64,000 bases of DNA from Protaetiibacter intestinalis (GTDB lineage Bacteria > Actinomycetota > Actinomycetes > Actinomycetales > Microbacteriaceae), in NCBI RefSeq assembly GCF_003627075.1, contig NZ_CP032630.1, positions 2,356,001-2,420,000 of the forward strand, in the 5' to 3' direction. Below are positions 1 to 64,000 of this stretch, piece after piece. The position numbers were made by a program, and so were the translations under genes. A model generated the notes under the pieces. It saw only the letters and a program-made list of their open reading frames with translations, made no database searches and was not told the DNA's origin. Within the stretch, counting starts at the first letter, position 1; every line of letters starts with the position of its first letter.

Positions 1-449
1 CGGGACCCCCACTCGACGCCGTCGGGTGCGACGGATGCGGGGCCTGTGGATCCCTGGCATCCGCCCAGCATGTTGGGGGCGACGATGAACCAGCGCTCGG
101 GGTCGAGCGTCTTGCCGGGGCCGACGAGCCCCGACCACCATCCCGCGGTCGCGTGGCCCGGTCCGGGAGGGCCCGTCAGGTGGCTGTCGCCCGTGAGGGC
201 GTGCAGCACGAGCACGGCGTTGTCGCCGGCCTCGTTGAGGCTGCCCCAGGTCTCGTAGGCGATCGTGACGGCCGGCAGCGAACCGCCGCGCTCGAACTCC
301 ATCGGGCCGAGGTGGGCGAACGCGCGGTCGCCGGGGTCGTCGCCGATGCGCCAGGCGCCGGAGGCGGGCGGGGCGGCCGAGATGGCGCGCCGGTTGGACT
401 CGGTGACGAACGCGGCCTGCACCGTGTCCTCGGGGGTCTGCCAGTCCAT
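1..449 (-). CDS. metX: Homoserine O-acetyltransferase, N-terminal part (cut by window edge)
   Basis: Transfers an acetyl group from acetyl-CoA to L-homoserine, giving the O-acetylhomoserine used by MetY. About 149 residues are visible. They show the family block HALTGDSHLTGP (oxyanion region of the alpha/beta hydrolase fold) and then NMLGGCQGSTGP close to the edge; the catalytic Ser, Asp and His lie outside the window. ATG at 447-449 is preceded on the minus strand by a CAGAAT hexamer ending 6 nt upstream, fitting a leaderless start. It lies downstream of metY in the same orientation, separated by a strong hairpin, so it may be transcribed separately. Identification is firm. Confidence 0.93.
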   Translation of the reverse strand, partial: MDWQTPEDTVQAAFVTESNRRAISAAPPASGAWRIGDDPGDRAFAHLGPMEFERGGSLPAVTIAYETWGSLNEAGDNAVLVLHALTGDSHLTGPPGPGHATAGWWSGLVGPGKTLDPERWFIVAPNMLGGCQGSTGPASVAPDGVEWGS

Positions 450-484
450 CCCGCCATTCTGTCGCGTCGGCGGACCGTGTTACG

Positions 485-518
485 CACGCGGGCCCCGTCC
501 GAGGACGGGGCCCGCGTG
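485..518 (-). terminator. Perfect 15-bp hairpin between metY and metX
   Basis: The arms 485-499 and 504-518 are perfect reverse complements (CACGCGGGCCCCGTC and its complement) around the 4-nt loop CGAG. It starts 13 nt after the metY stop in the direction of transcription. No T-run follows, as is usual for high-GC actinobacterial intrinsic terminators, so it could also only reduce read-through or protect the metY mRNA end. The metX start lies 36 nt beyond it. Confidence 0.7.
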
Positions 519-531
519 GGAGTGACGAGGC

Positions 532-1848
532 CTAGGCCTGCGCGTTCGCCGTGACGACGCGGCGCGCCGCGTCGAAGCCGGCCTGCAGGTCGGCGGTGAG
601 GTCGTCGATGTGCTCGAGGCCGACCGAGAGGCGCACGAGTCCGGGCGTGACGCCCGCCGTGAGCTGCTGCTCGGGCGTGAGCTGCGAGTGCGTGGTCGAC
701 GCGGGGTGGATGATGAGGCTGCGCACGTCGCCGATGTTGGCGAGGTGGCTGAACAGCGTCACGTTGTCGACGAGCGCGCGGCCGGCGTCGACGCCGCCCT
801 TGAGCTCGAACGACAGCACCGCACCGACGCCCTTCGGGGCGTACTTGTTGGCAGCCGCGTACCACGGGCTCGAGGGGAGTCCCGAGTAGTTCACCGAGGC
901 GACGTCCGGGTGTGCCTCGAGCCACTCGGCGATGTTCTGGGCGTTCTCGACGTGGCGCTCGATGCGCAGCGACAGCGTCTCGATGCCCTGGATGAGGCTG
1001 AACGCGCTGTCGGGGGAGAGGGCGGCGCCGGTGTCGCGCAGCAGCTGCACGCGGGCCTTGATCACGTAGGCGATCGCGTCGCCGAGCACACCCGTGTAGC
1101 TCGCACCGTGGTACGAGGGGTCGGGCTCGGTGAGGCCGGGGAACTTGTCGACGTGCTGCGACCAGGGGAACTTCCCGCCGTCGACGAGCACACCGGCGAT
1201 GACGGTGCCGTGGCCGCCGAGGAACTTGGTGGCCGAGTGCACGACGATGTCGGCGCCGTGCTCGAAGGGGCGGATGAGGTACGGGGTCGCGATCGTGTTG
1301 TCGACGATGAGCGGCACCGCGTTCTCGTGCGCGATGTCGGCGACGAGCTGGATGTCGAGCACGTTGATGCGCGGGTTGCCGATCGTCTCGGCGAAGAACG
1401 CCTTCGTGTTGGGGCGCACGGCGGCGCGCCACTCGGCGGCGTCGTCCTGGTTCTCGACGAAGGTGACCTCGATGCCGAGCTTCGCGAGCGTGTACTTGAA
1501 GAGGTTGTAGGTGCCGCCGTAGATCGAGCTCGACGAGACGATGTGGTCGCCGGCCTGCGCGATGTTGAGGATCGAGTAGGTGATGGCGCTCGAGCCGGAT
1601 GCCGTGGCGAGGGCCGCGGTGCCGCCCTCGAGCGCGGCGACGCGCTCCTCGACGACCGCCTGGGTGGGGTTCTGGATGCGCGTGTAGATGTTGCCGAACT
1701 CGGCGAGCGCGAAGAGGTTCTTCGCGTGGTCGGCGTTGTTGAAGACGTACGAGGTCGTCTTGTAGATCGGGGTGGCGCGCGCGTTGGTCACCGGGTCGGG
1801 GGCGGCGCCCGCGTGGATCTGCTGGGTCTCGAACTTCCAGTCCGACAT
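532..1848 (-). CDS. metY: O-acetylhomoserine sulfhydrylase (aminocarboxypropyltransferase)
   Basis: PLP enzyme of the Cys/Met metabolism family that makes homocysteine from O-acetylhomoserine and sulfide. The 438-residue protein has the family hallmarks: [14 protein letters not shown] at the N-terminus, the PLP-phosphate region SGSSAITYS near 85-92, the aspartate of VDNTIATPY near 183, and the PLP lysine in [10 protein letters not shown] at K208. An upstream in-frame ATG at 1962 exists, but ATG 1848 is preferred because GAGGAG lies 6 nt before it and homology begins there. It pairs with metX downstream, giving direct sulfhydrylation, and with hom at 34654 supplying homoserine. No SAM riboswitch was recognised in its 140-nt upstream region. 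Confidence 0.95.
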
Positions 1849-1955
1849 GTCTGCTCCTCGTTCGGGTCGGCGTGCGGGCGTGCGCCTGCTTTCCGGGAAC
1901 GTTACGTCGCCCCCGCCCGGCGGGCAATTCCCCCGAAACGCTGCGTCACATCCAC

Positions 1956-1994
1956 TTGACACACGCGACTACTTGCGTGAAAGTAGTCGCGTGT
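1956..1994 (+). promoter_or_regulatory. PadR promoter with 14-bp inverted-repeat operator over a leaderless start
   Basis: TTGACA (-35) lies at 1956-1961. A perfect inverted repeat, ACACGCGACTACTT at 1961-1974 and AAGTAGTCGCGTGT at 1981-1994, has a 6-nt spacer (GCGTGA). The repeat covers the end of the -35, the whole -10 zone and the GTG start codon of the PadR gene (1991-1993). The -35 position puts transcription start at about 1990, so the mRNA is probably leaderless and the operator blocks the core promoter. Autoregulation by the adjacent PadR protein is the natural inference. Confidence 0.75.
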
Positions 1995-2560
1995 CATCCA
2001 TCCGCTTCTACATCCTGGCCGCCCTCGCGGAGCGGGGCCCCATGCACGGTCACGCACTCGTGGCGCTCGCCGAGCAGGAGCACGTGCACGAGTGGACCGA
2101 CATCTCGGTGGGCGGCCTGTACGGCGCCGCCCGCCGCCTCGCACGCGAGGGCCTCATCGAGGCCGTGCGCGTGGAGCGGCAGGGCAACTATCCCGAGCGC
2201 CAGGTCTTCGGCATCACGGATGCGGGGCGCGCCGCCCTGCGCACGCTGCAGCGCGAGGGCCTCGCCGAGCTCTCCTGGCGGCACGACCCGGTCGACCTGG
2301 CCGTGTCCCGCCTCGACCCCGACGCGCTCGACGAGCTCGAGGAGGTGGTGCGCGCGCGACGCGACCGCATCGCCGCCGTCCTCGAGGAGACCCGCCGCCA
2401 TCGCGCCCGCATCCGCCGCTACCTGACGGTCGCCGAGTGGATCGCGACGCAGCACGGCGAGCGTCGCCTCGAGGCCGAGCTGAACTGGCACGACGAGCTG
2501 CTCGCCGCCGTGCCCGACATCATCCGCGACGAGCGGACCCGGACGAAGGAACAGTCATGA
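1991..2560 (+). CDS. PadR family transcriptional regulator
   Basis: A 189-residue DNA-binding repressor. The N-terminal winged helix (about residues 1-80) contains the family pattern FYILAALAERGPMHGHALV and ISVGGLYGAARRLAREGLIE; the rest is a charged C-terminal helical dimerisation region (about 100-189). GTG 1991 is chosen because the family N-terminus starts there and the predicted transcription start coincides. The next gene, an MFS exporter, overlaps it by 4 nt (ATGA), the usual arrangement in which PadR represses its own operon until the exported drug binds. The ligand is unknown. Confidence 0.9.
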   Translation: MSSIRFYILAALAERGPMHGHALVALAEQEHVHEWTDISVGGLYGAARRLAREGLIEAVRVERQGNYPERQVFGITDAGRAALRTLQREGLAELSWRHDPVDLAVSRLDPDALDELEEVVRARRDRIAAVLEETRRHRARIRRYLTVAEWIATQHGERRLEAELNWHDELLAAVPDIIRDERTRTKEQS

Positions 2561-4026
2561 GCGCCACCTCTCCCACCTCCCTGCAGTCGACCCGGAAGGC
2601 ATGGCTCGCGCTCGCGGTGCTCATCCTCGGCGTCGTCATGGGCATGCTCGACACGACGATCGTCAACGTCGCGCTGCCCACCATCCGCACGAGCCTCGAC
2701 GCCTCCGAGTCGGTGCTCTCCTGGATCATCTCGGGCTATGCGCTCGCGTACGGCCTCATCCTCATCCCGGCCGGCCGCATCGGCGACCGCATCGGGCACA
2801 AGTGGGTGTTCCTCGTCGGACTCACGGGCTTCACGGTCGCGAGCCTCGCCTGCGGTCTCGCCCAGGACGGCACGGCCCTCGTCGTCGCGCGCGTCGCGCA
2901 GGGCCTGTTCGGCGGGCTGTTCTTCCCGCCCGTCACGGCCCTCATCCAGCTCATGTTCCCCGGCCGGGCCCGCGGCAAGGCCTTCGCGGTCATGGGCGCC
3001 TCGATCGGCGTCTCCACGGCGCTCGGCCCGATCGTCGGCGGCCTGCTCATCGAGTGGCTCGGCGAGGCCGAGGGCTGGCGCTCGATCTTCTTCGTGAACC
3101 TGCCCTTCGGCGTCATCGCGGTCATCGCGGCCCTCATCGTGCTGCCGGGCGGTGCCGAGGGTGCGGATGCGAAGGGCGCCGACTGGTTCGGCTTCCTGCT
3201 GCTCGGCGGTGCGCTCGTGGCGATCCTCGTGCCGCTCATCGAGGGGCAGGACCAGGACTGGCCGCTGTGGACGTGGCTGTCGCTCGCGGGTGGCGTGGTG
3301 CTGCTCGTGCTGTTCGCCCTGTGGGAGCTCGCCCTCGCCCGCCGCGGACGCACGAGCCCGCTCGTGCCGCCGCACCTGTTCAGCCACCCGGCGTTCTCGG
3401 GCGGTGTCGTACTCGCGCTCGTCTACTTCGCGGCCTTCACGAGCATCTTCTTCACCATCTCGATCCTGTGGCAGTCCGGCCTCGGCCACACCGCCCTCGA
3501 GTCGGGCCTCGTGTCGATCCCGTTCGCGCTCGGCTCGATCGTCGGCGCGGCGTTCAGCGACCGGCTCGCGCACCACCTGGGGCGCCGTGCGCTCGTCATC
3601 GGCACGGCCCTCGTCGCGCTCGGGCTCATCGCCGTCTGGCTCGTGCTGCTGCTCGTGCCGGCCGCCGACCTCACCAACTGGGAGCTGCTCGCCCCGCTCG
3701 CGGTCGCGGGCGTCGGCTCGGGCATCTTCATCGCGCCGAACGCGCAGTTCATCGTCGCCACGGTCGACCGCACCGAGGCGGGCGCCGCATCCGGTGTCAT
3801 CGGCACGATGCAGCGCATCGGCTCGGCGATCGGCATCGCGGTGATCGGCTCGGTGTTCTTCGGCACCCTCGAGATCTCGGGACCCGCGGACGTGGCACCC
3901 GCCTTCGCGAGCTCGGCGGCGCACGCCATGCTCGTCTCCGCCGCCTTCGCGGTCGCCGCGTTCGCCCTCGTCTTCGTGCTCCCCAAGCGCGTCGACCGCG
4001 GCTACCAGACCATCCCCTCCGAGTGA
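2557..4026 (+). CDS. MFS drug exporter, DHA2 (EmrB/QacA) type
   Basis: A 489-residue integral membrane protein predicted to have 14 transmembrane helices, the DHA2 family number, and to export drugs by proton antiport. Visible motifs are LDTTIVNVALPTI in helix 1 (family motif D1), GRIGDRIGHKWVF (motif A, loop 2-3) and GASIGVSTALGPIVGG (motif C, antiporter signature). It is translationally coupled to the PadR gene upstream, so it is probably the pump controlled by that repressor. Substrate is not predictable from sequence. It ends just before an inverted repeat shared with the convergent neighbour. Confidence 0.88.
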   Translation: MSATSPTSLQSTRKAWLALAVLILGVVMGMLDTTIVNVALPTIRTSLDASESVLSWIISGYALAYGLILIPAGRIGDRIGHKWVFLVGLTGFTVASLACGLAQDGTALVVARVAQGLFGGLFFPPVTALIQLMFPGRARGKAFAVMGASIGVSTALGPIVGGLLIEWLGEAEGWRSIFFVNLPFGVIAVIAALIVLPGGAEGADAKGADWFGFLLLGGALVAILVPLIEGQDQDWPLWTWLSLAGGVVLLVLFALWELALARRGRTSPLVPPHLFSHPAFSGGVVLALVYFAAFTSIFFTISILWQSGLGHTALESGLVSIPFALGSIVGAAFSDRLAHHLGRRALVIGTALVALGLIAVWLVLLLVPAADLTNWELLAPLAVAGVGSGIFIAPNAQFIVATVDRTEAGAASGVIGTMQRIGSAIGIAVIGSVFFGTLEISGPADVAPAFASSAAHAMLVSAAFAVAAFALVFVLPKRVDRGYQTIPSE

Positions 4027-4031
4027 TCTGT

Positions 4032-4101
4032 CAAACGCTGCAGCGGTTGGCCCGGGGCGGCAGGAATCACTGCGGCCGACCGGGAAACGCTGCAGCGTTT
4101 G
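4032..4101. terminator. Inverted repeat between two convergent genes (likely bidirectional terminator)
   Basis: CAAACGCTGCAGCG at 4032-4045 is the perfect reverse complement of 4088-4101. The left arm begins 5 nt after the MFS stop and the right arm touches the stop codon of the convergent acyltransferase gene. Each arm also contains the self-complementary 10-mer CGCTGCAGCG, and the right copy extends to the 16-bp palindrome AAACGCTGCAGCGTTT. The placement fits a two-way terminator with a 42-nt loop; a DNA-binding site is a weaker alternative. Confidence 0.5.
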
Positions 4102-5193
4102 TCACCTCCGACGGGAGCCGGTGGGGTCGGTGCGGGAGGCGGTCGGCGGGTCGTCGTCGGCGTGGGCGAGCAGCCAGCGCGGCTTCGGCTCGATGAGCGG
4201 GCGGAAGACCTTCCGCACCCAGGGGCTCGAGAGCGCGACCGAGATCGCGAGCGAGGCGAACACCATGGTGAGCAGCCAGACGGCCGAGGAGTGGTCGTCG
4301 CGCAGCACCCCGGACTCGCGGATCGGATACAGCACGAAGGAGTGCAGCAGGTAGACGTACATCGTGGCCTGCCCGAAGGTCGTGAAGAAGGTGCGCCGAC
4401 GCGGAACGAGCACGAAGAAGGCGGCGCTCAGCAGCACGGCGAGCGCGATGAGCCCGAGCCGCAGCAGGCCCGCCCACCAGGTGGGCTCGCCGAGCGCCTG
4501 GTAGGAGTCGTCGTAGAAGAACCAGTAGCGCAGGTCGAACGCGCGGAACGCCTGCACGTTGAGCGCCACGACCGCGAGCCACGCCGCGAACACGCCGATC
4601 GCGGCGACGCGCGCGCCCCACACCGCCCCCGTGCCGAGACGCCGCCAGCGATCCACGAGCCCCCAGTGCCGCAGCCGCCAGCCGAGCACGAAGAACGGCA
4701 GGATGCCGATCGCGCGCGACAGCGAGAACGTCGAGTCGACGTTGGCGAAGTAGCCGATCGTCACCGAGAACGCGACGGCCCAGACGAGCGGCCAGCGCAG
4801 CAGCGCGAGGTACGGCAGCACGATCCGGAAGATCGCGAGCGCGAGCAGGAACCACAGCGTCCAGTGCGGCTCGGTCGGGTTGAAGACGTTCTTGCCCTCG
4901 ACGAGCCACTGCACGAGCGACCAGATGGTCTGCATGATGAGGTACGGGAGCAGGATGTCGGTGACGACGCGGCGCATCTGCCGCAGGCCCGGCGGCGTCG
5001 CCTTCGAGAAGAAGCCCGACACGATCGCGAACGCGGGCATGTGGAACGCGTAGATGAACAGGTACAGCGTCAGGGCGTTGTCGGAGTCGGCCGTCTGCCG
5101 CTGGATCGCGTGCCCCATGACGACGAGCACGATGCAGGCGAAGCGCGCGTTGTCCCAGAACGGCACGCGCACGCGCGGTTTGGTCTCCGTCAC
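4102..5193 (-). CDS. Acyltransferase family 3-like integral membrane protein
   Basis: A 363-residue polytopic protein of the acyltransferase-3/fucose-4-O-acetylase type, which O-acylates sugars or lipids at the membrane. It begins with the typical WDNARFACIVLVVMGHA (helix 1; the His is the usual catalytic candidate), followed by a second helix block FHMPAFAIVSGFFSK and about ten hydrophobic segments, ending TMYVYLLHSFV near the last helix. GTG 5193 is preferred over an upstream ATG at 5244 because TAGGGT ends 7 nt before it on the minus strand and the longer form would overlap the divergent gene. The acceptor is unknown. Confidence 0.75.
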   Translation of the reverse strand: MTETKPRVRVPFWDNARFACIVLVVMGHAIQRQTADSDNALTLYLFIYAFHMPAFAIVSGFFSKATPPGLRQMRRVVTDILLPYLIMQTIWSLVQWLVEGKNVFNPTEPHWTLWFLLALAIFRIVLPYLALLRWPLVWAVAFSVTIGYFANVDSTFSLSRAIGILPFFVLGWRLRHWGLVDRWRRLGTGAVWGARVAAIGVFAAWLAVVALNVQAFRAFDLRYWFFYDDSYQALGEPTWWAGLLRLGLIALAVLLSAAFFVLVPRRRTFFTTFGQATMYVYLLHSFVLYPIRESGVLRDDHSSAVWLLTMVFASLAISVALSSPWVRKVFRPLIEPKPRWLLAHADDDPPTASRTDPTGSRRR

Positions 5194-5200
5194 CCGTTCC

Positions 5201-5235
5201 ACCCTACGCGCGGCGCCCCCGCACTCCCGTAGCGT
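5201..5235. promoter_or_regulatory. Divergent leaderless-type promoters
   Basis: On the minus strand TAGGGT (plus-strand 5201-5206) ends 7 nt before the acyltransferase GTG at 5193. On the plus strand TAGCGT (5230-5235) ends 7 nt before the SDR ATG at 5243. Both distances place transcription start at or next to the start codon. The SDR also has GGAGG upstream, so it could equally be read with a very short leader. Confidence 0.5.
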
Positions 5236-5242
5236 GGAGGGC

Positions 5243-6007
5243 ATGAGCTATCGCGTGGTCGTGACCGGGGCGAGTTCGGGCATCGGGGAGGCGACGGCAC
5301 GTCGCTTCGCGGCCCGCGGCTGGGAGGTGCTCGGCGTCGCGCGCCGGGCGGAGCGGCTCGCCGCCCTCGAGGCGGAGGGGGTGCTCACCCCGATCGTCGC
5401 GGACGTGACGGATGCCGCCGACGTGGCCCGCATCCGCGCCGAGGTGGGCGGGGTGCTGCACGCGCTCGTCAACAACGCGGGCGGGGCGCTCGGCGCCGAG
5501 TCGATCGAGGACGGCGACCCCGACGACTGGCGCGCGATGTACGAGACGAACGTCATCGGCACCCAGCGGGTGACCGCGGCGCTGCTGCCCGCGCTCCGGG
5601 AGGGCGCGCGGGGGCGCGGCAGCGGCGACATCGTCGCCGTCACCTCGATCGCCGGCCACACGGTGTACCCGGGCGGGGGCGGCTACAACGCCGCGAAGCA
5701 CGCCCAGCACGCCGTCATGGCGGTGCTGCGGCTCGAGCTCGGCGGCGAGCCGCTGCGGGTCATCGAGATCGCGCCCGGCATGGTCAAGACCGACTTCTCG
5801 CTCGTGCGCTACAAGGGCGATGCGGCGCTCGCGGATGCCGTGTACGAGGGAGTCGAGCATCCGCTCCTCGCCGACGACATCGCCGAGGCGATCGTGCACG
5901 CCGTCGAGCTGCCGAGCCACGTCGACCTCGACCTCGTGGTCGTGAAGCCCGTCGCGCAGTCGGCCGTGCGCACCATCCACCGCGGGCCGCTCACGCCGAA
6001 GGACTGA
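5243..6007 (+). CDS. Short-chain dehydrogenase/reductase
   Basis: A 254-residue classical SDR, an NAD(P)-dependent oxidoreductase in the cytoplasm. The Rossmann motif TGASSGIG is at residues 8-15, NNAG at 77-80, and the catalytic Ser135, Tyr148 and Lys152 (YNAAK) are in place. It resembles the serine 3-dehydrogenase/YdfG-like group in length and motifs, but the substrate cannot be assigned. ATG 5243 has GGAGG upstream. Its last 17 nt overlap the convergent MFS gene. Confidence 0.88.
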   Translation: MSYRVVVTGASSGIGEATARRFAARGWEVLGVARRAERLAALEAEGVLTPIVADVTDAADVARIRAEVGGVLHALVNNAGGALGAESIEDGDPDDWRAMYETNVIGTQRVTAALLPALREGARGRGSGDIVAVTSIAGHTVYPGGGGYNAAKHAQHAVMAVLRLELGGEPLRVIEIAPGMVKTDFSLVRYKGDAALADAVYEGVEHPLLADDIAEAIVHAVELPSHVDLDLVVVKPVAQSAVRTIHRGPLTPKD

Positions 6008-7451
6008 GCGCCGGGTCCTCCTCGACGTCGGCGAAGGCGAGCTTCGGCACGAAGAACAGCAGCACCATGGCGACGAGGGCGCCGACACCGCAGATCGCCC
6101 ACACGGTGAGGTAGCCCGAGAGCGGCGCCGCCGTCTCGTCGCCTGTCACGCCCGCGACCAGCACCACGCCGAAGATCGCCGAGGCGAAGGCGCCGCCGAT
6201 CGTCTTGGTGGTGTTCGTCATCCCGGCCGCGATGCCGGTCTGCCCGCGCGGGGCGGCGGCGGCCGCGGCGGCCGGGAGCGCCGCGACGAGCGCCCCGGAG
6301 CCGAGCCCGGCGATCGCCATGTTGGTGATGACCTGCCAGGCCTCGAGGTGGAACGGCAGGAACAGCAGGTAGCCGAGCGCCACGACGGCCGTCGCGACGA
6401 TGAGCGACAGCCGCGGGGCGACACGTCTCGACACGGCCGAGAAGACGAGGGCGCCCGTGATCATCGCGACGAGGTAGACGCCGATGATGATCGAGCGCTG
6501 GCCGGAGCTGAGCCCCAGCCCGTAGCCGAGCGCCGGATCCGTCCCCGCGTAAGTCGTGAGCGGCGCCTGGGCGCCGAGCACGCTGATGCCGAAGAGTCCC
6601 GCCGTGACCAGCACCGGCCACATGTTCGGCCGTCGCATGACCCGCAGGTCGATCGCGGGGTCGGGGCGCCGGAGCACCCAGAACCCGAAGCCCACCAGGA
6701 TCGCGAGCCCCGCCGCGATGAGGCCGACGACGCCGAGCAGCCCCATCATCCCGGCGTCCTCGCGCAGCAGCACGAGCCCGGAGGTGATGACGATGAGTCC
6801 GAGGGTCAGGATGCCGAAGCCGACGAGGTCGAGCGAGCGGCCGGGCAGGGGCTCCGACTCGGGCACGCCGAACAGGATCGCGAAGAACACGAGCGTGACG
6901 GCGACGGCGGGCACGAACAGGGTCAGCATCAGGTCCCCGCCGAACGCCGCGAGCACGGCGCTCGCGCCGAGCGCGCCGATGATCGCGCCCGCCTCGAGGG
7001 CCACCACGAGGAAGCCCGCCGCGCGGCGGGTCTGCGAGGCGGCGGTGCCGGTGCGGCGACCGCGGTCGAAGATGAGGGCCACCTCGAGCGGCAGCCAGAC
7101 GACGTAGAACGACTGCAGCGACCACGCCGCGAGGAAGCTCCAGAAGTCGGCCGTCACGGCGAGCCACCACGTCGCGCCCGCCGTGAGCGCGGTCGAGATC
7201 AGCAGGATCCGCTTGTGTCCGTGCATGTCGCCGAGCTTCGAGAAGACGGGCACGATGATCGCGGAGAGCAGCAGTCCGCCCGCCTCGAACCAGTTGAAGT
7301 CGCCGTCGCGGATGCGGAGGTGGTCGACGAGGTCGGGGATCAGGGGCACGTAGAAGCCCTGCAGGATGCCGCTCGTGAGCTCGACGAGGAAGAGGAATCC
7401 GACGAGCGAGAAGGTGATCGCGCCGACGGATCGGGTGGTTCGGGTCGCCAT
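5991..7451 (-). CDS. MFS transporter, 14-helix type
   Basis: A 486-residue multidrug-type major facilitator. It has an N-terminal helix FLFLVELTSGILQGFYVPLIPDL, a degenerate motif A (SKLGDMHGHKRIL) after helix 2, and about 14 hydrophobic segments. A run of eight alanines (LPAAAAAAAAPRGQ region) lies in a loop near residue 403. The start ATG at 7451 is preceded on the minus strand by TAACAT ending 6 nt upstream, fitting a leaderless transcript. It is divergent from the PRTase gene and convergent with the SDR. Substrate unknown. Confidence 0.85.
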   Translation of the reverse strand: MATRTTRSVGAITFSLVGFLFLVELTSGILQGFYVPLIPDLVDHLRIRDGDFNWFEAGGLLLSAIIVPVFSKLGDMHGHKRILLISTALTAGATWWLAVTADFWSFLAAWSLQSFYVVWLPLEVALIFDRGRRTGTAASQTRRAAGFLVVALEAGAIIGALGASAVLAAFGGDLMLTLFVPAVAVTLVFFAILFGVPESEPLPGRSLDLVGFGILTLGLIVITSGLVLLREDAGMMGLLGVVGLIAAGLAILVGFGFWVLRRPDPAIDLRVMRRPNMWPVLVTAGLFGISVLGAQAPLTTYAGTDPALGYGLGLSSGQRSIIIGVYLVAMITGALVFSAVSRRVAPRLSLIVATAVVALGYLLFLPFHLEAWQVITNMAIAGLGSGALVAALPAAAAAAAPRGQTGIAAGMTNTTKTIGGAFASAIFGVVLVAGVTGDETAAPLSGYLTVWAICGVGALVAMVLLFFVPKLAFADVEEDPALSPSA

Positions 7452-7457
7452 GAACGG

Positions 7458-7486
7458 ATGTTAGGCCGTTCGCGGGTCGGTAGCGT
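7458..7486. promoter_or_regulatory. Divergent -10 elements for MFS and PRTase genes
   Basis: Minus-strand TAACAT (plus-strand 7458-7463) ends 6 nt before the MFS ATG. Plus-strand TAGCGT (7481-7486) ends 6 nt before the PRTase ATG at 7493. The 41-bp interval therefore holds two leaderless-type promoters; their -35 regions must overlap each other's transcribed strand. Confidence 0.5.
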
Positions 7487-7492
7487 TGAGGC

Positions 7493-7993
7493 ATGGCGGG
7501 AGACGAGCGCGAGATTCTGGACTGGGACACCTTCGGACGCGCCTCGCGCGAGCTCGCGGAGACGATCGCGGGCGACCGGTTCCGACCGGATGCCATCGTC
7601 GCGATCGCCCGGGGCGGCCTGCCGCTCGCGGGCGCGCTCGGCTACGCCCTCGACGTGAAGATGCTCGGCAGCCTCAACGTCGAGTTCTACACGGGCGTCG
7701 AGTCGCGGCTGGACGAGCCCGTCGTGCTGCCGCCGACGCTCGACCGCGACTCGCTCGTGGGCAAGCGCATCCTGCTCGCCGACGACGTGGCCGACTCGGG
7801 TCGCACCCTCGCGCTCGTGCTGCAGCTGCTGCAGGCGGGCGGGGGAGAGGTGCGCACGGTCTGCCTCTACGCGAAGCCCGGCACGGTGCACGAGCCGTAC
7901 TACACGTGGAAGCGCACGGACCGCTGGATCATGTTCCCGTGGAGCTCCGCCGGCCCCGTCTCCTACCCGGACGACGCGGAGGGCGCCGCGTGA
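7493..7993 (+). CDS. Phosphoribosyltransferase (purine PRTase-like)
   Basis: A 166-residue type I PRTase, likely salvaging a purine base with PRPP. The PRPP-binding loop [15 protein letters not shown] spans residues 92-106 and the first PPi loop ARGGLPLAG is at 39-47. The C-terminal hood contains [11 protein letters not shown], reminiscent of xanthine/guanine PRTases, where a tryptophan or tyrosine stacks on the base. The exact base is not decided by the sequence. It starts a three-gene chain with 4-nt overlaps (S51 peptidase, then ung). Confidence 0.8.
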
Positions 7994-8715
7994 GCGTGCA
8001 CCTCGTGGGAGGGGGCTGGTCGCCCGAGGGCGATCCCGCGGTCACCTCCACGTTCCTCGCCGAGGCGGCCGCGCGCGCGGCGGGCGGCGGGCGGATGGTG
8101 CCGCGGATCGCCGTGCTCATCGTCGTCGACGGCGGCACGCCGTCCGAGGAGTACCGCGTCGGCTATCCGGCGTCGCTCCGGGCGGTCGCCGCGTGCGACC
8201 CCGTCGTCACGATCGTCGCCGCGGGCGAGTCCTTCGCGCCGAGCGTGCTGACGGACGTCGACGGGCTGCTGGTCGGCGGCGGCCTCACCCCCGCCTACCA
8301 CGCGGCGGTCGACGAGCTCGTCGAGGAGATCCGGCTGCTCGTCGCCGACGGCCTGCCCTACCTCGGCTTCTCGGCAGGTGCGATGATCGCCGCCGATCGG
8401 GCCATCGTCGGCGGCTGGCGCATCAACGGCATCGCCGTGTGCCCGGAGGAGACGAGCGAGGACCTCGACGAGGTCACCGTCGTCGAGGGGCTCGGCCTCG
8501 TCGACCTCGCGGTCGACGTGCACGCCGCCCAGTGGGGCACGCTCAGCCGCCTCGTCGCGGCGACCGAGGCGGGACTCGTCGACGGCGGCGTGGCGATCGA
8601 CGAGAAGACGGTGCTCGTGGTGGGCGACGAGGGCTTCGCGGTGTTCGGCGAGGGAAGCGTCTGGCAGGTGCTCGACGAGCCGGCGGGCGTCATCGTGGGA
8701 ACCCTCGGCGGATGA
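7990..8715 (+). CDS. Peptidase S51 family (dipeptidase E-like) protein
   Basis: A 241-residue protein of the class I glutamine amidotransferase-like fold. The nucleophile elbow [11 protein letters not shown] carries Ser128, and GGGLTPAYH (96-104) precedes it, both as in dipeptidase E/cyanophycinase-type S51 peptidases that act on Asp-linked peptides. The GTG start overlaps the PRTase stop by 4 nt (GTGA), and homology begins there. No signal peptide, so cytoplasmic. Physiological substrate unknown. Confidence 0.75.
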
Positions 8716-9425
8716 GCGCCCCGCGGCCGCTCTCCGAGCTCGTCGACCCCGGCTGGGCCGTCGCGCTCGAACCGGTCGCCCCCCAGGTGGCGCGGATGGG
8801 GGAGCTGCTGCGCGCGGAGGTCGCGGCGGGCCGGCCGTACCTCCCCGCGGGAGCGAACGTGCTGCGCGCCTTCACCCAGCCCTTCGACGCGGTGCGCGTG
8901 CTCATCGTCGGCCAGGACCCGTATCCGACGCCCGGGCATCCGATCGGGCTCTCCTTCGCGGTCGAGCGTCACGTGCGTCCGGTGCCGCGGAGCCTGCAGA
9001 ACATCTACCGCGAGCTCCACGACGACCTCGGCGTCACGCCGCCCGAGCACGGCGACCTGTCGGGCTGGAGCGAGCAGGGCGTCATGCTGCTCAACCGCGT
9101 GCTCACGGTGCGCGCGGGCGCCTCGGGGTCGCACCGCGGCATGGGCTGGGAGGCTGTCACCGAGCACGCCATCCGGGCGCTCGTGGCGCGCGACGCACCG
9201 CTCGTGGCGATCCTCTGGGGGCGGGATGCCGGCACCCTGCGCCCGCTGATGGGGAGCACGCCGGTGATCTCCTCGGCGCATCCGAGCCCCCTGTCGGCGC
9301 ACAACGGATTCTTCGGCTCGCGGCCGTTCAGCCGGGCGAACGCGCTGCTCGAGCAGGCGGGCGGGGCGCCGGTCGACTGGGATCTCCGCCACACGGGGGA
9401 GGACGGCGCCGGATCGCGCGGATAG
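8712..9425 (+). CDS. ung: Uracil-DNA glycosylase, family 1
   Basis: Removes uracil from DNA to start base-excision repair. The 237-residue protein has the water-activating loop [10 protein letters not shown] with Asp69 (proline replaces the usual His after PY, common in actinobacteria), and the minor-groove loop [21 protein letters not shown] with His190. ATG 8712 overlaps the previous gene by 4 nt. The TAG stop at 9423-9425 doubles as the start of a TAGCGT hexamer serving the next gene. Confidence 0.93.
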
Positions 9426-9435
9426 CGTGGGGGAC

Positions 9436-10332
9436 ATGACCGGAGCAGTCATCGAGATCCAGGGCCTCACCAAACGCTTCGGCGGCACGACAGCCGTCGA
9501 CGACCTCAGCTTCCGGGTCGAACCCGGCGTCGTCACGGGCTTCCTCGGCCCGAACGGCGCCGGCAAGACCACGACGCTGCGCTCGCTCGTCGGGCTCGTG
9601 TCGCCCACGAGCGGACGGGCGACCTTCGACGGGGTCGCCTACGCCGAGCTGCGGGATCCGTTGCGCACCGTGGGCACGGCGCTCGAGGCCTCGAGCTTCC
9701 ACCCCGGTCGCAGCGGGCGCGACCACCTGCGGGTCGCCGCGGCCGCCGCGGGCATCGGCGACGCGCGCGTCGACGAGGTGCTCGAGTGGGTGGGCCTCAC
9801 GGCCGCCGCGCGGCGCCGCGCGGGCGGCTACTCCCTCGGCATGCGGCAGCGCCTCGGCCTCGCCTTCGCGCTGCTCGGCGACCCGGGTGCGCTCGTGCTC
9901 GACGAGCCGATCAACGGGCTCGACCCCGAGGGCATCCGCTGGATCCGCGAGTTCCTCCGCAGGCTCGCCGCGGAGGGCCGCACGGTGCTCGTCTCCTCGC
10001 ACCTGCTGAGCGAGGTGCAGCAGACGGTCGACCGCGTCGTCATCATCAGCCAGGGCAGGCTCGCCTACCAGGGCACGCTCGACGGGCTCGAGGCGGGCAC
10101 CGCGCGTGTGCACGTCGATGCCGCCGACCGTGCCGAGCTCGGCCGGGTGCTCGCCGCCGAGGGGGGCGCGGTCGAGACCTCGCCCGACGGCCTGCACGTC
10201 GCGGGGCTCGACGCCGCGCGGATCGGGGAGCTGGCGCTCGGGGCGGGGCTCGCGCTCCGACTCCTGGTGCCCGAGAAGGAGGGCCTGGAAGACGTCTTCC
10301 TCGGCATCGTCGGAGAGGGAGGGGTGCGCTGA
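9436..10332 (+). CDS. ABC-2 type transporter ATP-binding protein
   Basis: A 298-residue ATPase subunit of a DrrA/CcmA-type exporter. Walker A GPNGAGKTT is at 38-46, the signature YSLGMRQRLGLA near 134-145, Walker B LVLDEPINGLDPEG near 155-168, and the H-loop SSHLLSEV near 188. A C-terminal extension of about 90 residues follows, typical of this family. ATG 9436 is preferred over the in-frame GTG at 9427, with GGGGGA just before it and TAGCGT ending 7 nt upstream. It is directly followed by its permease. Confidence 0.9.
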   Translation: MTGAVIEIQGLTKRFGGTTAVDDLSFRVEPGVVTGFLGPNGAGKTTTLRSLVGLVSPTSGRATFDGVAYAELRDPLRTVGTALEASSFHPGRSGRDHLRVAAAAAGIGDARVDEVLEWVGLTAAARRRAGGYSLGMRQRLGLAFALLGDPGALVLDEPINGLDPEGIRWIREFLRRLAAEGRTVLVSSHLLSEVQQTVDRVVIISQGRLAYQGTLDGLEAGTARVHVDAADRAELGRVLAAEGGAVETSPDGLHVAGLDAARIGELALGAGLALRLLVPEKEGLEDVFLGIVGEGGVR

Positions 10333-11144
10333 TGCTGCGTTCGATCCACTCCGAGATCCGCAAGGTGCTGACGACCCGCATCTGGTGGATCCTCGCGCTC
10401 ATCCTCTTCGGCTACATCGCACTCGTCGCCGCCGGCATGGCCGCGCTGTTCGCCTTCGCATCCGACCAGTTGACGGAGCAGGGCGGTCAGGGCATCCCGG
10501 AGGAGGGCATCCCCCCGCTCATCTACAGCCTGACGACCGCGTTCGGCTACGTGTTCCCGGTGCTGTTCGGCGCCCTCGCGACGACGGGCGAGTTCCGGCA
10601 CCAGACACTCACCCCCACCTTCCTCGCGACGCCGCGCCGCTCGACCGTGCTCGGCGGCAAGGTCGTCACGGCGGTCGTGTTCGGCGTGGTCTACGCCGTG
10701 GTCGGCTCGCTCGGGGCGGTCGGACTCGGCGGCATCGTCATCGCGGCCACGGGCCACGACCCGCTGCTCGGCGCGAGCGACACCTGGGCGCTGCTCGGCC
10801 GCGTGGTCATCGCGATGGTGTTGTGGGCGGTGATCGGCGTGGGCCTCGGCGTGCTGGTGCCGAACCAGGTGGCCGTGATCGTCATCGTGCTCGCCTTCAC
10901 CCAGTTCGTCGAGCCGCTGCTGCGCACGGCGGCCGCCTTCTGGGAGTGGTCGGCGGCGGTCGGCCGGTTCCTGCCCGGGGCCGCGGGCGACGCCCTCGTC
11001 GGGTCGAGCATCTTCTCGGCCCTCACCGGCGGAAGTGCGGTCCAGCCGCTCGAATGGTGGCAGGGTGGTCTCGTGCTCGCGGGATACGCCGCCCTGTTCC
11101 TGGTCGCGGGCGCGGCGACGACCTGGCGGCGCGATGTGACCTGA
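10332..11144 (+). CDS. ABC-2 type transporter permease
   Basis: A 270-residue membrane subunit with about six hydrophobic segments: the first at about 17-41 (WWILALILFGYIALVAAG), the last at about 243-262. Its start shares one base with the stop of the ATPase gene, so the two form one exporter. The cytoplasmic loop TTGEFRHQTLTPTFLATPRR is typical of ABC-2 permeases. Substrate unknown; bacteriocin or drug self-protection systems commonly have this form, but nothing here decides it. Confidence 0.85.
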   Translation: MLRSIHSEIRKVLTTRIWWILALILFGYIALVAAGMAALFAFASDQLTEQGGQGIPEEGIPPLIYSLTTAFGYVFPVLFGALATTGEFRHQTLTPTFLATPRRSTVLGGKVVTAVVFGVVYAVVGSLGAVGLGGIVIAATGHDPLLGASDTWALLGRVVIAMVLWAVIGVGLGVLVPNQVAVIVIVLAFTQFVEPLLRTAAAFWEWSAAVGRFLPGAAGDALVGSSIFSALTGGSAVQPLEWWQGGLVLAGYAALFLVAGAATTWRRDVT

Positions 11145-11163
11145 TCCGCGGGAGGAGCGGCCG

Positions 11164-11742
11164 ATGCTCGAGGAGGAGTACAACCCGCGGCGCGCGTTGC
11201 CGCAGCACCTCAAGAAGAAGGCCGCCCCCGAGCCGGGGTTCGCGTTCGAGATCCGCGACGCGACGGAGCGGGACCTCCCCGACATCCGGGAGATCTACAA
11301 CCACTACGTCGCGAACTCGACGGTGACCTTCGACGAGGAGCCGCAGACCCTCACGGAACTGCGGGCGAAGTTCCGCCACAACGCGAAGCTCGGCTACCCG
11401 TGGCTCGTCGCGGTGTCGCCCACCGGGCAGATCCTCGGCTACGCGAACGCCTCCCCGTGGAAGCAGAAGGCGGCCTACCGCTACACCGTCGAGAACTCGA
11501 TCTACCTGCGTGCCGCCTCCACCGGCAAGGGCCTCGGCACGGCGCTCATGGCCGAGTTCCTGCGCCGCGCGAAGGCGGCGGGCATCAAGGAGGTCATCGC
11601 CGTCATCGCCGACAAGGGGGCGGATGCCTCGATCGCGATGCACCAGCGCTTCGGCTTCAAGGAGATCGGCCACATGGGCAAGGTGGGGTTCAAGTTCGGG
11701 CGCTGGCTCGGCACCGTGCTCATGCAGAAGAGCCTGAAGTAG
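11164..11742 (+). CDS. GNAT family N-acetyltransferase (phosphinothricin acetyltransferase-like)
   Basis: A 192-residue acetyl-CoA-dependent N-acetyltransferase. The sequence IRDATERDLPDIREIYNHYVANSTVTFDEEP matches the start of the Pat/MnaT group, and the acetyl-CoA loop is STGKGLGTAL. About 25 extra charged residues precede the domain (EEEYNPRRALPQHLKKK). GGGAGGAG lies about 8 nt before the ATG. Related enzymes acetylate phosphinothricin or methionine sulfoximine-like amines; the true substrate is not determined. Confidence 0.83.
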   Translation: MLEEEYNPRRALPQHLKKKAAPEPGFAFEIRDATERDLPDIREIYNHYVANSTVTFDEEPQTLTELRAKFRHNAKLGYPWLVAVSPTGQILGYANASPWKQKAAYRYTVENSIYLRAASTGKGLGTALMAEFLRRAKAAGIKEVIAVIADKGADASIAMHQRFGFKEIGHMGKVGFKFGRWLGTVLMQKSLK

Positions 11743-11758
11743 GACGCCCCCGGGCCGG

Positions 11759-12385
11759 TCACCGCGCGCCGAGCTGCGTCTCGACCTCGGCCGCGATGTC
11801 GACGGCCTCCTCGTGGAAGGCCGTGCCGCCGAGGCCCTCGATGACCGAGATCCAGCTGTCCTCGCGCAGGAGGTTGACGATCGCGGGGGCGGCGATCTCG
11901 TCGCCGACGCGTTCGTAGACGACCGCGTCGCCCTCGGTCCGGGTGTTGAGTCCCTGCGCGACGAGCGCCGCGACGACCTCGTCGTGCGTCGCGGCGTCGA
12001 GGGAGGCCACCGAGACGGTCACCGAGTTCTCGGGCACCTGCTCCTCACCCCAGATGCAGGTCATGCCGCCGACCTGCTGCTCGGGGGTGGGGTCGGCGAG
12101 ATAGGCGTCGCCGTACTTGCCGTCGGGGCCGGCGAGCAGTTCCATGCCGACCGCCTCCAGGTCCGCGATCCGCTCGGGCGGCAGCAGCTCGGCGCACGCG
12201 GTCGGCATCCGGAACTCCACGGGCGTGGGGGTGGGCGTGGGAGTCGTCGTGGGCGTCGGCTCCGCGGATGCGGGCGGACTCGGCGCGGCGCCCGGTTCTC
12301 CGGGTGTCGCGCCGCACCCGCTCAACAGGGCGAGGGGGATGAGCGCGACGGCGAGCGTCGTGCCGACGTCGCGAGCCGTGCCCAT
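11759..12385 (-). CDS. Secreted lipoprotein of unknown function
   Basis: A 208-residue exported lipoprotein. The signal peptide ends in the lipobox LLSGC (Cys24), followed by a Pro/Thr-rich linker (TPTTTPTPTPTPTP) of about 30 residues that would span the cell wall, then a globular domain. That domain contains MTCIWGEEQ and VTVSVASLDAAT, the same arrangement as ACRWQNDT and [12 protein letters not shown] in the lipoprotein at 30028-30618, so the two look like paralogues. It resembles the DUF3558-type lipoproteins of actinobacteria in layout. Convergent with the GNAT gene at 16 bp distance. Confidence 0.75.
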   Translation of the reverse strand: MGTARDVGTTLAVALIPLALLSGCGATPGEPGAAPSPPASAEPTPTTTPTPTPTPVEFRMPTACAELLPPERIADLEAVGMELLAGPDGKYGDAYLADPTPEQQVGGMTCIWGEEQVPENSVTVSVASLDAATHDEVVAALVAQGLNTRTEGDAVVYERVGDEIAAPAIVNLLREDSWISVIEGLGGTAFHEEAVDIAAEVETQLGAR

Positions 12386-12428
12386 CCCCGTCCCTTCCGG
12401 ATGCCGTGAAAGCTACCACCCCGACGTG

Positions 12429-13196
12429 TCAGCCGCGTGGCGTCGCCCGGCTCAGCACGAGGTGGCCGATGAGGGCCCCGATCGCCGCGGGCACCAGGAG
12501 TGCGCTCGCGACGCCGACGGTTCCCAGGTCGCCGATGGTGCCCCAGAATCCGAGCCAGCCGTCCGCGAGGGTCAGCAGCGTGGCCCCGCCCAGGACGACG
12601 ACGGCGAGCACGCCGAACGCGACGATGAGACCGGGGGCCCTCCAGCGCACGAACATCGCGGCGAATGCGGTTCCCGTGAAGAAGAAGCACACGAACCAGC
12701 AGAAGTAGACCCACCACTGCACGAGCCACCCGTCCGTCGTGAAGTAGAAGGTGCGGAAGAAGCTGCCCCGCAGCCCCCAGCCGCCCGTCGCTTCTTCGAG
12801 GAACGCCCCGACCGTCATCAGGATCGCGTAGCCGATCGACATGATCAGGAAGGTGAGCGAGAGTCCGAGGGTGAACGAACGCCGGGTCGAGCCGTAGCCG
12901 AGCGCGAGCGGGAAGGCGAGATTCACCGCCTGCACGGCGACGATCAGCATGTACACGAAGATGTAGCTCGACGCGCCGTTGTACTGGATGCCGGCGGCCG
13001 CATCGTCCGCCTGGTCGAGGTCGAGGTTGAGGAAGAGCAGCCACCAGATCGACCACGTCAGCACGAAGATCGCGCCGAGGATGATGAGCGGCATCCACAC
13101 GACCGTCCAGGGGTTGGCCGTCAGCAGCTTCACGATGCGCCACACCCGCGCGAACGCCGGGGGTGTCGTGGGGGCGGGTGCGGTGAGGGTGGTCAT
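12429..13196 (-). CDS. ABC transporter permease-like membrane protein
   Basis: A 255-residue protein with about six predicted membrane helices (for example VVWMPLIILGAIFVLTWSIWWLLF at about 33-56). It follows the ATPase gene with a 4-nt ATGA overlap, so it is taken as the membrane half of the same transporter, though it lacks a clear named permease signature. The loop LGYGSTRRSFTLGLSLTF resembles the 'G-x-TRR-F' segment of ABC-2 permeases regulated by YtrA-type repressors. Substrate unknown. Confidence 0.72.
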   Translation of the reverse strand: MTTLTAPAPTTPPAFARVWRIVKLLTANPWTVVWMPLIILGAIFVLTWSIWWLLFLNLDLDQADDAAAGIQYNGASSYIFVYMLIVAVQAVNLAFPLALGYGSTRRSFTLGLSLTFLIMSIGYAILMTVGAFLEEATGGWGLRGSFFRTFYFTTDGWLVQWWVYFCWFVCFFFTGTAFAAMFVRWRAPGLIVAFGVLAVVVLGGATLLTLADGWLGFWGTIGDLGTVGVASALLVPAAIGALIGHLVLSRATPRG

Positions 13197-14101
13197 GCGT
13201 CTGCTCCGTTCGCGGGGGCGGCCTCGCCGCCGGTGGTGGTGCGGATCACGAGCTGCTGCAACGAGACCGGGGCCAGTTCGAGCCCGGCCGCGCGGGCGGA
13301 GGCGCGCCCCGCCTCGTCGAGGCCGGCGACGGTCGCCGTGGCGAGTCCGCCGAGGCTCGCCCGGTGCAGCACCTCGCGTCCGGCGGTGAACGCGTCGACC
13401 GCGGTGCGGGCGCCGACGACATCGATCGTGGATCCGCGCAGCGCCTCGGCATCCGCGTCGATGAGGATGCGTCCCTCGTCGATCACGATCACGTGCTCGA
13501 GCAGGTTCGACACCTCGTCGATGAGGTGCGTCGACAGCACGACCGTGCGCGGGTGCTCGGCGTAGTCGGCGAGCAGCGCGTCGTAGAACAGCTGCCGGGC
13601 GACGGCGTCGAGGCCGAGGTACGGCTCGTCGAAGAAGGTGAGCGGCGCCCGGCTCGCGAGCCCGACGATCACGCCGACGGCCGAGAGCTGGCCGCGCGAG
13701 AGCTTCTTCATCCGGCGCCGCACCGGCACCCGGAACCGTTCGACGAGCTCCGCGGCGTAGTCGGCGTCCCACCCCGAGAAGAACCACGGGGCGCTCCGGA
13801 GGACGTGCGCCACCCGGAAGTCGTCCGGATAGCGCTGGCTCTCCTTGATGAAGCAGACCCGGTCGAGCACTCGGGCGTTCTCGACGGGGGACTCGCCGAA
13901 CACGCGGATGCTGCCGCGGCTCGCGAACTCCTGGCCGGTGAGCAGTTGCATGAGCGTGGTCTTGCCGGCCCCGTTGCGTCCGAGCAGGCCGTGGATGCGG
14001 TTCTCCTCGAGCGTGAAGCTCGCCTCGCGCACCGCGTGCACGGCGTTCTGGCCGACGCCGAAGGTCTTCTCGAGCCCTTCGACCCGGATGACGGCGCTCA
14101 T
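13193..14101 (-). CDS. ABC transporter ATP-binding protein (YtrB-like)
   Basis: A 302-residue ATPase. Walker A GRNGAGKTT is at 41-49; the signature is the variant LSRGQLSAVGV in place of LSGGQ; Walker B is LTFFDEPYLGLD and the H-loop LSTHLIDEV. The DEPYLGLD form and the lack of a conserved LSGGQ are typical of ATPases encoded behind YtrA-family GntR regulators. Overlaps by 4 nt both the regulator upstream and the permease downstream, so the three genes form one operon. Confidence 0.85.
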   Translation of the reverse strand: MSAVIRVEGLEKTFGVGQNAVHAVREASFTLEENRIHGLLGRNGAGKTTLMQLLTGQEFASRGSIRVFGESPVENARVLDRVCFIKESQRYPDDFRVAHVLRSAPWFFSGWDADYAAELVERFRVPVRRRMKKLSRGQLSAVGVIVGLASRAPLTFFDEPYLGLDAVARQLFYDALLADYAEHPRTVVLSTHLIDEVSNLLEHVIVIDEGRILIDADAEALRGSTIDVVGARTAVDAFTAGREVLHRASLGGLATATVAGLDEAGRASARAAGLELAPVSLQQLVIRTTTGGEAAPANGADA

Positions 14102-14451
14102 CGCGTGCCGTCCTGGATCATGGCGGCCAGCTGCACCGGGGTGATCCCGAGCTTCTGCGCCTCGGCGAGCAGGGGAGCGAGGTACTGCTCCCGGAACTGG
14201 TCTCGACGCTCGGCCATGAGGCGCGCGCGGGCGCCGTCGGCGACGAACATTCCGATTCCTCTCTTCTTGTAGAGCACACCCGAGTCCACGAGCAGGTTCA
14301 CGCCCTTGCCGGCTGTCGCCGGGTTGATGCGCAGGAACGCGGCCAGCTCGTTGGTGGATGGGACCTGGGTCTCCTCGGGGAGCGCGCCGGAGATGATGTC
14401 GTTCTCGAGCTGCTCGGCGATCTGGAGGAAGATCGGGCGGCTGTCGTCCAC
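14098..14451 (-). CDS. GntR family regulator, YtrA subfamily
   Basis: A 117-residue repressor with a GntR winged helix in residues 1-75 (PIFLQIAEQLENDIISGAL, PSTNELAAFLRINPATAGKGVNLLV) and a short helical tail of about 40 residues, the length typical of the YtrA subfamily. GTG 14451 is supported by AGGAG 8 nt upstream. It heads the ABC operon, and a perfect 24-bp palindrome lies 22 nt before its start, so autoregulation of the operon is likely. YtrA regulons usually respond to cell-wall-active compounds; the signal here is unknown. Confidence 0.9.
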   Translation of the reverse strand: MDDSRPIFLQIAEQLENDIISGALPEETQVPSTNELAAFLRINPATAGKGVNLLVDSGVLYKKRGIGMFVADGARARLMAERRDQFREQYLAPLLAEAQKLGITPVQLAAMIQDGTR

Positions 14452-14472
14452 GGTGGGCTCCTGTGGTGGATG

Positions 14473-14496
14473 GGTTAGTTACTTGAGTAACTAACC
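14473..14496 (-). promoter_or_regulatory. 24-bp YtrA-type palindromic operator
   Basis: GGTTAGTTACT and AGTAACTAACC are perfect inverted repeats around the central TG. The A+T-rich, GTTAGT..ACTAAC form is that expected for YtrA-subfamily GntR proteins. It sits immediately upstream of the GntR gene and also lies between that gene and the divergent amidase, whose -10-like TACGCT is at 14536-14541, so the operator mainly covers the leftward promoter. Confidence 0.8.
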
Positions 14497-14547
14497 AACC
14501 ATGCGGCGGGAGCCGTGTCAAGCCCCGAGCCGCCGTACGCTCGGAAG

Positions 14548-15972
14548 GTGTTCGAACTCCACCACCTGAGCGCCGTCGAACAACTGGACTGGCTGCGCCG
14601 CGGCGAGATCACGCCGCGCGAGCTCGCCGAGCACTACCTCGCCCGCATCGCGCGCCTCGACGGGGAGCTCGGCGCCTTCGCCGTGGTCGACGCGGATGCG
14701 GCGCTCGCCCGCGCCGACGCGGCCGCCGCCCTGCCGCACGCGCTGGCCCTGTGGGGTCTGCCGACCGCCGACAAGGCGCTCGTCGCCCGCGCGGGACGGG
14801 TGAGCGCCTTCGGCTCGCGCGCCTTCGCAGGCCACGTTCCCGCCGAGAGTGACGAGCTCGCCCTCGTGCTCGACGCGGCGGGCGCTGTGAGCCTCGGCGC
14901 GACCGCCGCCCCCGAGTTCGGTTTCCCGAGTTACACGGAGCCGCTCGCCGGGCGTCCCGCGCGCAACCCCTACGACCTCGCGCTCGGCGCGGGCGGCTCG
15001 AGCGGGGGAGCGGCCGTCGCGGTCGCGGCGGGCCTGCTCCCGGTGGCGCCCGGCTCCGACGGCGGCGGCTCGATCCGCATCCCCGCCGCGGCGACGGGTC
15101 TCGTGGGCCTCAAGCCCTCGCGCGGCCGGGTGCCCGCGGCATCCGGGTTCGAGACGCTCGCGGGCCTCGTGACCGCGGGACCGCTCGCCCGCACCGTGGC
15201 CGACGCCGGACTGCTGCTGGATGCGCTGGTCGCCCCGCCGGGCGCCGCCGCGTCGTGGGCGACCGCGCCGCCCGGCTCCGACGAGGGCCCCTTCCTCGCG
15301 GCGGCGACGCGCGGCGAGGGCCGGTTCCAGCTCGCCGTGAGCACCGACAGCCCGTGGGCCGGCGCCTACGAGCTCGCGCTCGACCCGGCGGCGCGCGCGG
15401 CGCTCGAGCTCGCGATCGCCGAGCTCACGGCGCTCGGTCACGGCATCGAGGAGCTCCGCATCCCCGAGGAACCGGGCTACTCCGACGCCTTCCGCACGGT
15501 GTGGCAGGCGGGCGCCGCCACCCTGCCGCTCGACGACGCCCTGCTCGAGCTCGTCGAACCGCTCACCCGGTGGCTCGTCGAGCGCGGGCGCGCTCTCGAC
15601 GCCCGCCGTCTCGGCGAGGCGCTCGCCTGGCTCGCCGGCTACGAGCGCCGCACGATCGCGCGGCTGGCCCCGTACGACGCCGTGCTCATGCCCGCGCTCG
15701 CCCTCACCCCGCGGCCGGTCGGCTGGTACGACCCGGACGACGGCGAGGAGAACTTCGCGCAGCAGGTGCGGTACACGCCGTTCACGAGCTTCGTCAACGT
15801 CGCGGGGCTCCCGGCGATCACGCTGCCGGTGCACGCGACAGCGGAGGGGCTGCCGATGGGCGTGCAGCTCGTCGGGCGACCGGGTGGCGAGCGCACCCTG
15901 CTGGCGCTGGGCGCGCAGCTCGAGCGGCGGCTGCGCTGGCAGCGTCGGCATCCCCCCGCCTGGACGGCGTGA
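14548..15972 (+). CDS. Amidase signature family protein
   Basis: A 474-residue hydrolase of the Ser-cisSer-Lys class. Lys76 ([13 protein letters not shown]), the cis-Ser in [11 protein letters not shown] (151-152) and the nucleophile Ser175 in [13 protein letters not shown] are all present, so it should be active. It may cleave aryl or aliphatic amides; GatA is unlikely because gatB/gatC are absent and the K-block differs. GTG 14548 is preferred over an upstream in-frame GTG at 14515: TACGCT ends 6 nt before it, and [21 protein letters not shown] aligns with the family N-terminus. Confidence 0.85.
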
Positions 15973-16005
15973 GCCCCGGAGTCGCAGCGGACTCGCAGCA
16001 TCGCC

Positions 16006-16027
16006 TTAGGTAAGGCTGACCTATACT
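16006..16027 (+). promoter_or_regulatory. IdeR/DtxR iron box overlapping a promoter
   Basis: TTAGGTAAGGCTGACCTAT (16006-16024) matches the DtxR/IdeR consensus TTAGGTTAGGCTAACCTAA at 16 of 19 positions. It overlaps the -10 hexamer TATACT (16022-16027), which ends 7 nt before the ATG of the SIP-domain gene. Iron-loaded repressor should therefore block a leaderless promoter, giving expression under iron starvation. Confidence 0.85.
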
Positions 16028-16034
16028 GAGGGTG

Positions 16035-16391
16035 ATGTTCCTCTCTGACCTGCTCCCCGCCACCATCGCCTGGAATCCCCGCGAGGGCGACTCGGTGCTG
16101 CTCGGGGCGGTCGACGCCGACATCGCCATCGCCGAGACGGTCGCGGCCACCCTGCCCGCCAAGGCGCGCGGCCGCATCTTCCTCGAGGTGGCCGACGCCG
16201 CCGGCATCCGCGAGTTCGCCGCGCCCGGACGTGTCTGCGTCACCTGGTTGCGCCGCGACCTCGGCCAGTCGATGCGCGCCGCGGTCGACGCCTGGCTCGC
16301 CGAGATGCTGCCCGTCGAGGCCGAGCGCGAGCACCAGGTCTACGCGTGGATCTCCGGCGACCGCGTCGCCCACGCCCTCACCTCGGACTGA
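16035..16391 (+). CDS. Small SIP-domain protein (siderophore-interacting protein C-terminal domain only)
   Basis: A 118-residue protein matching the NAD(P)H-binding C-terminal half of siderophore-interacting proteins, which reduce ferric siderophores to free iron. The segment VTWLRRDLGQSMRAAVDAWLAE and the end EHQVYAWISGDRVAHAL follow the SIP pattern (SxEY-type helix, W-x-GE region). The N-terminal FAD-binding domain is missing, so it either works with a separate flavoprotein or acts differently. ATG 16035 or GTG 16032 could be used; the TATACT hexamer and iron box fix the start region. Confidence 0.78.
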   Translation: MFLSDLLPATIAWNPREGDSVLLGAVDADIAIAETVAATLPAKARGRIFLEVADAAGIREFAAPGRVCVTWLRRDLGQSMRAAVDAWLAEMLPVEAEREHQVYAWISGDRVAHALTSD

Positions 16392-16406
16392 TCCGGCAGC
16401 TGCGGG

Positions 16407-17060
16407 TCAGCCGAGCGGCTCGATGCGGCTCGCGAGCGGCGGCCCGGGGTGCAGCACGCCGTTGACGATCGCCGTGATCGCGAACTCGGTTGCCTCGCCG
16501 AGGTCGATCGCGGTGGGGTCGAGTAGCCACTGGAGTTGCAGCCCGTCCATGGCGCCGAGGATCGACGCGCACGCCATGTCCACGGTGGATCGATCGGTCA
16601 CGCCCTCCTGGGCGCACAGCTCGAGGAACGCGTCGCGCACATCCTGACGGAGCACGCGGAAGCGCTGCTCGAAGAAGCTGCGGGCGGGGTGGCCGTCGGT
16701 GACCGACTCGGAGGACAGGACGGCGTACACCTGCACGATGCCGGGGCGCAGGGCGTTCGCGTGCGCCGTGCGGACGAGATGCAGGAAGAGCTCCGGGCCG
16801 CCCGGGATGTGCCGGTCGACGAGGGCCTGCACGTCCGACTCGTCGCGATAGGCGAGCACTTCGAGGAGGAGCTTCTGCTTCGACCCGAAGTGGTGCAGCA
16901 CGCCCGCGTGCGTCATGCCGACCTGTTCGGCGATGTCGGCGAGCGTGCCGTTCGCGGACCCCTTGGCGCCGAACGTCTCGATCGCCGCCTGCAGGATCTC
17001 GGTGCGCTTGCGCGCCGTCTCCGGACGGCTGCGCGTCGCGCTGCTGGATGTCTGCGCCAC
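16407..17060 (-). CDS. TetR family transcriptional regulator
   Basis: A 217-residue regulator. The N-terminal HTH is clear (RTEILQAAIETFGAKGSANGTLADIAEQVGMTHAGVLHHFGSK region, residues about 18-62); the ligand domain is unassigned. GTG 17060 has AAGGGG 6 nt upstream. It is divergent from the oligosaccharide-type ABC operon and a 7+7 bp palindrome lies between them, so it probably represses that operon and itself. The LHHFGSK variant of the usual YYHFxSK is common in actinobacterial sugar-linked TetR proteins, which is suggestive only. Confidence 0.88.
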   Translation of the reverse strand: MAQTSSSATRSRPETARKRTEILQAAIETFGAKGSANGTLADIAEQVGMTHAGVLHHFGSKQKLLLEVLAYRDESDVQALVDRHIPGGPELFLHLVRTAHANALRPGIVQVYAVLSSESVTDGHPARSFFEQRFRVLRQDVRDAFLELCAQEGVTDRSTVDMACASILGAMDGLQLQWLLDPTAIDLGEATEFAITAIVNGVLHPGPPLASRIEPLG

Positions 17061-17123
17061 GGGATCCCCTTGTCGTCATGTTGCGGGACAGCTTTCTCGT
17101 GAGTAACCTTAGCGTGGTCGCTG

Positions 17124-17141
17124 ACTTACTAAAGAGTAAGT
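17124..17141. promoter_or_regulatory. Candidate TetR operator
   Basis: ACTTACT and AGTAAGT are perfect inverted repeats around AAAG, in the 158-bp interval between the TetR gene and the ABC operon. Additional related half sites flank it (GAGTAAC at 17101-17107 and GTAAGT at 17140-17145). The A+T richness stands out in this G+C-rich DNA, as expected for a promoter/operator region. Confidence 0.6.
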
Positions 17142-17167
17142 AAGTGATCAAGTAGGCAATCAGTCGC

Positions 17168-17187
17168 TCCGATGGGCCCCCATCGGA
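17168..17187 (+). promoter_or_regulatory. Perfect 9-bp palindrome in the leader of the ABC operon
   Basis: TCCGATGGG (17168-17176) and CCCATCGGA (17179-17187) pair perfectly around CC, 31 nt before the binding-protein ATG. It could be a second operator or, if transcribed, a hairpin that stabilises the message 5' end. It does not cover the AAGGAG ribosome site at 17208-17213. Confidence 0.45.
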
Positions 17188-17218
17188 CACGCAGCAAGCC
17201 CTGCCCCAAGGAGAAGCA

Positions 17219-18874
17219 ATGAAGCTCAGAAAGTCCTTGATCGCCGTCGGCGCGATCCTCACCCTCGGCGCGGCGACACTCGCCGGATGCTCGACCAGCA
17301 CCGACCCGGGAACGACCGGCGCCGCCCTCACGATCGCGAAGCCGGACGGCGCGATCACGACCGAATCCCACAACCCCTTCCTCGGCGACTCGTCGGCCTC
17401 CAAGTACGGATACGCGAAGGTCATCTTCGAGCCGCTCGCGCTCGTCAACCCGACCGGCGACCTCGGCACCACCCCGTGGCTCGCCCAGTCGGTGCAGTGG
17501 AACGACGACTACAGCCAGCTCACGGTCGTGCCGCGCGCGGGCGTGAAGTGGAGCGACGGCGAGGACTTCACCGCCGACGACATCGCCTTCACCTTCGGCA
17601 TGCTGCAGTCCGGCAAGCTGACCGACGGCGGCGCGCTGGGCGTCACCGATGTCACGGTGGACGGCGACACCGTCGTCATCACCTTCGGCGGTTCGAAGTA
17701 CACGGCCCAGGCGCGCGTGCTGCACACGGCGATCGTGCCCAAGCACATCTGGGAGAACATCGACGACCCGAACACCGACCCGCTCACCGGCGAGGGCCTC
17801 GCCGTCGGCACCGGACCCTACGTGCTCGACAGCTGGACGACCGAGTCGGTCACCCTGACGGCGAACCCGGACTACTGGGGCGGCGAGCTCGCCGTGCCCG
17901 AGCTGCACTACGTCTCCTACGGCGACAACGCGGCGCTCACCACGGCGCTCTCGTCGGGCGAAGCCGACTGGGCGCAGGCGTTCATCCCGCAGATCAAGGA
18001 CAGCTTCCTGGCCGCCGACGAGGACAACCACTTCCTCGCCGCACCGACCCTCGGCGCCGGCACCGTCTTCATGAACCTGCAGACGAAGCCCTTCGACAAC
18101 GTCGCCCTCCGCCAGGCGCTCGCCTGGACCATCGACCGCGACGCCTATGTCGACATCGCCCGCGAAGGTGCCAGCTCCGCCATCTGGAGCGCGACCGGAT
18201 TGAGCGAGCTGCTCGACGACGAGATCCTGCCCGAGTACAAGGACGAGAACTACTCGGTCGACGTCGACAAGGCCCGGCAGATCCTCACCGACGCCGGCTA
18301 CACCTGGAAGGACGACCAGCTCATCGATCCGGATGGCGAGGCCGTCAGCTTCTCGATCTCCGTGCCGGCCGGCTGGAGCGACTGGAACACCGAGCAGGCG
18401 CTCATCGCCGAAGAGCTGAAGGAGGCGCTCGGCATCGAGGTCAAGGTCGACCAGCCCGACTGGGGCGGCTGGGACGCCGCCCGTCAGGAGGGCACCTTCC
18501 AGGCGATCATCCACTGGCTCGAGGACACCGGGAACGCGTACGGCCTCTACACCTCGACGATGGACCCCAAGTGGATCGTCGACGGGAAGGCCCAGTACGA
18601 CTTCGGCCGCTTCGACGAGCCCGAGGTGACCCAGGCGCTCAACGACTACGCCAACGCATCCGACGACGGGAGCCGCCAGGCGGCGCTCGCCGTGATCCAG
18701 AAGGCGTTCGTCGACAACGTGCCGGCCATCCCGCTCGGATCGCACCCGCTGCTCGGCGAGTTCAACACCCGCAACTACGTCGGGTGGCCGTCGGAGGACG
18801 ACCTGTACGCGTCGGCCGACCCGACCCAGCCGGCGGTCGTCCAGATCCTGACGAAGCTGAAGCCCGCCAACTGA
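17219..18874 (+). CDS. ABC importer substrate-binding lipoprotein, family 5 (oligopeptide/oligosaccharide)
   Basis: A 551-residue extracellular binding protein. The signal peptide ends in the lipobox LAGC (Cys24). The mature part follows the SBP_bac_5 pattern: ESHNPFLGDSSA, VKWSDGEDFTADDIAFTF (family signature region), GTGPYVL, and IDRDAYVDIA. AAGGAG lies 5 nt before the ATG. Downstream are two ATPases, two permeases and a GH3 glycosidase, which points to a beta-linked oligosaccharide rather than a peptide as ligand; this is inference. A strong hairpin after the gene may raise its level over the rest of the operon. Confidence 0.9.
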   Translation: MKLRKSLIAVGAILTLGAATLAGCSTSTDPGTTGAALTIAKPDGAITTESHNPFLGDSSASKYGYAKVIFEPLALVNPTGDLGTTPWLAQSVQWNDDYSQLTVVPRAGVKWSDGEDFTADDIAFTFGMLQSGKLTDGGALGVTDVTVDGDTVVITFGGSKYTAQARVLHTAIVPKHIWENIDDPNTDPLTGEGLAVGTGPYVLDSWTTESVTLTANPDYWGGELAVPELHYVSYGDNAALTTALSSGEADWAQAFIPQIKDSFLAADEDNHFLAAPTLGAGTVFMNLQTKPFDNVALRQALAWTIDRDAYVDIAREGASSAIWSATGLSELLDDEILPEYKDENYSVDVDKARQILTDAGYTWKDDQLIDPDGEAVSFSISVPAGWSDWNTEQALIAEELKEALGIEVKVDQPDWGGWDAARQEGTFQAIIHWLEDTGNAYGLYTSTMDPKWIVDGKAQYDFGRFDEPEVTQALNDYANASDDGSRQAALAVIQKAFVDNVPAIPLGSHPLLGEFNTRNYVGWPSEDDLYASADPTQPAVVQILTKLKPAN

Positions 18875-18882
18875 TCCACACA

Positions 18883-18921
18883 CGTCGGGGTGGGTGCGCG
18901 TTGCGTGCATCCACCCCGACG
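18883..18921 (+). terminator. Intercistronic hairpin after the binding-protein gene
   Basis: CGTCGGGGTGG (18883-18893) and CCACCCCGACG (18911-18921) are perfect reverse complements; the 17-nt interior can pair further. It starts 9 nt after the stop codon and ends 23 nt before the next ATG. Such hairpins after the first gene of binding-protein-dependent operons usually stop part of transcription or shield the upstream message, giving excess binding protein. Confidence 0.65.
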
Positions 18922-18944
18922 CGTGCCGAACGAAAGCGACATCG

Positions 18945-19765
<821 letters not shown>

Positions 19766-19769
<4 letters not shown>

Positions 19770-20575
19770 GCGTGCTCGAGTTCGACCACATCACCAAGAT
19801 CTACAACGTGCGGGGCGCCGGCCAGATGAAGGCCCTCGACGACGTGAGCTTCACGCTCGAGTCGGGCCGCACGATCGGACTCGTCGGCCAGTCCGGCAGC
19901 GGCAAGTCGACGATCGCGAAGATCCTCACCCAGCTGGAGACCCCCACCACCGGCCGCGTGCTGCTCGACGGCGCGCCGATCCCGCGCCACGGGAAGGCGC
20001 TGCGCCGCTACCGGCAGCAGCTGCGCATGGTCTTCCAGGACCCGTTCGCCTCCCTCAATCCGTACCACTCCATCCGCTACCACCTCGAGCGCCCGCTGCG
20101 ACTGGATCGCGTCGTGCCGTCCGATCAGGTGGATGCCGAGGTGCGGCGTCTGCTCGAGCGCGTGCGCCTCGACCCGGATGCCGTGATCGAGCGCCGTCCC
20201 CACGAGCTGTCCGGCGGTCAGCGGCAACGCGTCGCGATCGCGCGCGCCCTCGCCTCGCGGCCGAAGCTGCTCGTGGCCGACGAGCCGGTGTCGATGCTCG
20301 ACGTGTCGATCCGCTCGGGCGTGCTGAACCTGCTCGCCCGACTGCAGCGCGAGGAGGGGCTCGGCGTGCTCTACATCACGCACGACCTCGCGACCGCCCG
20401 CCACTTCAGCGACGAGATCATGGTGCTCAACCAGGGACGCGTCGTCGAACGAGGTCCCGCCGACGAGGTCATCCTCCACCCGCAGGATCCGTACACGCGC
20501 GAGCTGCGTGCGGCGTCCCCCGACCCCGAGAAGCACTTCGCGACCGTGGGTCGCGAGCCGGGAGGAGCGCGATGA
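19766..20575 (+). CDS. ABC importer ATP-binding protein (DppF/OppF type)
   Basis: A 269-residue partner ATPase. Walker A GQSGSGKST is at 41-49, the Q-loop MVFQDPFASLNP, the signature HELSGGQRQRVAIARA and Walker B LLVADEPVSMLD are all intact. Pairs with the DppD-type subunit to energise the same importer, as the 4-nt overlaps on both sides suggest. Confidence 0.92.
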
Positions 20576-21651
20576 CCGCCGTCCAGCCGCCGACCCTCGA
20601 ACCCGAGGTCGACGCCCTCGAGGTCGGCACCACCGCGACCCGCACGACCGGCGCGCGCTCCCGCATCCCGTGGCGTTTCCTCGGCGGCCGCGCCGCCTTC
20701 TACCTGTTCACGCTGTGGGCGGCCATCACCATCAACTTCTTCCTGCCCCGCATGATGAAGGGCGACGCCGTCGACCAGTACCTCGCCCGCAACCGCAACG
20801 TCAGCCCGGAGGCGGCGGATGCGTTGCGCGCGCTGCTCGGGCTCGACACCGACAAGTCGCTCTTCGAGCAGTACATCGACTACTGGGCGCACCTGCTGCG
20901 CGGCGACCTCGGCGTCTCGCTCCTGCACGGGCTGCGGCCGGTCACCGAGGTGATCTCTCAGGCCCTGCCGTGGACCATCGGACTCGTCGGCTTCGCGACG
21001 ATCGTCGCCTTCACGATCGGCACGGTCGGCGGGGCGATCATCGGCTGGCGGCGCGGCAGCAGGCTCGACGTGTTCATCCCGATCACGACGTTCCTGGGCA
21101 CCATCCCGTACTTCTGGCTCGGGATGCTCGCGATCGCCGCCTTCTCGGTGAACCTGCGGTGGTTCCCGATCGGCAAGGCGTACGGCGTCGGCACGAAGCC
21201 CGAGTGGTCGTTCGAGTTCATCGGCGAGGTCATCCACCACGGCACGCTCCCCGTGCTCACCATCGTCATCGCCTCCCTCGGCGGCTGGATGCTCGGCATG
21301 CGCAACATGATGCTCACCGTGCTCGACGAGGACTACATCACCGTCGCCCAGGCGAAGGGGATGCCGAACCGCCGCGTGCTGTGGGGGTACGCGGCCCGCA
21401 ACGCCGTGCTGCCGCAGATCCAGAGCTTCGCGCTCTCGCTCGGCTTCGTGGTCGGCGGGACGATCGTCATGGAGATGGTGTTCAGCTATCCGGGCATCGG
21501 CAAGCTGCTGCTGGACGCCACCAACGCGAAGGACTACGCGCTCATGCAGGGCGTGTTCCTCGTCATCACCCTCTCCGTGCTCGTCGCCAACCTGCTGGCC
21601 GACGTCGCCTACGCCTTCCTCGACCCGCGCACCCGTCAGACCGAGGCCTGA
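20572..21651 (+). CDS. ABC importer permease (DppB type)
   Basis: A 359-residue membrane subunit with about six transmembrane helices and an unusually long, polar N-terminal tail of about 40 residues before the first helix (AAFYLFTLWAAITINFFLPRMM). The EAA loop region ITVAQAKGMPNRRVLWGYAARNAVLP sits before the last two helices and contacts the ATPases. Overlaps the DppF-type gene by 4 nt. Confidence 0.9.
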   Translation: MTAVQPPTLEPEVDALEVGTTATRTTGARSRIPWRFLGGRAAFYLFTLWAAITINFFLPRMMKGDAVDQYLARNRNVSPEAADALRALLGLDTDKSLFEQYIDYWAHLLRGDLGVSLLHGLRPVTEVISQALPWTIGLVGFATIVAFTIGTVGGAIIGWRRGSRLDVFIPITTFLGTIPYFWLGMLAIAAFSVNLRWFPIGKAYGVGTKPEWSFEFIGEVIHHGTLPVLTIVIASLGGWMLGMRNMMLTVLDEDYITVAQAKGMPNRRVLWGYAARNAVLPQIQSFALSLGFVVGGTIVMEMVFSYPGIGKLLLDATNAKDYALMQGVFLVITLSVLVANLLADVAYAFLDPRTRQTEA

Positions 21652-21654
21652 ACC

Positions 21655-22716
21655 ATGACAGACACCACACGCGACCGCGACCGGCCCACAGGGGTCGGCA
21701 CCCCCGAGACCTTGCTGATCCGCACGGCCACGAGCCCGCGGGGCTCGGGCGACCGGGGGAGGCTCGGGAGCCGCATCGGCTCGGCATTCGCCATGTTCCG
21801 CAACGGCAAGTCGATCACCGGGCTCGCGATCCTCGCGTTCTTCGTGCTCGTGGCGATCTTCGCCGACGTGCTCGCGCCCTACTCGCCGACCAAGGTCAAC
21901 CCGACCGAGCGCCTCAAGCCCCCGTCGCCCGAGCACTGGCTCGGCACGACCCACATCGGCGAGGACGTGCTCAGCCAGGTGATCCACGGCACGCGCGGCG
22001 TCATCGTCGTCGGCTTCCTCGCCGCGGCGATCGCCACCGTCATCGCGATCACCGTCGGCGTGATCGCGGGCTACCTGACGGGGTGGAAGAGCGAGAGCCT
22101 GTCCGCGCTCACCAACGTCTTCCTCGTCATCCCCGGCATCCCCCTCATCATCGTCGTCGCCTCCATCTTCGAGGACCCGCCGCTGTGGGCGATCGCCGCG
22201 GTGCTGGGGCTCATCGGCTGGGCGTGGGGCGCGCGCGTGCTGCGCGCCCAGACGATGTCGCTGCGCAACCGCGACTTCATCCTCGCGGCGCGGGCCAACG
22301 GCGAGCCGCTGCGCCGCATCATCCTCGTCGAGATGCTGCCGAACCTCATGGCGCTCATCGCCGCGAGCTTCGTCGGCACCGTGACCGCGGCCATCCTCGG
22401 CCTCACGACGCTCTCCTACATCGGCGTCATCCCCGTCACGACCTACAACTGGGGCACGATCCTCAACTGGGCCTCGGCGCAGGGGGCCTTCCAGCAGAAC
22501 CAGTGGTGGTGGTACCTGCCTCCGGGTCTCTGCATCGCGATCATCGGCGTCGCGCTCTCGCTCATCAACTTCGGCATCGACGAGTACGTCAACCCGCGCC
22601 TGCGCTCGGCGGGCGAGCGCGCCCGCGCGCTCAAGAAGAAGGGCCTCGACGTGAACGACGCCGTCACCGCCGTGCGCCCCGAACCCGCCGCGCCCGGCGA
22701 GAGAGTCCAGGCATGA
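21655..22716 (+). CDS. ABC importer permease (DppC type)
   Basis: A 353-residue membrane subunit. It shows the DppC N-terminal pattern (SITGLAILAFFVLVAIFADVLAPYSP), the HWLGTTHIGEDVLSQVIHG motif of family permeases, and the EAA loop ILAARANGEPLRRIILVEMLPNL. Both tails are extended relative to typical members. It follows the DppB-type gene after 3 nt and overlaps the GH3 gene by 4 nt. Confidence 0.9.
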   Translation: MTDTTRDRDRPTGVGTPETLLIRTATSPRGSGDRGRLGSRIGSAFAMFRNGKSITGLAILAFFVLVAIFADVLAPYSPTKVNPTERLKPPSPEHWLGTTHIGEDVLSQVIHGTRGVIVVGFLAAAIATVIAITVGVIAGYLTGWKSESLSALTNVFLVIPGIPLIIVVASIFEDPPLWAIAAVLGLIGWAWGARVLRAQTMSLRNRDFILAARANGEPLRRIILVEMLPNLMALIAASFVGTVTAAILGLTTLSYIGVIPVTTYNWGTILNWASAQGAFQQNQWWWYLPPGLCIAIIGVALSLINFGIDEYVNPRLRSAGERARALKKKGLDVNDAVTAVRPEPAAPGERVQA

Positions 22717-24998
22717 CCGAACCGTTCCGCGACCCGACCCTCGACACGAGCGAGCGGGTCGCCGACCTGCTCGCGCGCATGACGCTCGAGGAGAAGATCG
22801 GCCAGATGCTGCAGCTGGATGCGCGGGGCGACCTCGCGGACATCGTGCGACGACGCCACGCCGGCTCGATCCTGCACACCTCGCCCGAGCGCATCCTCGA
22901 GGCGAACCGGCTCACCGCCGACACCCGCCTGCGGATCCCGTTGCTCGTGGCCGAGGACTGCATCCACGGGCACTCGTTCTGGCCGGGTGCCACGATCTTC
23001 CCCACCCAGCTCGGCATGGCCTCGTCGTGGGATCCGGAGCTGCTCGAGAGGGTCGCGCGCGCGACGGCGGTCGAGGTCGCCGCGACGGGCATCCACTGGA
23101 CCTTCTCGCCCGTGCTCTGCATCGCCCGCGACCTGCGCTGGGGGCGCGTCGACGAGACCTTCGGCGAGGACCCGCACCTCATCGGCGAGTACGCCTCCGC
23201 CATGGTGCGGGGCTATCAGGGCGACGGTCTCGCCGACCGCACCGCGATCCTCGCCACCGCGAAGCACTTCGCCGGCTACAGCGAGACACAGGGCGGCCGC
23301 GACGCATCCGAGGCCGACATCTCGCGTCGCAAGCTGCGCTCCTGGTTCCTGCCGCCGTTCGAGCGCGTCGCGCGCGAGGGGTGCCGCACCTTCATGCTCG
23401 GCTACCAGACGACCGACGGCGTGCCGATCACGGTCAACGACTGGCTGCTCACCGAGGTGCTCAAGAACGAGTGGGGATACACCGGCGCCCTCGTCACAGA
23501 CTGGGACAACGTCGGGCGGATGGTGTGGGAGCAGCGCGTGCAGCCCGACTACGCGCACGCGGCGGCGGCGGCAACCCGCGCCGGCAACGACATGATCATG
23601 ACGACCCCCGGCTTCTTCGAGGGGGCGCTCGAGGCGGTCGAGCGCGGGATGCTGCCGGAGGACGCCTTCGACGCCGCCGTGGCGCGGATCCTCGCCCTCA
23701 AGTTCGATCTCGGGCTCTTCGAGGACCCGCGCCTCCCCGTCGCCGACCACGACGACATCGTCGGGCAGCCCGCCCATCGGGAGCTCAACCGGGAGATCGC
23801 CCGGCGCTCGCTCGTGCTGCTCGAGAACGACGGCACCCTGCCGCTCGGTGTGGAGCCCGGCGCGGCGGGTGCCGCGACGCGGCCCCTGCGCATCGCGGTC
23901 GCGGGCCCCCTCGCCGACGACGCCCAGTACCAGCTCGGCGACTGGGCGGGCGGCTCGGGACAGGCGGGCTGGCTCGACGGGCAACCGCGTGAGCTCATCA
24001 CGACGGTGCTCGACGGCCTGCGCGAACTCGCGCCCGCGGGGTCGCACGTCGACTACGCGCGCGGCGCCGACATCCTGACCCTCGAACCGCATCCGCTGGG
24101 TTCGCACTTCGCCGACGGGCAGCCGAGGCCGCCCGTCGTGCAGGCGTGCCCGCCCGATGCGGAGCTCATCGCGGCGGCCGTCGCCGATGCCGTGCGGGCC
24201 GACGTCGTGGTGGCGGTGGTCGGCGACCACATCGAGCTCGTCGGCGAGGGCCGCTCGACCGCGACCCTCGAGCTGCTCGGCGGCCAGAACGCCCTGCTCG
24301 ACGCACTCGTCGCGACCGGGACGCCCGTCGTCGTCGTGCTGCTCGCCTCCAAGCCGCTCGTGCTGCCGGAGTCGGTGGCGGATGCCGCCGCGGTGATCTG
24401 GGCCGCCAACCCGGGCATGGAAGGCGGTCGCGCGATCGCCGAGCTGGTGCTCGGGCACGTGGAGCCCTCGGGACGGCTGCCGATCTCCTTCGCCCGGCAC
24501 GTCGGGCAGCAGCCCATCTACTACAACCAGATCCGCGGCCAACACGGCGACCGGTACGCCGACCTCACGCAGTCGCCCGCCTGGGCGTTCGGCGAGGGGC
24601 GTTCCTACACGGGCGTCGACTACCGCGATCTCGCGCTCTCACGATCCGAGGCCGGCATCGACGACACCGTCGTCGCCGAGGTCACCGTGACCAATACCGG
24701 GCGGCGGCCGGTGCGCGAGACGGTGCAGCTCTACCTGCGCGACGAGGTGACGAGTGCGAGCTGGGCCGACAAGGAGCTCAAGGCCTACCGTCAGCTGACC
24801 GTGGCGCCCGGCGCATCCGAGCGGGTTCGCATCGAGCTCCGGGTCGCCGACTGCACGATCGTCGACGCGGCGGGCGTGCGGGTGGTCGAGCCGGGGGACT
24901 TCGAGGTTCTCGTGGGACCCTCGTCGCGCGACGCGACGCTGCTGTCGGCGCGGTTCCGCGTCGGTAGCAGCGGCTCAGACGTAGCCGCCCCTCTCTAG
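22713..24998 (+). CDS. Glycoside hydrolase family 3 (beta-glucosidase/xylosidase type)
   Basis: A 761-residue cytoplasmic enzyme without a signal peptide, so it should act on oligosaccharides brought in by the importer encoded just upstream. The GH3 N-terminal barrel carries KHFAGYSE (Lys184-His185) and the nucleophile Asp263 in LVTDWDNVGRM; the alpha/beta-sandwich domain follows (LVLLENDGTLPL near 370), then a fibronectin-III-like domain (RRPVRETVQLYLRDEV). The acid/base residue varies in GH3 and was not located. Beta-glucosidase or beta-xylosidase activity is likely; the sugar is not determined. Its end overlaps the convergent gene by 24 nt. Confidence 0.9.
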   Translation: MTEPFRDPTLDTSERVADLLARMTLEEKIGQMLQLDARGDLADIVRRRHAGSILHTSPERILEANRLTADTRLRIPLLVAEDCIHGHSFWPGATIFPTQLGMASSWDPELLERVARATAVEVAATGIHWTFSPVLCIARDLRWGRVDETFGEDPHLIGEYASAMVRGYQGDGLADRTAILATAKHFAGYSETQGGRDASEADISRRKLRSWFLPPFERVAREGCRTFMLGYQTTDGVPITVNDWLLTEVLKNEWGYTGALVTDWDNVGRMVWEQRVQPDYAHAAAAATRAGNDMIMTTPGFFEGALEAVERGMLPEDAFDAAVARILALKFDLGLFEDPRLPVADHDDIVGQPAHRELNREIARRSLVLLENDGTLPLGVEPGAAGAATRPLRIAVAGPLADDAQYQLGDWAGGSGQAGWLDGQPRELITTVLDGLRELAPAGSHVDYARGADILTLEPHPLGSHFADGQPRPPVVQACPPDAELIAAAVADAVRADVVVAVVGDHIELVGEGRSTATLELLGGQNALLDALVATGTPVVVVLLASKPLVLPESVADAAAVIWAANPGMEGGRAIAELVLGHVEPSGRLPISFARHVGQQPIYYNQIRGQHGDRYADLTQSPAWAFGEGRSYTGVDYRDLALSRSEAGIDDTVVAEVTVTNTGRRPVRETVQLYLRDEVTSASWADKELKAYRQLTVAPGASERVRIELRVADCTIVDAAGVRVVEPGDFEVLVGPSSRDATLLSARFRVGSSGSDVAAPL

Positions 24999-25415
24999 CC
25001 CCGCCTCCACCTCGAAGCGGTTGGTGAGCGGCGCCGACCCCGCCGCGAGGTACAGCAGCGGCAGGCTCATCCCGTAGTGCCGCCACTGCACGCGGTGCGC
25101 GGCCTCGTGCGCGAGCACGGGGTCGGAGAGGTTGTCGCGCGTGAGGTACACGGCGCCGATCGTGGTGCCGCCGCGACCGAAGGCCCAGCGCGGCAGCCGG
25201 TGGATGATGTGCAGACCGTGGCTCGTGCGGTGGCGTCCCAGCAGGATGCTGCCCCACACGAAGGCGCACGCGGTGGCGAACCAGTAGCCGGGCAGCGCGA
25301 CCGCGCGCCAGAGGAGCACCCGACGCAGGCCCGGCACCGCCACGACGGCCCGTACGAGACCCGCCGCCGCCCGTTCGACGCGGTTCGGATGCAGCGGCCG
25401 CACGGGAGGCGTCAT
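24975..25415 (-). CDS. HExxH-containing membrane-associated protein, unknown function
   Basis: A 146-residue protein. One hydrophobic stretch (about 38-58, ALPGYWFATACAFVWGSILLG) could be a membrane helix. His103-Glu104-x-x-His107 lies in VLAHEAAHRVQWRHYGMSL, a zincin-like motif close to the DUF4157-type HExxHVxQ pattern; Glu138 of the C-terminal EVEAGLE could serve as third ligand. Proteolysis is not proven. Its start overlaps the flavoprotein gene upstream by 4 nt, so they are co-transcribed. Confidence 0.65.
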   Translation of the reverse strand: MTPPVRPLHPNRVERAAAGLVRAVVAVPGLRRVLLWRAVALPGYWFATACAFVWGSILLGRHRTSHGLHIIHRLPRWAFGRGGTTIGAVYLTRDNLSDPVLAHEAAHRVQWRHYGMSLPLLYLAAGSAPLTNRFEVEAGLERGGYV

Positions 25416-26842
25416 CCGGTGGTCCCCGGGCGCCCGAACGCCTCCAGCCACCGCAGCCACACCTCGCTCACGGTGGGGTAGGCGGGAACGGCGTGCCAGA
25501 GCCGATCGAGCGGCACCTCGCCGACGACCGCGATCGTGGCCGCCTGCAGCAGCTCGCCGACATCCGGGCCCACGAAGGTCGCGCCGACGAGCACGCCGCG
25601 GTCGAGGTCGACGACGGCTCGCGCCCGCCCCGCGTAGTCGTCGGCGTACACCGTGGCGCCCGCGAGCCACGACAGCTCGTAGTCGAGCACCCGCGTGCGC
25701 AGGCCCGCCCGTTCGGCGGCGGCGGCCGTGAGCCCGACCGAGGCGACCTCCGGATCGGTGAAGGTCACCTGGGGCACGGCCCGGTGGTCGGCGGTCGCCA
25801 CGTGCGCACCCCACGGGGCGTCGTCGACCGCGCGACCCGCCGCGCGCGCGGCGATCGCGTCACCCGCGGCACGCGCCTGGTACTTGCCCTGGTGGGTGAG
25901 CAGGGCGCGGCCGTTGACGTCGCCGACCGCGTAGAGCCACTCGAAGCCCGGCACCCGCAGGGTGTCGTCGACCTCGATGCGGTCGCCGGCGGCGAGCCCG
26001 AGCTCCTCGATCCCCAGGTCGCGCGTGCGCCCCGTGCGTCCGGTCGCGACGAGCACGCGCTCGGCGAGGATGCGACTGCCGTCGCCGAGGGTCAGCACGG
26101 CGTTCTTCTCGGCGGCGTGCGCCGCCACGACGTCGGTGTCGGTGAGCACCCGCACGCCCGCGCCTTCCAGCCCCGCCCGCACGGCATCCGCCGCGAACGG
26201 CTCCTGGCCACCCAGCAGACCGTGCCGGGCCACGAGGGTGACGCGGCTGCCGAGGCTCGCGTAGGCGGTCGCGAGCTCGCAGCCGACGACGCCCCCGCCG
26301 AGCACGGCGAGCGTCGCGGGCGCCTCGGAGGCGGAGGTCGCGTCGCGGCTCGTCCACGGGTCGAGCTCGGCGAGACCCGGCACGGCGGGCAGCACCGGCA
26401 CCGAGCCGGTGCACACGGCGACCGCGTGCCGCGCCTCGAGCTCGACGACCGTGCCGTCGGACGCCGTGACGACGACGCGTCGCGGGCCCGTGAACCGCGC
26501 ATGGCCGCGCACGAGCTCGATGCCCGCCCCGTCGAGCCACTGCACCTGGGAGGCGTCGGAGCGGTCGTGGGTGATGCGGTCGCGGCGGCGGAACACCGCG
26601 CGCGGATCGAGCTCGCCCGTGACCGCCTCCGCGGCACCCGCGACCGCCCGCGCCGCGCGGAGGGCGGCCCCGGCGCGCAGCAGCGCCTTCGACGGCATGC
26701 AGGCCCAGTAGGAGCACTCGCCGCCGACCAGCTCCTCCTCGACGATGACCGTCTCGAGTCCGCCCTGCGTGGTGCGGTCGGCGACGTTCTCGCCGATCGC
26801 ACCCGCGCCGATCACGATCACGTCGACCTCGCGCACGCCCAT
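25412..26842 (-). CDS. FAD-dependent pyridine nucleotide-disulfide oxidoreductase
   Basis: A 476-residue enzyme of the lipoamide dehydrogenase/mercuric reductase family. It has the FAD motif IGAGAIGENVA, the redox-active CxxxxC pair Cys43 and Cys48 in GGECSYWACMPSK, a NAD(P) motif VLGGGVVGCELA, and the second FAD block LYAVGDVNG. The C-terminal HPTxSE active-site motif of lipoamide dehydrogenase reads AYPTVSE here, so the catalytic His is replaced by Tyr. It is therefore unlikely to be an ordinary Lpd; substrate unknown. TACGCT (minus strand) ends 6 nt before the ATG. Confidence 0.85.
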   Translation of the reverse strand: MGVREVDVIVIGAGAIGENVADRTTQGGLETVIVEEELVGGECSYWACMPSKALLRAGAALRAARAVAGAAEAVTGELDPRAVFRRRDRITHDRSDASQVQWLDGAGIELVRGHARFTGPRRVVVTASDGTVVELEARHAVAVCTGSVPVLPAVPGLAELDPWTSRDATSASEAPATLAVLGGGVVGCELATAYASLGSRVTLVARHGLLGGQEPFAADAVRAGLEGAGVRVLTDTDVVAAHAAEKNAVLTLGDGSRILAERVLVATGRTGRTRDLGIEELGLAAGDRIEVDDTLRVPGFEWLYAVGDVNGRALLTHQGKYQARAAGDAIAARAAGRAVDDAPWGAHVATADHRAVPQVTFTDPEVASVGLTAAAAERAGLRTRVLDYELSWLAGATVYADDYAGRARAVVDLDRGVLVGATFVGPDVGELLQAATIAVVGEVPLDRLWHAVPAYPTVSEVWLRWLEAFGRPGTTG

Positions 26843-26881
26843 GCCCCGAGCGTAGGCGTCCGCGGCCCGGTCGCGAAGGCC

Positions 26882-27673
26882 TCAGCCGCGCAGGGCCGCG
26901 ATGATCCGCAGGATCGCCGGGGCGTCGTCGACCGCGTGCTCGGCCGACTCCGGGGCGAAGGACGCGATCGTGGCGCCCGCGAGCGGCGCCCGCGAGAGGA
27001 CCGCCTTGACCGCGGCGACGAGCTGCGCCGTCGTCACCCCGAACGGGATCGGCTCGAGCAACCCCGAGAACTCGGACGGGTCGAGCACGTCGAGGTCGAT
27101 GTGGATGTAGACCCGCGCCGCGCCCGTCGCGGCCACGGCATCCGCGAGCCGCTCGGCCTCCGCGATCGCGTCGACGTCGAGGGAGACGATGCCCTTCGCG
27201 GCCGCGAAGTCCTCCTCGGCGGCGTCCCAGGAGCGGGCGCCCGCGACGAGCACCCGTGAGGCGTCGACGGTGCCGTCCTCGACGAGGGCGGCGAGCACCA
27301 TGCCGCCGAAGGCGCCGGAGGGCGAGGTGCTGGGCGTGTTGAGGTCGGGGTGGGCGTCGAACCACACGACGGCGAGGTCGTCTCCCGCGACGTGGGCGAC
27401 GGCGCCCGCCGAGACGGCGCAGTCGCCGCCGATGACGATCGCGGGTCCGTCGTGCTCGTCGAGCGTGTCGATGAGGCGCTCGCGCACGAGCTGCAGCGAG
27501 CTGAAGCGCGCGATCCCGGTGCCCTGGGAGTCGCCGGACTCGAGCGGCACGGCCACCTCATGGGTCGCGGAGTCCGGCAGGTCGGCGCGGATCGCGGCGG
27601 CGCCCTCGGCGAGCCGCATCGCGCGGCTCGAGGGCGAGCCCTGCCACTGCGGGACGACGACGAAGACGGCCAT
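26882..27673 (-). CDS. Arginase/agmatinase/formimidoylglutamase family protein
   Basis: A 263-residue ureohydrolase-fold protein. The metal ligands DAHPD (Asp106, His108, Asp110) and DLD (Asp193, Asp195 in HIDLDVLDP) are present, but the first ligand motif GGDH reads GGDCAVS, giving Cys85 in place of His. This variant is seen in some actinobacterial members and may change the metal site. Substrate could be arginine, agmatine or another guanidino compound; nothing nearby decides. GGGAGG lies 5 nt before the ATG. Confidence 0.8.
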   Translation of the reverse strand: MAVFVVVPQWQGSPSSRAMRLAEGAAAIRADLPDSATHEVAVPLESGDSQGTGIARFSSLQLVRERLIDTLDEHDGPAIVIGGDCAVSAGAVAHVAGDDLAVVWFDAHPDLNTPSTSPSGAFGGMVLAALVEDGTVDASRVLVAGARSWDAAEEDFAAAKGIVSLDVDAIAEAERLADAVAATGAARVYIHIDLDVLDPSEFSGLLEPIPFGVTTAQLVAAVKAVLSRAPLAGATIASFAPESAEHAVDDAPAILRIIAALRG

Positions 27674-27721
27674 GGTGCCTCCCGGATCGGATGGCGGGCG
27701 GGGGTGCGCCCGTACCGGATC

Positions 27722-28429
27722 CTATTGCGCGGAGGTGACGGTGATCGGGGTGAACGCGGAAGTGGCGAACGCGATCGTGCCGTCGTCGCGGCGGATCGCG
27801 AGCACCGCGCCCGCGTCGTAGCCGCCCGCGGCGAGGGGTGCGCCGGTGCAGTCGACGGCGTCGAGCGGCGCGTCGAACTCCCGCACGTCGCCGGGTGCGA
27901 GTGCCACGTCCGCGGCATCCTCACCGCCCGTCGACCAGCCCACGACGACGCCGTCCGACGACAGCAGCAGCGTGGGGGCCGAGGCGAGCACGCCGCGCAG
28001 CTCGTCGTCGCCCCCGTTCGCGAGCATCAGCGCGACGTCCCCTCCCGAGACCTCCTGCGTGATCGTGAGCGTCGCAGTCGTCAGCTCCTCACCGCTCCAG
28101 AGCGGCGGCAGGCACGACACCGTGATCCCGGGGTAGGGCGTGCCCTCCTGCGTGGAGCGGGCGTCGAACTCCTGCCCCGCACCGTCGGCGGCGTCGGGAG
28201 CCGCGGCGGATCCGGCTTCGTCGCTCGCGCCCATCGGACGCATCGCGCCCACGCCGTACCCGACCGGCACGACGACGGCGACGGCCGCGAGACCGACGAT
28301 CAGGCCCGCCGCGGCCTGGCGCGGACGACGGCGCGCGCGGGCGCGGCGGATGACGGCGTCGACGTCGAGACGCGACTCCTCGCCGCCGTCGCCCCGCAGC
28401 ATGGCGCGCAGTTCAGCTTCGTCGGGCAC
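27722..28429 (-). CDS. Single-pass membrane protein, putative anti-sigma factor or sigma-linked sensor
   Basis: A 235-residue protein with a cytoplasmic N-terminus of about 40 residues ([33 protein letters not shown]), one membrane helix (about 41-62) and an extracytoplasmic domain. It has no zinc-binding HxxxCxxC motif. Its GTG start lies inside the 3' end of the sigma-factor gene (17-nt overlap), the usual position of a partner anti-sigma factor, and this is the only basis for the role. Extracellular domain not recognised. Confidence 0.65.
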   Translation of the reverse strand: MPDEAELRAMLRGDGGEESRLDVDAVIRRARARRRPRQAAAGLIVGLAAVAVVVPVGYGVGAMRPMGASDEAGSAAAPDAADGAGQEFDARSTQEGTPYPGITVSCLPPLWSGEELTTATLTITQEVSGGDVALMLANGGDDELRGVLASAPTLLLSSDGVVVGWSTGGEDAADVALAPGDVREFDAPLDAVDCTGAPLAAGGYDAGAVLAIRRDDGTIAFATSAFTPITVTSAQ

Positions 28430-29027
28430 GGTCGCCCTCCTTCGGGTCGGGCGCGGACGCGGGGCGCCGCAGCGGCGTCGTGCCGGTGCCGGGGCGGGCG
28501 CCGCCCGGACCGAGCCGCCCCTCCGCGGTGCCGTCGTCGGCGAGCGCGATCGCCATCTTGGCGAGGCCGTCGCTCAGGTAGCGCTTGACGGCACCCGAGC
28601 TGATGCCGAGCGTCGCGGCGATGTCGTCGACCTTGAGGTCGTCGTAGTAGCGCAGCACGAGGCAGGCGCGCTCGCGCGGGGTGAGCTTCTGGAGTTCCTC
28701 GTGCACGTCGAGCCGCAGCTCGATCGCGCCGTCCGCGGGGGGCAGCTCGTCGGGCTGGTACTGGGCGGGCGCGATCCGCCGCCACAGGGTCACGCGCCGG
28801 CCGTGGTCGAGGGAGGCGTTGAGGATGGCGCGGCGCACGTAGGCCTCGGCCGATTCGACGCTGAAACCGTTGCGGAGGCGGCCGAAGGTGCGCACGAGGG
28901 CGTCCTGCACGAGGTCGGCGGCGTCATCCGGACTGCCGGTCAGCAGCCGCGCGTAGCGCAGCAGCGCATCCCCGCGCTCGGCGACGAGCTCGGCGACGAC
29001 CTGCTCCCAGCCGGATGTGCGTGCCAC
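28413..29027 (-). CDS. SigE-family ECF-like RNA polymerase sigma factor
   Basis: A 204-residue sigma factor with region 2 at about 20-85 (RYARLLTGSPDDAADLVQDALVRTFGRLR) and region 4 at about 110-165 (LTPRERACLVLRYYDDLKVDDIAATLGISSGAVKRYLSDGLAKM). A disordered Pro/Gly/Arg tail of about 35 residues follows. The layout matches the actinobacterial SigE-type group of sigma-70 factors lacking region 3. GTG 29027 is supported by GGGGAGGA upstream. Overlaps its membrane partner gene; tRNA-Arg lies upstream on the same strand. Confidence 0.88.
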   Translation of the reverse strand: MARTSGWEQVVAELVAERGDALLRYARLLTGSPDDAADLVQDALVRTFGRLRNGFSVESAEAYVRRAILNASLDHGRRVTLWRRIAPAQYQPDELPPADGAIELRLDVHEELQKLTPRERACLVLRYYDDLKVDDIAATLGISSGAVKRYLSDGLAKMAIALADDGTAEGRLGPGGARPGTGTTPLRRPASAPDPKEGDRARRS

Positions 29028-29085
29028 GGATTCCTCCCCTCTATCTGATCAGACGGAGGTTCGAGGGAGAACGTTGGGGAGAGGG

Positions 29086-29158
29086 TGCCCTTGACACGAT
29101 TCGAACGTGCGACTTCTTCCTCCGGAGGGAAGCGCTCTATCCACTGAGCTACAAGGGC
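29086..29158 (-). tRNA. tRNA-Arg (anticodon CCG)
   Basis: A 73-nt cloverleaf on the minus strand. The acceptor GCCCTTG pairs with CAAGGGC, the D-arm is GCTC-AGTGGATA-GAGC, the anticodon stem CTTCC/GGAAG holds the loop CTCCGGA with anticodon CCG (reads CGG), and the T-arm is GCACG-TTCGAAT-CGTGT with one G-U pair. CCA is not encoded. No att-like repeat or integrase is seen beside it. Confidence 0.96.
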
Positions 29159-29180
29159 GGGACTGACCTAGGTTAGCAGC

Positions 29181-29219
29181 ATGGACCACGCCCCCTCCGC
29201 GACCTGCCGGCGCCCGTGA
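29181..29219 (+). CDS. Possible leaderless 12-codon upstream ORF
   Basis: ATG 29181 stands 6 nt after TAGGTT (29169-29174), the same spacing seen at many real starts in this window. It would encode a 12-residue peptide ([12 protein letters not shown]) whose TGA stop overlaps the GTG of the transglutaminase gene as GTGA, allowing coupled re-initiation. It may be a leader peptide, or the promoter may simply start the next gene with a short untranslated leader. Coding status unproven. Confidence 0.25.
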
Positions 29220-30016
29220 CGCCCCGGCGGGAGGTGTGCACGAGCCTCGTGTTCGAGGTGTCCGACCCGACCGCCTTCGTGCTCGCGGTGGCCGTCGCCG
29301 AGGGGGTGCCCACGACCGTCGAGACCCTGCGGGTGGCCCTCGACGGCGAGCCGGTGGAGCCGCGTCCGCTCACCGAGGGGCACGGCACGCGGCTGTCGCT
29401 GTTCGAGACGACCCCCGGCATCCTGCAACTCGACTACACGGCGACGGTCGTCGGGCGCGCGGAGCCGGCCCCCGTCGACGCCGTCGACGCGGTCGTGTAC
29501 CTGCGGCCGAGCCGCTACGTGCAGTCGGACACCCTCACCCCGTTCGCCCGCGACACCTTCGGCGGGCTCGAGGGGTGGCCGCTCGCCCGCGCGGTCGGCG
29601 AGTGGGTGCACGACCGGCTCGAGTACCGGCCGGACGCCACCTCACCGACCGGGGGTGCCGTCGAGACGCTCGAGGTGGGTGCGGGTGTCTGCCGCGACTA
29701 CGCGCACCTCACGGCGGCGCTGCTGCGCGCCCTCGACCATCCGGCCCGGATCGTGTCGGTGTACGCGCCGCAGCTGGACCCCATGGACCTGCACGCCGTC
29801 GTCGAGGTGCTCGTCGAGGGCAGGTGGGTCGTCGTCGACGCGACACGCCTCGCGCCGCGCACCGGCCTCGTCCGCATCGCGACGGGCCGCGACGCGACCG
29901 ACACCGCGTTCGAGACCAACACCCTCGCCGACGTCGAACTGCTCACGATGTCGATCGACGCGCGCGCCGACACCGTGTTCGCGGACGATCCCGACGAGCC
30001 CGTCGAACTCGGCTGA
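29216..30016 (+). CDS. Transglutaminase-like (papain-fold) domain protein
   Basis: A 266-residue cytoplasmic protein. The catalytic triad is readable: Cys159 (GVCRDYAHL), His193 (MDLHAVVEV) and Asp208 ([10 protein letters not shown]). The N-terminal 120 residues form the beta-rich domain typical of bacterial transglutaminase-like proteins. Family members usually act as peptidases or amidases rather than crosslinkers. GTG 29216 is the first start in frame. Convergent with the lipoprotein gene 11 bp downstream. Confidence 0.82.
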
Positions 30017-30027
30017 GCGAGGGCCGC

Positions 30028-30618
30028 TCAGGGCAGCGCGGTCAGCACGGCCGAGACGATCGGCTCGGCGTCGCCCGGCTCGAGGAAGTAGCTCGAACGC
30101 ACGACGACCCAGTAGTCGCGGTCGAAGACGATCGCCTCGCCGACGCCGGCGGTGACCGCGAAGTACGCCTCGTCGGCGTCGTAGGTCGGCACCATCGTGC
30201 TCGACGAGTACGCCTCGTTCGCGAGTTGCTCGAGGGTCGCCGCGTCGTAGGAGGCGACCGACACGTCGATCGTCTCGCCGCTCGTGTCGTTCTGCCAGCG
30301 GCAGGCGGTGCCCTCGTCGGCGAGCGCGTGCGCGGCGGCCGAGGAGGCATCCGGCGTCCACGAGTCGAGCAGGCTGAAGTTCGGGTTGAAGTCGTACATC
30401 GCCTGCGCGCTCACGAGCGTGTCGCACGGCACCTCGACGGGGCTCGACTGCGGCGGGGCCGTCGTCTCGGTCGGCTCCGGGGTGGGGGTGGGGGTGTCGC
30501 TCGGCGTCGGCGGGTCGGTGACGGGGGCGGGCTCCGGGGTCGTGCACCCCGTCAGCAGGAGCGCGGCGGTGAGGAGCGCGGATGCGGACAGCACGGTGAC
30601 GGGGGAGCGGCGCGGCAT
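30028..30618 (-). CDS. Secreted lipoprotein of unknown function (paralogue of 11759-12385)
   Basis: A 196-residue protein. The signal peptide ends in the lipobox LLTGC (Cys25), followed by a Pro/Thr-rich linker with repeated [12 protein letters not shown] residues, then a globular domain. ACRWQNDT and [12 protein letters not shown] correspond to TCIWGEEQ and VTVSVASLDAAT of the other lipoprotein; both have a Cys at the domain start that could pair with the Cys before Trp. GGGGGA lies just before the ATG. Divergent from argS. Confidence 0.75.
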
Positions 30619-30651
30619 TCCCCCATTCTCACCCGGATAGGATCGAACCTC

Positions 30652-32313
30652 GTGAACCCCGCCGAACTCGCCGCCGTCCTGCTCGAGATCGTCCGCAGGG
30701 CCGCCGCCGAGCGCGGGACCGACCCCGACACGATCGCGCCGGAGGACGCCGCGCTCGAACGGCCCCGCAACCGCGAGCACGGCGACTGGGCGTCCAACGC
30801 CGCCCTCAAGCTCGGCAAGCGCCTCGGCGTACCGCCTCGCGAGTTCGCCGAGCAGCTCGTCGCGGCGCTGCGCGAGGTCGACGGCGTCGCCGCGGCCGAC
30901 GTGGCCGGACCCGGCTTCCTCAACATCACCCTCGACGCGGCCGCCGCCGGCGTGCTCGCCGAGCGGATCCTCGAGGCGGGGGAGGCGTACGGGCGCGGCG
31001 AACTGTATGCCGGCGTGCGCATCGACCTCGAGTTCGTGTCCGCCAACCCGACCGGCCCCATCCACATCGGCGGCACCCGCTGGGCGGCGGTCGGCGACAG
31101 CCTCGCGCGGCTGTTCGAGGCGCAGGGTGGCGAGGTCACCCGCGAGTACTACTTCAACGACCACGGCGCGCAGATCGACCGCTTCGCGCGCTCGCTGCTC
31201 GCGGCCCACCTCGGCGAGCCGGCCCCCGAGGACGGCTACGGCGGCAGCTACATCCTCGACATCGCGGCGCGCGTCGAGGCGGACTACCCGGGCGACCTCT
31301 CCGCGCTCAGCCGCGCCGAGCAGCAGGAGGTGTTCCGCGAGCTCGGCGTCACCCAGATGTTCGGCGAGATCAAGGCGAGCCTGCACGACTTCGGGGTCGA
31401 CTTCGACGTCTACTTCCACGAGAACTCGTTGCACGAATCCGGCGCGGTCGAGCGGGCCGTCGCGCGACTGCGCGAACTCGGTCACATCTACGAGGCCGAC
31501 GGCGCCACCTGGCTGCGCACGACCGAGTTCGGCGACGACAAGGACCGCGTCGTCATCAAGTCGGATGGCGAGCCCGCCTACATCTCGGGCGACCTCGCCT
31601 ACTACCTCGACAAGCGCGAACGCGGATTCGACCGCTGCCTCATCATGCTGGGCGCCGACCACCACGGCTACGTGCAGCGCCTCATGGCGATGACGGCCGC
31701 CTTCGGCGACGTGCCGTACGTCAACCACGAGATCCTCATCGGGCAGCTCGTGAACCTCGTGCGCGGCGGCGAGCCGATGCGCATGTCCAAGCGCGCCGGC
31801 ACCGTCGTCACGATGGAGGACCTCGTGGATGCCGTGGGCGTCGACGCGGCGCGGTACGCGCTCGTGCGCAGCTCGATCGACTCCAACATCGACATCGACC
31901 TCGACCTGCTCGCCAAGAAGACCAACGACAACCCGGTCTTCTACGTGCAGTACGCGCAGTCCCGCACCCGCGCCGTCGCCCGCAACGCGGCGACCGCCGG
32001 TGTCGAGCGCACCGGGTTCGATCCGGCGCTGCTCGTGCACGAGACCGAGAGCGAGCTGCTCGGCGCCCTCGCCGAGTTCCCGCGGATCGTGCTGCAGGCG
32101 GCCGAGCTGCGCGAGCCGCACCGGGTGGCCCGCTACCTCGAGGAGCTCGCCGGCTCGTACCACCGCTGGTACGGCGCCTGCCGCGTCATCCCGCTCGGCG
32201 ACGCCCCCGTCGAGGACGTGCACCGTGCGCGCCTCACCCTCAACGACGCCACCGGCCAGGTGCTGCGCAACGGCCTCGCGCTGCTCGGCGTCTCGGCACC
32301 CGAGCGGATGTGA
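30652..32313 (+). CDS. argS: Arginyl-tRNA synthetase
   Basis: Charges tRNA-Arg with arginine in the cytoplasm. The 553-residue class I synthetase has the N-terminal Arg-specific Add1 domain (1-110), the HIGH motif as [12 protein letters not shown] near 127-138, the KMSKS-like motif [11 protein letters not shown] near 380-390, and the C-terminal DALR anticodon domain beginning around [12 protein letters not shown] 30652 is used: TAGGAT ends 8 nt upstream, giving a near-leaderless message. It heads the conserved argS-lysA-hom block. Confidence 0.96.
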
Positions 32314-32314
32314 C

Positions 32315-33106
32315 GTGACCGCAGGGGTCACGAGCCCCGCGCCGCTTCCCCGGAGGCGCCGCGCGTGGCCGTGGGTGCTCGGCGGCATCGTGCTGCTCGT
32401 GGCGGGCGCCGCCGTCGCGGTCGATCTGCTCGCGCGCGGCTACGCGGAGGACCTGATCGCCGACCGCGTCGCGGATGCGCTCGACGTGCCCGCGGGCACC
32501 CCCGTCGAGGTGGACCTCGGCGGCGGATCGATCCTGCTGCAGGCACTCGGCGGCAGCATCGACGAGGTCGGCATCCGTGTCGACGCCCTCGGGCTCGGGC
32601 CGCTCTCGGGTGACCTCGCCATCGACGCCGAGGGGGTGCCGATCGACCCGGCGCAGCCCACGCGGGCGCTCACGGCGAGCTTCACGATCCCGGAGGCAGC
32701 CCTGCAGGGCATCTCCTCCGAGCTGAGCGGCGTGCCCATCGACTCGGTGACGCTCGCCGAGCCGGAGATCGTGGCCGACGGCACCGTCTCCGTGTTCGGC
32801 CTCTCGCTGCCGCTCGGCCTCGGGCTCACGCCGGGCGTGGCCGACGGGGCGATCGCCTTCACCGTGACGAGCATCCGCATCGGCGACCAGCAGCTCGACA
32901 CGGCGGCCCTCACGGGCGACCCGGTGTGGGGCGCGATCGCGGGAACCGTGCTGCAGCAGCGCAGCGTCTGCATCGCCGACCGGCTGCCGGACGCGCTCAC
33001 CCTCGCGGACGCGGATGTCGTGGGCGGCACCCTGCGGGTCGTGCTCGACGGCTCCGGCGCACCGCTCGCCGACTACGACACGAAGGGCACCTGCCCCGCC
33101 TCCTGA
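32315..33106 (+). CDS. DUF2993 (LmeA-like) membrane-anchored protein
   Basis: A 263-residue protein with one N-terminal membrane anchor (about 16-36, WPWVLGGIVLLVAGAAVAVDLLA) and an extracytoplasmic beta-rich domain with the DUF2993 pattern ARGYAEDLIADRVADAL near the start. Mycobacterial LmeA, of the same family, binds phospholipid and helps lipomannan maturation; a similar envelope role here is inference. It starts 1 nt after argS, so the two are co-transcribed. Confidence 0.75.
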   Translation: MTAGVTSPAPLPRRRRAWPWVLGGIVLLVAGAAVAVDLLARGYAEDLIADRVADALDVPAGTPVEVDLGGGSILLQALGGSIDEVGIRVDALGLGPLSGDLAIDAEGVPIDPAQPTRALTASFTIPEAALQGISSELSGVPIDSVTLAEPEIVADGTVSVFGLSLPLGLGLTPGVADGAIAFTVTSIRIGDQQLDTAALTGDPVWGAIAGTVLQQRSVCIADRLPDALTLADADVVGGTLRVVLDGSGAPLADYDTKGTCPAS

Positions 33107-33224
33107 GCCCCGTGCATCCACGTGGGCATGTGCACCCCGCTAGACTGACGGCGGCTTCAGGGGCCAAGCCGGGTCCGCTCGCCTCACTCTCATCGTTCCG
33201 ACGACGACCTCTGTGGGGATTCCC

Positions 33225-34646
33225 GTGACCGTCAATCCGCTCGCACCCGGGTGGCTCGCCCATCCGGACGACGCGAACGCCCTCGCGCCCGCCGTCTGGC
33301 CGGCGAACGCCGACCGCGCGGGCTCCGGGGCGCTGCGCATCGCGGGTGTCACCGCGCCCGCGCTGCACGCCGCCTACGGCACCCCGCTCTACGTCGTCGA
33401 CGAGGAAGCCGCCCGCGACCGGGCCGCGCGCATCCGCGACGCCTTCGCCGACGCCTTCGCGTCGAGCGGCGCGCGCACGACCGTCTACTACGCGGGCAAG
33501 GCGTTCCTCACGATCGAGGTGGCGCGCTGGATGGTCGACGACGGCCTCAACCTCGACGTGTGCAGCGGGGGAGAGCTCGCCGTCGCGCTCGCGGCCGACA
33601 TCGACCCGCACCGGCTCGGGTTCCACGGCAACAACAAGAGCCTCGCCGAGATCGACCAGGCGGTCGAGCTCGGCGTGGGCGCGATCGTTCTCGACAGCGT
33701 CGTCGAGATCGACCGTGTCGCCCAGGCCGCCACCCGTCACGGGCGCGTGCAGAACGTGCGGCTGCGCATCAACAGCGGCGTGCACGCCTCCACCCACGAG
33801 TACCTCGCGACCGCCCGCGAGGACCAGAAGTTCGGCATCCCGCTCGCCGACGCCGCAGCCGCCGTCGCCGCGATCCGCGCCCAGCCGAGCCTGAGGTTCC
33901 TGGGCCTGCACTCCCACATCGGCTCGCAGATCTTCGAGTCCGCCGGTTTCGCGGAGGCCGCGCGTCGGCTGCTCGAGGTGCACGCGACGCTCCTCGAAGG
34001 CGGCGAGGTGCCCGAGCTGAACCTCGGCGGGGGCTTCGGCATCGCCTACACGGGCGCCGACGAGGTGGCCCCCATCGAGCGTCTCGCGACGGAGCTCGCA
34101 GAGGTGGTGGGCTCGGAGTGCGCACGGCTCGGCATCCCGGTGCCCGCGATCGCGATCGAGCCGGGGCGCGCCATCATCGGGCCGGCGGGCGTCACCCTGT
34201 ACGAGGTCGGCACCGTCAAGGACGTGACGGTCGACGACACCGCGGTGCGCCGCTACGTGAGCGTCGACGGTGGCATGAGCGACAACCTGCGCACCGCCCT
34301 CTACAAGGCCGACTACTCCGTGCGCATCGCGAACCGCGTCTCGGATGCCGACCCCGCGCTCGTGCGGATCGCCGGGAAGCACTGCGAGTCGGGCGACATC
34401 GTCGTGCAGGCCGACTACCTGCCGGGCGACGTGCGCCCGGGCGACCTGCTCGCGGTGCCCGCGACGGGCGCCTACTGCTGGTCGCTCTCCAGCAACTACA
34501 ACTACCTCGGCCGTCCCGCGGTCGTCGCCGTGCGCGACGGGCGCAGCCGCGTGCTCGTGCGCCGCGAGACGGAGTTCGACCTGCTGCGTCGCGACTCCGG
34601 CTACAGCTCGAGCGCCGAGGACATCGACCACTCCACCCGACCGTGA
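33225..34646 (+). CDS. lysA: Diaminopimelate decarboxylase
   Basis: Last step of lysine synthesis, converting meso-diaminopimelate to L-lysine with PLP. The 473-residue protein binds PLP at Lys92 (VYYAGKAFLT), has the HSHIGSQI strand and GGGFGI phosphate loop, and the C-terminal active-site segment GKHCESGD with its catalytic Cys. GTG 33225 follows TGGGGA by 5 nt. A 118-nt untranslated interval precedes it, with a TAGACT hexamer at 33141-33146, so it may have its own promoter. First of four aspartate-family genes. Confidence 0.96.
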   Translation: MTVNPLAPGWLAHPDDANALAPAVWPANADRAGSGALRIAGVTAPALHAAYGTPLYVVDEEAARDRAARIRDAFADAFASSGARTTVYYAGKAFLTIEVARWMVDDGLNLDVCSGGELAVALAADIDPHRLGFHGNNKSLAEIDQAVELGVGAIVLDSVVEIDRVAQAATRHGRVQNVRLRINSGVHASTHEYLATAREDQKFGIPLADAAAAVAAIRAQPSLRFLGLHSHIGSQIFESAGFAEAARRLLEVHATLLEGGEVPELNLGGGFGIAYTGADEVAPIERLATELAEVVGSECARLGIPVPAIAIEPGRAIIGPAGVTLYEVGTVKDVTVDDTAVRRYVSVDGGMSDNLRTALYKADYSVRIANRVSDADPALVRIAGKHCESGDIVVQADYLPGDVRPGDLLAVPATGAYCWSLSSNYNYLGRPAVVAVRDGRSRVLVRRETEFDLLRRDSGYSSSAEDIDHSTRP

Positions 34647-34653
34647 GCCTTCC

Positions 34654-35985
34654 ATGATCGAATACCGCAACCTCCGCATCGCCATCCTCGGCGCAGGCTC
34701 CGTCGGAGCCCAGGTCGCCGCCCTCCTGCTCGAACACGGCGAGGAGCTCGCCGGTCGTGTCGGCGCCGGCCTCGAGGTGGTCGGCATCGCCGTGCGCGAC
34801 CTCGACGCGCCGCGCACGGCCGAGCTGCCGCGCGAGCTGTTCACGACGGATGCGCGCTCGCTCATCCTGGGCGCCGACATCGTCATCGAGGTGATGGGCG
34901 GCATCGAGCCCGCCCGCGAGTACATCGAGCTCGCCCTCACCTCGGGTGCCGACGTCATCACCGCGAACAAGGCGCTGCTGGCGACCCACGGCCCCGAGCT
35001 CTTCGCGATCGCCGAGCAGGTGGGCGCCCAGCTGTACTACGAGGCCGCGGTCGGCGGCGCGATCCCCATCATCCGCCCGCTGCGCGACAGCCTCGCGGGC
35101 GACCGGGTGCGGCGCATCCTCGGCATCGTCAACGGCACGACGAACTACATCCTCGACCGCATGGACCGCCAGGGCGACAGCCTCGAGTCGGCCCTCGCCG
35201 TGGCCACCGAGCTCGGCTACGCCGAGGCGGACCCCACGGCCGACATCGAGGGCTACGACGCCGCGCAGAAGGCGTCGATCCTCGCGAGCCTCGCCTTCCA
35301 CACGATCGTGCCCGTCGACGAGGTGCACCGCGAGGGCATCACGGGCATCACCCACGAGCAGGTGCGCTCGGCGCAGCGCTCGGGCTACGTCATCAAGCTG
35401 CTCGCCGTGTGCGAGCGGCTCACCGACCCGGAGACGGGCGTCGACGGCGTGAGCGCCCGCGTGCACCCCGCGCTCGTGCCGGCGAGCCACCCGCTCGCCG
35501 CCGTGCACGGCGCCAACAACGCCGTGTTCGTCGAGGCGGAGGCCGCCGGCGACCTCATGTTCTACGGCGCGGGCGCGGGCGGTGTCCAGACCGCATCCGC
35601 CGTGCTCGGCGACCTCGTGTCCGCGGCGCGCCGCCACGTCGTCGGCGGCCCGGGCGTCGCGGAGTCGACACAGGCCGACCTGCCGATCCTGCCGATCAGC
35701 TCCGTCGTCACGCGCTACCAGATCACCCTCAGCGTGTACGACCGCCCGGGCGTGCTCGCCCAGATCGCGACCCTGTTCAGCGAGCACGGCGTCTCGGTCG
35801 AGGCGGTGCAGCAGAGCGTCCCCGCCCCCGTCTCCGGCGGTCCGGGCGACGAGCCCGGCGGCGCTACGCTGGTGATCGGCACGCACCGGGCCACCGAGGC
35901 CGCCCTCGCGGACACGGTCGCCGCCCTCGCCGACAGCCCCGTCGTCGAGCGCGTCGAGAGCGTGCTGCGGGTCGAGGGCCTGTAG
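34654..35985 (+). CDS. hom: Homoserine dehydrogenase
   Basis: Reduces aspartate semialdehyde to homoserine, the branch point to threonine (thrB, thrC next door) and methionine (metX, metY at the left end). The 443-residue enzyme has the nucleotide loop GAGSVG (13-18), the catalytic region AAVGGAIPIIRPL and NGTTNYIL, and a C-terminal ACT domain starting near YQITLSVYDRPGVLAQIA, the site where threonine usually inhibits. It begins 7 nt after lysA. Confidence 0.96.
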   Translation: MIEYRNLRIAILGAGSVGAQVAALLLEHGEELAGRVGAGLEVVGIAVRDLDAPRTAELPRELFTTDARSLILGADIVIEVMGGIEPAREYIELALTSGADVITANKALLATHGPELFAIAEQVGAQLYYEAAVGGAIPIIRPLRDSLAGDRVRRILGIVNGTTNYILDRMDRQGDSLESALAVATELGYAEADPTADIEGYDAAQKASILASLAFHTIVPVDEVHREGITGITHEQVRSAQRSGYVIKLLAVCERLTDPETGVDGVSARVHPALVPASHPLAAVHGANNAVFVEAEAAGDLMFYGAGAGGVQTASAVLGDLVSAARRHVVGGPGVAESTQADLPILPISSVVTRYQITLSVYDRPGVLAQIATLFSEHGVSVEAVQQSVPAPVSGGPGDEPGGATLVIGTHRATEAALADTVAALADSPVVERVESVLRVEGL

Positions 35986-36029
35986 CCGGCTCGAGGGAGC
36001 CGACGAGAGAGTCAGACAGTAGGGAATAC

Positions 36030-37112
36030 ATGGCACACCAGTGGCGCGGCGTCCTCCGCGAGTACGCGGACCGACTCGACGTCTCCGAGGCGACCCCCGT
36101 CATCACCCTCGGCGAGGGAGGCACCCCGCTCATCCCCGCCGCCGCGCTGTCGGCGCGCACGGGCGCGAAGGTGTGGGTCAAGTTCGAGGGCATGAACCCC
36201 ACCGGCTCGTTCAAGGACCGTGGCATGACGATGGCCGTCTCGAAGGCCGTCGAGCACGGCGCGAAGGCGATCATCTGCGCCTCGACCGGCAACACCTCGG
36301 CCTCGGCGGCCGCCTACGCGACCCACGCGGGCATCACCGCGGCCGTGCTCGTGCCGGAGGGCAAGATCGCCATGGGCAAGCTCGCCCAGGCGATCGCCCA
36401 CGGCGCCGAGCTGCTGCAGGTGCGCGGCAACTTCGACGACTGTCTCGACATCGCGCGCGACCTCGCCGCCAACTACCCCGTCCACCTCGTGAACTCGGTC
36501 AACAACGACCGCATCGAGGGGCAGAAGACGGCGGCCTTCGAGGTCGTCGAGGTGCTCGGCGACGCCCCCGACTTCCACTTCATCCCGGTCGGCAACGCCG
36601 GCAACTACACCGCCTACACGCGGGGCTACAAGGAGGAGGCCGAGCGCGGCGTCACGACGAAGCGCCCGCGGATGTTCGGCTTCCAGGCGGAGGGATCGGC
36701 CCCCATCGTGCGGGGCGAGATCGTGCGCAACCCGGAGACCATCGCCTCCGCGATCCGCATCGGCAACCCCGCCTCCTGGGAGCTCGCGCTCACCGCGCGC
36801 GACGAGACCGACGGCTACTTCGGGGCGATCAGCGACGCCAAGATCCTCGAGGCGCACCGCATCCTCTCGAGCGAGGTCGGCATCTTCGTCGAGCCGGGTT
36901 CGGCCGCGAGCGTCGCGGGTCTGCTCGACCGCGCGGAGGCCGGTGCGATCCCGAAGGATGCGACGATCGTGCTGACGGTCACCGGCCACGGCCTCAAGGA
37001 CCCGCAGTGGGCGCTCAAGACGGCCGACGGATCCGACGTGCAGCCGACGAGCGTCGGTGTCGACGTCGCCGAGATCGCCGGCGTGCTGGGCCTCGCGCAG
37101 GGCGCTGCATGA
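36030..37112 (+). CDS. thrC: Threonine synthase
   Basis: PLP enzyme that turns O-phosphohomoserine into threonine. The 360-residue protein belongs to the shorter class, with PLP Lys62 in NPTGSFKDRGM, the phosphate-binding loop PVGNAGNYTAY and STGNTSASAAAYA. It lies between hom and thrB, and overlaps thrB by 4 nt, giving the usual hom-thrC-thrB order. AGGGA lies about 7 nt upstream of the ATG. Confidence 0.96.
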   Translation: MAHQWRGVLREYADRLDVSEATPVITLGEGGTPLIPAAALSARTGAKVWVKFEGMNPTGSFKDRGMTMAVSKAVEHGAKAIICASTGNTSASAAAYATHAGITAAVLVPEGKIAMGKLAQAIAHGAELLQVRGNFDDCLDIARDLAANYPVHLVNSVNNDRIEGQKTAAFEVVEVLGDAPDFHFIPVGNAGNYTAYTRGYKEEAERGVTTKRPRMFGFQAEGSAPIVRGEIVRNPETIASAIRIGNPASWELALTARDETDGYFGAISDAKILEAHRILSSEVGIFVEPGSAASVAGLLDRAEAGAIPKDATIVLTVTGHGLKDPQWALKTADGSDVQPTSVGVDVAEIAGVLGLAQGAA

Positions 37113-38047
37113 GCCTCCTCGGGCGCGCCGTGACGGTGCGGGTTCCCGCGACGACGGCGAACCTCGGACCGGGGTTCGACACCCTCGGCATGGCGCTCGC
37201 CGTCTACGACGAGCTGCAGGTGACGGTGCGCGAGCAGCCGGGCGCGACCGTGCAGGTCATCGGGGTCGGCGAGGGCGAGGTGCCCACCGACGAGAGCAAC
37301 CTCGTGGTGCGCTCGATCGCGCACACCTTCGCCGCGGTGGGCCAGGAGCTGCCGGGCCTCGAGCTCGTCGCCCACAACGCCATCCCGCACGGCCGGGGGA
37401 TGGGATCCTCCGGTGCCGCGATCGTCTCGGGGATCATGGCGGCCAAGGGGCTGCTCGAGGGCGTCGTCGAGTTCGACGAGGAGCTCCTGCTGAAGCTCGC
37501 GACCGAGCTCGAGGGGCACCCCGACAACGTCGCCCCGGCGCTGTTCGGCGGGCTCACGATCACCTGGGTCACCCCCGAGGGGCCACGCTTCAAGAAGCTC
37601 ATGGTGCACCGCGGGGTGAGCCCTCTCGTCGCCGTGCCGGTCGAGCTCACGATGTCGACGGCGCTCGCCCGCAGCCTGCAGCCCGAGTCGGTGCCGCACG
37701 AGGACGCCATCTTCAACGTCTCGCGCTCCGCGCTGCTCATCGCGGCGCTCGTCCAGAGCCCGGAGCTGCTGCTCGCCGCGACCGAGGACAAGCTGCACCA
37801 GAACTACCGGGCGAGCGCGATGCCGCAGACCCACGCCCTCATCCAGATGCTCCGCGCCGAGGGCCTCGCGGCCGTCGTCTCCGGGGCCGGTCCCTCGATC
37901 CTGGTGCTCGGCAGCGACCCCTCGCAGCGGCTGCGCGCGGCGGAGCTCATCGCCGAGCACGCCGAGTCGGAGTGGGACTGCCGGATGCTCGCCGTCGACT
38001 TCCGGGGTGCTACAGTGGTGCTGCACTCGGACGACGCCGCGGCGTAA
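37109..38047 (+). CDS. thrB: Homoserine kinase
   Basis: GHMP-family kinase that phosphorylates homoserine for ThrC. The 312-residue protein has the N-terminal PATTANLGPGFDTLGMAL, the ATP loop IPHGRGMGSSGAAIV (about 90-104) and the C-terminal VSGAGPSILVL motif. Overlaps thrC by 4 nt (ATGA). Completes the local threonine branch. Confidence 0.96.
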   Translation: MSLLGRAVTVRVPATTANLGPGFDTLGMALAVYDELQVTVREQPGATVQVIGVGEGEVPTDESNLVVRSIAHTFAAVGQELPGLELVAHNAIPHGRGMGSSGAAIVSGIMAAKGLLEGVVEFDEELLLKLATELEGHPDNVAPALFGGLTITWVTPEGPRFKKLMVHRGVSPLVAVPVELTMSTALARSLQPESVPHEDAIFNVSRSALLIAALVQSPELLLAATEDKLHQNYRASAMPQTHALIQMLRAEGLAAVVSGAGPSILVLGSDPSQRLRAAELIAEHAESEWDCRMLAVDFRGATVVLHSDDAAA

Positions 38048-38175
38048 CCCGGCGCGAGGGTGCATCTCACCGGCACTCGCCAACCGCAGTTCTGCGCATC
38101 CGTGCAACCCGACCGCAACCGGCGATGCCCCCCACCCGGGAAGTTCTGTGCCCGGGTCGAAAGGACGATCCAGTC
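38048..38175 (+). promoter_or_regulatory. rho leader: C-rich stretch and hairpin
   Basis: The 128 nt before rho contain a C-rich, G-poor stretch (about 38066-38140, with CCAACCGCA, CAACCCGACCGCAACC and CCCCCCACCC), which resembles a Rho utilisation site. A hairpin follows: ACCCGGG at 38134-38140 and CCCGGGT at 38151-38157, loop AAGTTCTGTG. GGA lies 10 nt before the GTG. Autogenous termination by Rho in its own leader is known in other bacteria, so feedback control here is plausible but inferred. Confidence 0.45.
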
Positions 38176-40152
38176 GTGACCGACACCACCATCCCCGCCG
38201 ATGGCGCGGGGAACCGCGCCGCGCTGAGCCGGCTGCGGCTCGCGGAGCTCCAGGCTCTCGCCGCCGCACGCGGCATCACCGGCGTTTCCCAGATGCGAAA
38301 AGGAGATCTCGTGACCACTCTCTCCGACCTTTCCGAGACCGAGGGCGCACCCGTCGAGGACGCCCCCGCGGAGGCACCCGTCGAGGAGACCCCCGCACCC
38401 GAGGAGGGTGCGACGAGCGAGGAGGCAGCCCCCGCCGAGGAGGCGCCGGTCTCCGAGGAGCAGGCGCCCGTCGAGGAGCCCGCCGCTGAGGAGCCGGCCG
38501 CTGAGGCGCCCGTCGCCCCCGCCCGCCGCGGCTCGCGTCGCGCGAGCGCCGCCTCCGCCGACGCCGCGGCGATCGCCGCCGTCCTGCCGACCGTGACCGC
38601 GACGGAGCAGCCGCGCCGCAGCGCCGCCCAGCACGCCGCCCAGGCCGAGCTCGGACTCGAGCTCGACAAGCTCATCCCGGCCGCCGAGGCCGAGGGTGAG
38701 GCCGAGGGCGAGGCCCAGCCGAGCCGTCGCAGCCGCAACCGCCGCGGAGGCCGCGGGCAGGGCGCCCAGAACCAGGGTCAGCAGGGCCAGAACCAGGGCG
38801 GCTCCGCCGCCGAGGGCGACGCCGAGCAGCCCGCCGAGAAGTCGCAGGGCGGCCAGCAGGGCCAGAACCAGGGCGGCCAGGAGGGCGACGGTCGGGGCCG
38901 AGGCCGCTACCGCGACCGCAAGCGCGGGGGCCGCGGCGGGGTCGTCGACGAGCTCGACCCGGAGATCTCCGACGACGACGTGCTCATCCCGATCGCCGGC
39001 ATCCTCGACGTGCTCGACAACTACGCCTTCGTGCGCACCACCGGCTACCTCCCCGGCCCGAGCGACGTCTACGTCTCGCTCGGCCAGGTGAAGAAGTACA
39101 ACCTGCGCAAGGGCGACGCCGTGGTCGGCGCCATCCGCCAGCCGCGCGACGGCGAGCAGGGCAGCGGTCGCCAGAAGTACAACGCGATCGTGAAGATCGA
39201 CTCCGTCAACGGCCAGACCGTCGACGAGGCCGCGGACCGCGTCGACTTCGGCAAGCTCACCCCGATCTACCCGAACGAGCGCCTGCGCCTCGAGACGAGC
39301 CCTGAGAAGCTCTCGACGCGCATCATCGACCTCATCGCGCCGATCGGCAAGGGCCAGCGCGGCCTCATCGTCGCGCCCCCGAAGGCGGGCAAGACGCTCA
39401 TCCTGCAGGCCATCGCCAAGGCCATCGCGGTCAACAACCCCGAGGTCCACATCATGGTGGTGCTCGTGGACGAGCGGCCCGAAGAGGTCACCGACATGCA
39501 GCGCTCGGTGAAGGGCGAGGTCATCGCCTCGACCTTCGACCGTCCCGCCGAGGACCACACCACGGTCGCGGAGCTCGCGATCGAGCGCGCGAAGCGCCTC
39601 GTCGAGCTCGGCAACGACGTCGTCGTGCTGCTCGACTCGATCACCCGCCTCGGCCGCGCCTACAACCTGGCCTCGCCGGCCTCCGGGCGCATCCTCTCCG
39701 GCGGCGTCGACGCCTCGGCCCTCTACCCGCCGAAGCGCTTCTTCGGCGCGGCGCGCAACATCGAGGGCGGCGGTTCGCTGACCATCCTCGCGACGGCGCT
39801 CGTCGAGACCGGCTCCAAGATGGACGAGGTCATCTTCGAGGAGTTCAAGGGCACCGGCAACATGGAGCTGCGGCTCTCGCGCGCCCTCGCCGACAAGCGC
39901 ATCTTCCCGGCGGTCGACATCTACGCCTCGAGCACCCGCCGCGAGGAGGAGCTGCTCTCGGCCGACGAGGTCAAGATCACCTGGCGTCTGCGTCGCGCGC
40001 TCGCCGGACTCGAACTGCAGCAGCAGCTCGAGGTCGTGTTGTCCAAGCTCAAGGAGACCGGTTCCAACACCGAGTTCCTCGTGCAGATCCAGCAGTCGCT
40101 CCCCGCGGGCGGCGGCAACGGCAACGGCGGCGCGGCCCACCACAAGGGCTGA
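38176..40152 (+). CDS. rho: Transcription termination factor Rho, with actinobacterial insert
   Basis: Hexameric RNA-dependent ATPase that ends transcription. The 658-residue protein has an N-terminal Rho_N helical domain ([27 protein letters not shown]), then a long low-complexity insert of about 200 residues (Glu/Pro/Ala-rich, then Gln/Asn/Gly- and Arg/Gly-rich), the RNA-binding CSD ([25 protein letters not shown]), and the ATPase core with Walker A PPKAGKT and Walker [11 protein letters not shown]. Start GTG 38176 is needed to keep Rho_N whole; an internal GTG at 38311 with a strong AAAAGGAG is noted separately. Followed after 3 nt by prfA; rpmE is absent from this gap. Confidence 0.96.
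38779..38877 (+). repeat. 24-bp direct repeat inside the rho low-complexity insert
   Basis: The same 24-bp unit occurs at 38779-38802 and 38854-38877, 75 bp apart and in frame, encoding QQGQNQGG twice. It is part of a Gln/Asn/Gly-rich run that could expand or contract by slippage or recombination without breaking the frame. Confidence 0.7.
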
Positions 40153-40155
40153 GGC

Positions 40156-41237
<1,082 letters not shown>

Positions 41238-41238
<1 letters not shown>

Positions 41239-42110
41239 TGGCTCCGACCGTCGCCGAGCTGCGCGCCCACGGCATCCGCGTGCTCGAGTCCGCGCGCGTG
41301 CCGACGCCCGAGGCGGATGCCGAGCTGCTGCTCGCGCACGTGCTCGGCCTCACGCGCGGCCAGGTGCAGGCGAAGGCCGTCACGGGCGGCGTGGTCGGGG
41401 CGGACGAGCGGCTCGCCTTCGTCGAGGCGCTCGAACGTCGCGCCGCGCGGGAGCCGCTGCAGCACATCACGGGGGTCGCCCCGTTCCGCTCGCTCGAGCT
41501 CGCGGTGGGACCCGGGGTCTTCGTGCCGCGGCCCGAGACCGAGTTCGTGGCGCAGCTCGCGATCGACGCGCTGCAGGCGACGGCCGTGCCCCAGCCCGTC
41601 GCCGTCGACCTCGGGACGGGCTCCGGGGCCATCGCCCTCGCCCTCGCGACCGAGGTGCCGCACGCCCGGGTCACCGCGGTCGAGAACTCGCCGCGCGCCT
41701 TCATCTGGGCCAAGCAGAACGCCCGCACGGTCGACGCGGACAACCTGCGGCTCGTCTTCGCCGACCTCGCCGATGCGGTCCCCGAGCTCGACGGCACGGT
41801 CGACGTGGTCGTGTCGAACCCGCCGTACATCCCCGACGACGCGATCCCGCGCGACCCGGAGGTGCGGCTGCACGACCCCGCCGTCGCGCTCTACGGCGGC
41901 CCCGACGGGCTCGACATCGTGCGGGCGCTCTCCCAGCGCGCCCTCCGGCTGCTGCGCGAGGGGGGAGCCCTCGTCATCGAGCACGGCGAGCTCCAGGGCG
42001 CGGAGCTGCGGGCGCTGCTCGAGGCGGACGGCTGGCGGGCCACGGCGACCCATCGCGACCTGCTCGGACGCGACCGCGCGACGACCGCCGCACGCGGCCC
42101 GCGAACCTAG
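41238..42110 (+). CDS. prmC: Release factor glutamine methyltransferase
   Basis: Methylates the GGQ glutamine of release factors with SAM. The 290-residue protein has a helical N-terminal domain, the SAM loop VDLGTGSGAIALA (123-135) and the substrate motif NPPY (194-197). The ATG overlaps the prfA stop (TGATG), fitting coupled expression of enzyme and substrate. Confidence 0.94.
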
Positions 42111-42122
42111 GATGGGGATGCC

Positions 42123-42800
42123 ATGGCGATCTACGACACGGGCGTCCCCGACCAGCTGCTGACGGGCATGCGCCTCGCCCGCGGCGCCATCGGGCGCGGC
42201 GAGCTCGTCGTGATCCCCACCGACACCGTCTACGGCCTCGCCGCCGACGCCTTCTCGGCCGAGGCCGTGCAGCGCCTGCTCGACGCGAAGGGCCGCGACC
42301 GCAGCGCGCCGCCGCCCGTGCTCGTGCCCGGCGTCGCGACCCTCGACGCGCTCGCGGACCCCGTGCCCGAGGAGGTGCGTCGCCTCGTCGAGGAGTTCTG
42401 GCCGGGTGGGCTCACCGTCATCCTGCGCGCCCGCGCGATGCTCGACTGGGACCTCGGCGACACCCGCGGCACCGTCGCGCTGCGCATGCCCTCCGACCCG
42501 ATCGCGCTCGAACTGCTCGCCGAGACGGGCCCGCTCGCCGTCTCGAGCGCCAACCGCACGGGGGAGCCCGCCGCGCTCACGGCCGCGGAGGCCGAGCGGA
42601 TGCTGGGCGACGCCGTCGCGGTGTACCTCGACGCGGGGGCGGCCGGTGCGGGGTACCCCGACGCCCCGGCGCACTCCGGGTCGACCATCGTCGACGCCAC
42701 GAACCTCGAGCATCCCGAGGGCCGCCTCCGCATTGTGCGTCACGGCGTGATCCCCGACGAGGAGATCGTGCGCGTCGTGGGGGCCGAGCGATGCGCGTGA
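42123..42800 (+). CDS. L-threonylcarbamoyladenylate synthase (Sua5/YciO/TsaC family)
   Basis: Makes threonylcarbamoyl-AMP from threonine, bicarbonate and ATP for the t6A modification of ANN-decoding tRNAs. The 225-residue single-domain protein shows VVIPTDTVYGLAADAF, the KGRDRSAPPPVLV lysine loop, LTVILRA and the SSANRTGEPA motif. It lacks the extra Sua5 C-terminal domain, so it is of TsaC length. TAGGAT ends 9 nt before the ATG. Conserved position between prmC and the sugar transferase in actinobacteria. Confidence 0.92.
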   Translation: MAIYDTGVPDQLLTGMRLARGAIGRGELVVIPTDTVYGLAADAFSAEAVQRLLDAKGRDRSAPPPVLVPGVATLDALADPVPEEVRRLVEEFWPGGLTVILRARAMLDWDLGDTRGTVALRMPSDPIALELLAETGPLAVSSANRTGEPAALTAAEAERMLGDAVAVYLDAGAAGAGYPDAPAHSGSTIVDATNLEHPEGRLRIVRHGVIPDEEIVRVVGAERCA

Positions 42801-44056
42801 TCGCCTTCGTCGCGGCGGCGGGCATCGCCGCGATCGTCTCGTTCGCCCTCTCGATGGTCATCTGGAAGCTCTCCACGCGCTACCGGCTGTACCCGAAGAT
42901 CCGCGAGCGCGACGTGCACACCCGCCCCACCCCGCGGCTCGGCGGCGTCGCGATGTTCCTCGGTGTCGTGATCGCCCTCGGCATCGGATCGTTCCTGCCC
43001 TCGCTCGCCCTCGCCTACTCGCAGCCCATGCACGTGTGGGGGCTCATCGGCGCGGCTCTCATGATCGTGCTCATCGGGGTCGCCGACGACATCTGGGACC
43101 TCGACTGGTTCACCAAGCTCGCCGGGCAGATGCTCGCCGCGGCGCTGCTGGCCTGGTCGGGCATCCAGTTCCTGTCGTTCCCGCTGCCCGGCGTCGTCGT
43201 GAACCTCGCCTCGTGGCAGTCGCTCGTCATCACGGTCATCTCGATCGTGCTCGTGATGAACGCGATCAACTTCATCGACGGCCTCGACGGCCTCGTCGCG
43301 GGCGTCGCGATCATCGCCAACGGCGTGTTCTCCGTGTACGTCTTCATGCTCTCCACCGGGCAGCAGAGCGACTACTTCAGCCTCGCGCAGCTCATCTCCG
43401 CCGTGCTCATCGGTGCCTGCCTCGGCTTCCTACCGCTCAACTGGCATCCCGCGCGGCTGTTCATGGGGGATGCGGGGTCGATGCTCGTCGGGCTCATGAT
43501 GGCCGCCTCGACGATCTCGGTCACCGGCCAGGTCGACGCCACCTCCGTCGAGGAGACGGTCGGCAGCGCCCGTCAGCTCGTGCCGGCGCTCATCCCGCTG
43601 CTCCTGCCGTTCACGATCCTCATCGTGCCGCTGCTCGACTTCGGGCTCGCGATCATCCGGCGTCTGCGGGCCGGCAAGTCGCCGTTCAGCGCCGACCGCA
43701 AGCACCTGCACCACCGCCTGCTCGACATGGGGCACTCGCACCTGCATGCGGTGCTCATCCTCTACGGCTGGACGGGCGCCGCCTCGATCGGCCTGCTGCT
43801 GTTCCTCTTCATCGACACCTGGTGGGCGGCCCTCGCGACGGCGCTCGGCCTGCTCGCCTGCACGATCGTGACCCTCGCGCCGCTCAGCAGGCGCAAGGCC
43901 GCCGAGGCGGCCGCCCAGAGCGCCGACCCGGCGCTCGACGACGCGGACGTCGCGCGCTTCGACCCGCTCGACGCGGCGGCGACGGACGGCGAGGCGCCGA
44001 GCGAGGACGAGGTGCGCGAGGTGCTCACGCGGCTCCACGAGAGAGAGGACTCCTGA
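42791..44056 (+). CDS. Polyprenyl-phosphate N-acetylhexosamine-1-phosphate transferase (MraY/WecA/TagO family)
   Basis: A 421-residue multipass enzyme that loads a sugar-1-phosphate onto undecaprenyl (or decaprenyl) phosphate for cell-wall glycopolymers. It has about 11 helices and the family motifs VADDIWDLDW (DDxxD-type), NAINFIDGLDGL (catalytic Asp region), FMGDAGSM and the HLHHRLLDMGHSH histidine motif characteristic of WecA-type enzymes. A charged C-terminal tail of about 60 residues follows. The place before atpI is the classic wecA/rfe location. The exact sugar is inferred as GlcNAc. Confidence 0.9.
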   Translation: MRVIAFVAAAGIAAIVSFALSMVIWKLSTRYRLYPKIRERDVHTRPTPRLGGVAMFLGVVIALGIGSFLPSLALAYSQPMHVWGLIGAALMIVLIGVADDIWDLDWFTKLAGQMLAAALLAWSGIQFLSFPLPGVVVNLASWQSLVITVISIVLVMNAINFIDGLDGLVAGVAIIANGVFSVYVFMLSTGQQSDYFSLAQLISAVLIGACLGFLPLNWHPARLFMGDAGSMLVGLMMAASTISVTGQVDATSVEETVGSARQLVPALIPLLLPFTILIVPLLDFGLAIIRRLRAGKSPFSADRKHLHHRLLDMGHSHLHAVLILYGWTGAASIGLLLFLFIDTWWAALATALGLLACTIVTLAPLSRRKAAEAAAQSADPALDDADVARFDPLDAAATDGEAPSEDEVREVLTRLHEREDS

Positions 44057-44526
44057 TGGGCGCGAACTCCGGCGATGCCGTGCAACGCGGGGCGCTGCGC
44101 TGGGGCGCCGTCGTGGCCGCGGTGCTCGCGGTGCTCGGCAGCGGCATCGGCTGGCTCGTCGACGGGGCCCCGGGGCTCGTCGGGGGAGCGCTCGGCGCCG
44201 GCATCGCCTTCCTCTTCGTCGGCACCACCGCGGCGAGCGTGCTCATCGCCTCGCGGGTGTCGCGGGGCAACATGCTGAGCCCCGCCTACCTCGGCATCGT
44301 GCTCGGCACCTGGTTCCTCAAGCTCGTCATCTTCGTCGTGCTGGCCCTCTGGCTGCGCGGGCAGGACTGGCTCAACCCCACGGTCTTCGCGATCGTCGCG
44401 ATCGTCGCCGTGGTCGCCTCGCTCGTGGTCGACATGGTCGCCGCGATCCGCACCCGGGTGCCCTACGTGGACGTCGAACTGCCGGGTCCGGAGGCCACGG
44501 GGGACACCGACGACGCCGTCAGGTGA
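44056..44526 (+). CDS. Small membrane protein at the head of the ATP synthase operon (AtpI-like)
   Basis: A 156-residue protein with four predicted helices (about 16-35, 41-63, 76-97, 106-130) and acidic tail. Its place directly before atpB is that of atpI, whose product aids assembly of the c-ring in other bacteria; the sequence itself is too diverged for me to prove homology. The ATG overlaps the stop of the sugar transferase gene (TGATG). Confidence 0.7.
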   Translation: MGANSGDAVQRGALRWGAVVAAVLAVLGSGIGWLVDGAPGLVGGALGAGIAFLFVGTTAASVLIASRVSRGNMLSPAYLGIVLGTWFLKLVIFVVLALWLRGQDWLNPTVFAIVAIVAVVASLVVDMVAAIRTRVPYVDVELPGPEATGDTDDAVR

Positions 44527-44577
44527 CCCCCGAATCTCTGGTAATGTGAAAGCCACATCCCCTTCGATCGCCGCGTT

Positions 44578-45435
44578 TTGCACGCCCCGATTCTGGAGAG
44601 CATTCTGTCTCTACTTGCCACCCTCGTCCCGTTCGTCGCAGCCGACGATCCGGGCGACGGGGAATTCCACGGACCTTCGATCGATGAGTTCTTCCCGGAC
44701 CCCATCCTGTTCGCCGGGACGCCGTTCGAACTGAACCGGGTGCTGCTCATCCGTCTCCTCGCGACGGCCGTCATCGTGCTGATCCTGTGGCTCGGCACCC
44801 GGCGCCTCAAGCTCGTCCCGAGCCGCGGCCAGGCCGCCCTCGAGTTCATCATCGACTTCGTCCGCACGGGCATCGTCATCGGCACGCTGGGTGAGAAGGA
44901 GGGCAAGCGGTTCATGCCGCTGCTCTTCACGATCTTCTTCCTGACGCTCGCGCTCAACATGACGGGAACCATCCCGGGCCTGCAGATCGCGAGCACGGGC
45001 CTCATCGGCCAGGCGCTCATCATGGCGGTCATCGCCTACGTGACCTTCATCTACGCGGGCATCCGCAAGCACGGCCTCAAGTTCTTCAAGAACGCCACCG
45101 TGCTGCCGGGCGTGCCGCTCGTGATCGCACCGGTCATCGCGGTGCTCGAGGCGCTGTCGACCTTCATAATCCGCCCGATCACGCTCACCTTGCGTCTCAC
45201 GATGAACATGGTCGCCGGCCACATGCTGCTGACCCTCTGCTTCCTCGCGACGAACTTCTTCTTCGTCACCCTGCTCTTCGGGCAGGGGAGCGCCTTCGGC
45301 CTCATCGGCATCGGCACCTTCGCCTTCGGCACGGCCTTCGTCGTGCTCGAGATCTTCGTCGCCGGACTGCAGGCCTACGTCTTCACCATTCTGACCGCCA
45401 TCTACATCCAGATGGCGCTCGCCGACGAGCACTGA
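44578..45435 (+). CDS. atpB: ATP synthase Fo subunit a
   Basis: Forms the proton half-channels next to the c-ring. The protein (285 residues from TTG 44578) has the essential Arg in TLRLTMNMVAGHMLL and the family blocks FELNRVLLIRLLAT and LQAYVFTILTAIYI. No ATG or GTG lies near the expected start. TTG 44578 has no ribosome site; a CTG at 44605 in the same frame has GGAGAG 5 nt before it and would give a 276-residue form. An extended -10-like TGGTAATGT at 44539-44547 lies upstream. Confidence 0.93.
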   Translation: MHAPILESILSLLATLVPFVAADDPGDGEFHGPSIDEFFPDPILFAGTPFELNRVLLIRLLATAVIVLILWLGTRRLKLVPSRGQAALEFIIDFVRTGIVIGTLGEKEGKRFMPLLFTIFFLTLALNMTGTIPGLQIASTGLIGQALIMAVIAYVTFIYAGIRKHGLKFFKNATVLPGVPLVIAPVIAVLEALSTFIIRPITLTLRLTMNMVAGHMLLTLCFLATNFFFVTLLFGQGSAFGLIGIGTFAFGTAFVVLEIFVAGLQAYVFTILTAIYIQMALADEH

Positions 45436-45699
<264 letters not shown>

Positions 45700-45728
45700 A
45701 TCCGCCCCCGCATCCGATAGGAGTCTGA

Positions 45729-46292
45729 ATGCAGACCGCATTCATCCTCGCCGCTGCCGAGCCGGAGGACGGTGGCGAGAGCCACAGCATCCTCATCCCG
45801 GAGCTGCCCGACCTGATCTGGGGCTCGATCGCCTTCCTGGTCGTGCTCGTGGTGGTCATCTGGAAGGTGCTCCCGGCGATCAACAAGGCGCTCGACGAGC
45901 GTCGTGAAGCCATCGAGGGCGGCATCGAGCGCGCATCGCGCGCCGAGGCGGCAGCCGAGGCGAAGAAGGGCGAGTACGAGCAGGCGCTCGCCGACGCCCG
46001 CACCGAGGCCGCCCGCATCCGCGAGCAGGCCCGCACCGACGGCGCCGCGATCCTCGCGGAGCTCAAGGAGCAGGCGCAGGCCGAGGCTGCCCGCGTGATC
46101 GCGAACGCCCAGGTGCAGATCGAGGCCGAGCGCGCCGCAGCGCTCGTCTCGCTGCGCGGCGAGGTCGGCTCGCTCGCGCTCGACCTCGCGTCGGGTGTGA
46201 TCGGTGAGAGCCTCACCGACGACAAGCGCGCCTCCGCGCTCGTCGACCGGTTCCTCGCCGACCTCGAAGCCAGCGAGAAGGCGGCCAAGTAA
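45729..46292 (+). CDS. atpF: ATP synthase Fo subunit b
   Basis: A 187-residue peripheral-stalk subunit. A short N-terminal extension, one membrane helix (about 30-50, IWGSIAFLVVLVVVIWKVLPAI), then a long charged coiled coil (about 55-165) rich in Ala, Glu and Arg. Unlike mycobacteria, where a second b is fused to delta, b and delta are separate here. One-base overlap with atpH. Confidence 0.95.
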   Translation: MQTAFILAAAEPEDGGESHSILIPELPDLIWGSIAFLVVLVVVIWKVLPAINKALDERREAIEGGIERASRAEAAAEAKKGEYEQALADARTEAARIREQARTDGAAILAELKEQAQAEAARVIANAQVQIEAERAAALVSLRGEVGSLALDLASGVIGESLTDDKRASALVDRFLADLEASEKAAK

Positions 46293-47080
46293 TGGGAAGC
46301 GCGACCCGCAGCGCCCTCGCCACCGCGAAGGCGGCGCTCGACGCCGAGAAGGGCACCACGCTCGCGACCGGTGAGGAGCTCCTCGCCGCCGCCCGTGCCC
46401 TCGCCGGCTCGCCGCAGTTGCGGGCCGTGCTCGCCGACCCCGCCATCCCGGGTGCCGAGAAGTCGAAGCTCATCTCCGCCGCGTTCGCGCGCGTCGGCGC
46501 CGGGGCGGGCCGTCTGCTCGCCGTCGTCGCCGAGAGCCGCTGGTCGAGCTCCGACGAGCTCGTCGCGGGCGTCGAGGAGCTCGGCATCCGTGCGATCGCG
46601 GGCGCCGATGCGGCCGACTCGATCGAGCAGGAGCTGTTCTCGGTGGGCCGCGTGATCGGCTCCGACGCCGAACTCGAGCTCGCGCTCGGCAGCAAGCTCG
46701 GCGACCCGGCCGCCAAGGGCCGACTCGTCGAGAAGCTGCTCGCCGGCAAGGCCTCGCCCGCGACGACCGCGATCCTCGCGCACCTCGTGCAGAGTCCGCG
46801 CGGACGCCGCATCGGCGAGCTGATCTCGCTCGCGGCCCGGATCGTCTCGGACACCGCCGGCCGGCTCGTCGCGACGGTCACGACCGCGGTCGCGCTGTCC
46901 GACGCCCAGGTGAAGCGGCTCGGCGCCGCCCTCGCCGCGCAGTACGGCCGTGAGGTGCTCATCGACGTCGTGCTCGACCCCGCGGTGCTCGGCGGGATCC
47001 GTGTGCAGGTCGGCGACGAGGTCGTCGACGGCACCGTGTCCTCGCGGCTCAGCGACCTCCGACTCCAGCTCGCCGGCTGA
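46292..47080 (+). CDS. atpH: ATP synthase F1 subunit delta
   Basis: A 262-residue connector between the b stalk and the alpha subunits. It is longer than the roughly 180-residue E. coli protein, as in other actinobacteria. The C-terminal family signature is visible as [54 protein letters not shown] (shown in part). Starts on the last base of atpF's stop codon. Confidence 0.92.
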
Positions 47081-47134
47081 CGCCGGCCCCGAAAACCCCC
47101 GCGGTCACCCGCGAAACATCAGACAGGTACAGAC

Positions 47135-48772
47135 ATGGCAGACATCACGATCAGTCCCGACGAGATCCGCGACGCCCTCCGCGACTTCGTCGCCGGCTAC
47201 CAGCCCGGCGCCGCGGCGACCACCGAGGTCGGCACCGTCGTGGACGCGGCCGACGGCATCGCCCACGTCGAGGGTCTCCCCGGCGCCATGGCCAACGAGC
47301 TGCTCCGCTTCGCGGACGGCACGCTCGGCCTCGCGCTCAACCTCGACGAGAACGAGATCGGTGTCATCGTGCTCGGCGAGTTCACCGGCATCGAGGAGGG
47401 CCAGGAGGTCACCCGGACCGGCGAGGTGCTCTCCTCGCCCGTCGGCGACGGCTTCCTCGGCCGCGTGGTCGACCCGCTCGGCAACCCGATCGACGGCCTC
47501 GGCGAGATCAAGGCCGAGGGCCGCCGCGCCCTCGAGCTCCAGGCACCCGGCGTCATGCAGCGCAAGTCGGTGCACGAGCCGCTGCAGACCGGCATCAAGG
47601 CCATCGACGCGATGATCCCCGTCGGCCGCGGCCAGCGTCAGCTCATCATCGGCGACCGCCAGACCGGCAAGACGGCGATCGCGATCGACACGATCATCAA
47701 CCAGAAGGCCAACTGGGACTCGGGCGACGTCGACAAGCAGGTGCGCTGCATCTACGTCGCCATCGGCCAGAAGGGCTCGACCATCGCCGCGGTGAAGGGC
47801 GCCCTCGAGGACGCCGGCGCCATGGAGTACACGACGATCGTCGCGGCCCCGGCGTCCGACCCCGCCGGCTTCAAGTACCTCGCCCCCTACACCGGCTCGG
47901 CCATCGGCCAGCACTGGATGTACGGCGGCAAGCACGTGCTGATCATCTTCGACGACCTGTCGAAGCAGGCCGAGGCCTACCGCGCCGTGTCGCTCCTGCT
48001 GCGTCGCCCGCCGGGCCGCGAGGCCTACCCCGGCGACGTCTTCTACCTGCACTCGCGTCTGCTCGAGCGTTGCGCCAAGCTCTCCGACGAGCTGGGCGCC
48101 GGCTCGATGACCGGCCTGCCGATCATCGAGACCAAGGCGAACGACGTCTCGGCGTACATCCCGACCAACGTGATCTCGATCACCGACGGCCAGATCTTCC
48201 TGCAGTCCGACCTGTTCAACGCCAACCAGCGTCCCGCGGTCGACGTCGGCATCTCGGTCTCGCGCGTCGGCGGTGACGCCCAGGTCAAGTCGATCAAGAA
48301 GGTCTCGGGAACGCTCAAGCTCGAGCTCGCCCAGTACCGTGCGCTCGAGGCGTTCGCGCTGTTCGCCTCCGACCTCGACGCGACGAGCCGTCGCCAGCTC
48401 GAGCGTGGCGCCCGCCTCACGGAGCTGCTGCGTCAGCCGCAGTACTCGCCGTTCCCCGTCGAGCAGCAGGTCGTCTCGATCTGGGCCGGCACGAAGGGCA
48501 AGCTCGACAGCATCCCGGTGGAGGACGTGCTGCGCTTCGAGTCGGAGCTGCTCGACCACCTCGGTCGCAACACGAAGGTGCTCGACACCCTCCGCGACAC
48601 GAACGTGCTCGACGACGCGACCGAGGCCGAGCTCGAGAAGGCGGTCGACGCCTTCCTCGTCGAGTTCCAGCCCGGCGGCGGTGTCGACCTCGACGCCCCC
48701 GGCCACGAGGAGTTCGCGGCGACGGAGGTCGAGGACGTCAACCAGGAGCGCATCGTGAAGGGCAAGCGCTGA
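47135..48772 (+). CDS. atpA: ATP synthase F1 subunit alpha
   Basis: The 545-residue non-catalytic nucleotide-binding subunit. It has the Walker [10 protein letters not shown], the motif [15 protein letters not shown] and the alpha/beta signature [17 protein letters not shown]. The C-terminal tail is extended and acidic, ending [15 protein letters not shown] 54-nt gap separates it from atpH. Confidence 0.97.
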
Positions 48773-48828
48773 TCCGCTCCGGCGGTTCGCGCATCCACGA
48801 TCGACACACCGACAGGAAGAGATAGGAC

Positions 48829-49728
48829 ATGGGAGCCCAGCTTCGGGTCTACCGGCAGAAGATCCGCTCTGCCCAGACGACCAAGAAGATCACCCGTGCC
48901 ATGGAGCTGATCGCGGCGAGCCGCATCCAGAAGGCGCTCCAGCGGGTGTCGGCGTCGACGCCGTACGCCCGTGCGGTGACGCGCGCCGTCTCGGCGGTGG
49001 CCACGTACTCGAACGTGGGCCACGTGCTCACGACCGAGCCGGAGACGATCCACCGCGCCGCGGTGCTCGTCTTCACCTCCGACCGGGGGCTCGCCGGTGC
49101 GTTCAACGCGAACGTGCTGCGGGCGAGCGAGGAGCTCACCACCCTGCTCACCGAGCAGGGCAAGGAGGTCGTGCACTTCGTCGTCGGCCGCCGCGGGGTG
49201 AGCTACTTCAACTTCCGCAAGCGCACCCCGGAGCGCGCCTGGATCGGCGACACCGACGCGCCGAGCTTCGCGACCGCGCAGGAGATCGGCGAGGAGATCG
49301 TCGCCCGCTTCGTGCAGTCGACGGCCGAGGGCGGCGTGGACGAGATCCACATCGTCTACAACCGCTTCGTCTCGATGCTCACCCAGGAGCCCGAGGTGGT
49401 GCGTCTGCTGCCGCTCGAGGTCGTGGAGGGCGTCGAGGAGCCGGGTGGCGCCGAGGTGTTCCCGCTCTACGAGTTCGAGCCGGAGCCCGAGAAGGTGCTC
49501 GACGCGCTGCTCCCCGTGTACATCGAGAGCCGCATCTTCAACGCGCTGCTGCAGTCCGCCGCCTCCAAGCAGGCCGCGACGCAGAAGGCGATGAAGTCGG
49601 CATCCGACAATGCGGACAAGCTCATCCGCGACTACACCCGCCTCGCGAACAACGCGCGTCAGGCGGAGATCACCCAGCAGATTTCCGAGATCGTGGGCGG
49701 CGCTGACGCCCTCGGTTCGGCGAAGTAA
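48829..49728 (+). CDS. atpG: ATP synthase F1 subunit gamma
   Basis: A 299-residue central rotor shaft. The N-terminal helix [33 protein letters not shown] and the C-terminal helix with [39 protein letters not shown] form the coiled coil; both are shown only in part here as family hallmarks. AGGAAGAG lies upstream of the ATG. Confidence 0.96.
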
Positions 49729-51213
<1,485 letters not shown>

Positions 51214-51215
51214 TC

Positions 51216-51473
51216 ATGGCCCTCAACGTCTCCGTCGTCTCGGCGGAACGCGAACTGTGGTCGGGCGAGGCCAAGCAGGTCGTCGCCCGCACCACGGTGG
51301 GTGAGATCGGCATCCTGACCGGCCACGAGCCCGTGCTCGGCATCCTGGCGCCGGGGGAGTCGCGCATCACCACGACCGACGGCACCGTCGTCAAGGCGCG
51401 CGTGGAGGACGGCTTCCTCTCGGTGCAGGGCGACACGGTCACGATCGTCGCGGGCACCGCAGAGCTCGTCTAG
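51216..51473 (+). CDS. atpC: ATP synthase F1 subunit epsilon, short form
   Basis: An 85-residue protein containing only the N-terminal beta-sandwich (LNVSVVSAERELWSGEAKQVVARTTVGEIGILTGHEP). The C-terminal two-helix domain, which blocks ATP hydrolysis in many bacteria and makes typical epsilon 120-140 residues long, is missing. The stop TAG at 51471-51473 is clean, with no continuation in another frame obvious, so this looks like a true short form rather than a frameshift. An in-frame ATG at 51183 lies inside atpD and is not used. Confidence 0.93.
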   Translation: MALNVSVVSAERELWSGEAKQVVARTTVGEIGILTGHEPVLGILAPGESRITTTDGTVVKARVEDGFLSVQGDTVTIVAGTAELV

Positions 51474-51497
51474 CCCGCGCCTGCCGGGCATGTCAGA

Positions 51498-51517
51498 CTC
51501 GGAGAAAACTCTCCGAG
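51498..51517 (+). promoter_or_regulatory. Perfect 8-bp hairpin over the first SipW-operon ribosome site
   Basis: CTCGGAGA (51498-51505) and TCTCCGAG (51510-51517) pair perfectly around AAAC. The right arm holds the start of the CGAGGA ribosome-binding region (51514-51519) of the gene starting at 51524, so the hairpin could hide it. It also lies 25 nt after the atpC stop and could end atp transcription, though no T-run follows. Which role applies is open. Confidence 0.55.
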
Positions 51518-51523
51518 GATCAC

Positions 51524-52120
51524 ATGACTGAGAAGACCGGTGCGGGCGCGCGGGCGAGGTCGGTCGCGCTCGTGCTCGTCGGTCTGCTGCTGGGTGGAGC
51601 CGGTGCGGTGACCACAGCCGCGGCGTGGAGAGACGACGTGTTCCTCGGCGCCGAGGCGACTCCGTCGACGTTCGACATCCAGGCGCGCACGGGGACCGTC
51701 GACCGCCATCCGACCGACCCTGACATCGCCCCGGTGTGGACGCCGGGAGCCTGGTACGACGTGGGGCTACCCGGTGACCCCGACACGCTGGTCGTGCCGA
51801 TCGTCGCTCCGACCGTCGGCGACCTGCACCCGCTGACGAGCTATGCGGTACCCATCGAGCTCTGCAACGACGGCGATGTGGACGGCGAGATCGCGGAGGC
51901 GATCATCACGACCGACACGGGGCTGGTCGAATTGACGAGCATCGATGTCGACACCATCGATGTGGGGACGACGATCCCGGCGGACTCGTGCGCGTCGGAT
52001 GGCGCCGCCGAACCGCTCTTCGGGTGGATCCAGTTCACGACGACGGACTTCGGGCATGACCTCGACGGTAGTGCGGGGCAGTTCTCGATTCAGATCTCCG
52101 TGGTGGGTGTCCAGCCGTGA
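51524..52120 (+). CDS. SipW-dependent-type signal peptide protein 1 (putative matrix/surface protein)
   Basis: A 198-residue exported protein. After a basic start and a hydrophobic helix (14-32) comes TAAAWRDDVFLG with Trp35, then FDIQ, which matches the alternate signal peptide (AxWxD...FD) processed by SipW-type peptidases, as in TasA and CalY. The mature part is Asp/Thr-rich, beta-strand-like, with two Cys (LCNDGD and DSCASD) that could pair. No sorting motif. Overlaps the next gene by 4 nt (GTGA). Function as fibre or matrix subunit is inferred. Confidence 0.75.
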   Translation: MTEKTGAGARARSVALVLVGLLLGGAGAVTTAAAWRDDVFLGAEATPSTFDIQARTGTVDRHPTDPDIAPVWTPGAWYDVGLPGDPDTLVVPIVAPTVGDLHPLTSYAVPIELCNDGDVDGEIAEAIITTDTGLVELTSIDVDTIDVGTTIPADSCASDGAAEPLFGWIQFTTTDFGHDLDGSAGQFSIQISVVGVQP

Positions 52121-53001
52121 GCGCACGCGAGATGGGGCTCGTCGCGGCAGGGATGGTGACCGGTTTCGTGCTGGTCATGGGTGTGTCGAGCGGGGCTCTT
52201 TTCGCCACCGAGGCTGCGTGGGTGGATGACGGGAAGGCCATCGTCCCCGTCGAGGCCGGCGCCATCGCGGACGACCGTGAACTGCCCTTCACTTCGGGCG
52301 ACGCCAACACGATCGTCGGAGACGATCCCGACGAATGGACCTGGACCAAGAGCGACAGCTCCGACGATCCGCCCGTTCCGAACGCCTTCTGCGCGGCGTT
52401 CGAAGTGTCCACGACGTCCGAGACGCCGGTGCCGTTCCGGGTCAGGGTGAATCTCGCCGTGCAGCCGTTCAACTTCCCGGCTCCGTTCGCGACAGGGGAC
52501 TACACGAGCAATGTCTGGGTCGATCCCTTCTCGTCGTGGGAGGAGACGCCGGACTTCGTGAACACCGGGTTGGTGGACATCGTCCCCTTCGAGAACGCGA
52601 CGATCTCGGCGAGCTCTCCGCTGACGATGAGGGTGTGCGCGAATGTGCCGGATCCGCCGTGGAGTCCGCCCGGGGACACGACCTACACAGTGCTCGCTCC
52701 CGTGCTGGACGTCAGCGGTGGGAACCCCTGCGTGACGCTGACGGTCGTGGGCCACACCCCCTACTTCCTCGGCTTCACCGCGAACTTCGACTATCACGCG
52801 CTGTTGGATGACGCCCTCACCGACGGCGTCATCACGCAAGCTCAATACGACTCGTGGTTGCCGCGGGTGTACTGGTGGGGGAGTACAGCCTCCGGTGTCA
52901 CGGGAGCCGACCACCTCGTCACCTTCACCGGCTACAACGCCCTGACCCGATTCGTCAATCTGTTCTCGAACGTCGTCCTGACCGCCTGCACCTACAACTG
53001 A
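52117..53001 (+). CDS. SipW-dependent-type signal peptide protein 2, larger
   Basis: A 294-residue exported protein. The hydrophobic helix (7-30) is followed by ATEAAWVDDGKA with Trp35, the same position as in protein 1. The mature domain is rich in Asp, Pro, Trp and Phe and has four Cys (NAFCAAF, MRVCANV, NPCVTL, LTACTYN), so two disulfides are possible. It is longer than typical TasA/CalY subunits and has no recognised domain; it could be an adhesin or fibre tip. GTG 52117 overlaps protein 1. Confidence 0.7.
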   Translation: MSAREMGLVAAGMVTGFVLVMGVSSGALFATEAAWVDDGKAIVPVEAGAIADDRELPFTSGDANTIVGDDPDEWTWTKSDSSDDPPVPNAFCAAFEVSTTSETPVPFRVRVNLAVQPFNFPAPFATGDYTSNVWVDPFSSWEETPDFVNTGLVDIVPFENATISASSPLTMRVCANVPDPPWSPPGDTTYTVLAPVLDVSGGNPCVTLTVVGHTPYFLGFTANFDYHALLDDALTDGVITQAQYDSWLPRVYWWGSTASGVTGADHLVTFTGYNALTRFVNLFSNVVLTACTYN

Positions 53002-53031
53002 TCACCACCCACCACCGAATAGGAGATCCAC

Positions 53032-53607
53032 ATGAACACCACACCAGCCCATGAGGGCCCGCGGCGTCGGGCCATCGCCCTTCGTATCGTCCTCGGAAGC
53101 GTCGCCGTGCTCGGCATCGGCGCGGCGGCCACCTCGGCTGCCTGGGTCGACGACGTGTTCTTCGGCGCGACCGCGACCGCGAGCAGTTTCGACCTGCAGG
53201 GCGCACCTCTCGGTGCGGCCGCGAACTGCGCTGCGGTGGCGGAGGGGGCCTGGGAGGACATCGCCGGCGGCACGGAGACCACCTCGACCGACTACGTCGA
53301 CATCACCACCACGGCGCTCGGCGCGATCGCCCCCGATGAGACCTACACGGTGCCGTTCTGCCTGCGCAACGCCGGAACGATCGGTGGCGATATCGTGGTC
53401 ACCGAGGTCACCGTATCCGGTGACCTGGTCGACGAGGGATACCTCGCCGACGCCGACGCCGATGCGACCCTGGCCTCTCCCACGATCGGCGCGTCGAATG
53501 CCACGGTCCAGGGCACGCTGACCATCGAGACCCCGGACACCTGGGACGACGGCGCCTTCGGTCTGGACGCCACCATCGTGATCCAGGTGACGGGGACGAG
53601 CGACTGA
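53032..53607 (+). CDS. SipW-dependent-type signal peptide protein 3 (putative fibre subunit)
   Basis: A 191-residue exported protein. Helix 14-36 is followed by SAAWVDDVFFGATATASSFDLQ (Trp38), the clearest copy of the AxWxD...FDLQ motif in the set. The mature part has alternating Thr/Asp-rich strands and two Cys (NCAAV, PFCLRN). It is similar in size and layout to protein 1, suggesting duplicated subunits. AGGAGAT lies 5 nt before the ATG. A 19-nt gap leads to the signal peptidase gene. Confidence 0.75.
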   Translation: MNTTPAHEGPRRRAIALRIVLGSVAVLGIGAAATSAAWVDDVFFGATATASSFDLQGAPLGAAANCAAVAEGAWEDIAGGTETTSTDYVDITTTALGAIAPDETYTVPFCLRNAGTIGGDIVVTEVTVSGDLVDEGYLADADADATLASPTIGASNATVQGTLTIETPDTWDDGAFGLDATIVIQVTGTSD

Positions 53608-53626
53608 CCCTCGACTTCCCGGTTCC

Positions 53627-54175
53627 GTGAGGACGCTCCGTCGGATCGGCGACACCCTGCTGTGGGTGCTCGCCTCCGTCGGCGTGCTCGCGGGACTGGT
53701 GTGGGCGGCGAATGCCGTCGGCTGGGTGCAACCGCTCATCGTCGTCTCGGGGTCGATGTCGCCGAAGATCGCGACGGGCGACCTGCTGTTCGCCGTGCCG
53801 GTGGAAGCCCGTGAGCTGCGTGTCGGTGAGGTCGCGACCCTGCCGAACCCGCAGACGGGCCGCTACATCACGCACCGGATCGTCGGGATCGAGCAGCTCG
53901 GGCAGGACTACCTCGTCACCATGCAGGGAGATGCCAACGGCACCCCGGACCCCGAGCCGTACCGCGTCGCCTCGGACGACAGGGTCTGGCATCCCGTGGT
54001 GACGGTCCCCGGTGCGGGGGCGGTGCTGGAGAGGGTCCTGCGTCCTGCGGTGATCGTCCCGGCCATCGTCGCCTTGGTCGCACTGATCGGGTTCACGATG
54101 GTGCCCTCCGGCCGTCGCCGGGCGCACGCCCATCGCGCGGGGGATCCGATCGATGAGCCGGGGGCGCGCGCATGA
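53627..54175 (+). CDS. Signal peptidase I, SipW/ER type (S26B)
   Basis: A 182-residue membrane peptidase that should cleave the three proteins upstream. N-terminal helix about 11-33; nucleophile Ser43 in VVSGSMSPKIATGDLL; His83 in RYITHRIVGIEQ takes the place of the Lys of ordinary SPase I; the conserved acidic box is MQGDANGTPDPEPY; a C-terminal helix at about 144-163 follows. The Ser/His dyad and two-helix layout are those of SipW and archaeal/eukaryotic enzymes. GTG 53627 is the first start in frame; the end overlaps the next gene by 4 nt. Confidence 0.88.
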   Translation: MRTLRRIGDTLLWVLASVGVLAGLVWAANAVGWVQPLIVVSGSMSPKIATGDLLFAVPVEARELRVGEVATLPNPQTGRYITHRIVGIEQLGQDYLVTMQGDANGTPDPEPYRVASDDRVWHPVVTVPGAGAVLERVLRPAVIVPAIVALVALIGFTMVPSGRRRAHAHRAGDPIDEPGARA

Positions 54176-54723
54176 GACGGCGATGGGTCGGAACGGCCGC
54201 CTTCGCCACCGTCGCGCTGAGCGCGATCGGGTTGGCCGCGGGTGGTGCGGCGCACGCCGCGCCACCCGAGCCGACCGTCTTCCTGCTGGAGTTCGACCTC
54301 CTCGAGCAGGGAGTGCCGCAGACCCGCAGCGACGACTTCTCGCTCGGTCGTGAGGCTCAGCTCACCGGGTTCTCGTGGTTGGAACGCGAGGGAGTCATGC
54401 AGGATGTCGACCTGCGGATCGAGGTGTGCGCGTCGAGCGGCGTCTGCGTCGACCCGCAGAACCTGGCCGGACCCGTGACGTTCGCGGCGGGTGCCACGAC
54501 GGTCACCGTCACGGCGACGCTGACGGCGCCTCCGGGAGAAGACCCGACCGGCAGCGTCCTCGGGCGACTGACCTTCACCGCGGACGACCGGTTGGGAGCG
54601 ACCGGGGTGGACGTCGGCGCGGCGGTGATGTGGGCGGCTGCGGTGCTCATGGTCGGATTCCTGTTGATCGCGCTCGTGCGCTCACGCCGCTTCGCGGATC
54701 GCGCCGACGCCGACGCACCGTAG
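54172..54723 (+). CDS. Sec-exported single-pass membrane protein of the SipW cassette
   Basis: A 183-residue protein with an ordinary Sec signal (cleavage likely after AHA, residue 29), an extracellular beta-rich domain of about 110 residues with Cys pair EVCASSGVCVD, and a C-terminal membrane helix (about 149-169) with a short basic cytoplasmic end (RSRRFADRADADAP). It lacks the AxWxD motif, so it should not be a substrate of the SipW-like enzyme. Overlap of 4 nt with the peptidase gene ties it to the operon; a membrane anchor or assembly partner for the fibre is possible. Confidence 0.6.
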   Translation: MRRRWVGTAAFATVALSAIGLAAGGAAHAAPPEPTVFLLEFDLLEQGVPQTRSDDFSLGREAQLTGFSWLEREGVMQDVDLRIEVCASSGVCVDPQNLAGPVTFAAGATTVTVTATLTAPPGEDPTGSVLGRLTFTADDRLGATGVDVGAAVMWAAAVLMVGFLLIALVRSRRFADRADADAP

Positions 54724-54732
54724 AGTGGAGCC

Positions 54733-55254
54733 ATGCTCATCGTGATGGCGGGACTTCCGGCGGCCGGCAAGAGCACGATTGCCGAGGTGGTCGGCAATCG
54801 GATGGGGCTGCCCGTCGTCTCCGTCGATCCGATCGAGACCGCGATCCTCTCGGCGGGCATCGACGCCGACCAGCCCACGGGGCTCGCCGCGTATCTCGTC
54901 GCGGGGGCGTTCGCGGATGCCGTGCTCGCGGGCGGCGGCAGCATCATCGTCGACGCGGTGAACGCCGTGAACCCCGCGCGGGAGCAGTGGGTGAAGCTCG
55001 CCGAGGCGCAGAAGGCGGAGATCCGCTTAGTCGAAGTGGTCTGCTCGGATGCCGAGCTGCACCGTGAGCGCCTCGAGGCGCGTGCGGCGCGACTCGCCGA
55101 GACCGCGCTCCCGGGGGCCTTCGCGGTGGAGCAGAGCCTCGACGAGTGGGAGGAGTGGTCGGGGGCCAGCGGCGCCATCGCCCGCATCACCCTCGACTCG
55201 GTGGAACCCCTCGGCGTCAACGTGGAACGCGCGCTCGCGTTCCTGCAGCGCTGA
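54733..55254 (+). CDS. Small P-loop kinase-like ATPase
   Basis: A 173-residue AAA_33-type P-loop protein. Walker A GLPAAGKST is at residues 7-15 and a conserved Asp in VSVDPIETAI follows, as in small-molecule kinases such as shikimate or chloramphenicol kinase-like families. The substrate cannot be told. TAGAGT (54721-54726), which begins with the stop codon of the previous gene, ends 6 nt before the ATG, so it probably starts its own leaderless transcript. Confidence 0.75.
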   Translation: MLIVMAGLPAAGKSTIAEVVGNRMGLPVVSVDPIETAILSAGIDADQPTGLAAYLVAGAFADAVLAGGGSIIVDAVNAVNPAREQWVKLAEAQKAEIRLVEVVCSDAELHRERLEARAARLAETALPGAFAVEQSLDEWEEWSGASGAIARITLDSVEPLGVNVERALAFLQR

Positions 55255-55255
55255 G

Positions 55256-55999
55256 GTGCTGATCCTGCTGCCGCCCTCCGAGACCAAACGGGAGGGTGGG
55301 GAGCCGGGGAGCCGGCTCGCCCTCGGACGGCTCTCGTTCCCGGGCCTCGCAGCGGCCCGGCGGACGGCCCTCGTCGCGCTCGAGGAGCTCGCGAAGGATC
55401 CGGAGGCCTCGGCCGTGGTGCTCGGCCTCGGCCCCACGCAGGCGCACGAGGCGGAACGTAATCGCCGCATCCGTCGGTCGCCGGTGATGCCCGCGATCGA
55501 CCGGTACGACGGCGTGCTCTACGACGCGCTCGACGCCGCGACGCTGCCGGATGCCGCCCGCGCCTTCGCGCAGGAGCACGTGGCGATCGCCTCGGCGCTG
55601 TTCGGCCTCACCCGCGCCCTCGACCCGATCCCGGCCTATCGTCTCTCGGCCGGCTCGCGCCTGCCCGGCCTGCGCCTGAAGCAGCTCTGGACGGCACCGA
55701 TCGGCGCGGAGCTCGCGCGCACACCCGGGCTCGCGCTCGACCTCCGCTCCGAGGCCTATGCGGCGCTCGGGCCGGTGCCCGAGCGGGCTGACGCGCTCTT
55801 CGTGCGGGTGGTCACCGAGGACGGTGGGCGACGGCGCGCGCTCAACCACTTCAACAAGGCGGGCAAGGGACGATTCACGCGCGAGCTCCTGCTCGCCGGC
55901 ATCGACCACCCGGACGCCGACTCGCTCCTCGCCTGGGCGTCGAGCGTCGGCATCCGCCTGGAGCCCGGTGCACCGGGTGAGCTCGACCTCGTGGTCTAG
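55256..55999 (+). CDS. yaaA: YaaA family peroxide stress protein
   Basis: A 247-residue DUF328/YaaA protein; E. coli YaaA lowers free iron during peroxide stress. Family blocks are the N-terminal LILLPPSETKREGG, LYDALDAATL, IPAYRLSAGSRLPGL and the C-terminal ALNHFNKAGKGRFTRELL. GTG 55256 lies 1 nt after the kinase stop. Its TAG stop overlaps the stop of the convergent tag gene in the tetranucleotide CTAG. Confidence 0.88.
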   Translation: MLILLPPSETKREGGEPGSRLALGRLSFPGLAAARRTALVALEELAKDPEASAVVLGLGPTQAHEAERNRRIRRSPVMPAIDRYDGVLYDALDAATLPDAARAFAQEHVAIASALFGLTRALDPIPAYRLSAGSRLPGLRLKQLWTAPIGAELARTPGLALDLRSEAYAALGPVPERADALFVRVVTEDGGRRRALNHFNKAGKGRFTRELLLAGIDHPDADSLLAWASSVGIRLEPGAPGELDLVV

Positions 56000-56583
56000 G
56001 AGGCGCGCCAGCACCCCACGAGGTGGTCGTCGACGAGACCCGCCGACTGCATGAGCGCATACATCGTCGTGGGTCCGACGAAGCGGAGCCCCGCCCGTTT
56101 GAGGGCGCGACTGAGCGCGGTCGCCTCGGCGGTGACCGCGGGCACCTCGGCGAACCCGGTCGGCCGCGGTCGGGGGTCGACCGGCACGAACGACCAGACG
56201 AGACGGTCGAGCGCGCCGGGATCGTCGGCGACGAGCGCCTGGATCACCCGGGCATTCGAGATCGTCGCCTCGACCTTCGCGCGGTTGCGGATGATGCCGG
56301 GGTCGGCCAGCAGCCGCTCGACGTCGTCGTCGTCGAAGGCGGCGACCGCGTCGAGGTCGAAGCCGCGGAACGCGACGCGGAAGGTAGGTCGCCGCCGCAG
56401 GATGGTGATCCAGGACAGCCCCGCCTGGAAGCCCTCGAGCGCGATCTTCTCGAACAGCGCCCGGTCGCCGTGCAACGGATGCCCCCACTCCTCGTCGTGG
56501 TAGCGGCGGTACTCGGGGTCGTCGCCGACCCAGCCGCAGCGGGCGAGATCGTCGTCGCCGACGACGAGCTCGGCGCGCGTCAC
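55996..56583 (-). CDS. tag: DNA-3-methyladenine glycosylase I
   Basis: Removes 3-methyladenine from alkylated DNA. The 195-residue protein has the N-terminal RCGWVGDDPEYRRYHDEEWG, the active-site region GFQAGLSWITILRRRP with the conserved Glu/Trp pocket, and zinc ligands Cys near 16, His near 29 and HLVGC near the C-terminus. GTG 56583 overlaps the stop of the upstream alkyltransferase gene by 4 nt, making an alkylation-repair pair. Confidence 0.93.
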   Translation of the reverse strand: MTRAELVVGDDDLARCGWVGDDPEYRRYHDEEWGHPLHGDRALFEKIALEGFQAGLSWITILRRRPTFRVAFRGFDLDAVAAFDDDDVERLLADPGIIRNRAKVEATISNARVIQALVADDPGALDRLVWSFVPVDPRPRPTGFAEVPAVTAEATALSRALKRAGLRFVGPTTMYALMQSAGLVDDHLVGCWRAS

Positions 56584-57152
56584 GCGGCGGGCTCCTCGCC
56601 GGGGAGGTCGAGCATCGGTGCCGGGTCGGCCCGGAGCGCGCCCGGGAGCCTGTGCGGGATGCCCTCGTGCTCGAGCAGCCAGGACTTCGTGGGGATGCCC
56701 TCGCCGCCGGAGTACCCCGTGATGAGGCCGCTCGCGCCGAGCACGCGGTGGCAGGGGACGATGATCGGCACGGGGTTCGCGCCGACCGCGCCACCCACCG
56801 CGCGGCCCGCCGCCGGGCGGCCCGTCGTCTGGCCGAGTTCGCCGTAGGAGATGACCTCGCCCCACTGCAGTTCCACGAGCTGCTCCCAGACCGCGCGTTG
56901 GAACTCGGTGCCGGAGGTGAGCGACACGGGGACGTCGAAGTCGTGGCGGCGCCCGTCGAAGTACTCCCCGAGCTGCCGGGCCGCGAGCCGCGTCACGGCG
57001 TCCGGTCGCTCGTCGAGCTCGTCGTGGGGGAGCAGGCCGTCGTGCTCGATCGAGAGGGAGATGATCGCGGAGCCGTCGCCCACGACCTCGATGCGCCCGA
57101 TCGGGCTGTCGAGACGCTGGAGCGCGACGGGCGGGGATGCGGGGGAGGTCAT
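56580..57152 (-). CDS. ogt: Methylated-DNA--protein-cysteine methyltransferase
   Basis: Suicide repair protein that takes the methyl group from O6-methylguanine. The 190-residue protein has the HTH region (SYGELGQTTGRPAAGRAVGGAVGANP) and the acceptor Cys134 in IVPCHRVLGASG. A 25-residue C-terminal tail is unusual but short. TACGCT on the minus strand ends 6 nt before the ATG. Not an Ada fusion, hence the Ogt-type name. Co-transcribed with tag. Confidence 0.92.
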   Translation of the reverse strand: MTSPASPPVALQRLDSPIGRIEVVGDGSAIISLSIEHDGLLPHDELDERPDAVTRLAARQLGEYFDGRRHDFDVPVSLTSGTEFQRAVWEQLVELQWGEVISYGELGQTTGRPAAGRAVGGAVGANPVPIIVPCHRVLGASGLITGYSGGEGIPTKSWLLEHEGIPHRLPGALRADPAPMLDLPGEEPAA

Positions 57153-57158
57153 GGCTCG

Positions 57159-57254
57159 AGCGTAACCGCCGCCGCCGACGCCGACCGGCGGGAATCGGAC
57201 ATCGCGTGGAGGGGCGCCGCCGGCGCGGGTAGGGGAGGAGAGGACGCGTACGCT
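57159..57254. promoter_or_regulatory. Divergent leaderless-type promoters (repair pair / reductase)
   Basis: The hexamer TACGCT appears on both strands: on the minus strand at plus-strand 57159-57164, ending 6 nt before the ogt ATG, and on the plus strand at 57249-57254, ending 6 nt before the reductase ATG at 57261. Identical element and spacing on both sides support use as -10 boxes. Confidence 0.55.
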
Positions 57255-57260
57255 CGGGTC

Positions 57261-58223
57261 ATGGACTCCCGCATCCTCGGCCCCTCGTCCCTGTCGCTCA
57301 GCGTCGTCGGACTCGGCTGCAACAACCTCGGCCGCGCCGGCACGGCGACCCTCACCCAGGAGGGGGCGACGGCCGTCGTGCATGCCGCCCTCGATGCGGG
57401 CGTCACGTTCTTCGACACGGCCGACATCTACGGCACCGAGTACGGCCTCTCCGAGACGCTGCTCGGCGAGGCCCTGCGCGGCAGGCGGGACGAGGCCGTC
57501 ATCGCCACCAAGTTCGGGCACGTCGACTTCCCCTCGCCGCTCTCCGACGTCGGCCCGCGCGGCAGCCGCTCCTACCTGCGCGCCGCCGTCGAGGGATCGC
57601 TCCGTCGGCTGCAGACCGATCGCATCGATCTGTACCAGCAGCACACCCCCGACGCGGCGACCCCGGTCGAAGAGACCCTGGCTGCGCTCGACGAACTCGT
57701 CCGCGAGGGCAAGGTGCGCGCGATCGGTCAGTCCAACTTCGACGGCGTGCAGCTCCGGGCGGCCGACGACGCCGCGACCGCGCTCGGCATCATCCGCTTC
57801 GCCTCCGCGCAGAACGAGTACAGCCTCCTCGCCCGCGGCGCCGAACTCGAACTGCTGCCGGCGGTGCGGGAGCGGGGTCTCGGCTTCCTGCCGTTCTTCC
57901 CGCTCGCGAACGGGCTGTTCACCGGCAAGTTCAGCCGTACCGAGCGGCCTGCCGACACGCGGATCTCGCGCCAGCGCCCGCACATCGCCGAGAACGCGCC
58001 GTGGGATGCGATCGAGGCGATCGAGGCGTTCGCCGCCGAGCGCGGCATCGGCATCCTCGAGGCGACCTTCGGCTGGCTGCTCGCCCGCCCCGAGCTCACG
58101 AGCGTCATCGCCGGCGCCACGCGCCCCGAGCAGATCCGCGCGAACGCGGACGCGGGCACCGCCTGGCGTCCCACCCCCGAGGAGCACGCGTACATCGACG
58201 GGCTCTTCCCGCGGGCCGCCTAG
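57261..58223 (+). CDS. Aldo/keto reductase
   Basis: A 320-residue TIM-barrel NADPH-dependent oxidoreductase. The catalytic residues are Asp52 and Tyr57 (FFDTADIYGTEYG), Lys84 (ATKFGH) and His in LYQQHTPD. NADPH contacts are suggested by VIAGATRPEQIRANA near the end. Substrate unknown. Start fixed by TACGCT plus 6 nt. Its TAG stop shares CTAG with the stop of the convergent lipoprotein gene. Confidence 0.87.
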   Translation: MDSRILGPSSLSLSVVGLGCNNLGRAGTATLTQEGATAVVHAALDAGVTFFDTADIYGTEYGLSETLLGEALRGRRDEAVIATKFGHVDFPSPLSDVGPRGSRSYLRAAVEGSLRRLQTDRIDLYQQHTPDAATPVEETLAALDELVREGKVRAIGQSNFDGVQLRAADDAATALGIIRFASAQNEYSLLARGAELELLPAVRERGLGFLPFFPLANGLFTGKFSRTERPADTRISRQRPHIAENAPWDAIEAIEAFAAERGIGILEATFGWLLARPELTSVIAGATRPEQIRANADAGTAWRPTPEEHAYIDGLFPRAA

Positions 58224-58660
58224 TCCGTCGCATCCGCGTGCACGAGGCGCCCGCAGCTGTACACCGGATCGAAGCCGTAGACGACGAAGCAGTAGTCGAA
58301 CGTCACCGGGTCGGTGATGTGGGCCTCGACCATGGCATCCTCACCCACCTCGATGACGAGGTGGCCGTTGGGCGTCATCTCCCCGCGCGAGGGCTCGGTC
58401 CGGGTGCCCGTCCTGTCGACGAAGGTCACGAGCGCCTCGAACTCGGTCGCGACCTCCGTGGGTTCGACGCTCATCGCGAGCACGCCGAAGCCGCGCTCGT
58501 CGAGCTCGCCCTCCCACTCGCCCGCCACCCGGAGCTCGGCGTGACCGACAGGGCCCGGGAGGGTCGTCGTCGTGGGGGCGGAAGCCGCGTCGACGGGAAG
58601 CGCCGCGCACCCGGCGAGCAGCGCCACGATGCAGGCAGCCGTGGCGGCTGAACGCTTCAC
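58220..58660 (-). CDS. Small lipoprotein, unknown function
   Basis: A 146-residue protein with a signal peptide and lipobox LLAGC (Cys18), a short Ala/Thr/Pro linker, and a beta-rich domain ending YCFVVYGFDPVYSCGRLV with two Cys. It follows the carboxymuconolactone-type gene by 3 nt and is the last gene of that operon. Not recognised further. Confidence 0.65.
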   Translation of the reverse strand: MKRSAATAACIVALLAGCAALPVDAASAPTTTTLPGPVGHAELRVAGEWEGELDERGFGVLAMSVEPTEVATEFEALVTFVDRTGTRTEPSRGEMTPNGHLVIEVGEDAMVEAHITDPVTFDYCFVVYGFDPVYSCGRLVHADATD

Positions 58661-58663
58661 CTC

Positions 58664-59413
58664 TCAGCCCCGCGCGAGCTCTCGCAGGATCGGGGCGGCG
58701 GCCGTGACGCTCTGCATCCCGATGACGCTCGCGATCTCCATGATCTCGAGGATCTCCTGCGGGGTCGCCCCGTACCCCAGGGCGTTCTCGATGTGGAGCT
58801 TGAGCCCGACCCGGTAGAGGTGCGTGGCCGAGGTGTCGAATGCGATGTAGACGAACTCCCGGAGCTTCGGACCGAGGGTGCCGTGCCGCCACGGGTGCGC
58901 CGAGAAATCGGTGTAGGCCTGCAGCAGCTCGGGGTCGAGTTCGAGCATCTCGTCCCAGGTCGGGTTCCAGTAGCCGCGGTCACGGGTGAACTCGGCCTTC
59001 ACCTGCTCCTGGTACGCGCTGAGCGGTGCCGGCTCGGTGCGGTCGCCGCGCTCGGCGAGCACCTCGACGAGCACGGGCACGCCGAGGTTCATCGCGTGGA
59101 TGCCGAGGGTCGCCGTGCACTCGAGCACCTCCATGACCTCGCCCGGGGTCGCCCCCGCGGCCAGAGCCGCCGCGACGTGCCGCCGGATGCCGGGGGAGTG
59201 CAGGTGCGTCGTCGCGGCGTCGACGGTCAGCGCCATGAGCGCGCGGGTCTTCGCGTCGAGATGCTGCTTGCGATGCGGCACTGCCGCGAAGCCGAGGTAG
59301 GCGGCGAAGAAGTCGGAGTCCAGCTCGAGGACGGCCTGCCATCCGTCGTCCCACGCGCCGTGCACGCGCTCGAACTCGGCCTTGAGCTCCTCCTGCCGTG
59401 CGGTGAGGGCCAT
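58664..59413 (-). CDS. Carboxymuconolactone decarboxylase-like protein with two domains
   Basis: A 249-residue cytoplasmic protein with two tandem AhpD/CMD-like helical domains (about 1-125 and 130-249). Each has the family pattern: KTRALMALTVDAATTHLHSPGIRRHVAAAL in the first and KLREFVYIAFDTSATHLYRVGLKLHIENAL in the second. Neither has the CxxC of AhpD, so peroxide-linked disulfide activity is unlikely; decarboxylase-type or related chemistry is possible. It sits 5 nt after the lactonase-like gene, suggesting a lactone ring-opening and processing pathway. Confidence 0.78.
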   Translation of the reverse strand: MALTARQEELKAEFERVHGAWDDGWQAVLELDSDFFAAYLGFAAVPHRKQHLDAKTRALMALTVDAATTHLHSPGIRRHVAAALAAGATPGEVMEVLECTATLGIHAMNLGVPVLVEVLAERGDRTEPAPLSAYQEQVKAEFTRDRGYWNPTWDEMLELDPELLQAYTDFSAHPWRHGTLGPKLREFVYIAFDTSATHLYRVGLKLHIENALGYGATPQEILEIMEIASVIGMQSVTAAAPILRELARG

Positions 59414-59418
59414 CGCGA

Positions 59419-60213
59419 TCAGGCCAGCACGGTGGCGATCTCGCCGGCCGCCCCGGGCGCGGCGGGGAAGCGGTCGCGCGTGCGCCCGTCGTGCCCGGGT
59501 ACGACGGTGGCGCCGGTCTCGGCGGCGAGCTTCGTGATGAAGGCGAGCCCCGCCTTCATCTCCTCGAGGTCGGTGTAGGCGAAGAACGGCCACTCGTGCT
59601 CGACCTGCTCGTAGAAGTGGGCGGCGTCGACCGACAGGATGAGCCCGCCGGACGCGGTCTCGATGCGCGTCAGCAGCTCGCCGGGGCAGTGCCCGCCGAT
59701 CGGGTAGACGGTGATGCCCGGATAGACCTCGGTCTCCTCGTCGACGAGCCGCAGTCTGCCCTCGGCCTCGGCGCGGTGCACGGGCGCGAGGTCGTCGACC
59801 GTCGAGAACTCGCCCTCGAGCTCGCCACGCTCCTCCTTGCCGAACCAGTAGTCGCGCTCGGCGCGGCCCGAGACGACCTGGGCGTTGGTGAAGAGACCCA
59901 GGTAGCCGATGTGGTCGTAATGGTAGTGGCTCGTGATGACCATCGAGACGTCGGCGGGATCGATCCCGAGGATGTCGAGGCCGCGCGGGGTAGGGGTGAC
60001 GCTGATCTCCCCGAGCCAATCGAACTTGGGGATGTCGTAGCCGGTGTCGACGAGGATGATCGTCTCCCCGTCGCGGACAACCCAGAAGTTGTAGTCCATG
60101 TCGAGGTCGCCGTCGGGGAGACCGTACTGGGCGTAGTCGTGGAAGACGTCGCTCTTGCGGACGACGCGCTCGCCGTACTTGACCGACCAGACCGAGAGTC
60201 CGTTCGCGGGCAT
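59419..60213 (-). CDS. MBL-fold hydrolase, N-acyl homoserine lactonase-like
   Basis: A 264-residue metallo-beta-lactamase-fold enzyme. The dinuclear zinc motif HYHYDH (His96, His98, Asp100, His101), a later His in GGHCPGE, Asp in LSVDAAHF and His in VPGHDG complete the site, as in AttM/AiiA-type lactonases. Members open AHL or other lactones. Its operon partners (CMD-like protein, lipoprotein) and the divergent sugar importer favour a nutrient lactone over quorum quenching, but this is inference. First gene of the leftward operon. Confidence 0.82.
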   Translation of the reverse strand: MPANGLSVWSVKYGERVVRKSDVFHDYAQYGLPDGDLDMDYNFWVVRDGETIILVDTGYDIPKFDWLGEISVTPTPRGLDILGIDPADVSMVITSHYHYDHIGYLGLFTNAQVVSGRAERDYWFGKEERGELEGEFSTVDDLAPVHRAEAEGRLRLVDEETEVYPGITVYPIGGHCPGELLTRIETASGGLILSVDAAHFYEQVEHEWPFFAYTDLEEMKAGLAFITKLAAETGATVVPGHDGRTRDRFPAAPGAAGEIATVLA

Positions 60214-60269
60214 CTGTGAACTCCTTCGTTCATCTGGGGCGCAGGTGGGGCACGGCGCCCGATTCGCTG

Positions 60270-60299
60270 ACTATACGATCGTCCGACAATCTGCGTCAA
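60270..60299 (-). promoter_or_regulatory. Promoter of the lactonase operon with embedded operator
   Basis: On the minus strand, TTGACG (plus-strand 60294-60299) and TATAGT (60270-60275) are separated by 18 bp. Between them lies GATCGT-CCG-ACAATC (60277-60291), nearly identical to the perfect palindrome at 60361-60375. A protein bound there would block RNA polymerase. The leader to the ATG at 60213 is about 50 nt and ends with GAAGGAG. Confidence 0.7.
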
Positions 60300-60324
60300 C
60301 CGAATGCGCGTCCGGCCTGTCTAC

Positions 60325-60375
60325 TTGACAGCCGCCAGGCGTCCCGTCTAGACATTGAATGATTGTACGACAATC
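60325..60375 (+). promoter_or_regulatory. Promoter and operator of the sugar importer operon
   Basis: TTGACA (60325-60330) and TAGACA (60349-60354) are spaced by 18 bp. The perfect palindrome GATTGT-ACG-ACAATC (60361-60375) lies over the expected transcription start. The TTGTnnnACAA core is the form bound by FadR-type GntR regulators, which are common in sugar-acid and lactone regulons; no such gene lies in the window. About 80 nt of leader follow before the ATG at 60456. Confidence 0.7.
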
Positions 60376-60455
60376 GGACGGTCTTCCAATGAGGGGAGAG
60401 GGCGCGAGCGAGGAAGCTCCGCCTCCGGTCCGGACAACACAGCAAGGGGTTTGCA

Positions 60456-61427
60456 ATGAAGCGAATTCTGGCGCTCGCGGCGGCCGTCGGCCTGGCCGTG
60501 GGCCTCACCGCCTGCTCGGAGCCCGCGGGAGGCGGGGGCGCATCCGACGACGGCACGAAGACCATCGGGGTCGTCGCGCTCGTCGCCACCGATGCGCTCA
60601 ACGCAGCCGTCATCCAGGGCGTCACCGAGGTGGCGGAGGAGAACGGCTGGAAGGTGCACGTCACCGACACCAACGGCAGCGTCGAAGCCGCCAACGCCGC
60701 CATGATCACCTACTCGACCACGCAGAAGATGGACGCGATCGCCGTGATGGCGTTCCAGACCAACGCCCTCCAGGCCGGACTCCAGTCCGCGCAGGCAGCC
60801 GACATCCCGGTCGTCAGCTGGGGTGGCGAACTCGGCGCCGGCATCGTCGCGACGACGAGCGCCCGCGCGGTCGGCCAGGATTCGATCGACGCGCTGCTCG
60901 ACGACTTCGGCGACGAGGGCGCGATCCTCGCGCTCACGTATCACACCGGCGTGCTCTGCCTCTACCGCGGCTACGCCTTCGACGACACCGTCGCGCCGCT
61001 CACCTCCCTCAACGTCACGCGCAACGAGGTCGCCATCCCCGGACAGGTCGAGGACGGCACGCGCTTCACCTCCGCATGGCTCGCGAGCAACCCTGAGGGC
61101 AGCGGACCGCTCGCCGTCTGGGGCGCCTGGGACGAGCCCGCGATCGGCGCGGTCGCCGCGCTGCAGCAGTCGGGACGCGACGACGTCCGGGTGTACTCGA
61201 TCAACGGCGGACCTCAGGCGCTGCAGGCGGTCAAGGACGGCACCATCCGGCAGGTCGTCTGGCAGGACGGGCAGACCGAGGGCGCCGAGATGATGCAGGC
61301 CGCCGTGGACTACCTCGCCGCACCCGACGGGTGGGACCAGAAGACGATCGACGTGCCGGGCGTGGTCGTGACGGCCGACAACATCGACCAGTTCCTGACC
61401 GAGCACCCGAACGCGCTCAACCCGTGA
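60456..61427 (+). CDS. Sugar-type ABC importer substrate-binding lipoprotein (CUT2-like)
   Basis: A 323-residue binding protein. Lipobox LTAC (Cys20), then a Gly/Ala linker and a periplasmic-binding-protein type 1 fold as in ribose or autoinducer binding proteins: GVVALVATDALNAAVIQGV in the first strand-helix, and VYSINGGPQALQAVKDG near the end. Ligand may be a sugar, sugar acid or lactone. AAGGGG lies 8 nt before the ATG. Its stop overlaps a possible GTG of the ATPase gene. Confidence 0.88.
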   Translation: MKRILALAAAVGLAVGLTACSEPAGGGGASDDGTKTIGVVALVATDALNAAVIQGVTEVAEENGWKVHVTDTNGSVEAANAAMITYSTTQKMDAIAVMAFQTNALQAGLQSAQAADIPVVSWGGELGAGIVATTSARAVGQDSIDALLDDFGDEGAILALTYHTGVLCLYRGYAFDDTVAPLTSLNVTRNEVAIPGQVEDGTRFTSAWLASNPEGSGPLAVWGAWDEPAIGAVAALQQSGRDDVRVYSINGGPQALQAVKDGTIRQVVWQDGQTEGAEMMQAAVDYLAAPDGWDQKTIDVPGVVVTADNIDQFLTEHPNALNP

Positions 61428-61471
61428 CACCCGACCGCACCGCCGAACCGACGCCGAGGACGGGAGGACAC

Positions 61472-63013
61472 GTGACGCACACCGAGCACGACGCGCGCCT
61501 GCGCGTCCGCGGACTCAGCAAGCGGTACGGCGGTGCGGTCGCCCTCTCCGCGGTGGACCTCGACATCCACCGCGGAGAGGTGCACGGCCTCGTCGGTGCC
61601 AACGGCGCCGGCAAGTCGACCCTCATCCGGTGCCTCGCCGGCGTCGTGCGCCCCGACGAGGGGGAGATCCTGCTCGACGGAGAACCGCTCGAGCTCGCCA
61701 CCCCGCGCGATGCGGAACGCGCCGGCTTCGCCTTCATCCACCAGGAGCTGAACCTGGTGCCCCACTTCGACGCCGTTGACAACATCCTGTTGGGGATCGA
61801 CCAGCCGACGAGGCTCGGCCTCGTCCGCAGTCGGGAGGCGCGCGTGCTCGCGAAGAGCGCCGCGGAACGGATCGGCGCCGACTTCCCGCTCGACCGCCGC
61901 GTCGACGAGCTCTCGGTCGGCGACCGCTGGCTCATCATGATCGCGCGCGCCCTCGTGCAGAACGCCTCCCTCATCGCGATGGACGAGCCGACGGCGTCGC
62001 TGTCGGACCAGGAGAGCGCGTCCCTGTTCCGGATCGTGCGAGAGCTCGCCGCATCCGGCGTCTCCATCCTCTACGTCTCCCACCGCCTCGACGAGGTGCT
62101 CGACCTCTCGGACCGGATCACGGTGTTCCGCGATGGGCGGGTGACCGACCGTGCCGTGCGCGGCGACCTCGACAAGCGGGGCCTCATCCGCGCGATCGTG
62201 GGCCACGAGGTCAAGGCGTCGACGCGCCAGGCCCGTGACGCCGTCGACCGCTCGGCACCGCTCTTCGAAGCCGTCGGGGTGCGCGACGCGCCCATGGTGC
62301 GCGAGGTCTCGTTCTCGGTCTATCCGGGCGAGGTGCTGGGACTCGGCGGCCTCGTGGGAGCGGGGCGCACCGAAGTCGCCCGGCTTGCCTTCGGCGCCGA
62401 GAAGCTCGACGCGGGGCACTTCCTCCTCGACGGCGCCCCGTACGCGCCCCGCTCGGTGGCGAACGCGGTCGCGCGCGGGGTCGCCCTCATCCCCGAGGAG
62501 CGGCGCTCACAGGCGCTGCTGCTCGAGAAGTCGGTGAGCTTCAACGCGAGCCTCGCCGCCCTCGACTCCCTGAGGTCGCTCGGCCGCCTGCCCTTCGTGA
62601 GCGATCGCCGCACGCGCTCTCGAACACTCGAGATCATCCGCGCGCTCGCGGTCAAGACCGCGGGACCCGCCCAGAACGTGGGGCGGCTCTCCGGCGGCAA
62701 CCAGCAGAAGGTCGTCATCGGCCGGTGGCTGTTGCCCGGCATCCGGCTCATCTTCTTCGACGAGCCCTCACGCGGCGTCGACGTCGGCGCGCGCGAGGAG
62801 ATCCACGCCGCCATCCGCGATTTCGCCGCTCGCGGCGTCGCGACCGTCGTCATCTCCTCGGATGTCGAGGAGCTCGCGATGCTGTGCGACCGCGTCGTCG
62901 TGCTGCGGGAGGGCGAGGTGACCGGCGAACTCGAGGGGGCGGCGGTGACCGAGGAGAACATCGTCGAGCTCAGCTACGCACCCGTCCACGAACTGCAGGA
63001 AGTGACCAGATGA
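61472..63013 (+). CDS. Sugar-type ABC importer ATPase with two nucleotide-binding domains (RbsA/MglA-like)
   Basis: A 513-residue tandem ATPase. The first domain has Walker A GANGAGKST and Walker B LIAMDEPTASLS but a weak signature (DELSVGDRWLIMIARAL). The second has a degenerate Walker A (GLVGAGRTE), signature RLSGGNQQKVVIGRW and Walker B LIFFDEPSRGVDVG, as usual for CUT2 ATPases. GTG 61472 has GGGAGG 4 nt upstream and is preferred; GTG 61424, overlapping the previous stop as GTGA, would add 16 residues. Confidence 0.9.
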   Translation: MTHTEHDARLRVRGLSKRYGGAVALSAVDLDIHRGEVHGLVGANGAGKSTLIRCLAGVVRPDEGEILLDGEPLELATPRDAERAGFAFIHQELNLVPHFDAVDNILLGIDQPTRLGLVRSREARVLAKSAAERIGADFPLDRRVDELSVGDRWLIMIARALVQNASLIAMDEPTASLSDQESASLFRIVRELAASGVSILYVSHRLDEVLDLSDRITVFRDGRVTDRAVRGDLDKRGLIRAIVGHEVKASTRQARDAVDRSAPLFEAVGVRDAPMVREVSFSVYPGEVLGLGGLVGAGRTEVARLAFGAEKLDAGHFLLDGAPYAPRSVANAVARGVALIPEERRSQALLLEKSVSFNASLAALDSLRSLGRLPFVSDRRTRSRTLEIIRALAVKTAGPAQNVGRLSGGNQQKVVIGRWLLPGIRLIFFDEPSRGVDVGAREEIHAAIRDFAARGVATVVISSDVEELAMLCDRVVVLREGEVTGELEGAAVTEENIVELSYAPVHELQEVTR

Positions 63014-64000
63014 CCCAGACCGTCCCGGTCGGCTCGGCTCCCGGGCTCACGCCCCGCACGAAGCGGACGCCCGGCCAGCTGACCCTCTTCATCCTTTCGC
63101 GCTACGGCACCCTCATCGGGCTCGCCCTCATGATCGTGCTGTTCACGGTCCGGGCTCCGTCCGCGTTCTTCAGCGCGCAGAACTTCACCAACATCCTCGC
63201 CCAGGGCTCGCTCACCGCGATCATCGCGGCGGGCCTCACGATGACCCTCGTGGTCGGCGAGTTCGACCTCAGCATCGGCTACACCGCGAGCTTCGCGGGG
63301 CTGCTCGTCGTGGGGTTCATGGCGCTGCAGGGGCTGCCGATCTGGCTCGCCGTGCCGCTCATGCTCGTCATCGGCGGGATCATCGGCGCGCTCAACGGCG
63401 TGCTCGTGACGAAGGCGCGCATCAGCGCCGTGATCGCGACACTCGGCGTCGGGACGATCCTCACGGGGCTCGGATTCGCGTACAGCCCGTTCCCGATCGT
63501 CACGAACATCCCGACCGAGTTCTCGCAGATCTCCCTCGGGCGGCTGATCCCGGGCGTCCCGAACTCGATCCCGATCATGGTCATCGTGCTGGCCCTGCTC
63601 TGGGTCGTGCTCAACAAGACCAACCTCGGCATCCGGATGCAGGCCGTCGGCGGCAACCCGGAGGCGGCGCGGCTGTCCGGCATCCGCGTCGACCGGGTGA
63701 AGATCTTCGCCTTCGCGACGGCCGGCGTCTGCGCCGCCCTCACCGGCGTCATGCTGTCGTCGCTGCTCGGCAGCGGCACGCTCGCGGCCGCCGACGGCTA
63801 CCTGCTCGACGCGTTCGCCGCCGTCTTCCTCGGCTCGGCGACGCTGCGGGACGGCGAGTTCCACATCGTCGGCACCCTCGTCGGCGTGCTCGTGATCTCG
63901 GTCGGCTTCAACGGACTCAGCATCTTCGGCGCACCCTCCTGGGCCCAGCAGGTCTTCAGCGGCGGGATCCTCATCCTCGCCGTCGGACTCGCCACCCTCT
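63010..64000 (+). CDS. Sugar-type ABC importer permease (RbsC-like), cut by window edge
   Basis: The first 330 codons of a CUT2 permease. A polar N-terminal tail of about 25 residues precedes helices; family blocks include SLTAIIAAGLTMTLVVGEFDLSIG (the FDLS motif), ALNGVLVTKARISAVIATLG and the EAA-like loop AVGGNPEAARLSGIRVDRVK. About nine helices are visible. ATG 63010 overlaps the ATPase stop (ATGA). The 3' end is outside the window. Confidence 0.92.
   Translation, partial: MTQTVPVGSAPGLTPRTKRTPGQLTLFILSRYGTLIGLALMIVLFTVRAPSAFFSAQNFTNILAQGSLTAIIAAGLTMTLVVGEFDLSIGYTASFAGLLVVGFMALQGLPIWLAVPLMLVIGGIIGALNGVLVTKARISAVIATLGVGTILTGLGFAYSPFPIVTNIPTEFSQISLGRLIPGVPNSIPIMVIVLALLWVVLNKTNLGIRMQAVGGNPEAARLSGIRVDRVKIFAFATAGVCAALTGVMLSSLLGSGTLAAADGYLLDAFAAVFLGSATLRDGEFHIVGTLVGVLVISVGFNGLSIFGAPSWAQQVFSGGILILAVGLATL

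Follow-up and report, generated by a model that had tools for sequence, protein, structure and literature searches.

Five open reading frames (ORFs) lie on the forward strand at positions 51524–54723 of the window, the 64,000-nucleotide stretch of Protaetiibacter intestinalis DNA analyzed here, and their products are three exported proteins sharing an A|AW-x-D cut-site motif, a signal peptidase with a Ser/His dyad, and a protein anchored at its C terminus. ORF1 (51524–52120, 198 aa) and ORF3 (53032–53607, 191 aa) are exported small subunits with SipW-type signals, for which we propose the roles of second and core fibre subunit, respectively. ORF2 (52117–53001, 294 aa) is likewise exported with a SipW-type signal, ORF4 (53627–54175, 182 aa, GTG start) is a SipW-like signal peptidase of the archaeal/ER type, and ORF5 (54172–54723, 183 aa), the proposed sortase-anchored base, carries a Sec-type signal, an LGATG sequence, a helix, and a basic tail. 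ORF1/ORF2 and ORF4/ORF5 overlap by 4 nt each. From ORF1 to ORF5, the proteins contain 2, 4, 2, 0, and 2 Cys residues. The initial annotation of this DNA had described a cassette of three AxWxD substrates, an S26B peptidase, and an anchor gene, with a larger Cys-rich component and an even Cys number in every substrate; all five genes are where it placed them, ORF2 with its four Cys is the larger component, and the substrate counts are even.

A predicted RNA hairpin with an 8-bp stem (51498–51517, forward strand) lies between atpC and ORF1, its 3′ arm overlapping the GAGG that precedes the ORF1 start codon; the folding energy of positions 51474–51545 is −33.9 kcal/mol (z −4.7). A scan for promoters and terminators over 51200–54900 found none. 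The cassette does follow the ATP synthase operon, as first annotated, but this neighbourhood is incidental, because atpC, the kinase-like gene, and yaaA are contiguous without a cassette in seven of nine genomes of the genus and the P. mangrovi cassette sits on the opposite side of the kinase-like gene.

Distribution of the cassette

Relatives of the cassette are patchily distributed across the same bacterial order. The gene-neighbourhood search suggested earlier recovered the full five-gene order in three genomes, this one and two others (loci L039 and L040, which keep ORF1). ORF3 was found in all 18 cassettes inspected, and ORF3, ORF4, and ORF5 occur together in 16 of 16 inspected ORF5 genomes, in the order 3-4-5 in 15 and 3-5-4 in one. 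ORF5 is full length in at least seven of 398 family genomes, and the order sample adds nine more with it (10 of 396 when its own genome is counted); a class-wide search returned two of 296 genomes at E ≤ 1e-8, namely its own and one weak match. One scan of genome contigs added P. mangrovi only.

These counts depend on how the samples were drawn. One profile search matched 62 of 398 family genomes, of which we inspected the nine at ≥36 bits, a cut of our choosing, and left out the other 53; about two thirds of the matches listed for those 53 stop by profile position 80, within the signal and strand region, and the rest are longer. The ORF5 profile matched 119 of 398 family genomes at E ≤ 0.001, and, among the matches listed, only the seven with full-length ORF5 were inspected. 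Nine of 398 family genomes matched the ORF2 profile; one (G220) lacked ORF2 on a later scan, and another (G312) was left out. Alignments A4 and A9 leave out P0007 and P0012 (the latter the L039 protein), the ORF2 alignment omits the short ORF2 of L098 (152 aa), and the ORF5 alignment omits L042 and L044, near-copies of the ORF5 of L041. In L095, alignment served to locate the ORF2-type gene, the first ORF2 profile having given no match there.

A conserved strand follows the predicted cut site

AAWxD occurs three times in the 325 stop-to-stop frames of ≥100 aa in the window, once each in ORF1, ORF2, and ORF3. Since the motif is found nowhere else in these frames and other genomes keep the same gene order, this clustering is not a product of chance. 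The motif Trp is residue 35 in ORF1, 35 in ORF2, and 38 in ORF3, and FDIQ (ORF1) or FDLQ (ORF3) follows it, so both the reported AAW-[RV]-D-D at residues 35–38 and its FD[IL]Q continuation in two of the three proteins hold. The cut site reads ..TTAA|AWRDDVFLGAEATPSTFDIQ in ORF1 and ..ATSA|AWVDDVFFGATATASSFDLQ in ORF3. With signal peptides and helices assigned by eye, all three proteins show Ala and then an aromatic P2′ residue after a hydrophobic signal helix, in linkage to an S26B peptidase.

Counting Ala as hydrophobic, mature positions 2, 6, 8, 10, 12, 17, and 19 are hydrophobic in 21 ORF3-type proteins (fractions 0.90–1.00), as are positions 2, 6, 8, 10, 12, and 17 in 14 ORF2-type proteins (0.79–1.00). 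The alternation is not clean, positions 7 (0.90) and 15 (0.86) of the ORF3-type proteins being hydrophobic as well. Comparison of the ORF2 and ORF3 family profiles with hhalign aligns 20 columns that correspond exactly to the post-cleavage segment (probability 91, E 9e-7). The window’s own ORF2 strand has drifted, with 4 of 15 identities to ORF3, and co-variation between ORF2 and ORF3 strands of the same locus is weak (p 0.07 for 10 loci, 0.04 for 8 loci) and confounded by relatedness.

ORF1 and ORF3 may be related to an archaeal pilus subunit

ORF1 and ORF3 are 37% identical over 133 aa, in keeping with the two similar small subunits first described. The best PDB match in three of three subunit profiles is AbpX, with an E value that depends on the alignment: 4.1e-5 for 21 rows of ORF1 plus ORF3, 0.025 for ORF3 only, and 0.24 for ORF1 only. 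TasA is also among the PDB matches of the ORF3-only profile (E 0.66–0.75). Searches of ORF1–3 against Pfam and NCBIfam gave no TasA or camelysin match, nor did either family appear when the 21 ORF3-type proteins were compared with Pfam. ORF1–3 do not match TIGR04088 or TIGR04089, and own-genome searches with these models returned nothing at this place; TIGR04088 is matched by 5 of the 21 ORF3-type proteins at E ≤ 0.01 (best 0.0015). In structure prediction, one of the checks first suggested, the AF2 model of ORF1 is a generic Ig-like beta sandwich (pLDDT 74.5) that retrieved no significant match in a fold search, and the ORF2 model (pLDDT 48.5) is unusable. The AbpX match suggests that the ORF1/ORF3 fold is probably TasA-like and not new. 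The earlier view that the substrates’ mature domains are unrecognised and could form a new structure is not supported in that form; only the C-terminal domain of ORF2 and the domain of ORF5 have no convincing structural match.

Fibres are deduced here from sequence. A rival reading accepts the peptidase and the cut sites as real but takes the secreted or surface-located products to stay monomeric, serving for instance as wall adhesins or binding proteins; it would fit the generic sandwich of the ORF1 model and the weak Pfam matches of some ORF3-type proteins, 3 of 21 to NPCBM-associated and 1 of 21 to CARDB domains. We nevertheless consider such monomers a possible but rather unlikely outcome, as the post-cleavage strand is conserved to about position 19, beyond what a peptidase would be expected to read, and is common to proteins with unrelated C-terminal domains, and as the combined ORF1/ORF3 profile matches AbpX.

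ORF2 shares the strand and carries a different domain

In ORF2, the SipW-type signal and common N-terminal strand are followed by a four-Cys domain. Beyond the strand, ORF2 has no sequence relation to the fibre subunit, as in a TapA-like initiator. ORF2 has no Pfam or NCBIfam match above cut-off, the 14 ORF2-type members have none in NCBIfam at E 0.01, and the ORF2 profiles have none in the PDB at E 10. Three ORF2-type loci (L092–L094) have no cassette genes nearby. By analogy, we propose that ORF2 is a TapA-like cap/initiator or a tip.

ORF5 resembles a sortase substrate

ORF5 was first described as a Sec-exported, C-terminally anchored protein whose gene overlaps that of the peptidase. The overlap, the signal, and the anchor are all present, but the family makes a sortase-type anchor more probable than a plain membrane one. 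A Sec-type signal, assigned by eye, precedes a small domain with two conserved Cys, LGATG, a hydrophobic helix, and the basic tail RSRR, and 14 of 15 family members have L-x-x-T-G ahead of a transmembrane helix and a basic tail. The NCBIfam LAVTG sorting-signal model NF058582 matches 7 of the 15 at E ≤ 0.01. Where the ORF5 profile weakly matched other proteins, nearly all of the matches listed were confined to the C-terminal end of the profile, as expected for a sorting signal. Against the PDB, the ORF5 profiles gave nothing convincing (best E 0.3 and 0.099, the latter for a C-terminal stretch); as a relative of the subunit families, ORF5 gave a weak match only. All 18 of the 18 cassette genomes examined, own genome included, encode a class E sortase that scores above cut-off. 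This finding has little discriminating power, as the enzyme probably occurs in nearly all of these bacteria. Given the L-x-x-T-G and the sortase, anchorage of ORF5 may be covalent to the wall.

ORF5 could instead be simply anchored in the membrane as a partner or chaperone of the peptidase, with which its translation is coupled, and be neither a sortase substrate nor a fibre base. Consistent with this, all seven loci compared, including one where the gene order is reversed, show the 4-nt ORF4/ORF5 overlap, no class-E-type sortase gene occurs in the 22 loci of 12–15 kb scanned, and the window’s ORF5 matches no sorting-signal model, its LGATG departing from LAxTG/LPxTG; class E sortases use LAxTG (PMC5148588, excerpt). 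The sorting-signal architecture of the family, the LAVTG matches, and the C-terminal bias of the weak profile matches argue against this reading, which we regard as unlikely.

ORF4 is a Ser/His signal peptidase linked to its proposed substrates

ORF4 scores 74.2 bits on TIGR02228 (cut-off 51.85), and it matches SEC11C/A in the PDB (E 1.7e-14). All 10 of the 10 peptidases aligned have both Ser43 and His83, a Ser/His and not a Ser/Lys dyad, which bears out the S26B assignment; ORF4 fails the Bacilli SipW model NF046067 (39.5 bits, cut-off 190). The postulated pairing of a SipW-type peptidase with AxW substrates recurs: of the 18 cassettes inspected, 17 have an ORF4-type peptidase next to an ORF3-type substrate, and in the remaining one, L043, the two are one gene apart. 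Processing of the AxW proteins by signal peptidase I or by the genome’s other SipW-like peptidase, with ORF4 serving something else, is highly improbable: the genome does hold another TIGR02228 peptidase (91 bits), besides a weaker match (21 bits), but that peptidase belongs to a separate, canonical cassette that supplies substrates for it, ORF4 has the linkage just described, and an aromatic P2′ is disfavoured by, and hinders, the ordinary E. coli SPase I (PMC10269814, excerpt).

A donor-strand model for the cassette

On balance, we favour a model in which the cassette products assemble into a donor-strand fibre of the SipW type, fixed to the cell wall through a sortase-anchored base. ORF4 would cut each of the three AxW proteins between A and A-W, at the motif observed there, freeing an N-terminal strand (A-W-x-D-x-V-x-F-x-A-x-A) of mainly alternating hydrophobic residues. 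The corresponding donor strand of TasA, residues 28–38, directly follows the SipW cut (PMC9674648, excerpt). As their kinship with AbpX and TasA suggests, the strand of one ORF3/ORF1 subunit would enter the beta sandwich of the next, yielding a polymer. ORF2, having the strand and not the subunit domain, could donate its strand but is probably unable to receive one, and would cap one fibre end like TapA, which shares AFHDI/AFNDI and starts filaments (PMC10151520, excerpt). ORF5, which has no such strand, would leave by its ordinary Sec signal and be linked to the wall through L-x-x-T-G by the housekeeping class E sortase, where it would hold the other fibre end, perhaps, more speculatively, by accepting the strand of the last subunit.

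In its most elaborate form, which we offer as a tentative possibility, the model describes a polar fibre covalent to peptidoglycan: SipW-type cleavage makes the donor strand, ORF2 with its new domain is the distal cap, ORF1/ORF3 form the shaft, and sortase-joined ORF5 accepts the last strand. Such a fibre would combine TasA-type assembly with sortase anchoring in a single machine, and would be the Gram-positive equivalent of chaperone-usher pili minus the usher. If the donor-strand model holds, fibres of this kind extend to this actinobacterial group. The sortase-type signal of ORF5 and the kinship of ORF1/ORF3 with AbpX are new beyond the initial annotation, and profiles are now available for three families (ORF1/ORF3, ORF2, and ORF5) that Pfam and NCBIfam leave unnamed for the window’s proteins. 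The compact cassette, comprising peptidase, subunits, strand-sharing partner, and sortase-type anchor, makes attachment of a fibre to the cell testable gene by gene.

Comparison with known systems

A close parallel is B. subtilis tapA-sipW-tasA, which likewise has overlapping genes, a dedicated Ser/His signal peptidase, an aromatic P2′ (A-F-N-D-I, here A-W-x-D), and a second protein, TapA as ORF2 here, that shares the subunit’s N-terminal strand and has another domain. Unlike that system, ORF1–3 match no TasA/TapA model, and the cassette has two subunit paralogues and an added protein with a sorting signal. The cassette also resembles archaeal bundling pili (AbpX of Pyrodictium abyssi, Pyrobaculum pili) through the AbpX match, but those pili are archaeal and, to our knowledge, have no sortase anchor or ORF2-type partner. 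They are donor-strand exchanged fibres (PMC11952670, excerpt).

Two SipW-type fibre systems differ in attachment, as far as excerpts of their descriptions go. For the B. cereus TasA/CalY/CapP system, independence from sortase is described (PMC13082335). C. perfringens sipW-bsaABCRSD, like the cassette as proposed here, joins a SipW-dependent, polymer-forming matrix protein and accessory secreted proteins in an operon; BsaA polymers are mainly extracellular and not tightly wall-bound, no LPxTG is seen in BsaA, and the neighbouring srtB is not needed (PMC7395162). Unlike that operon, the five cassette genes include no two-component system. ORF5 itself is like class E sortase substrates, such as the Streptomyces chaplins, in its L-x-x-T-G, helix, basic tail, and genomic class E sortase, and unlike them in its LGATG and in a mature domain without a convincing relative among the searches made.

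The same genome carries a canonical actinobacterial SipW cassette (TIGR04089/TIGR04088) at 2.201–2.206 Mb. Comparison of the ORF3 profile with its TIGR04089 substrate by hhalign gave no overall relation, and comparison of ORF5 with its LPYTG protein aligned only 13 columns, at the signal end. Searched alone against the PDB, that substrate retrieved no fibre protein either, and the absence of such a match is therefore hardly informative. The two cassettes are alike in placing substrates, an L-x-x-T-G-type anchored protein (LPYTG in the canonical one), and a TIGR02228 peptidase side by side; they differ in cut-site motif (A-Y-F/A-Y-W versus A-A-W here), gene order, and partner proteins, and their peptidases are 29% identical.

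A five-gene cassette with SipW-type cut sites

Genome G000, which includes the window, is a single contig of 3.10 Mb from a Protaetiibacter-like actinobacterium. Its assignment to Microbacteriaceae follows from relatives that bear names, among them Agromyces, Leifsonia, and Protaetiibacter. The initial annotation had described five plus-strand ORFs at 51524-54723, and all are present as described (ORF1-ORF5; 198, 294, 191, 182 and 183 aa). ORF1, ORF2 and ORF3 each carry a hydrophobic helix, identified by eye, that terminates in A-A-W-x-D, with the tryptophan at residue 35, 35 and 38, respectively. Across the whole window (325 stop-to-stop frames of at least 100 aa), AAWxD occurs three times, always in the cassette. 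With 74.2 bits in TIGR02228 (cut-off 51.85), ORF4 is a signal peptidase of the archaeal/ER type; its Ser43 and His83 are invariant among aligned peptidases, and its best relatives of solved structure are Sec11 proteins. It would cleave ORF1-ORF3. ORF5, whose gene overlaps that of ORF4 by 4 nt, contains two cysteines, a C-terminal helix with a basic tail, and, judged by eye, an ordinary Sec-type signal. ORF1, ORF2, ORF3, and ORF5 have no family match above cut-off in Pfam or NCBIfam.

The gene set is rare, patchy, and coherent

A 5.8-billion-protein database yielded 11 relatives of ORF1 and one each of ORF2 and ORF5, not counting the query; whole-genome searches went further. The ORF1/ORF3 profile matches 62 of 398 family genomes, of which the counts here take in only the nine at 36 bits or more. 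An ORF4-type peptidase lies in the cluster in all nine; it adjoins ORF3 in eight, while ORF5 stands between them in one (locus L043). The ORF5 profile matches 119 of the 398 genomes at E ≤ 0.001, at full length in only seven (214-250 bits), and in all seven the cluster includes ORF3 and ORF4. The remaining matches score at most 31 bits and, among those listed, all but one lie mainly at the C-terminal sorting-signal end. At E ≤ 1e-8, ten of 396 order genomes match ORF5, namely our own and nine others, all nine with ORF3-ORF4-ORF5 in that order. The family and order samples thus give 16 genomes with ORF5, arranged 3-4-5 in 15 and 3-5-4 in one. In the class sample, ORF5 matches come from our own genome and, weakly, from one other (2/296).

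ORF2-type proteins match in nine of 398 family genomes, and an ORF2-type gene is found in 11 of 18 inspected family and order cassettes, a count that includes the short ORF2 of L098 and a gene of L095 placed by alignment. The complete order 1-2-3-4-5 occurs in three genomes (the window, L039, and L040). Three further loci, L092, L093, and L094, encode ORF2-type proteins with an AAW signal, and relatives of ORF3, ORF4, and ORF5 are absent within the 13 kb fetched; the genome of L092 has a cassette elsewhere. Judged by this distribution in the genome searches, the cassette is real and coherent, as well as rare and patchy.

An extra AAW- or AW-signal protein is encoded directly 3′ of ORF5 at L042:8393-8959, L044:8271-8837, L099, L100, and L102. 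At L042 and L044, 4 nt of its gene are shared with ORF5. The L099, L100, and L102 proteins are members of the ORF3 family, and L100 additionally carries a downstream ORF2-type gene.

Genomic context

The neighboring genes, named by eye, we take to be atpC, a kinase-like gene, and yaaA. These are consecutive and cassette-free in seven of nine genomes of the genus. In the window, the cassette separates atpC from the kinase-like gene; in Protaetiibacter mangrovi, it separates the kinase-like gene from yaaA. The location behind the ATP synthase operon, pointed out initially, is therefore a positional link only.

A strong RNA hairpin at 51498-51517 separates atpC from ORF1 (z = -4.7 for 51474-51545), and its 3′ arm takes in most of the GAGG that is the putative ribosome-binding site of ORF1. 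An apparent inverted repeat, seen by eye, also precedes ORF1 in P. mangrovi. At the other end (54718-54735), the kinase-like gene's leader, TAGAGTGGAGCC, contains the ORF5 stop codon, and TAGAGT[AG]GAGCC precedes this gene in four of the seven cassette-free genomes. The arrangement resembles an insertion of the cassette in which the leader was retained.

A common strand follows the cut site

ORF3-type proteins (21 rows) are hydrophobic at mature positions 2, 6, 8, 10, 12, 17, and 19 (fractions 0.90-1.00), and also at 7 and 15 (0.90 and 0.86). ORF2-type proteins (14 rows) are hydrophobic at positions 2, 6, 8, 10, 12, and 17 (0.79-1.00), with 0.50 at positions 7 and 9. The two profiles have only 20 columns in common, which are this post-cleavage segment (probability 91, E = 9e-7). 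The strand of the window's own ORF2, AWVDDGKAIVPVEAGAI, is more divergent, with 4/15 identities to ORF3. In TasA, the donor strand is described as residues 28-38, immediately after the SipW site (PMC9674648). TapA is described as having its first residues in common with TasA, adopting a closed domain, and initiating filaments (PMC10151520). ORF2, sharing its N-terminal strand with the subunits, is the formal counterpart of TapA and would serve as the cap.

ORF1 and ORF3 are paralogs (37% identity over 133 aa). The best PDB entry for their joint profile is the archaeal bundling protein AbpX (E = 4.1e-5); a second AbpX chain (E = 0.004) aligns from profile position 51, excluding the cut site. 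AbpX also ranks first for the 21 ORF3-type proteins only (E = 0.025), where the six matches listed include both TasA structures (E = 0.66 and 0.75), and for ORF1-type proteins only (E = 0.24, level with an unrelated protease). TasA, ABP, and ABPx are counted as donor-strand exchanged fibers in PMC11952670, and ORF1 and ORF3 may polymerize likewise. AF2 models ORF1 as a β sandwich (mean pLDDT 74.5) whose low-confidence residues 31-45 are compatible with a free strand; fold searches with this model gave no specific match.

A probable sortase-type anchor

L-x-x-T-G precedes the helix in 14 of 15 ORF5 proteins, as LAxTG, LPxTG, LGxTG, or LSATG; the exception, L104, has PPWTG. At E ≤ 0.01, the NCBIfam LAVTG sorting-signal model matches seven of the 15 and the LAXTG model three, with neither matching the window's own ORF5. 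LAxTG is given as the motif used by class E sortases (PMC5148588). All 18 cassette genomes tested encode a class E sortase above the model cut-off, and none was seen adjoining the cassette at the loci scanned. We infer that ORF5 is a wall-anchored base, covalently attached; this is less certain for the window strain because its motif is LGATG.

For the whole picture, in which ORF4 cleavage releases a donor-strand fiber capped by ORF2 on a covalent ORF5 base, we put the chances slightly above even; we are much surer of the secretion part by itself. In the open-licence PMC literature, we found no paper linking Microbacteriaceae with SipW and, among the titles and abstracts listed, nothing on the ORF1-ORF5 cassette or on sortase-anchored SipW fibers. 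The proposed system would vary the known SipW/TasA-type fiber secretion by a sortase-type anchor and a new partner family.

A canonical SipW cassette elsewhere in G000

At 2.201-2.206 Mb (G000:C1:2201000-2206850; L005:4083-9841), G000 has another SipW cassette, of the canonical type. It encodes a TIGR02228 peptidase of its own together with one substrate each of TIGR04089 and TIGR04088, a 758-aa protein with DUF11 repeats, and an LPYTG-anchored protein. This peptidase is 29% identical to ORF4, and the substrates of the two cassettes have no overall relation by hhalign; judged by these comparisons, the two cassettes are distant from each other. The pairing of LPxTG anchors with neighboring SipW-type peptidases may be more widespread in actinobacteria. 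Near 883 kb (L048), a second sortase gene adjoins a gene for a protein with an LPFTG-type end (by eye), resembling a sortase-built pilus locus.
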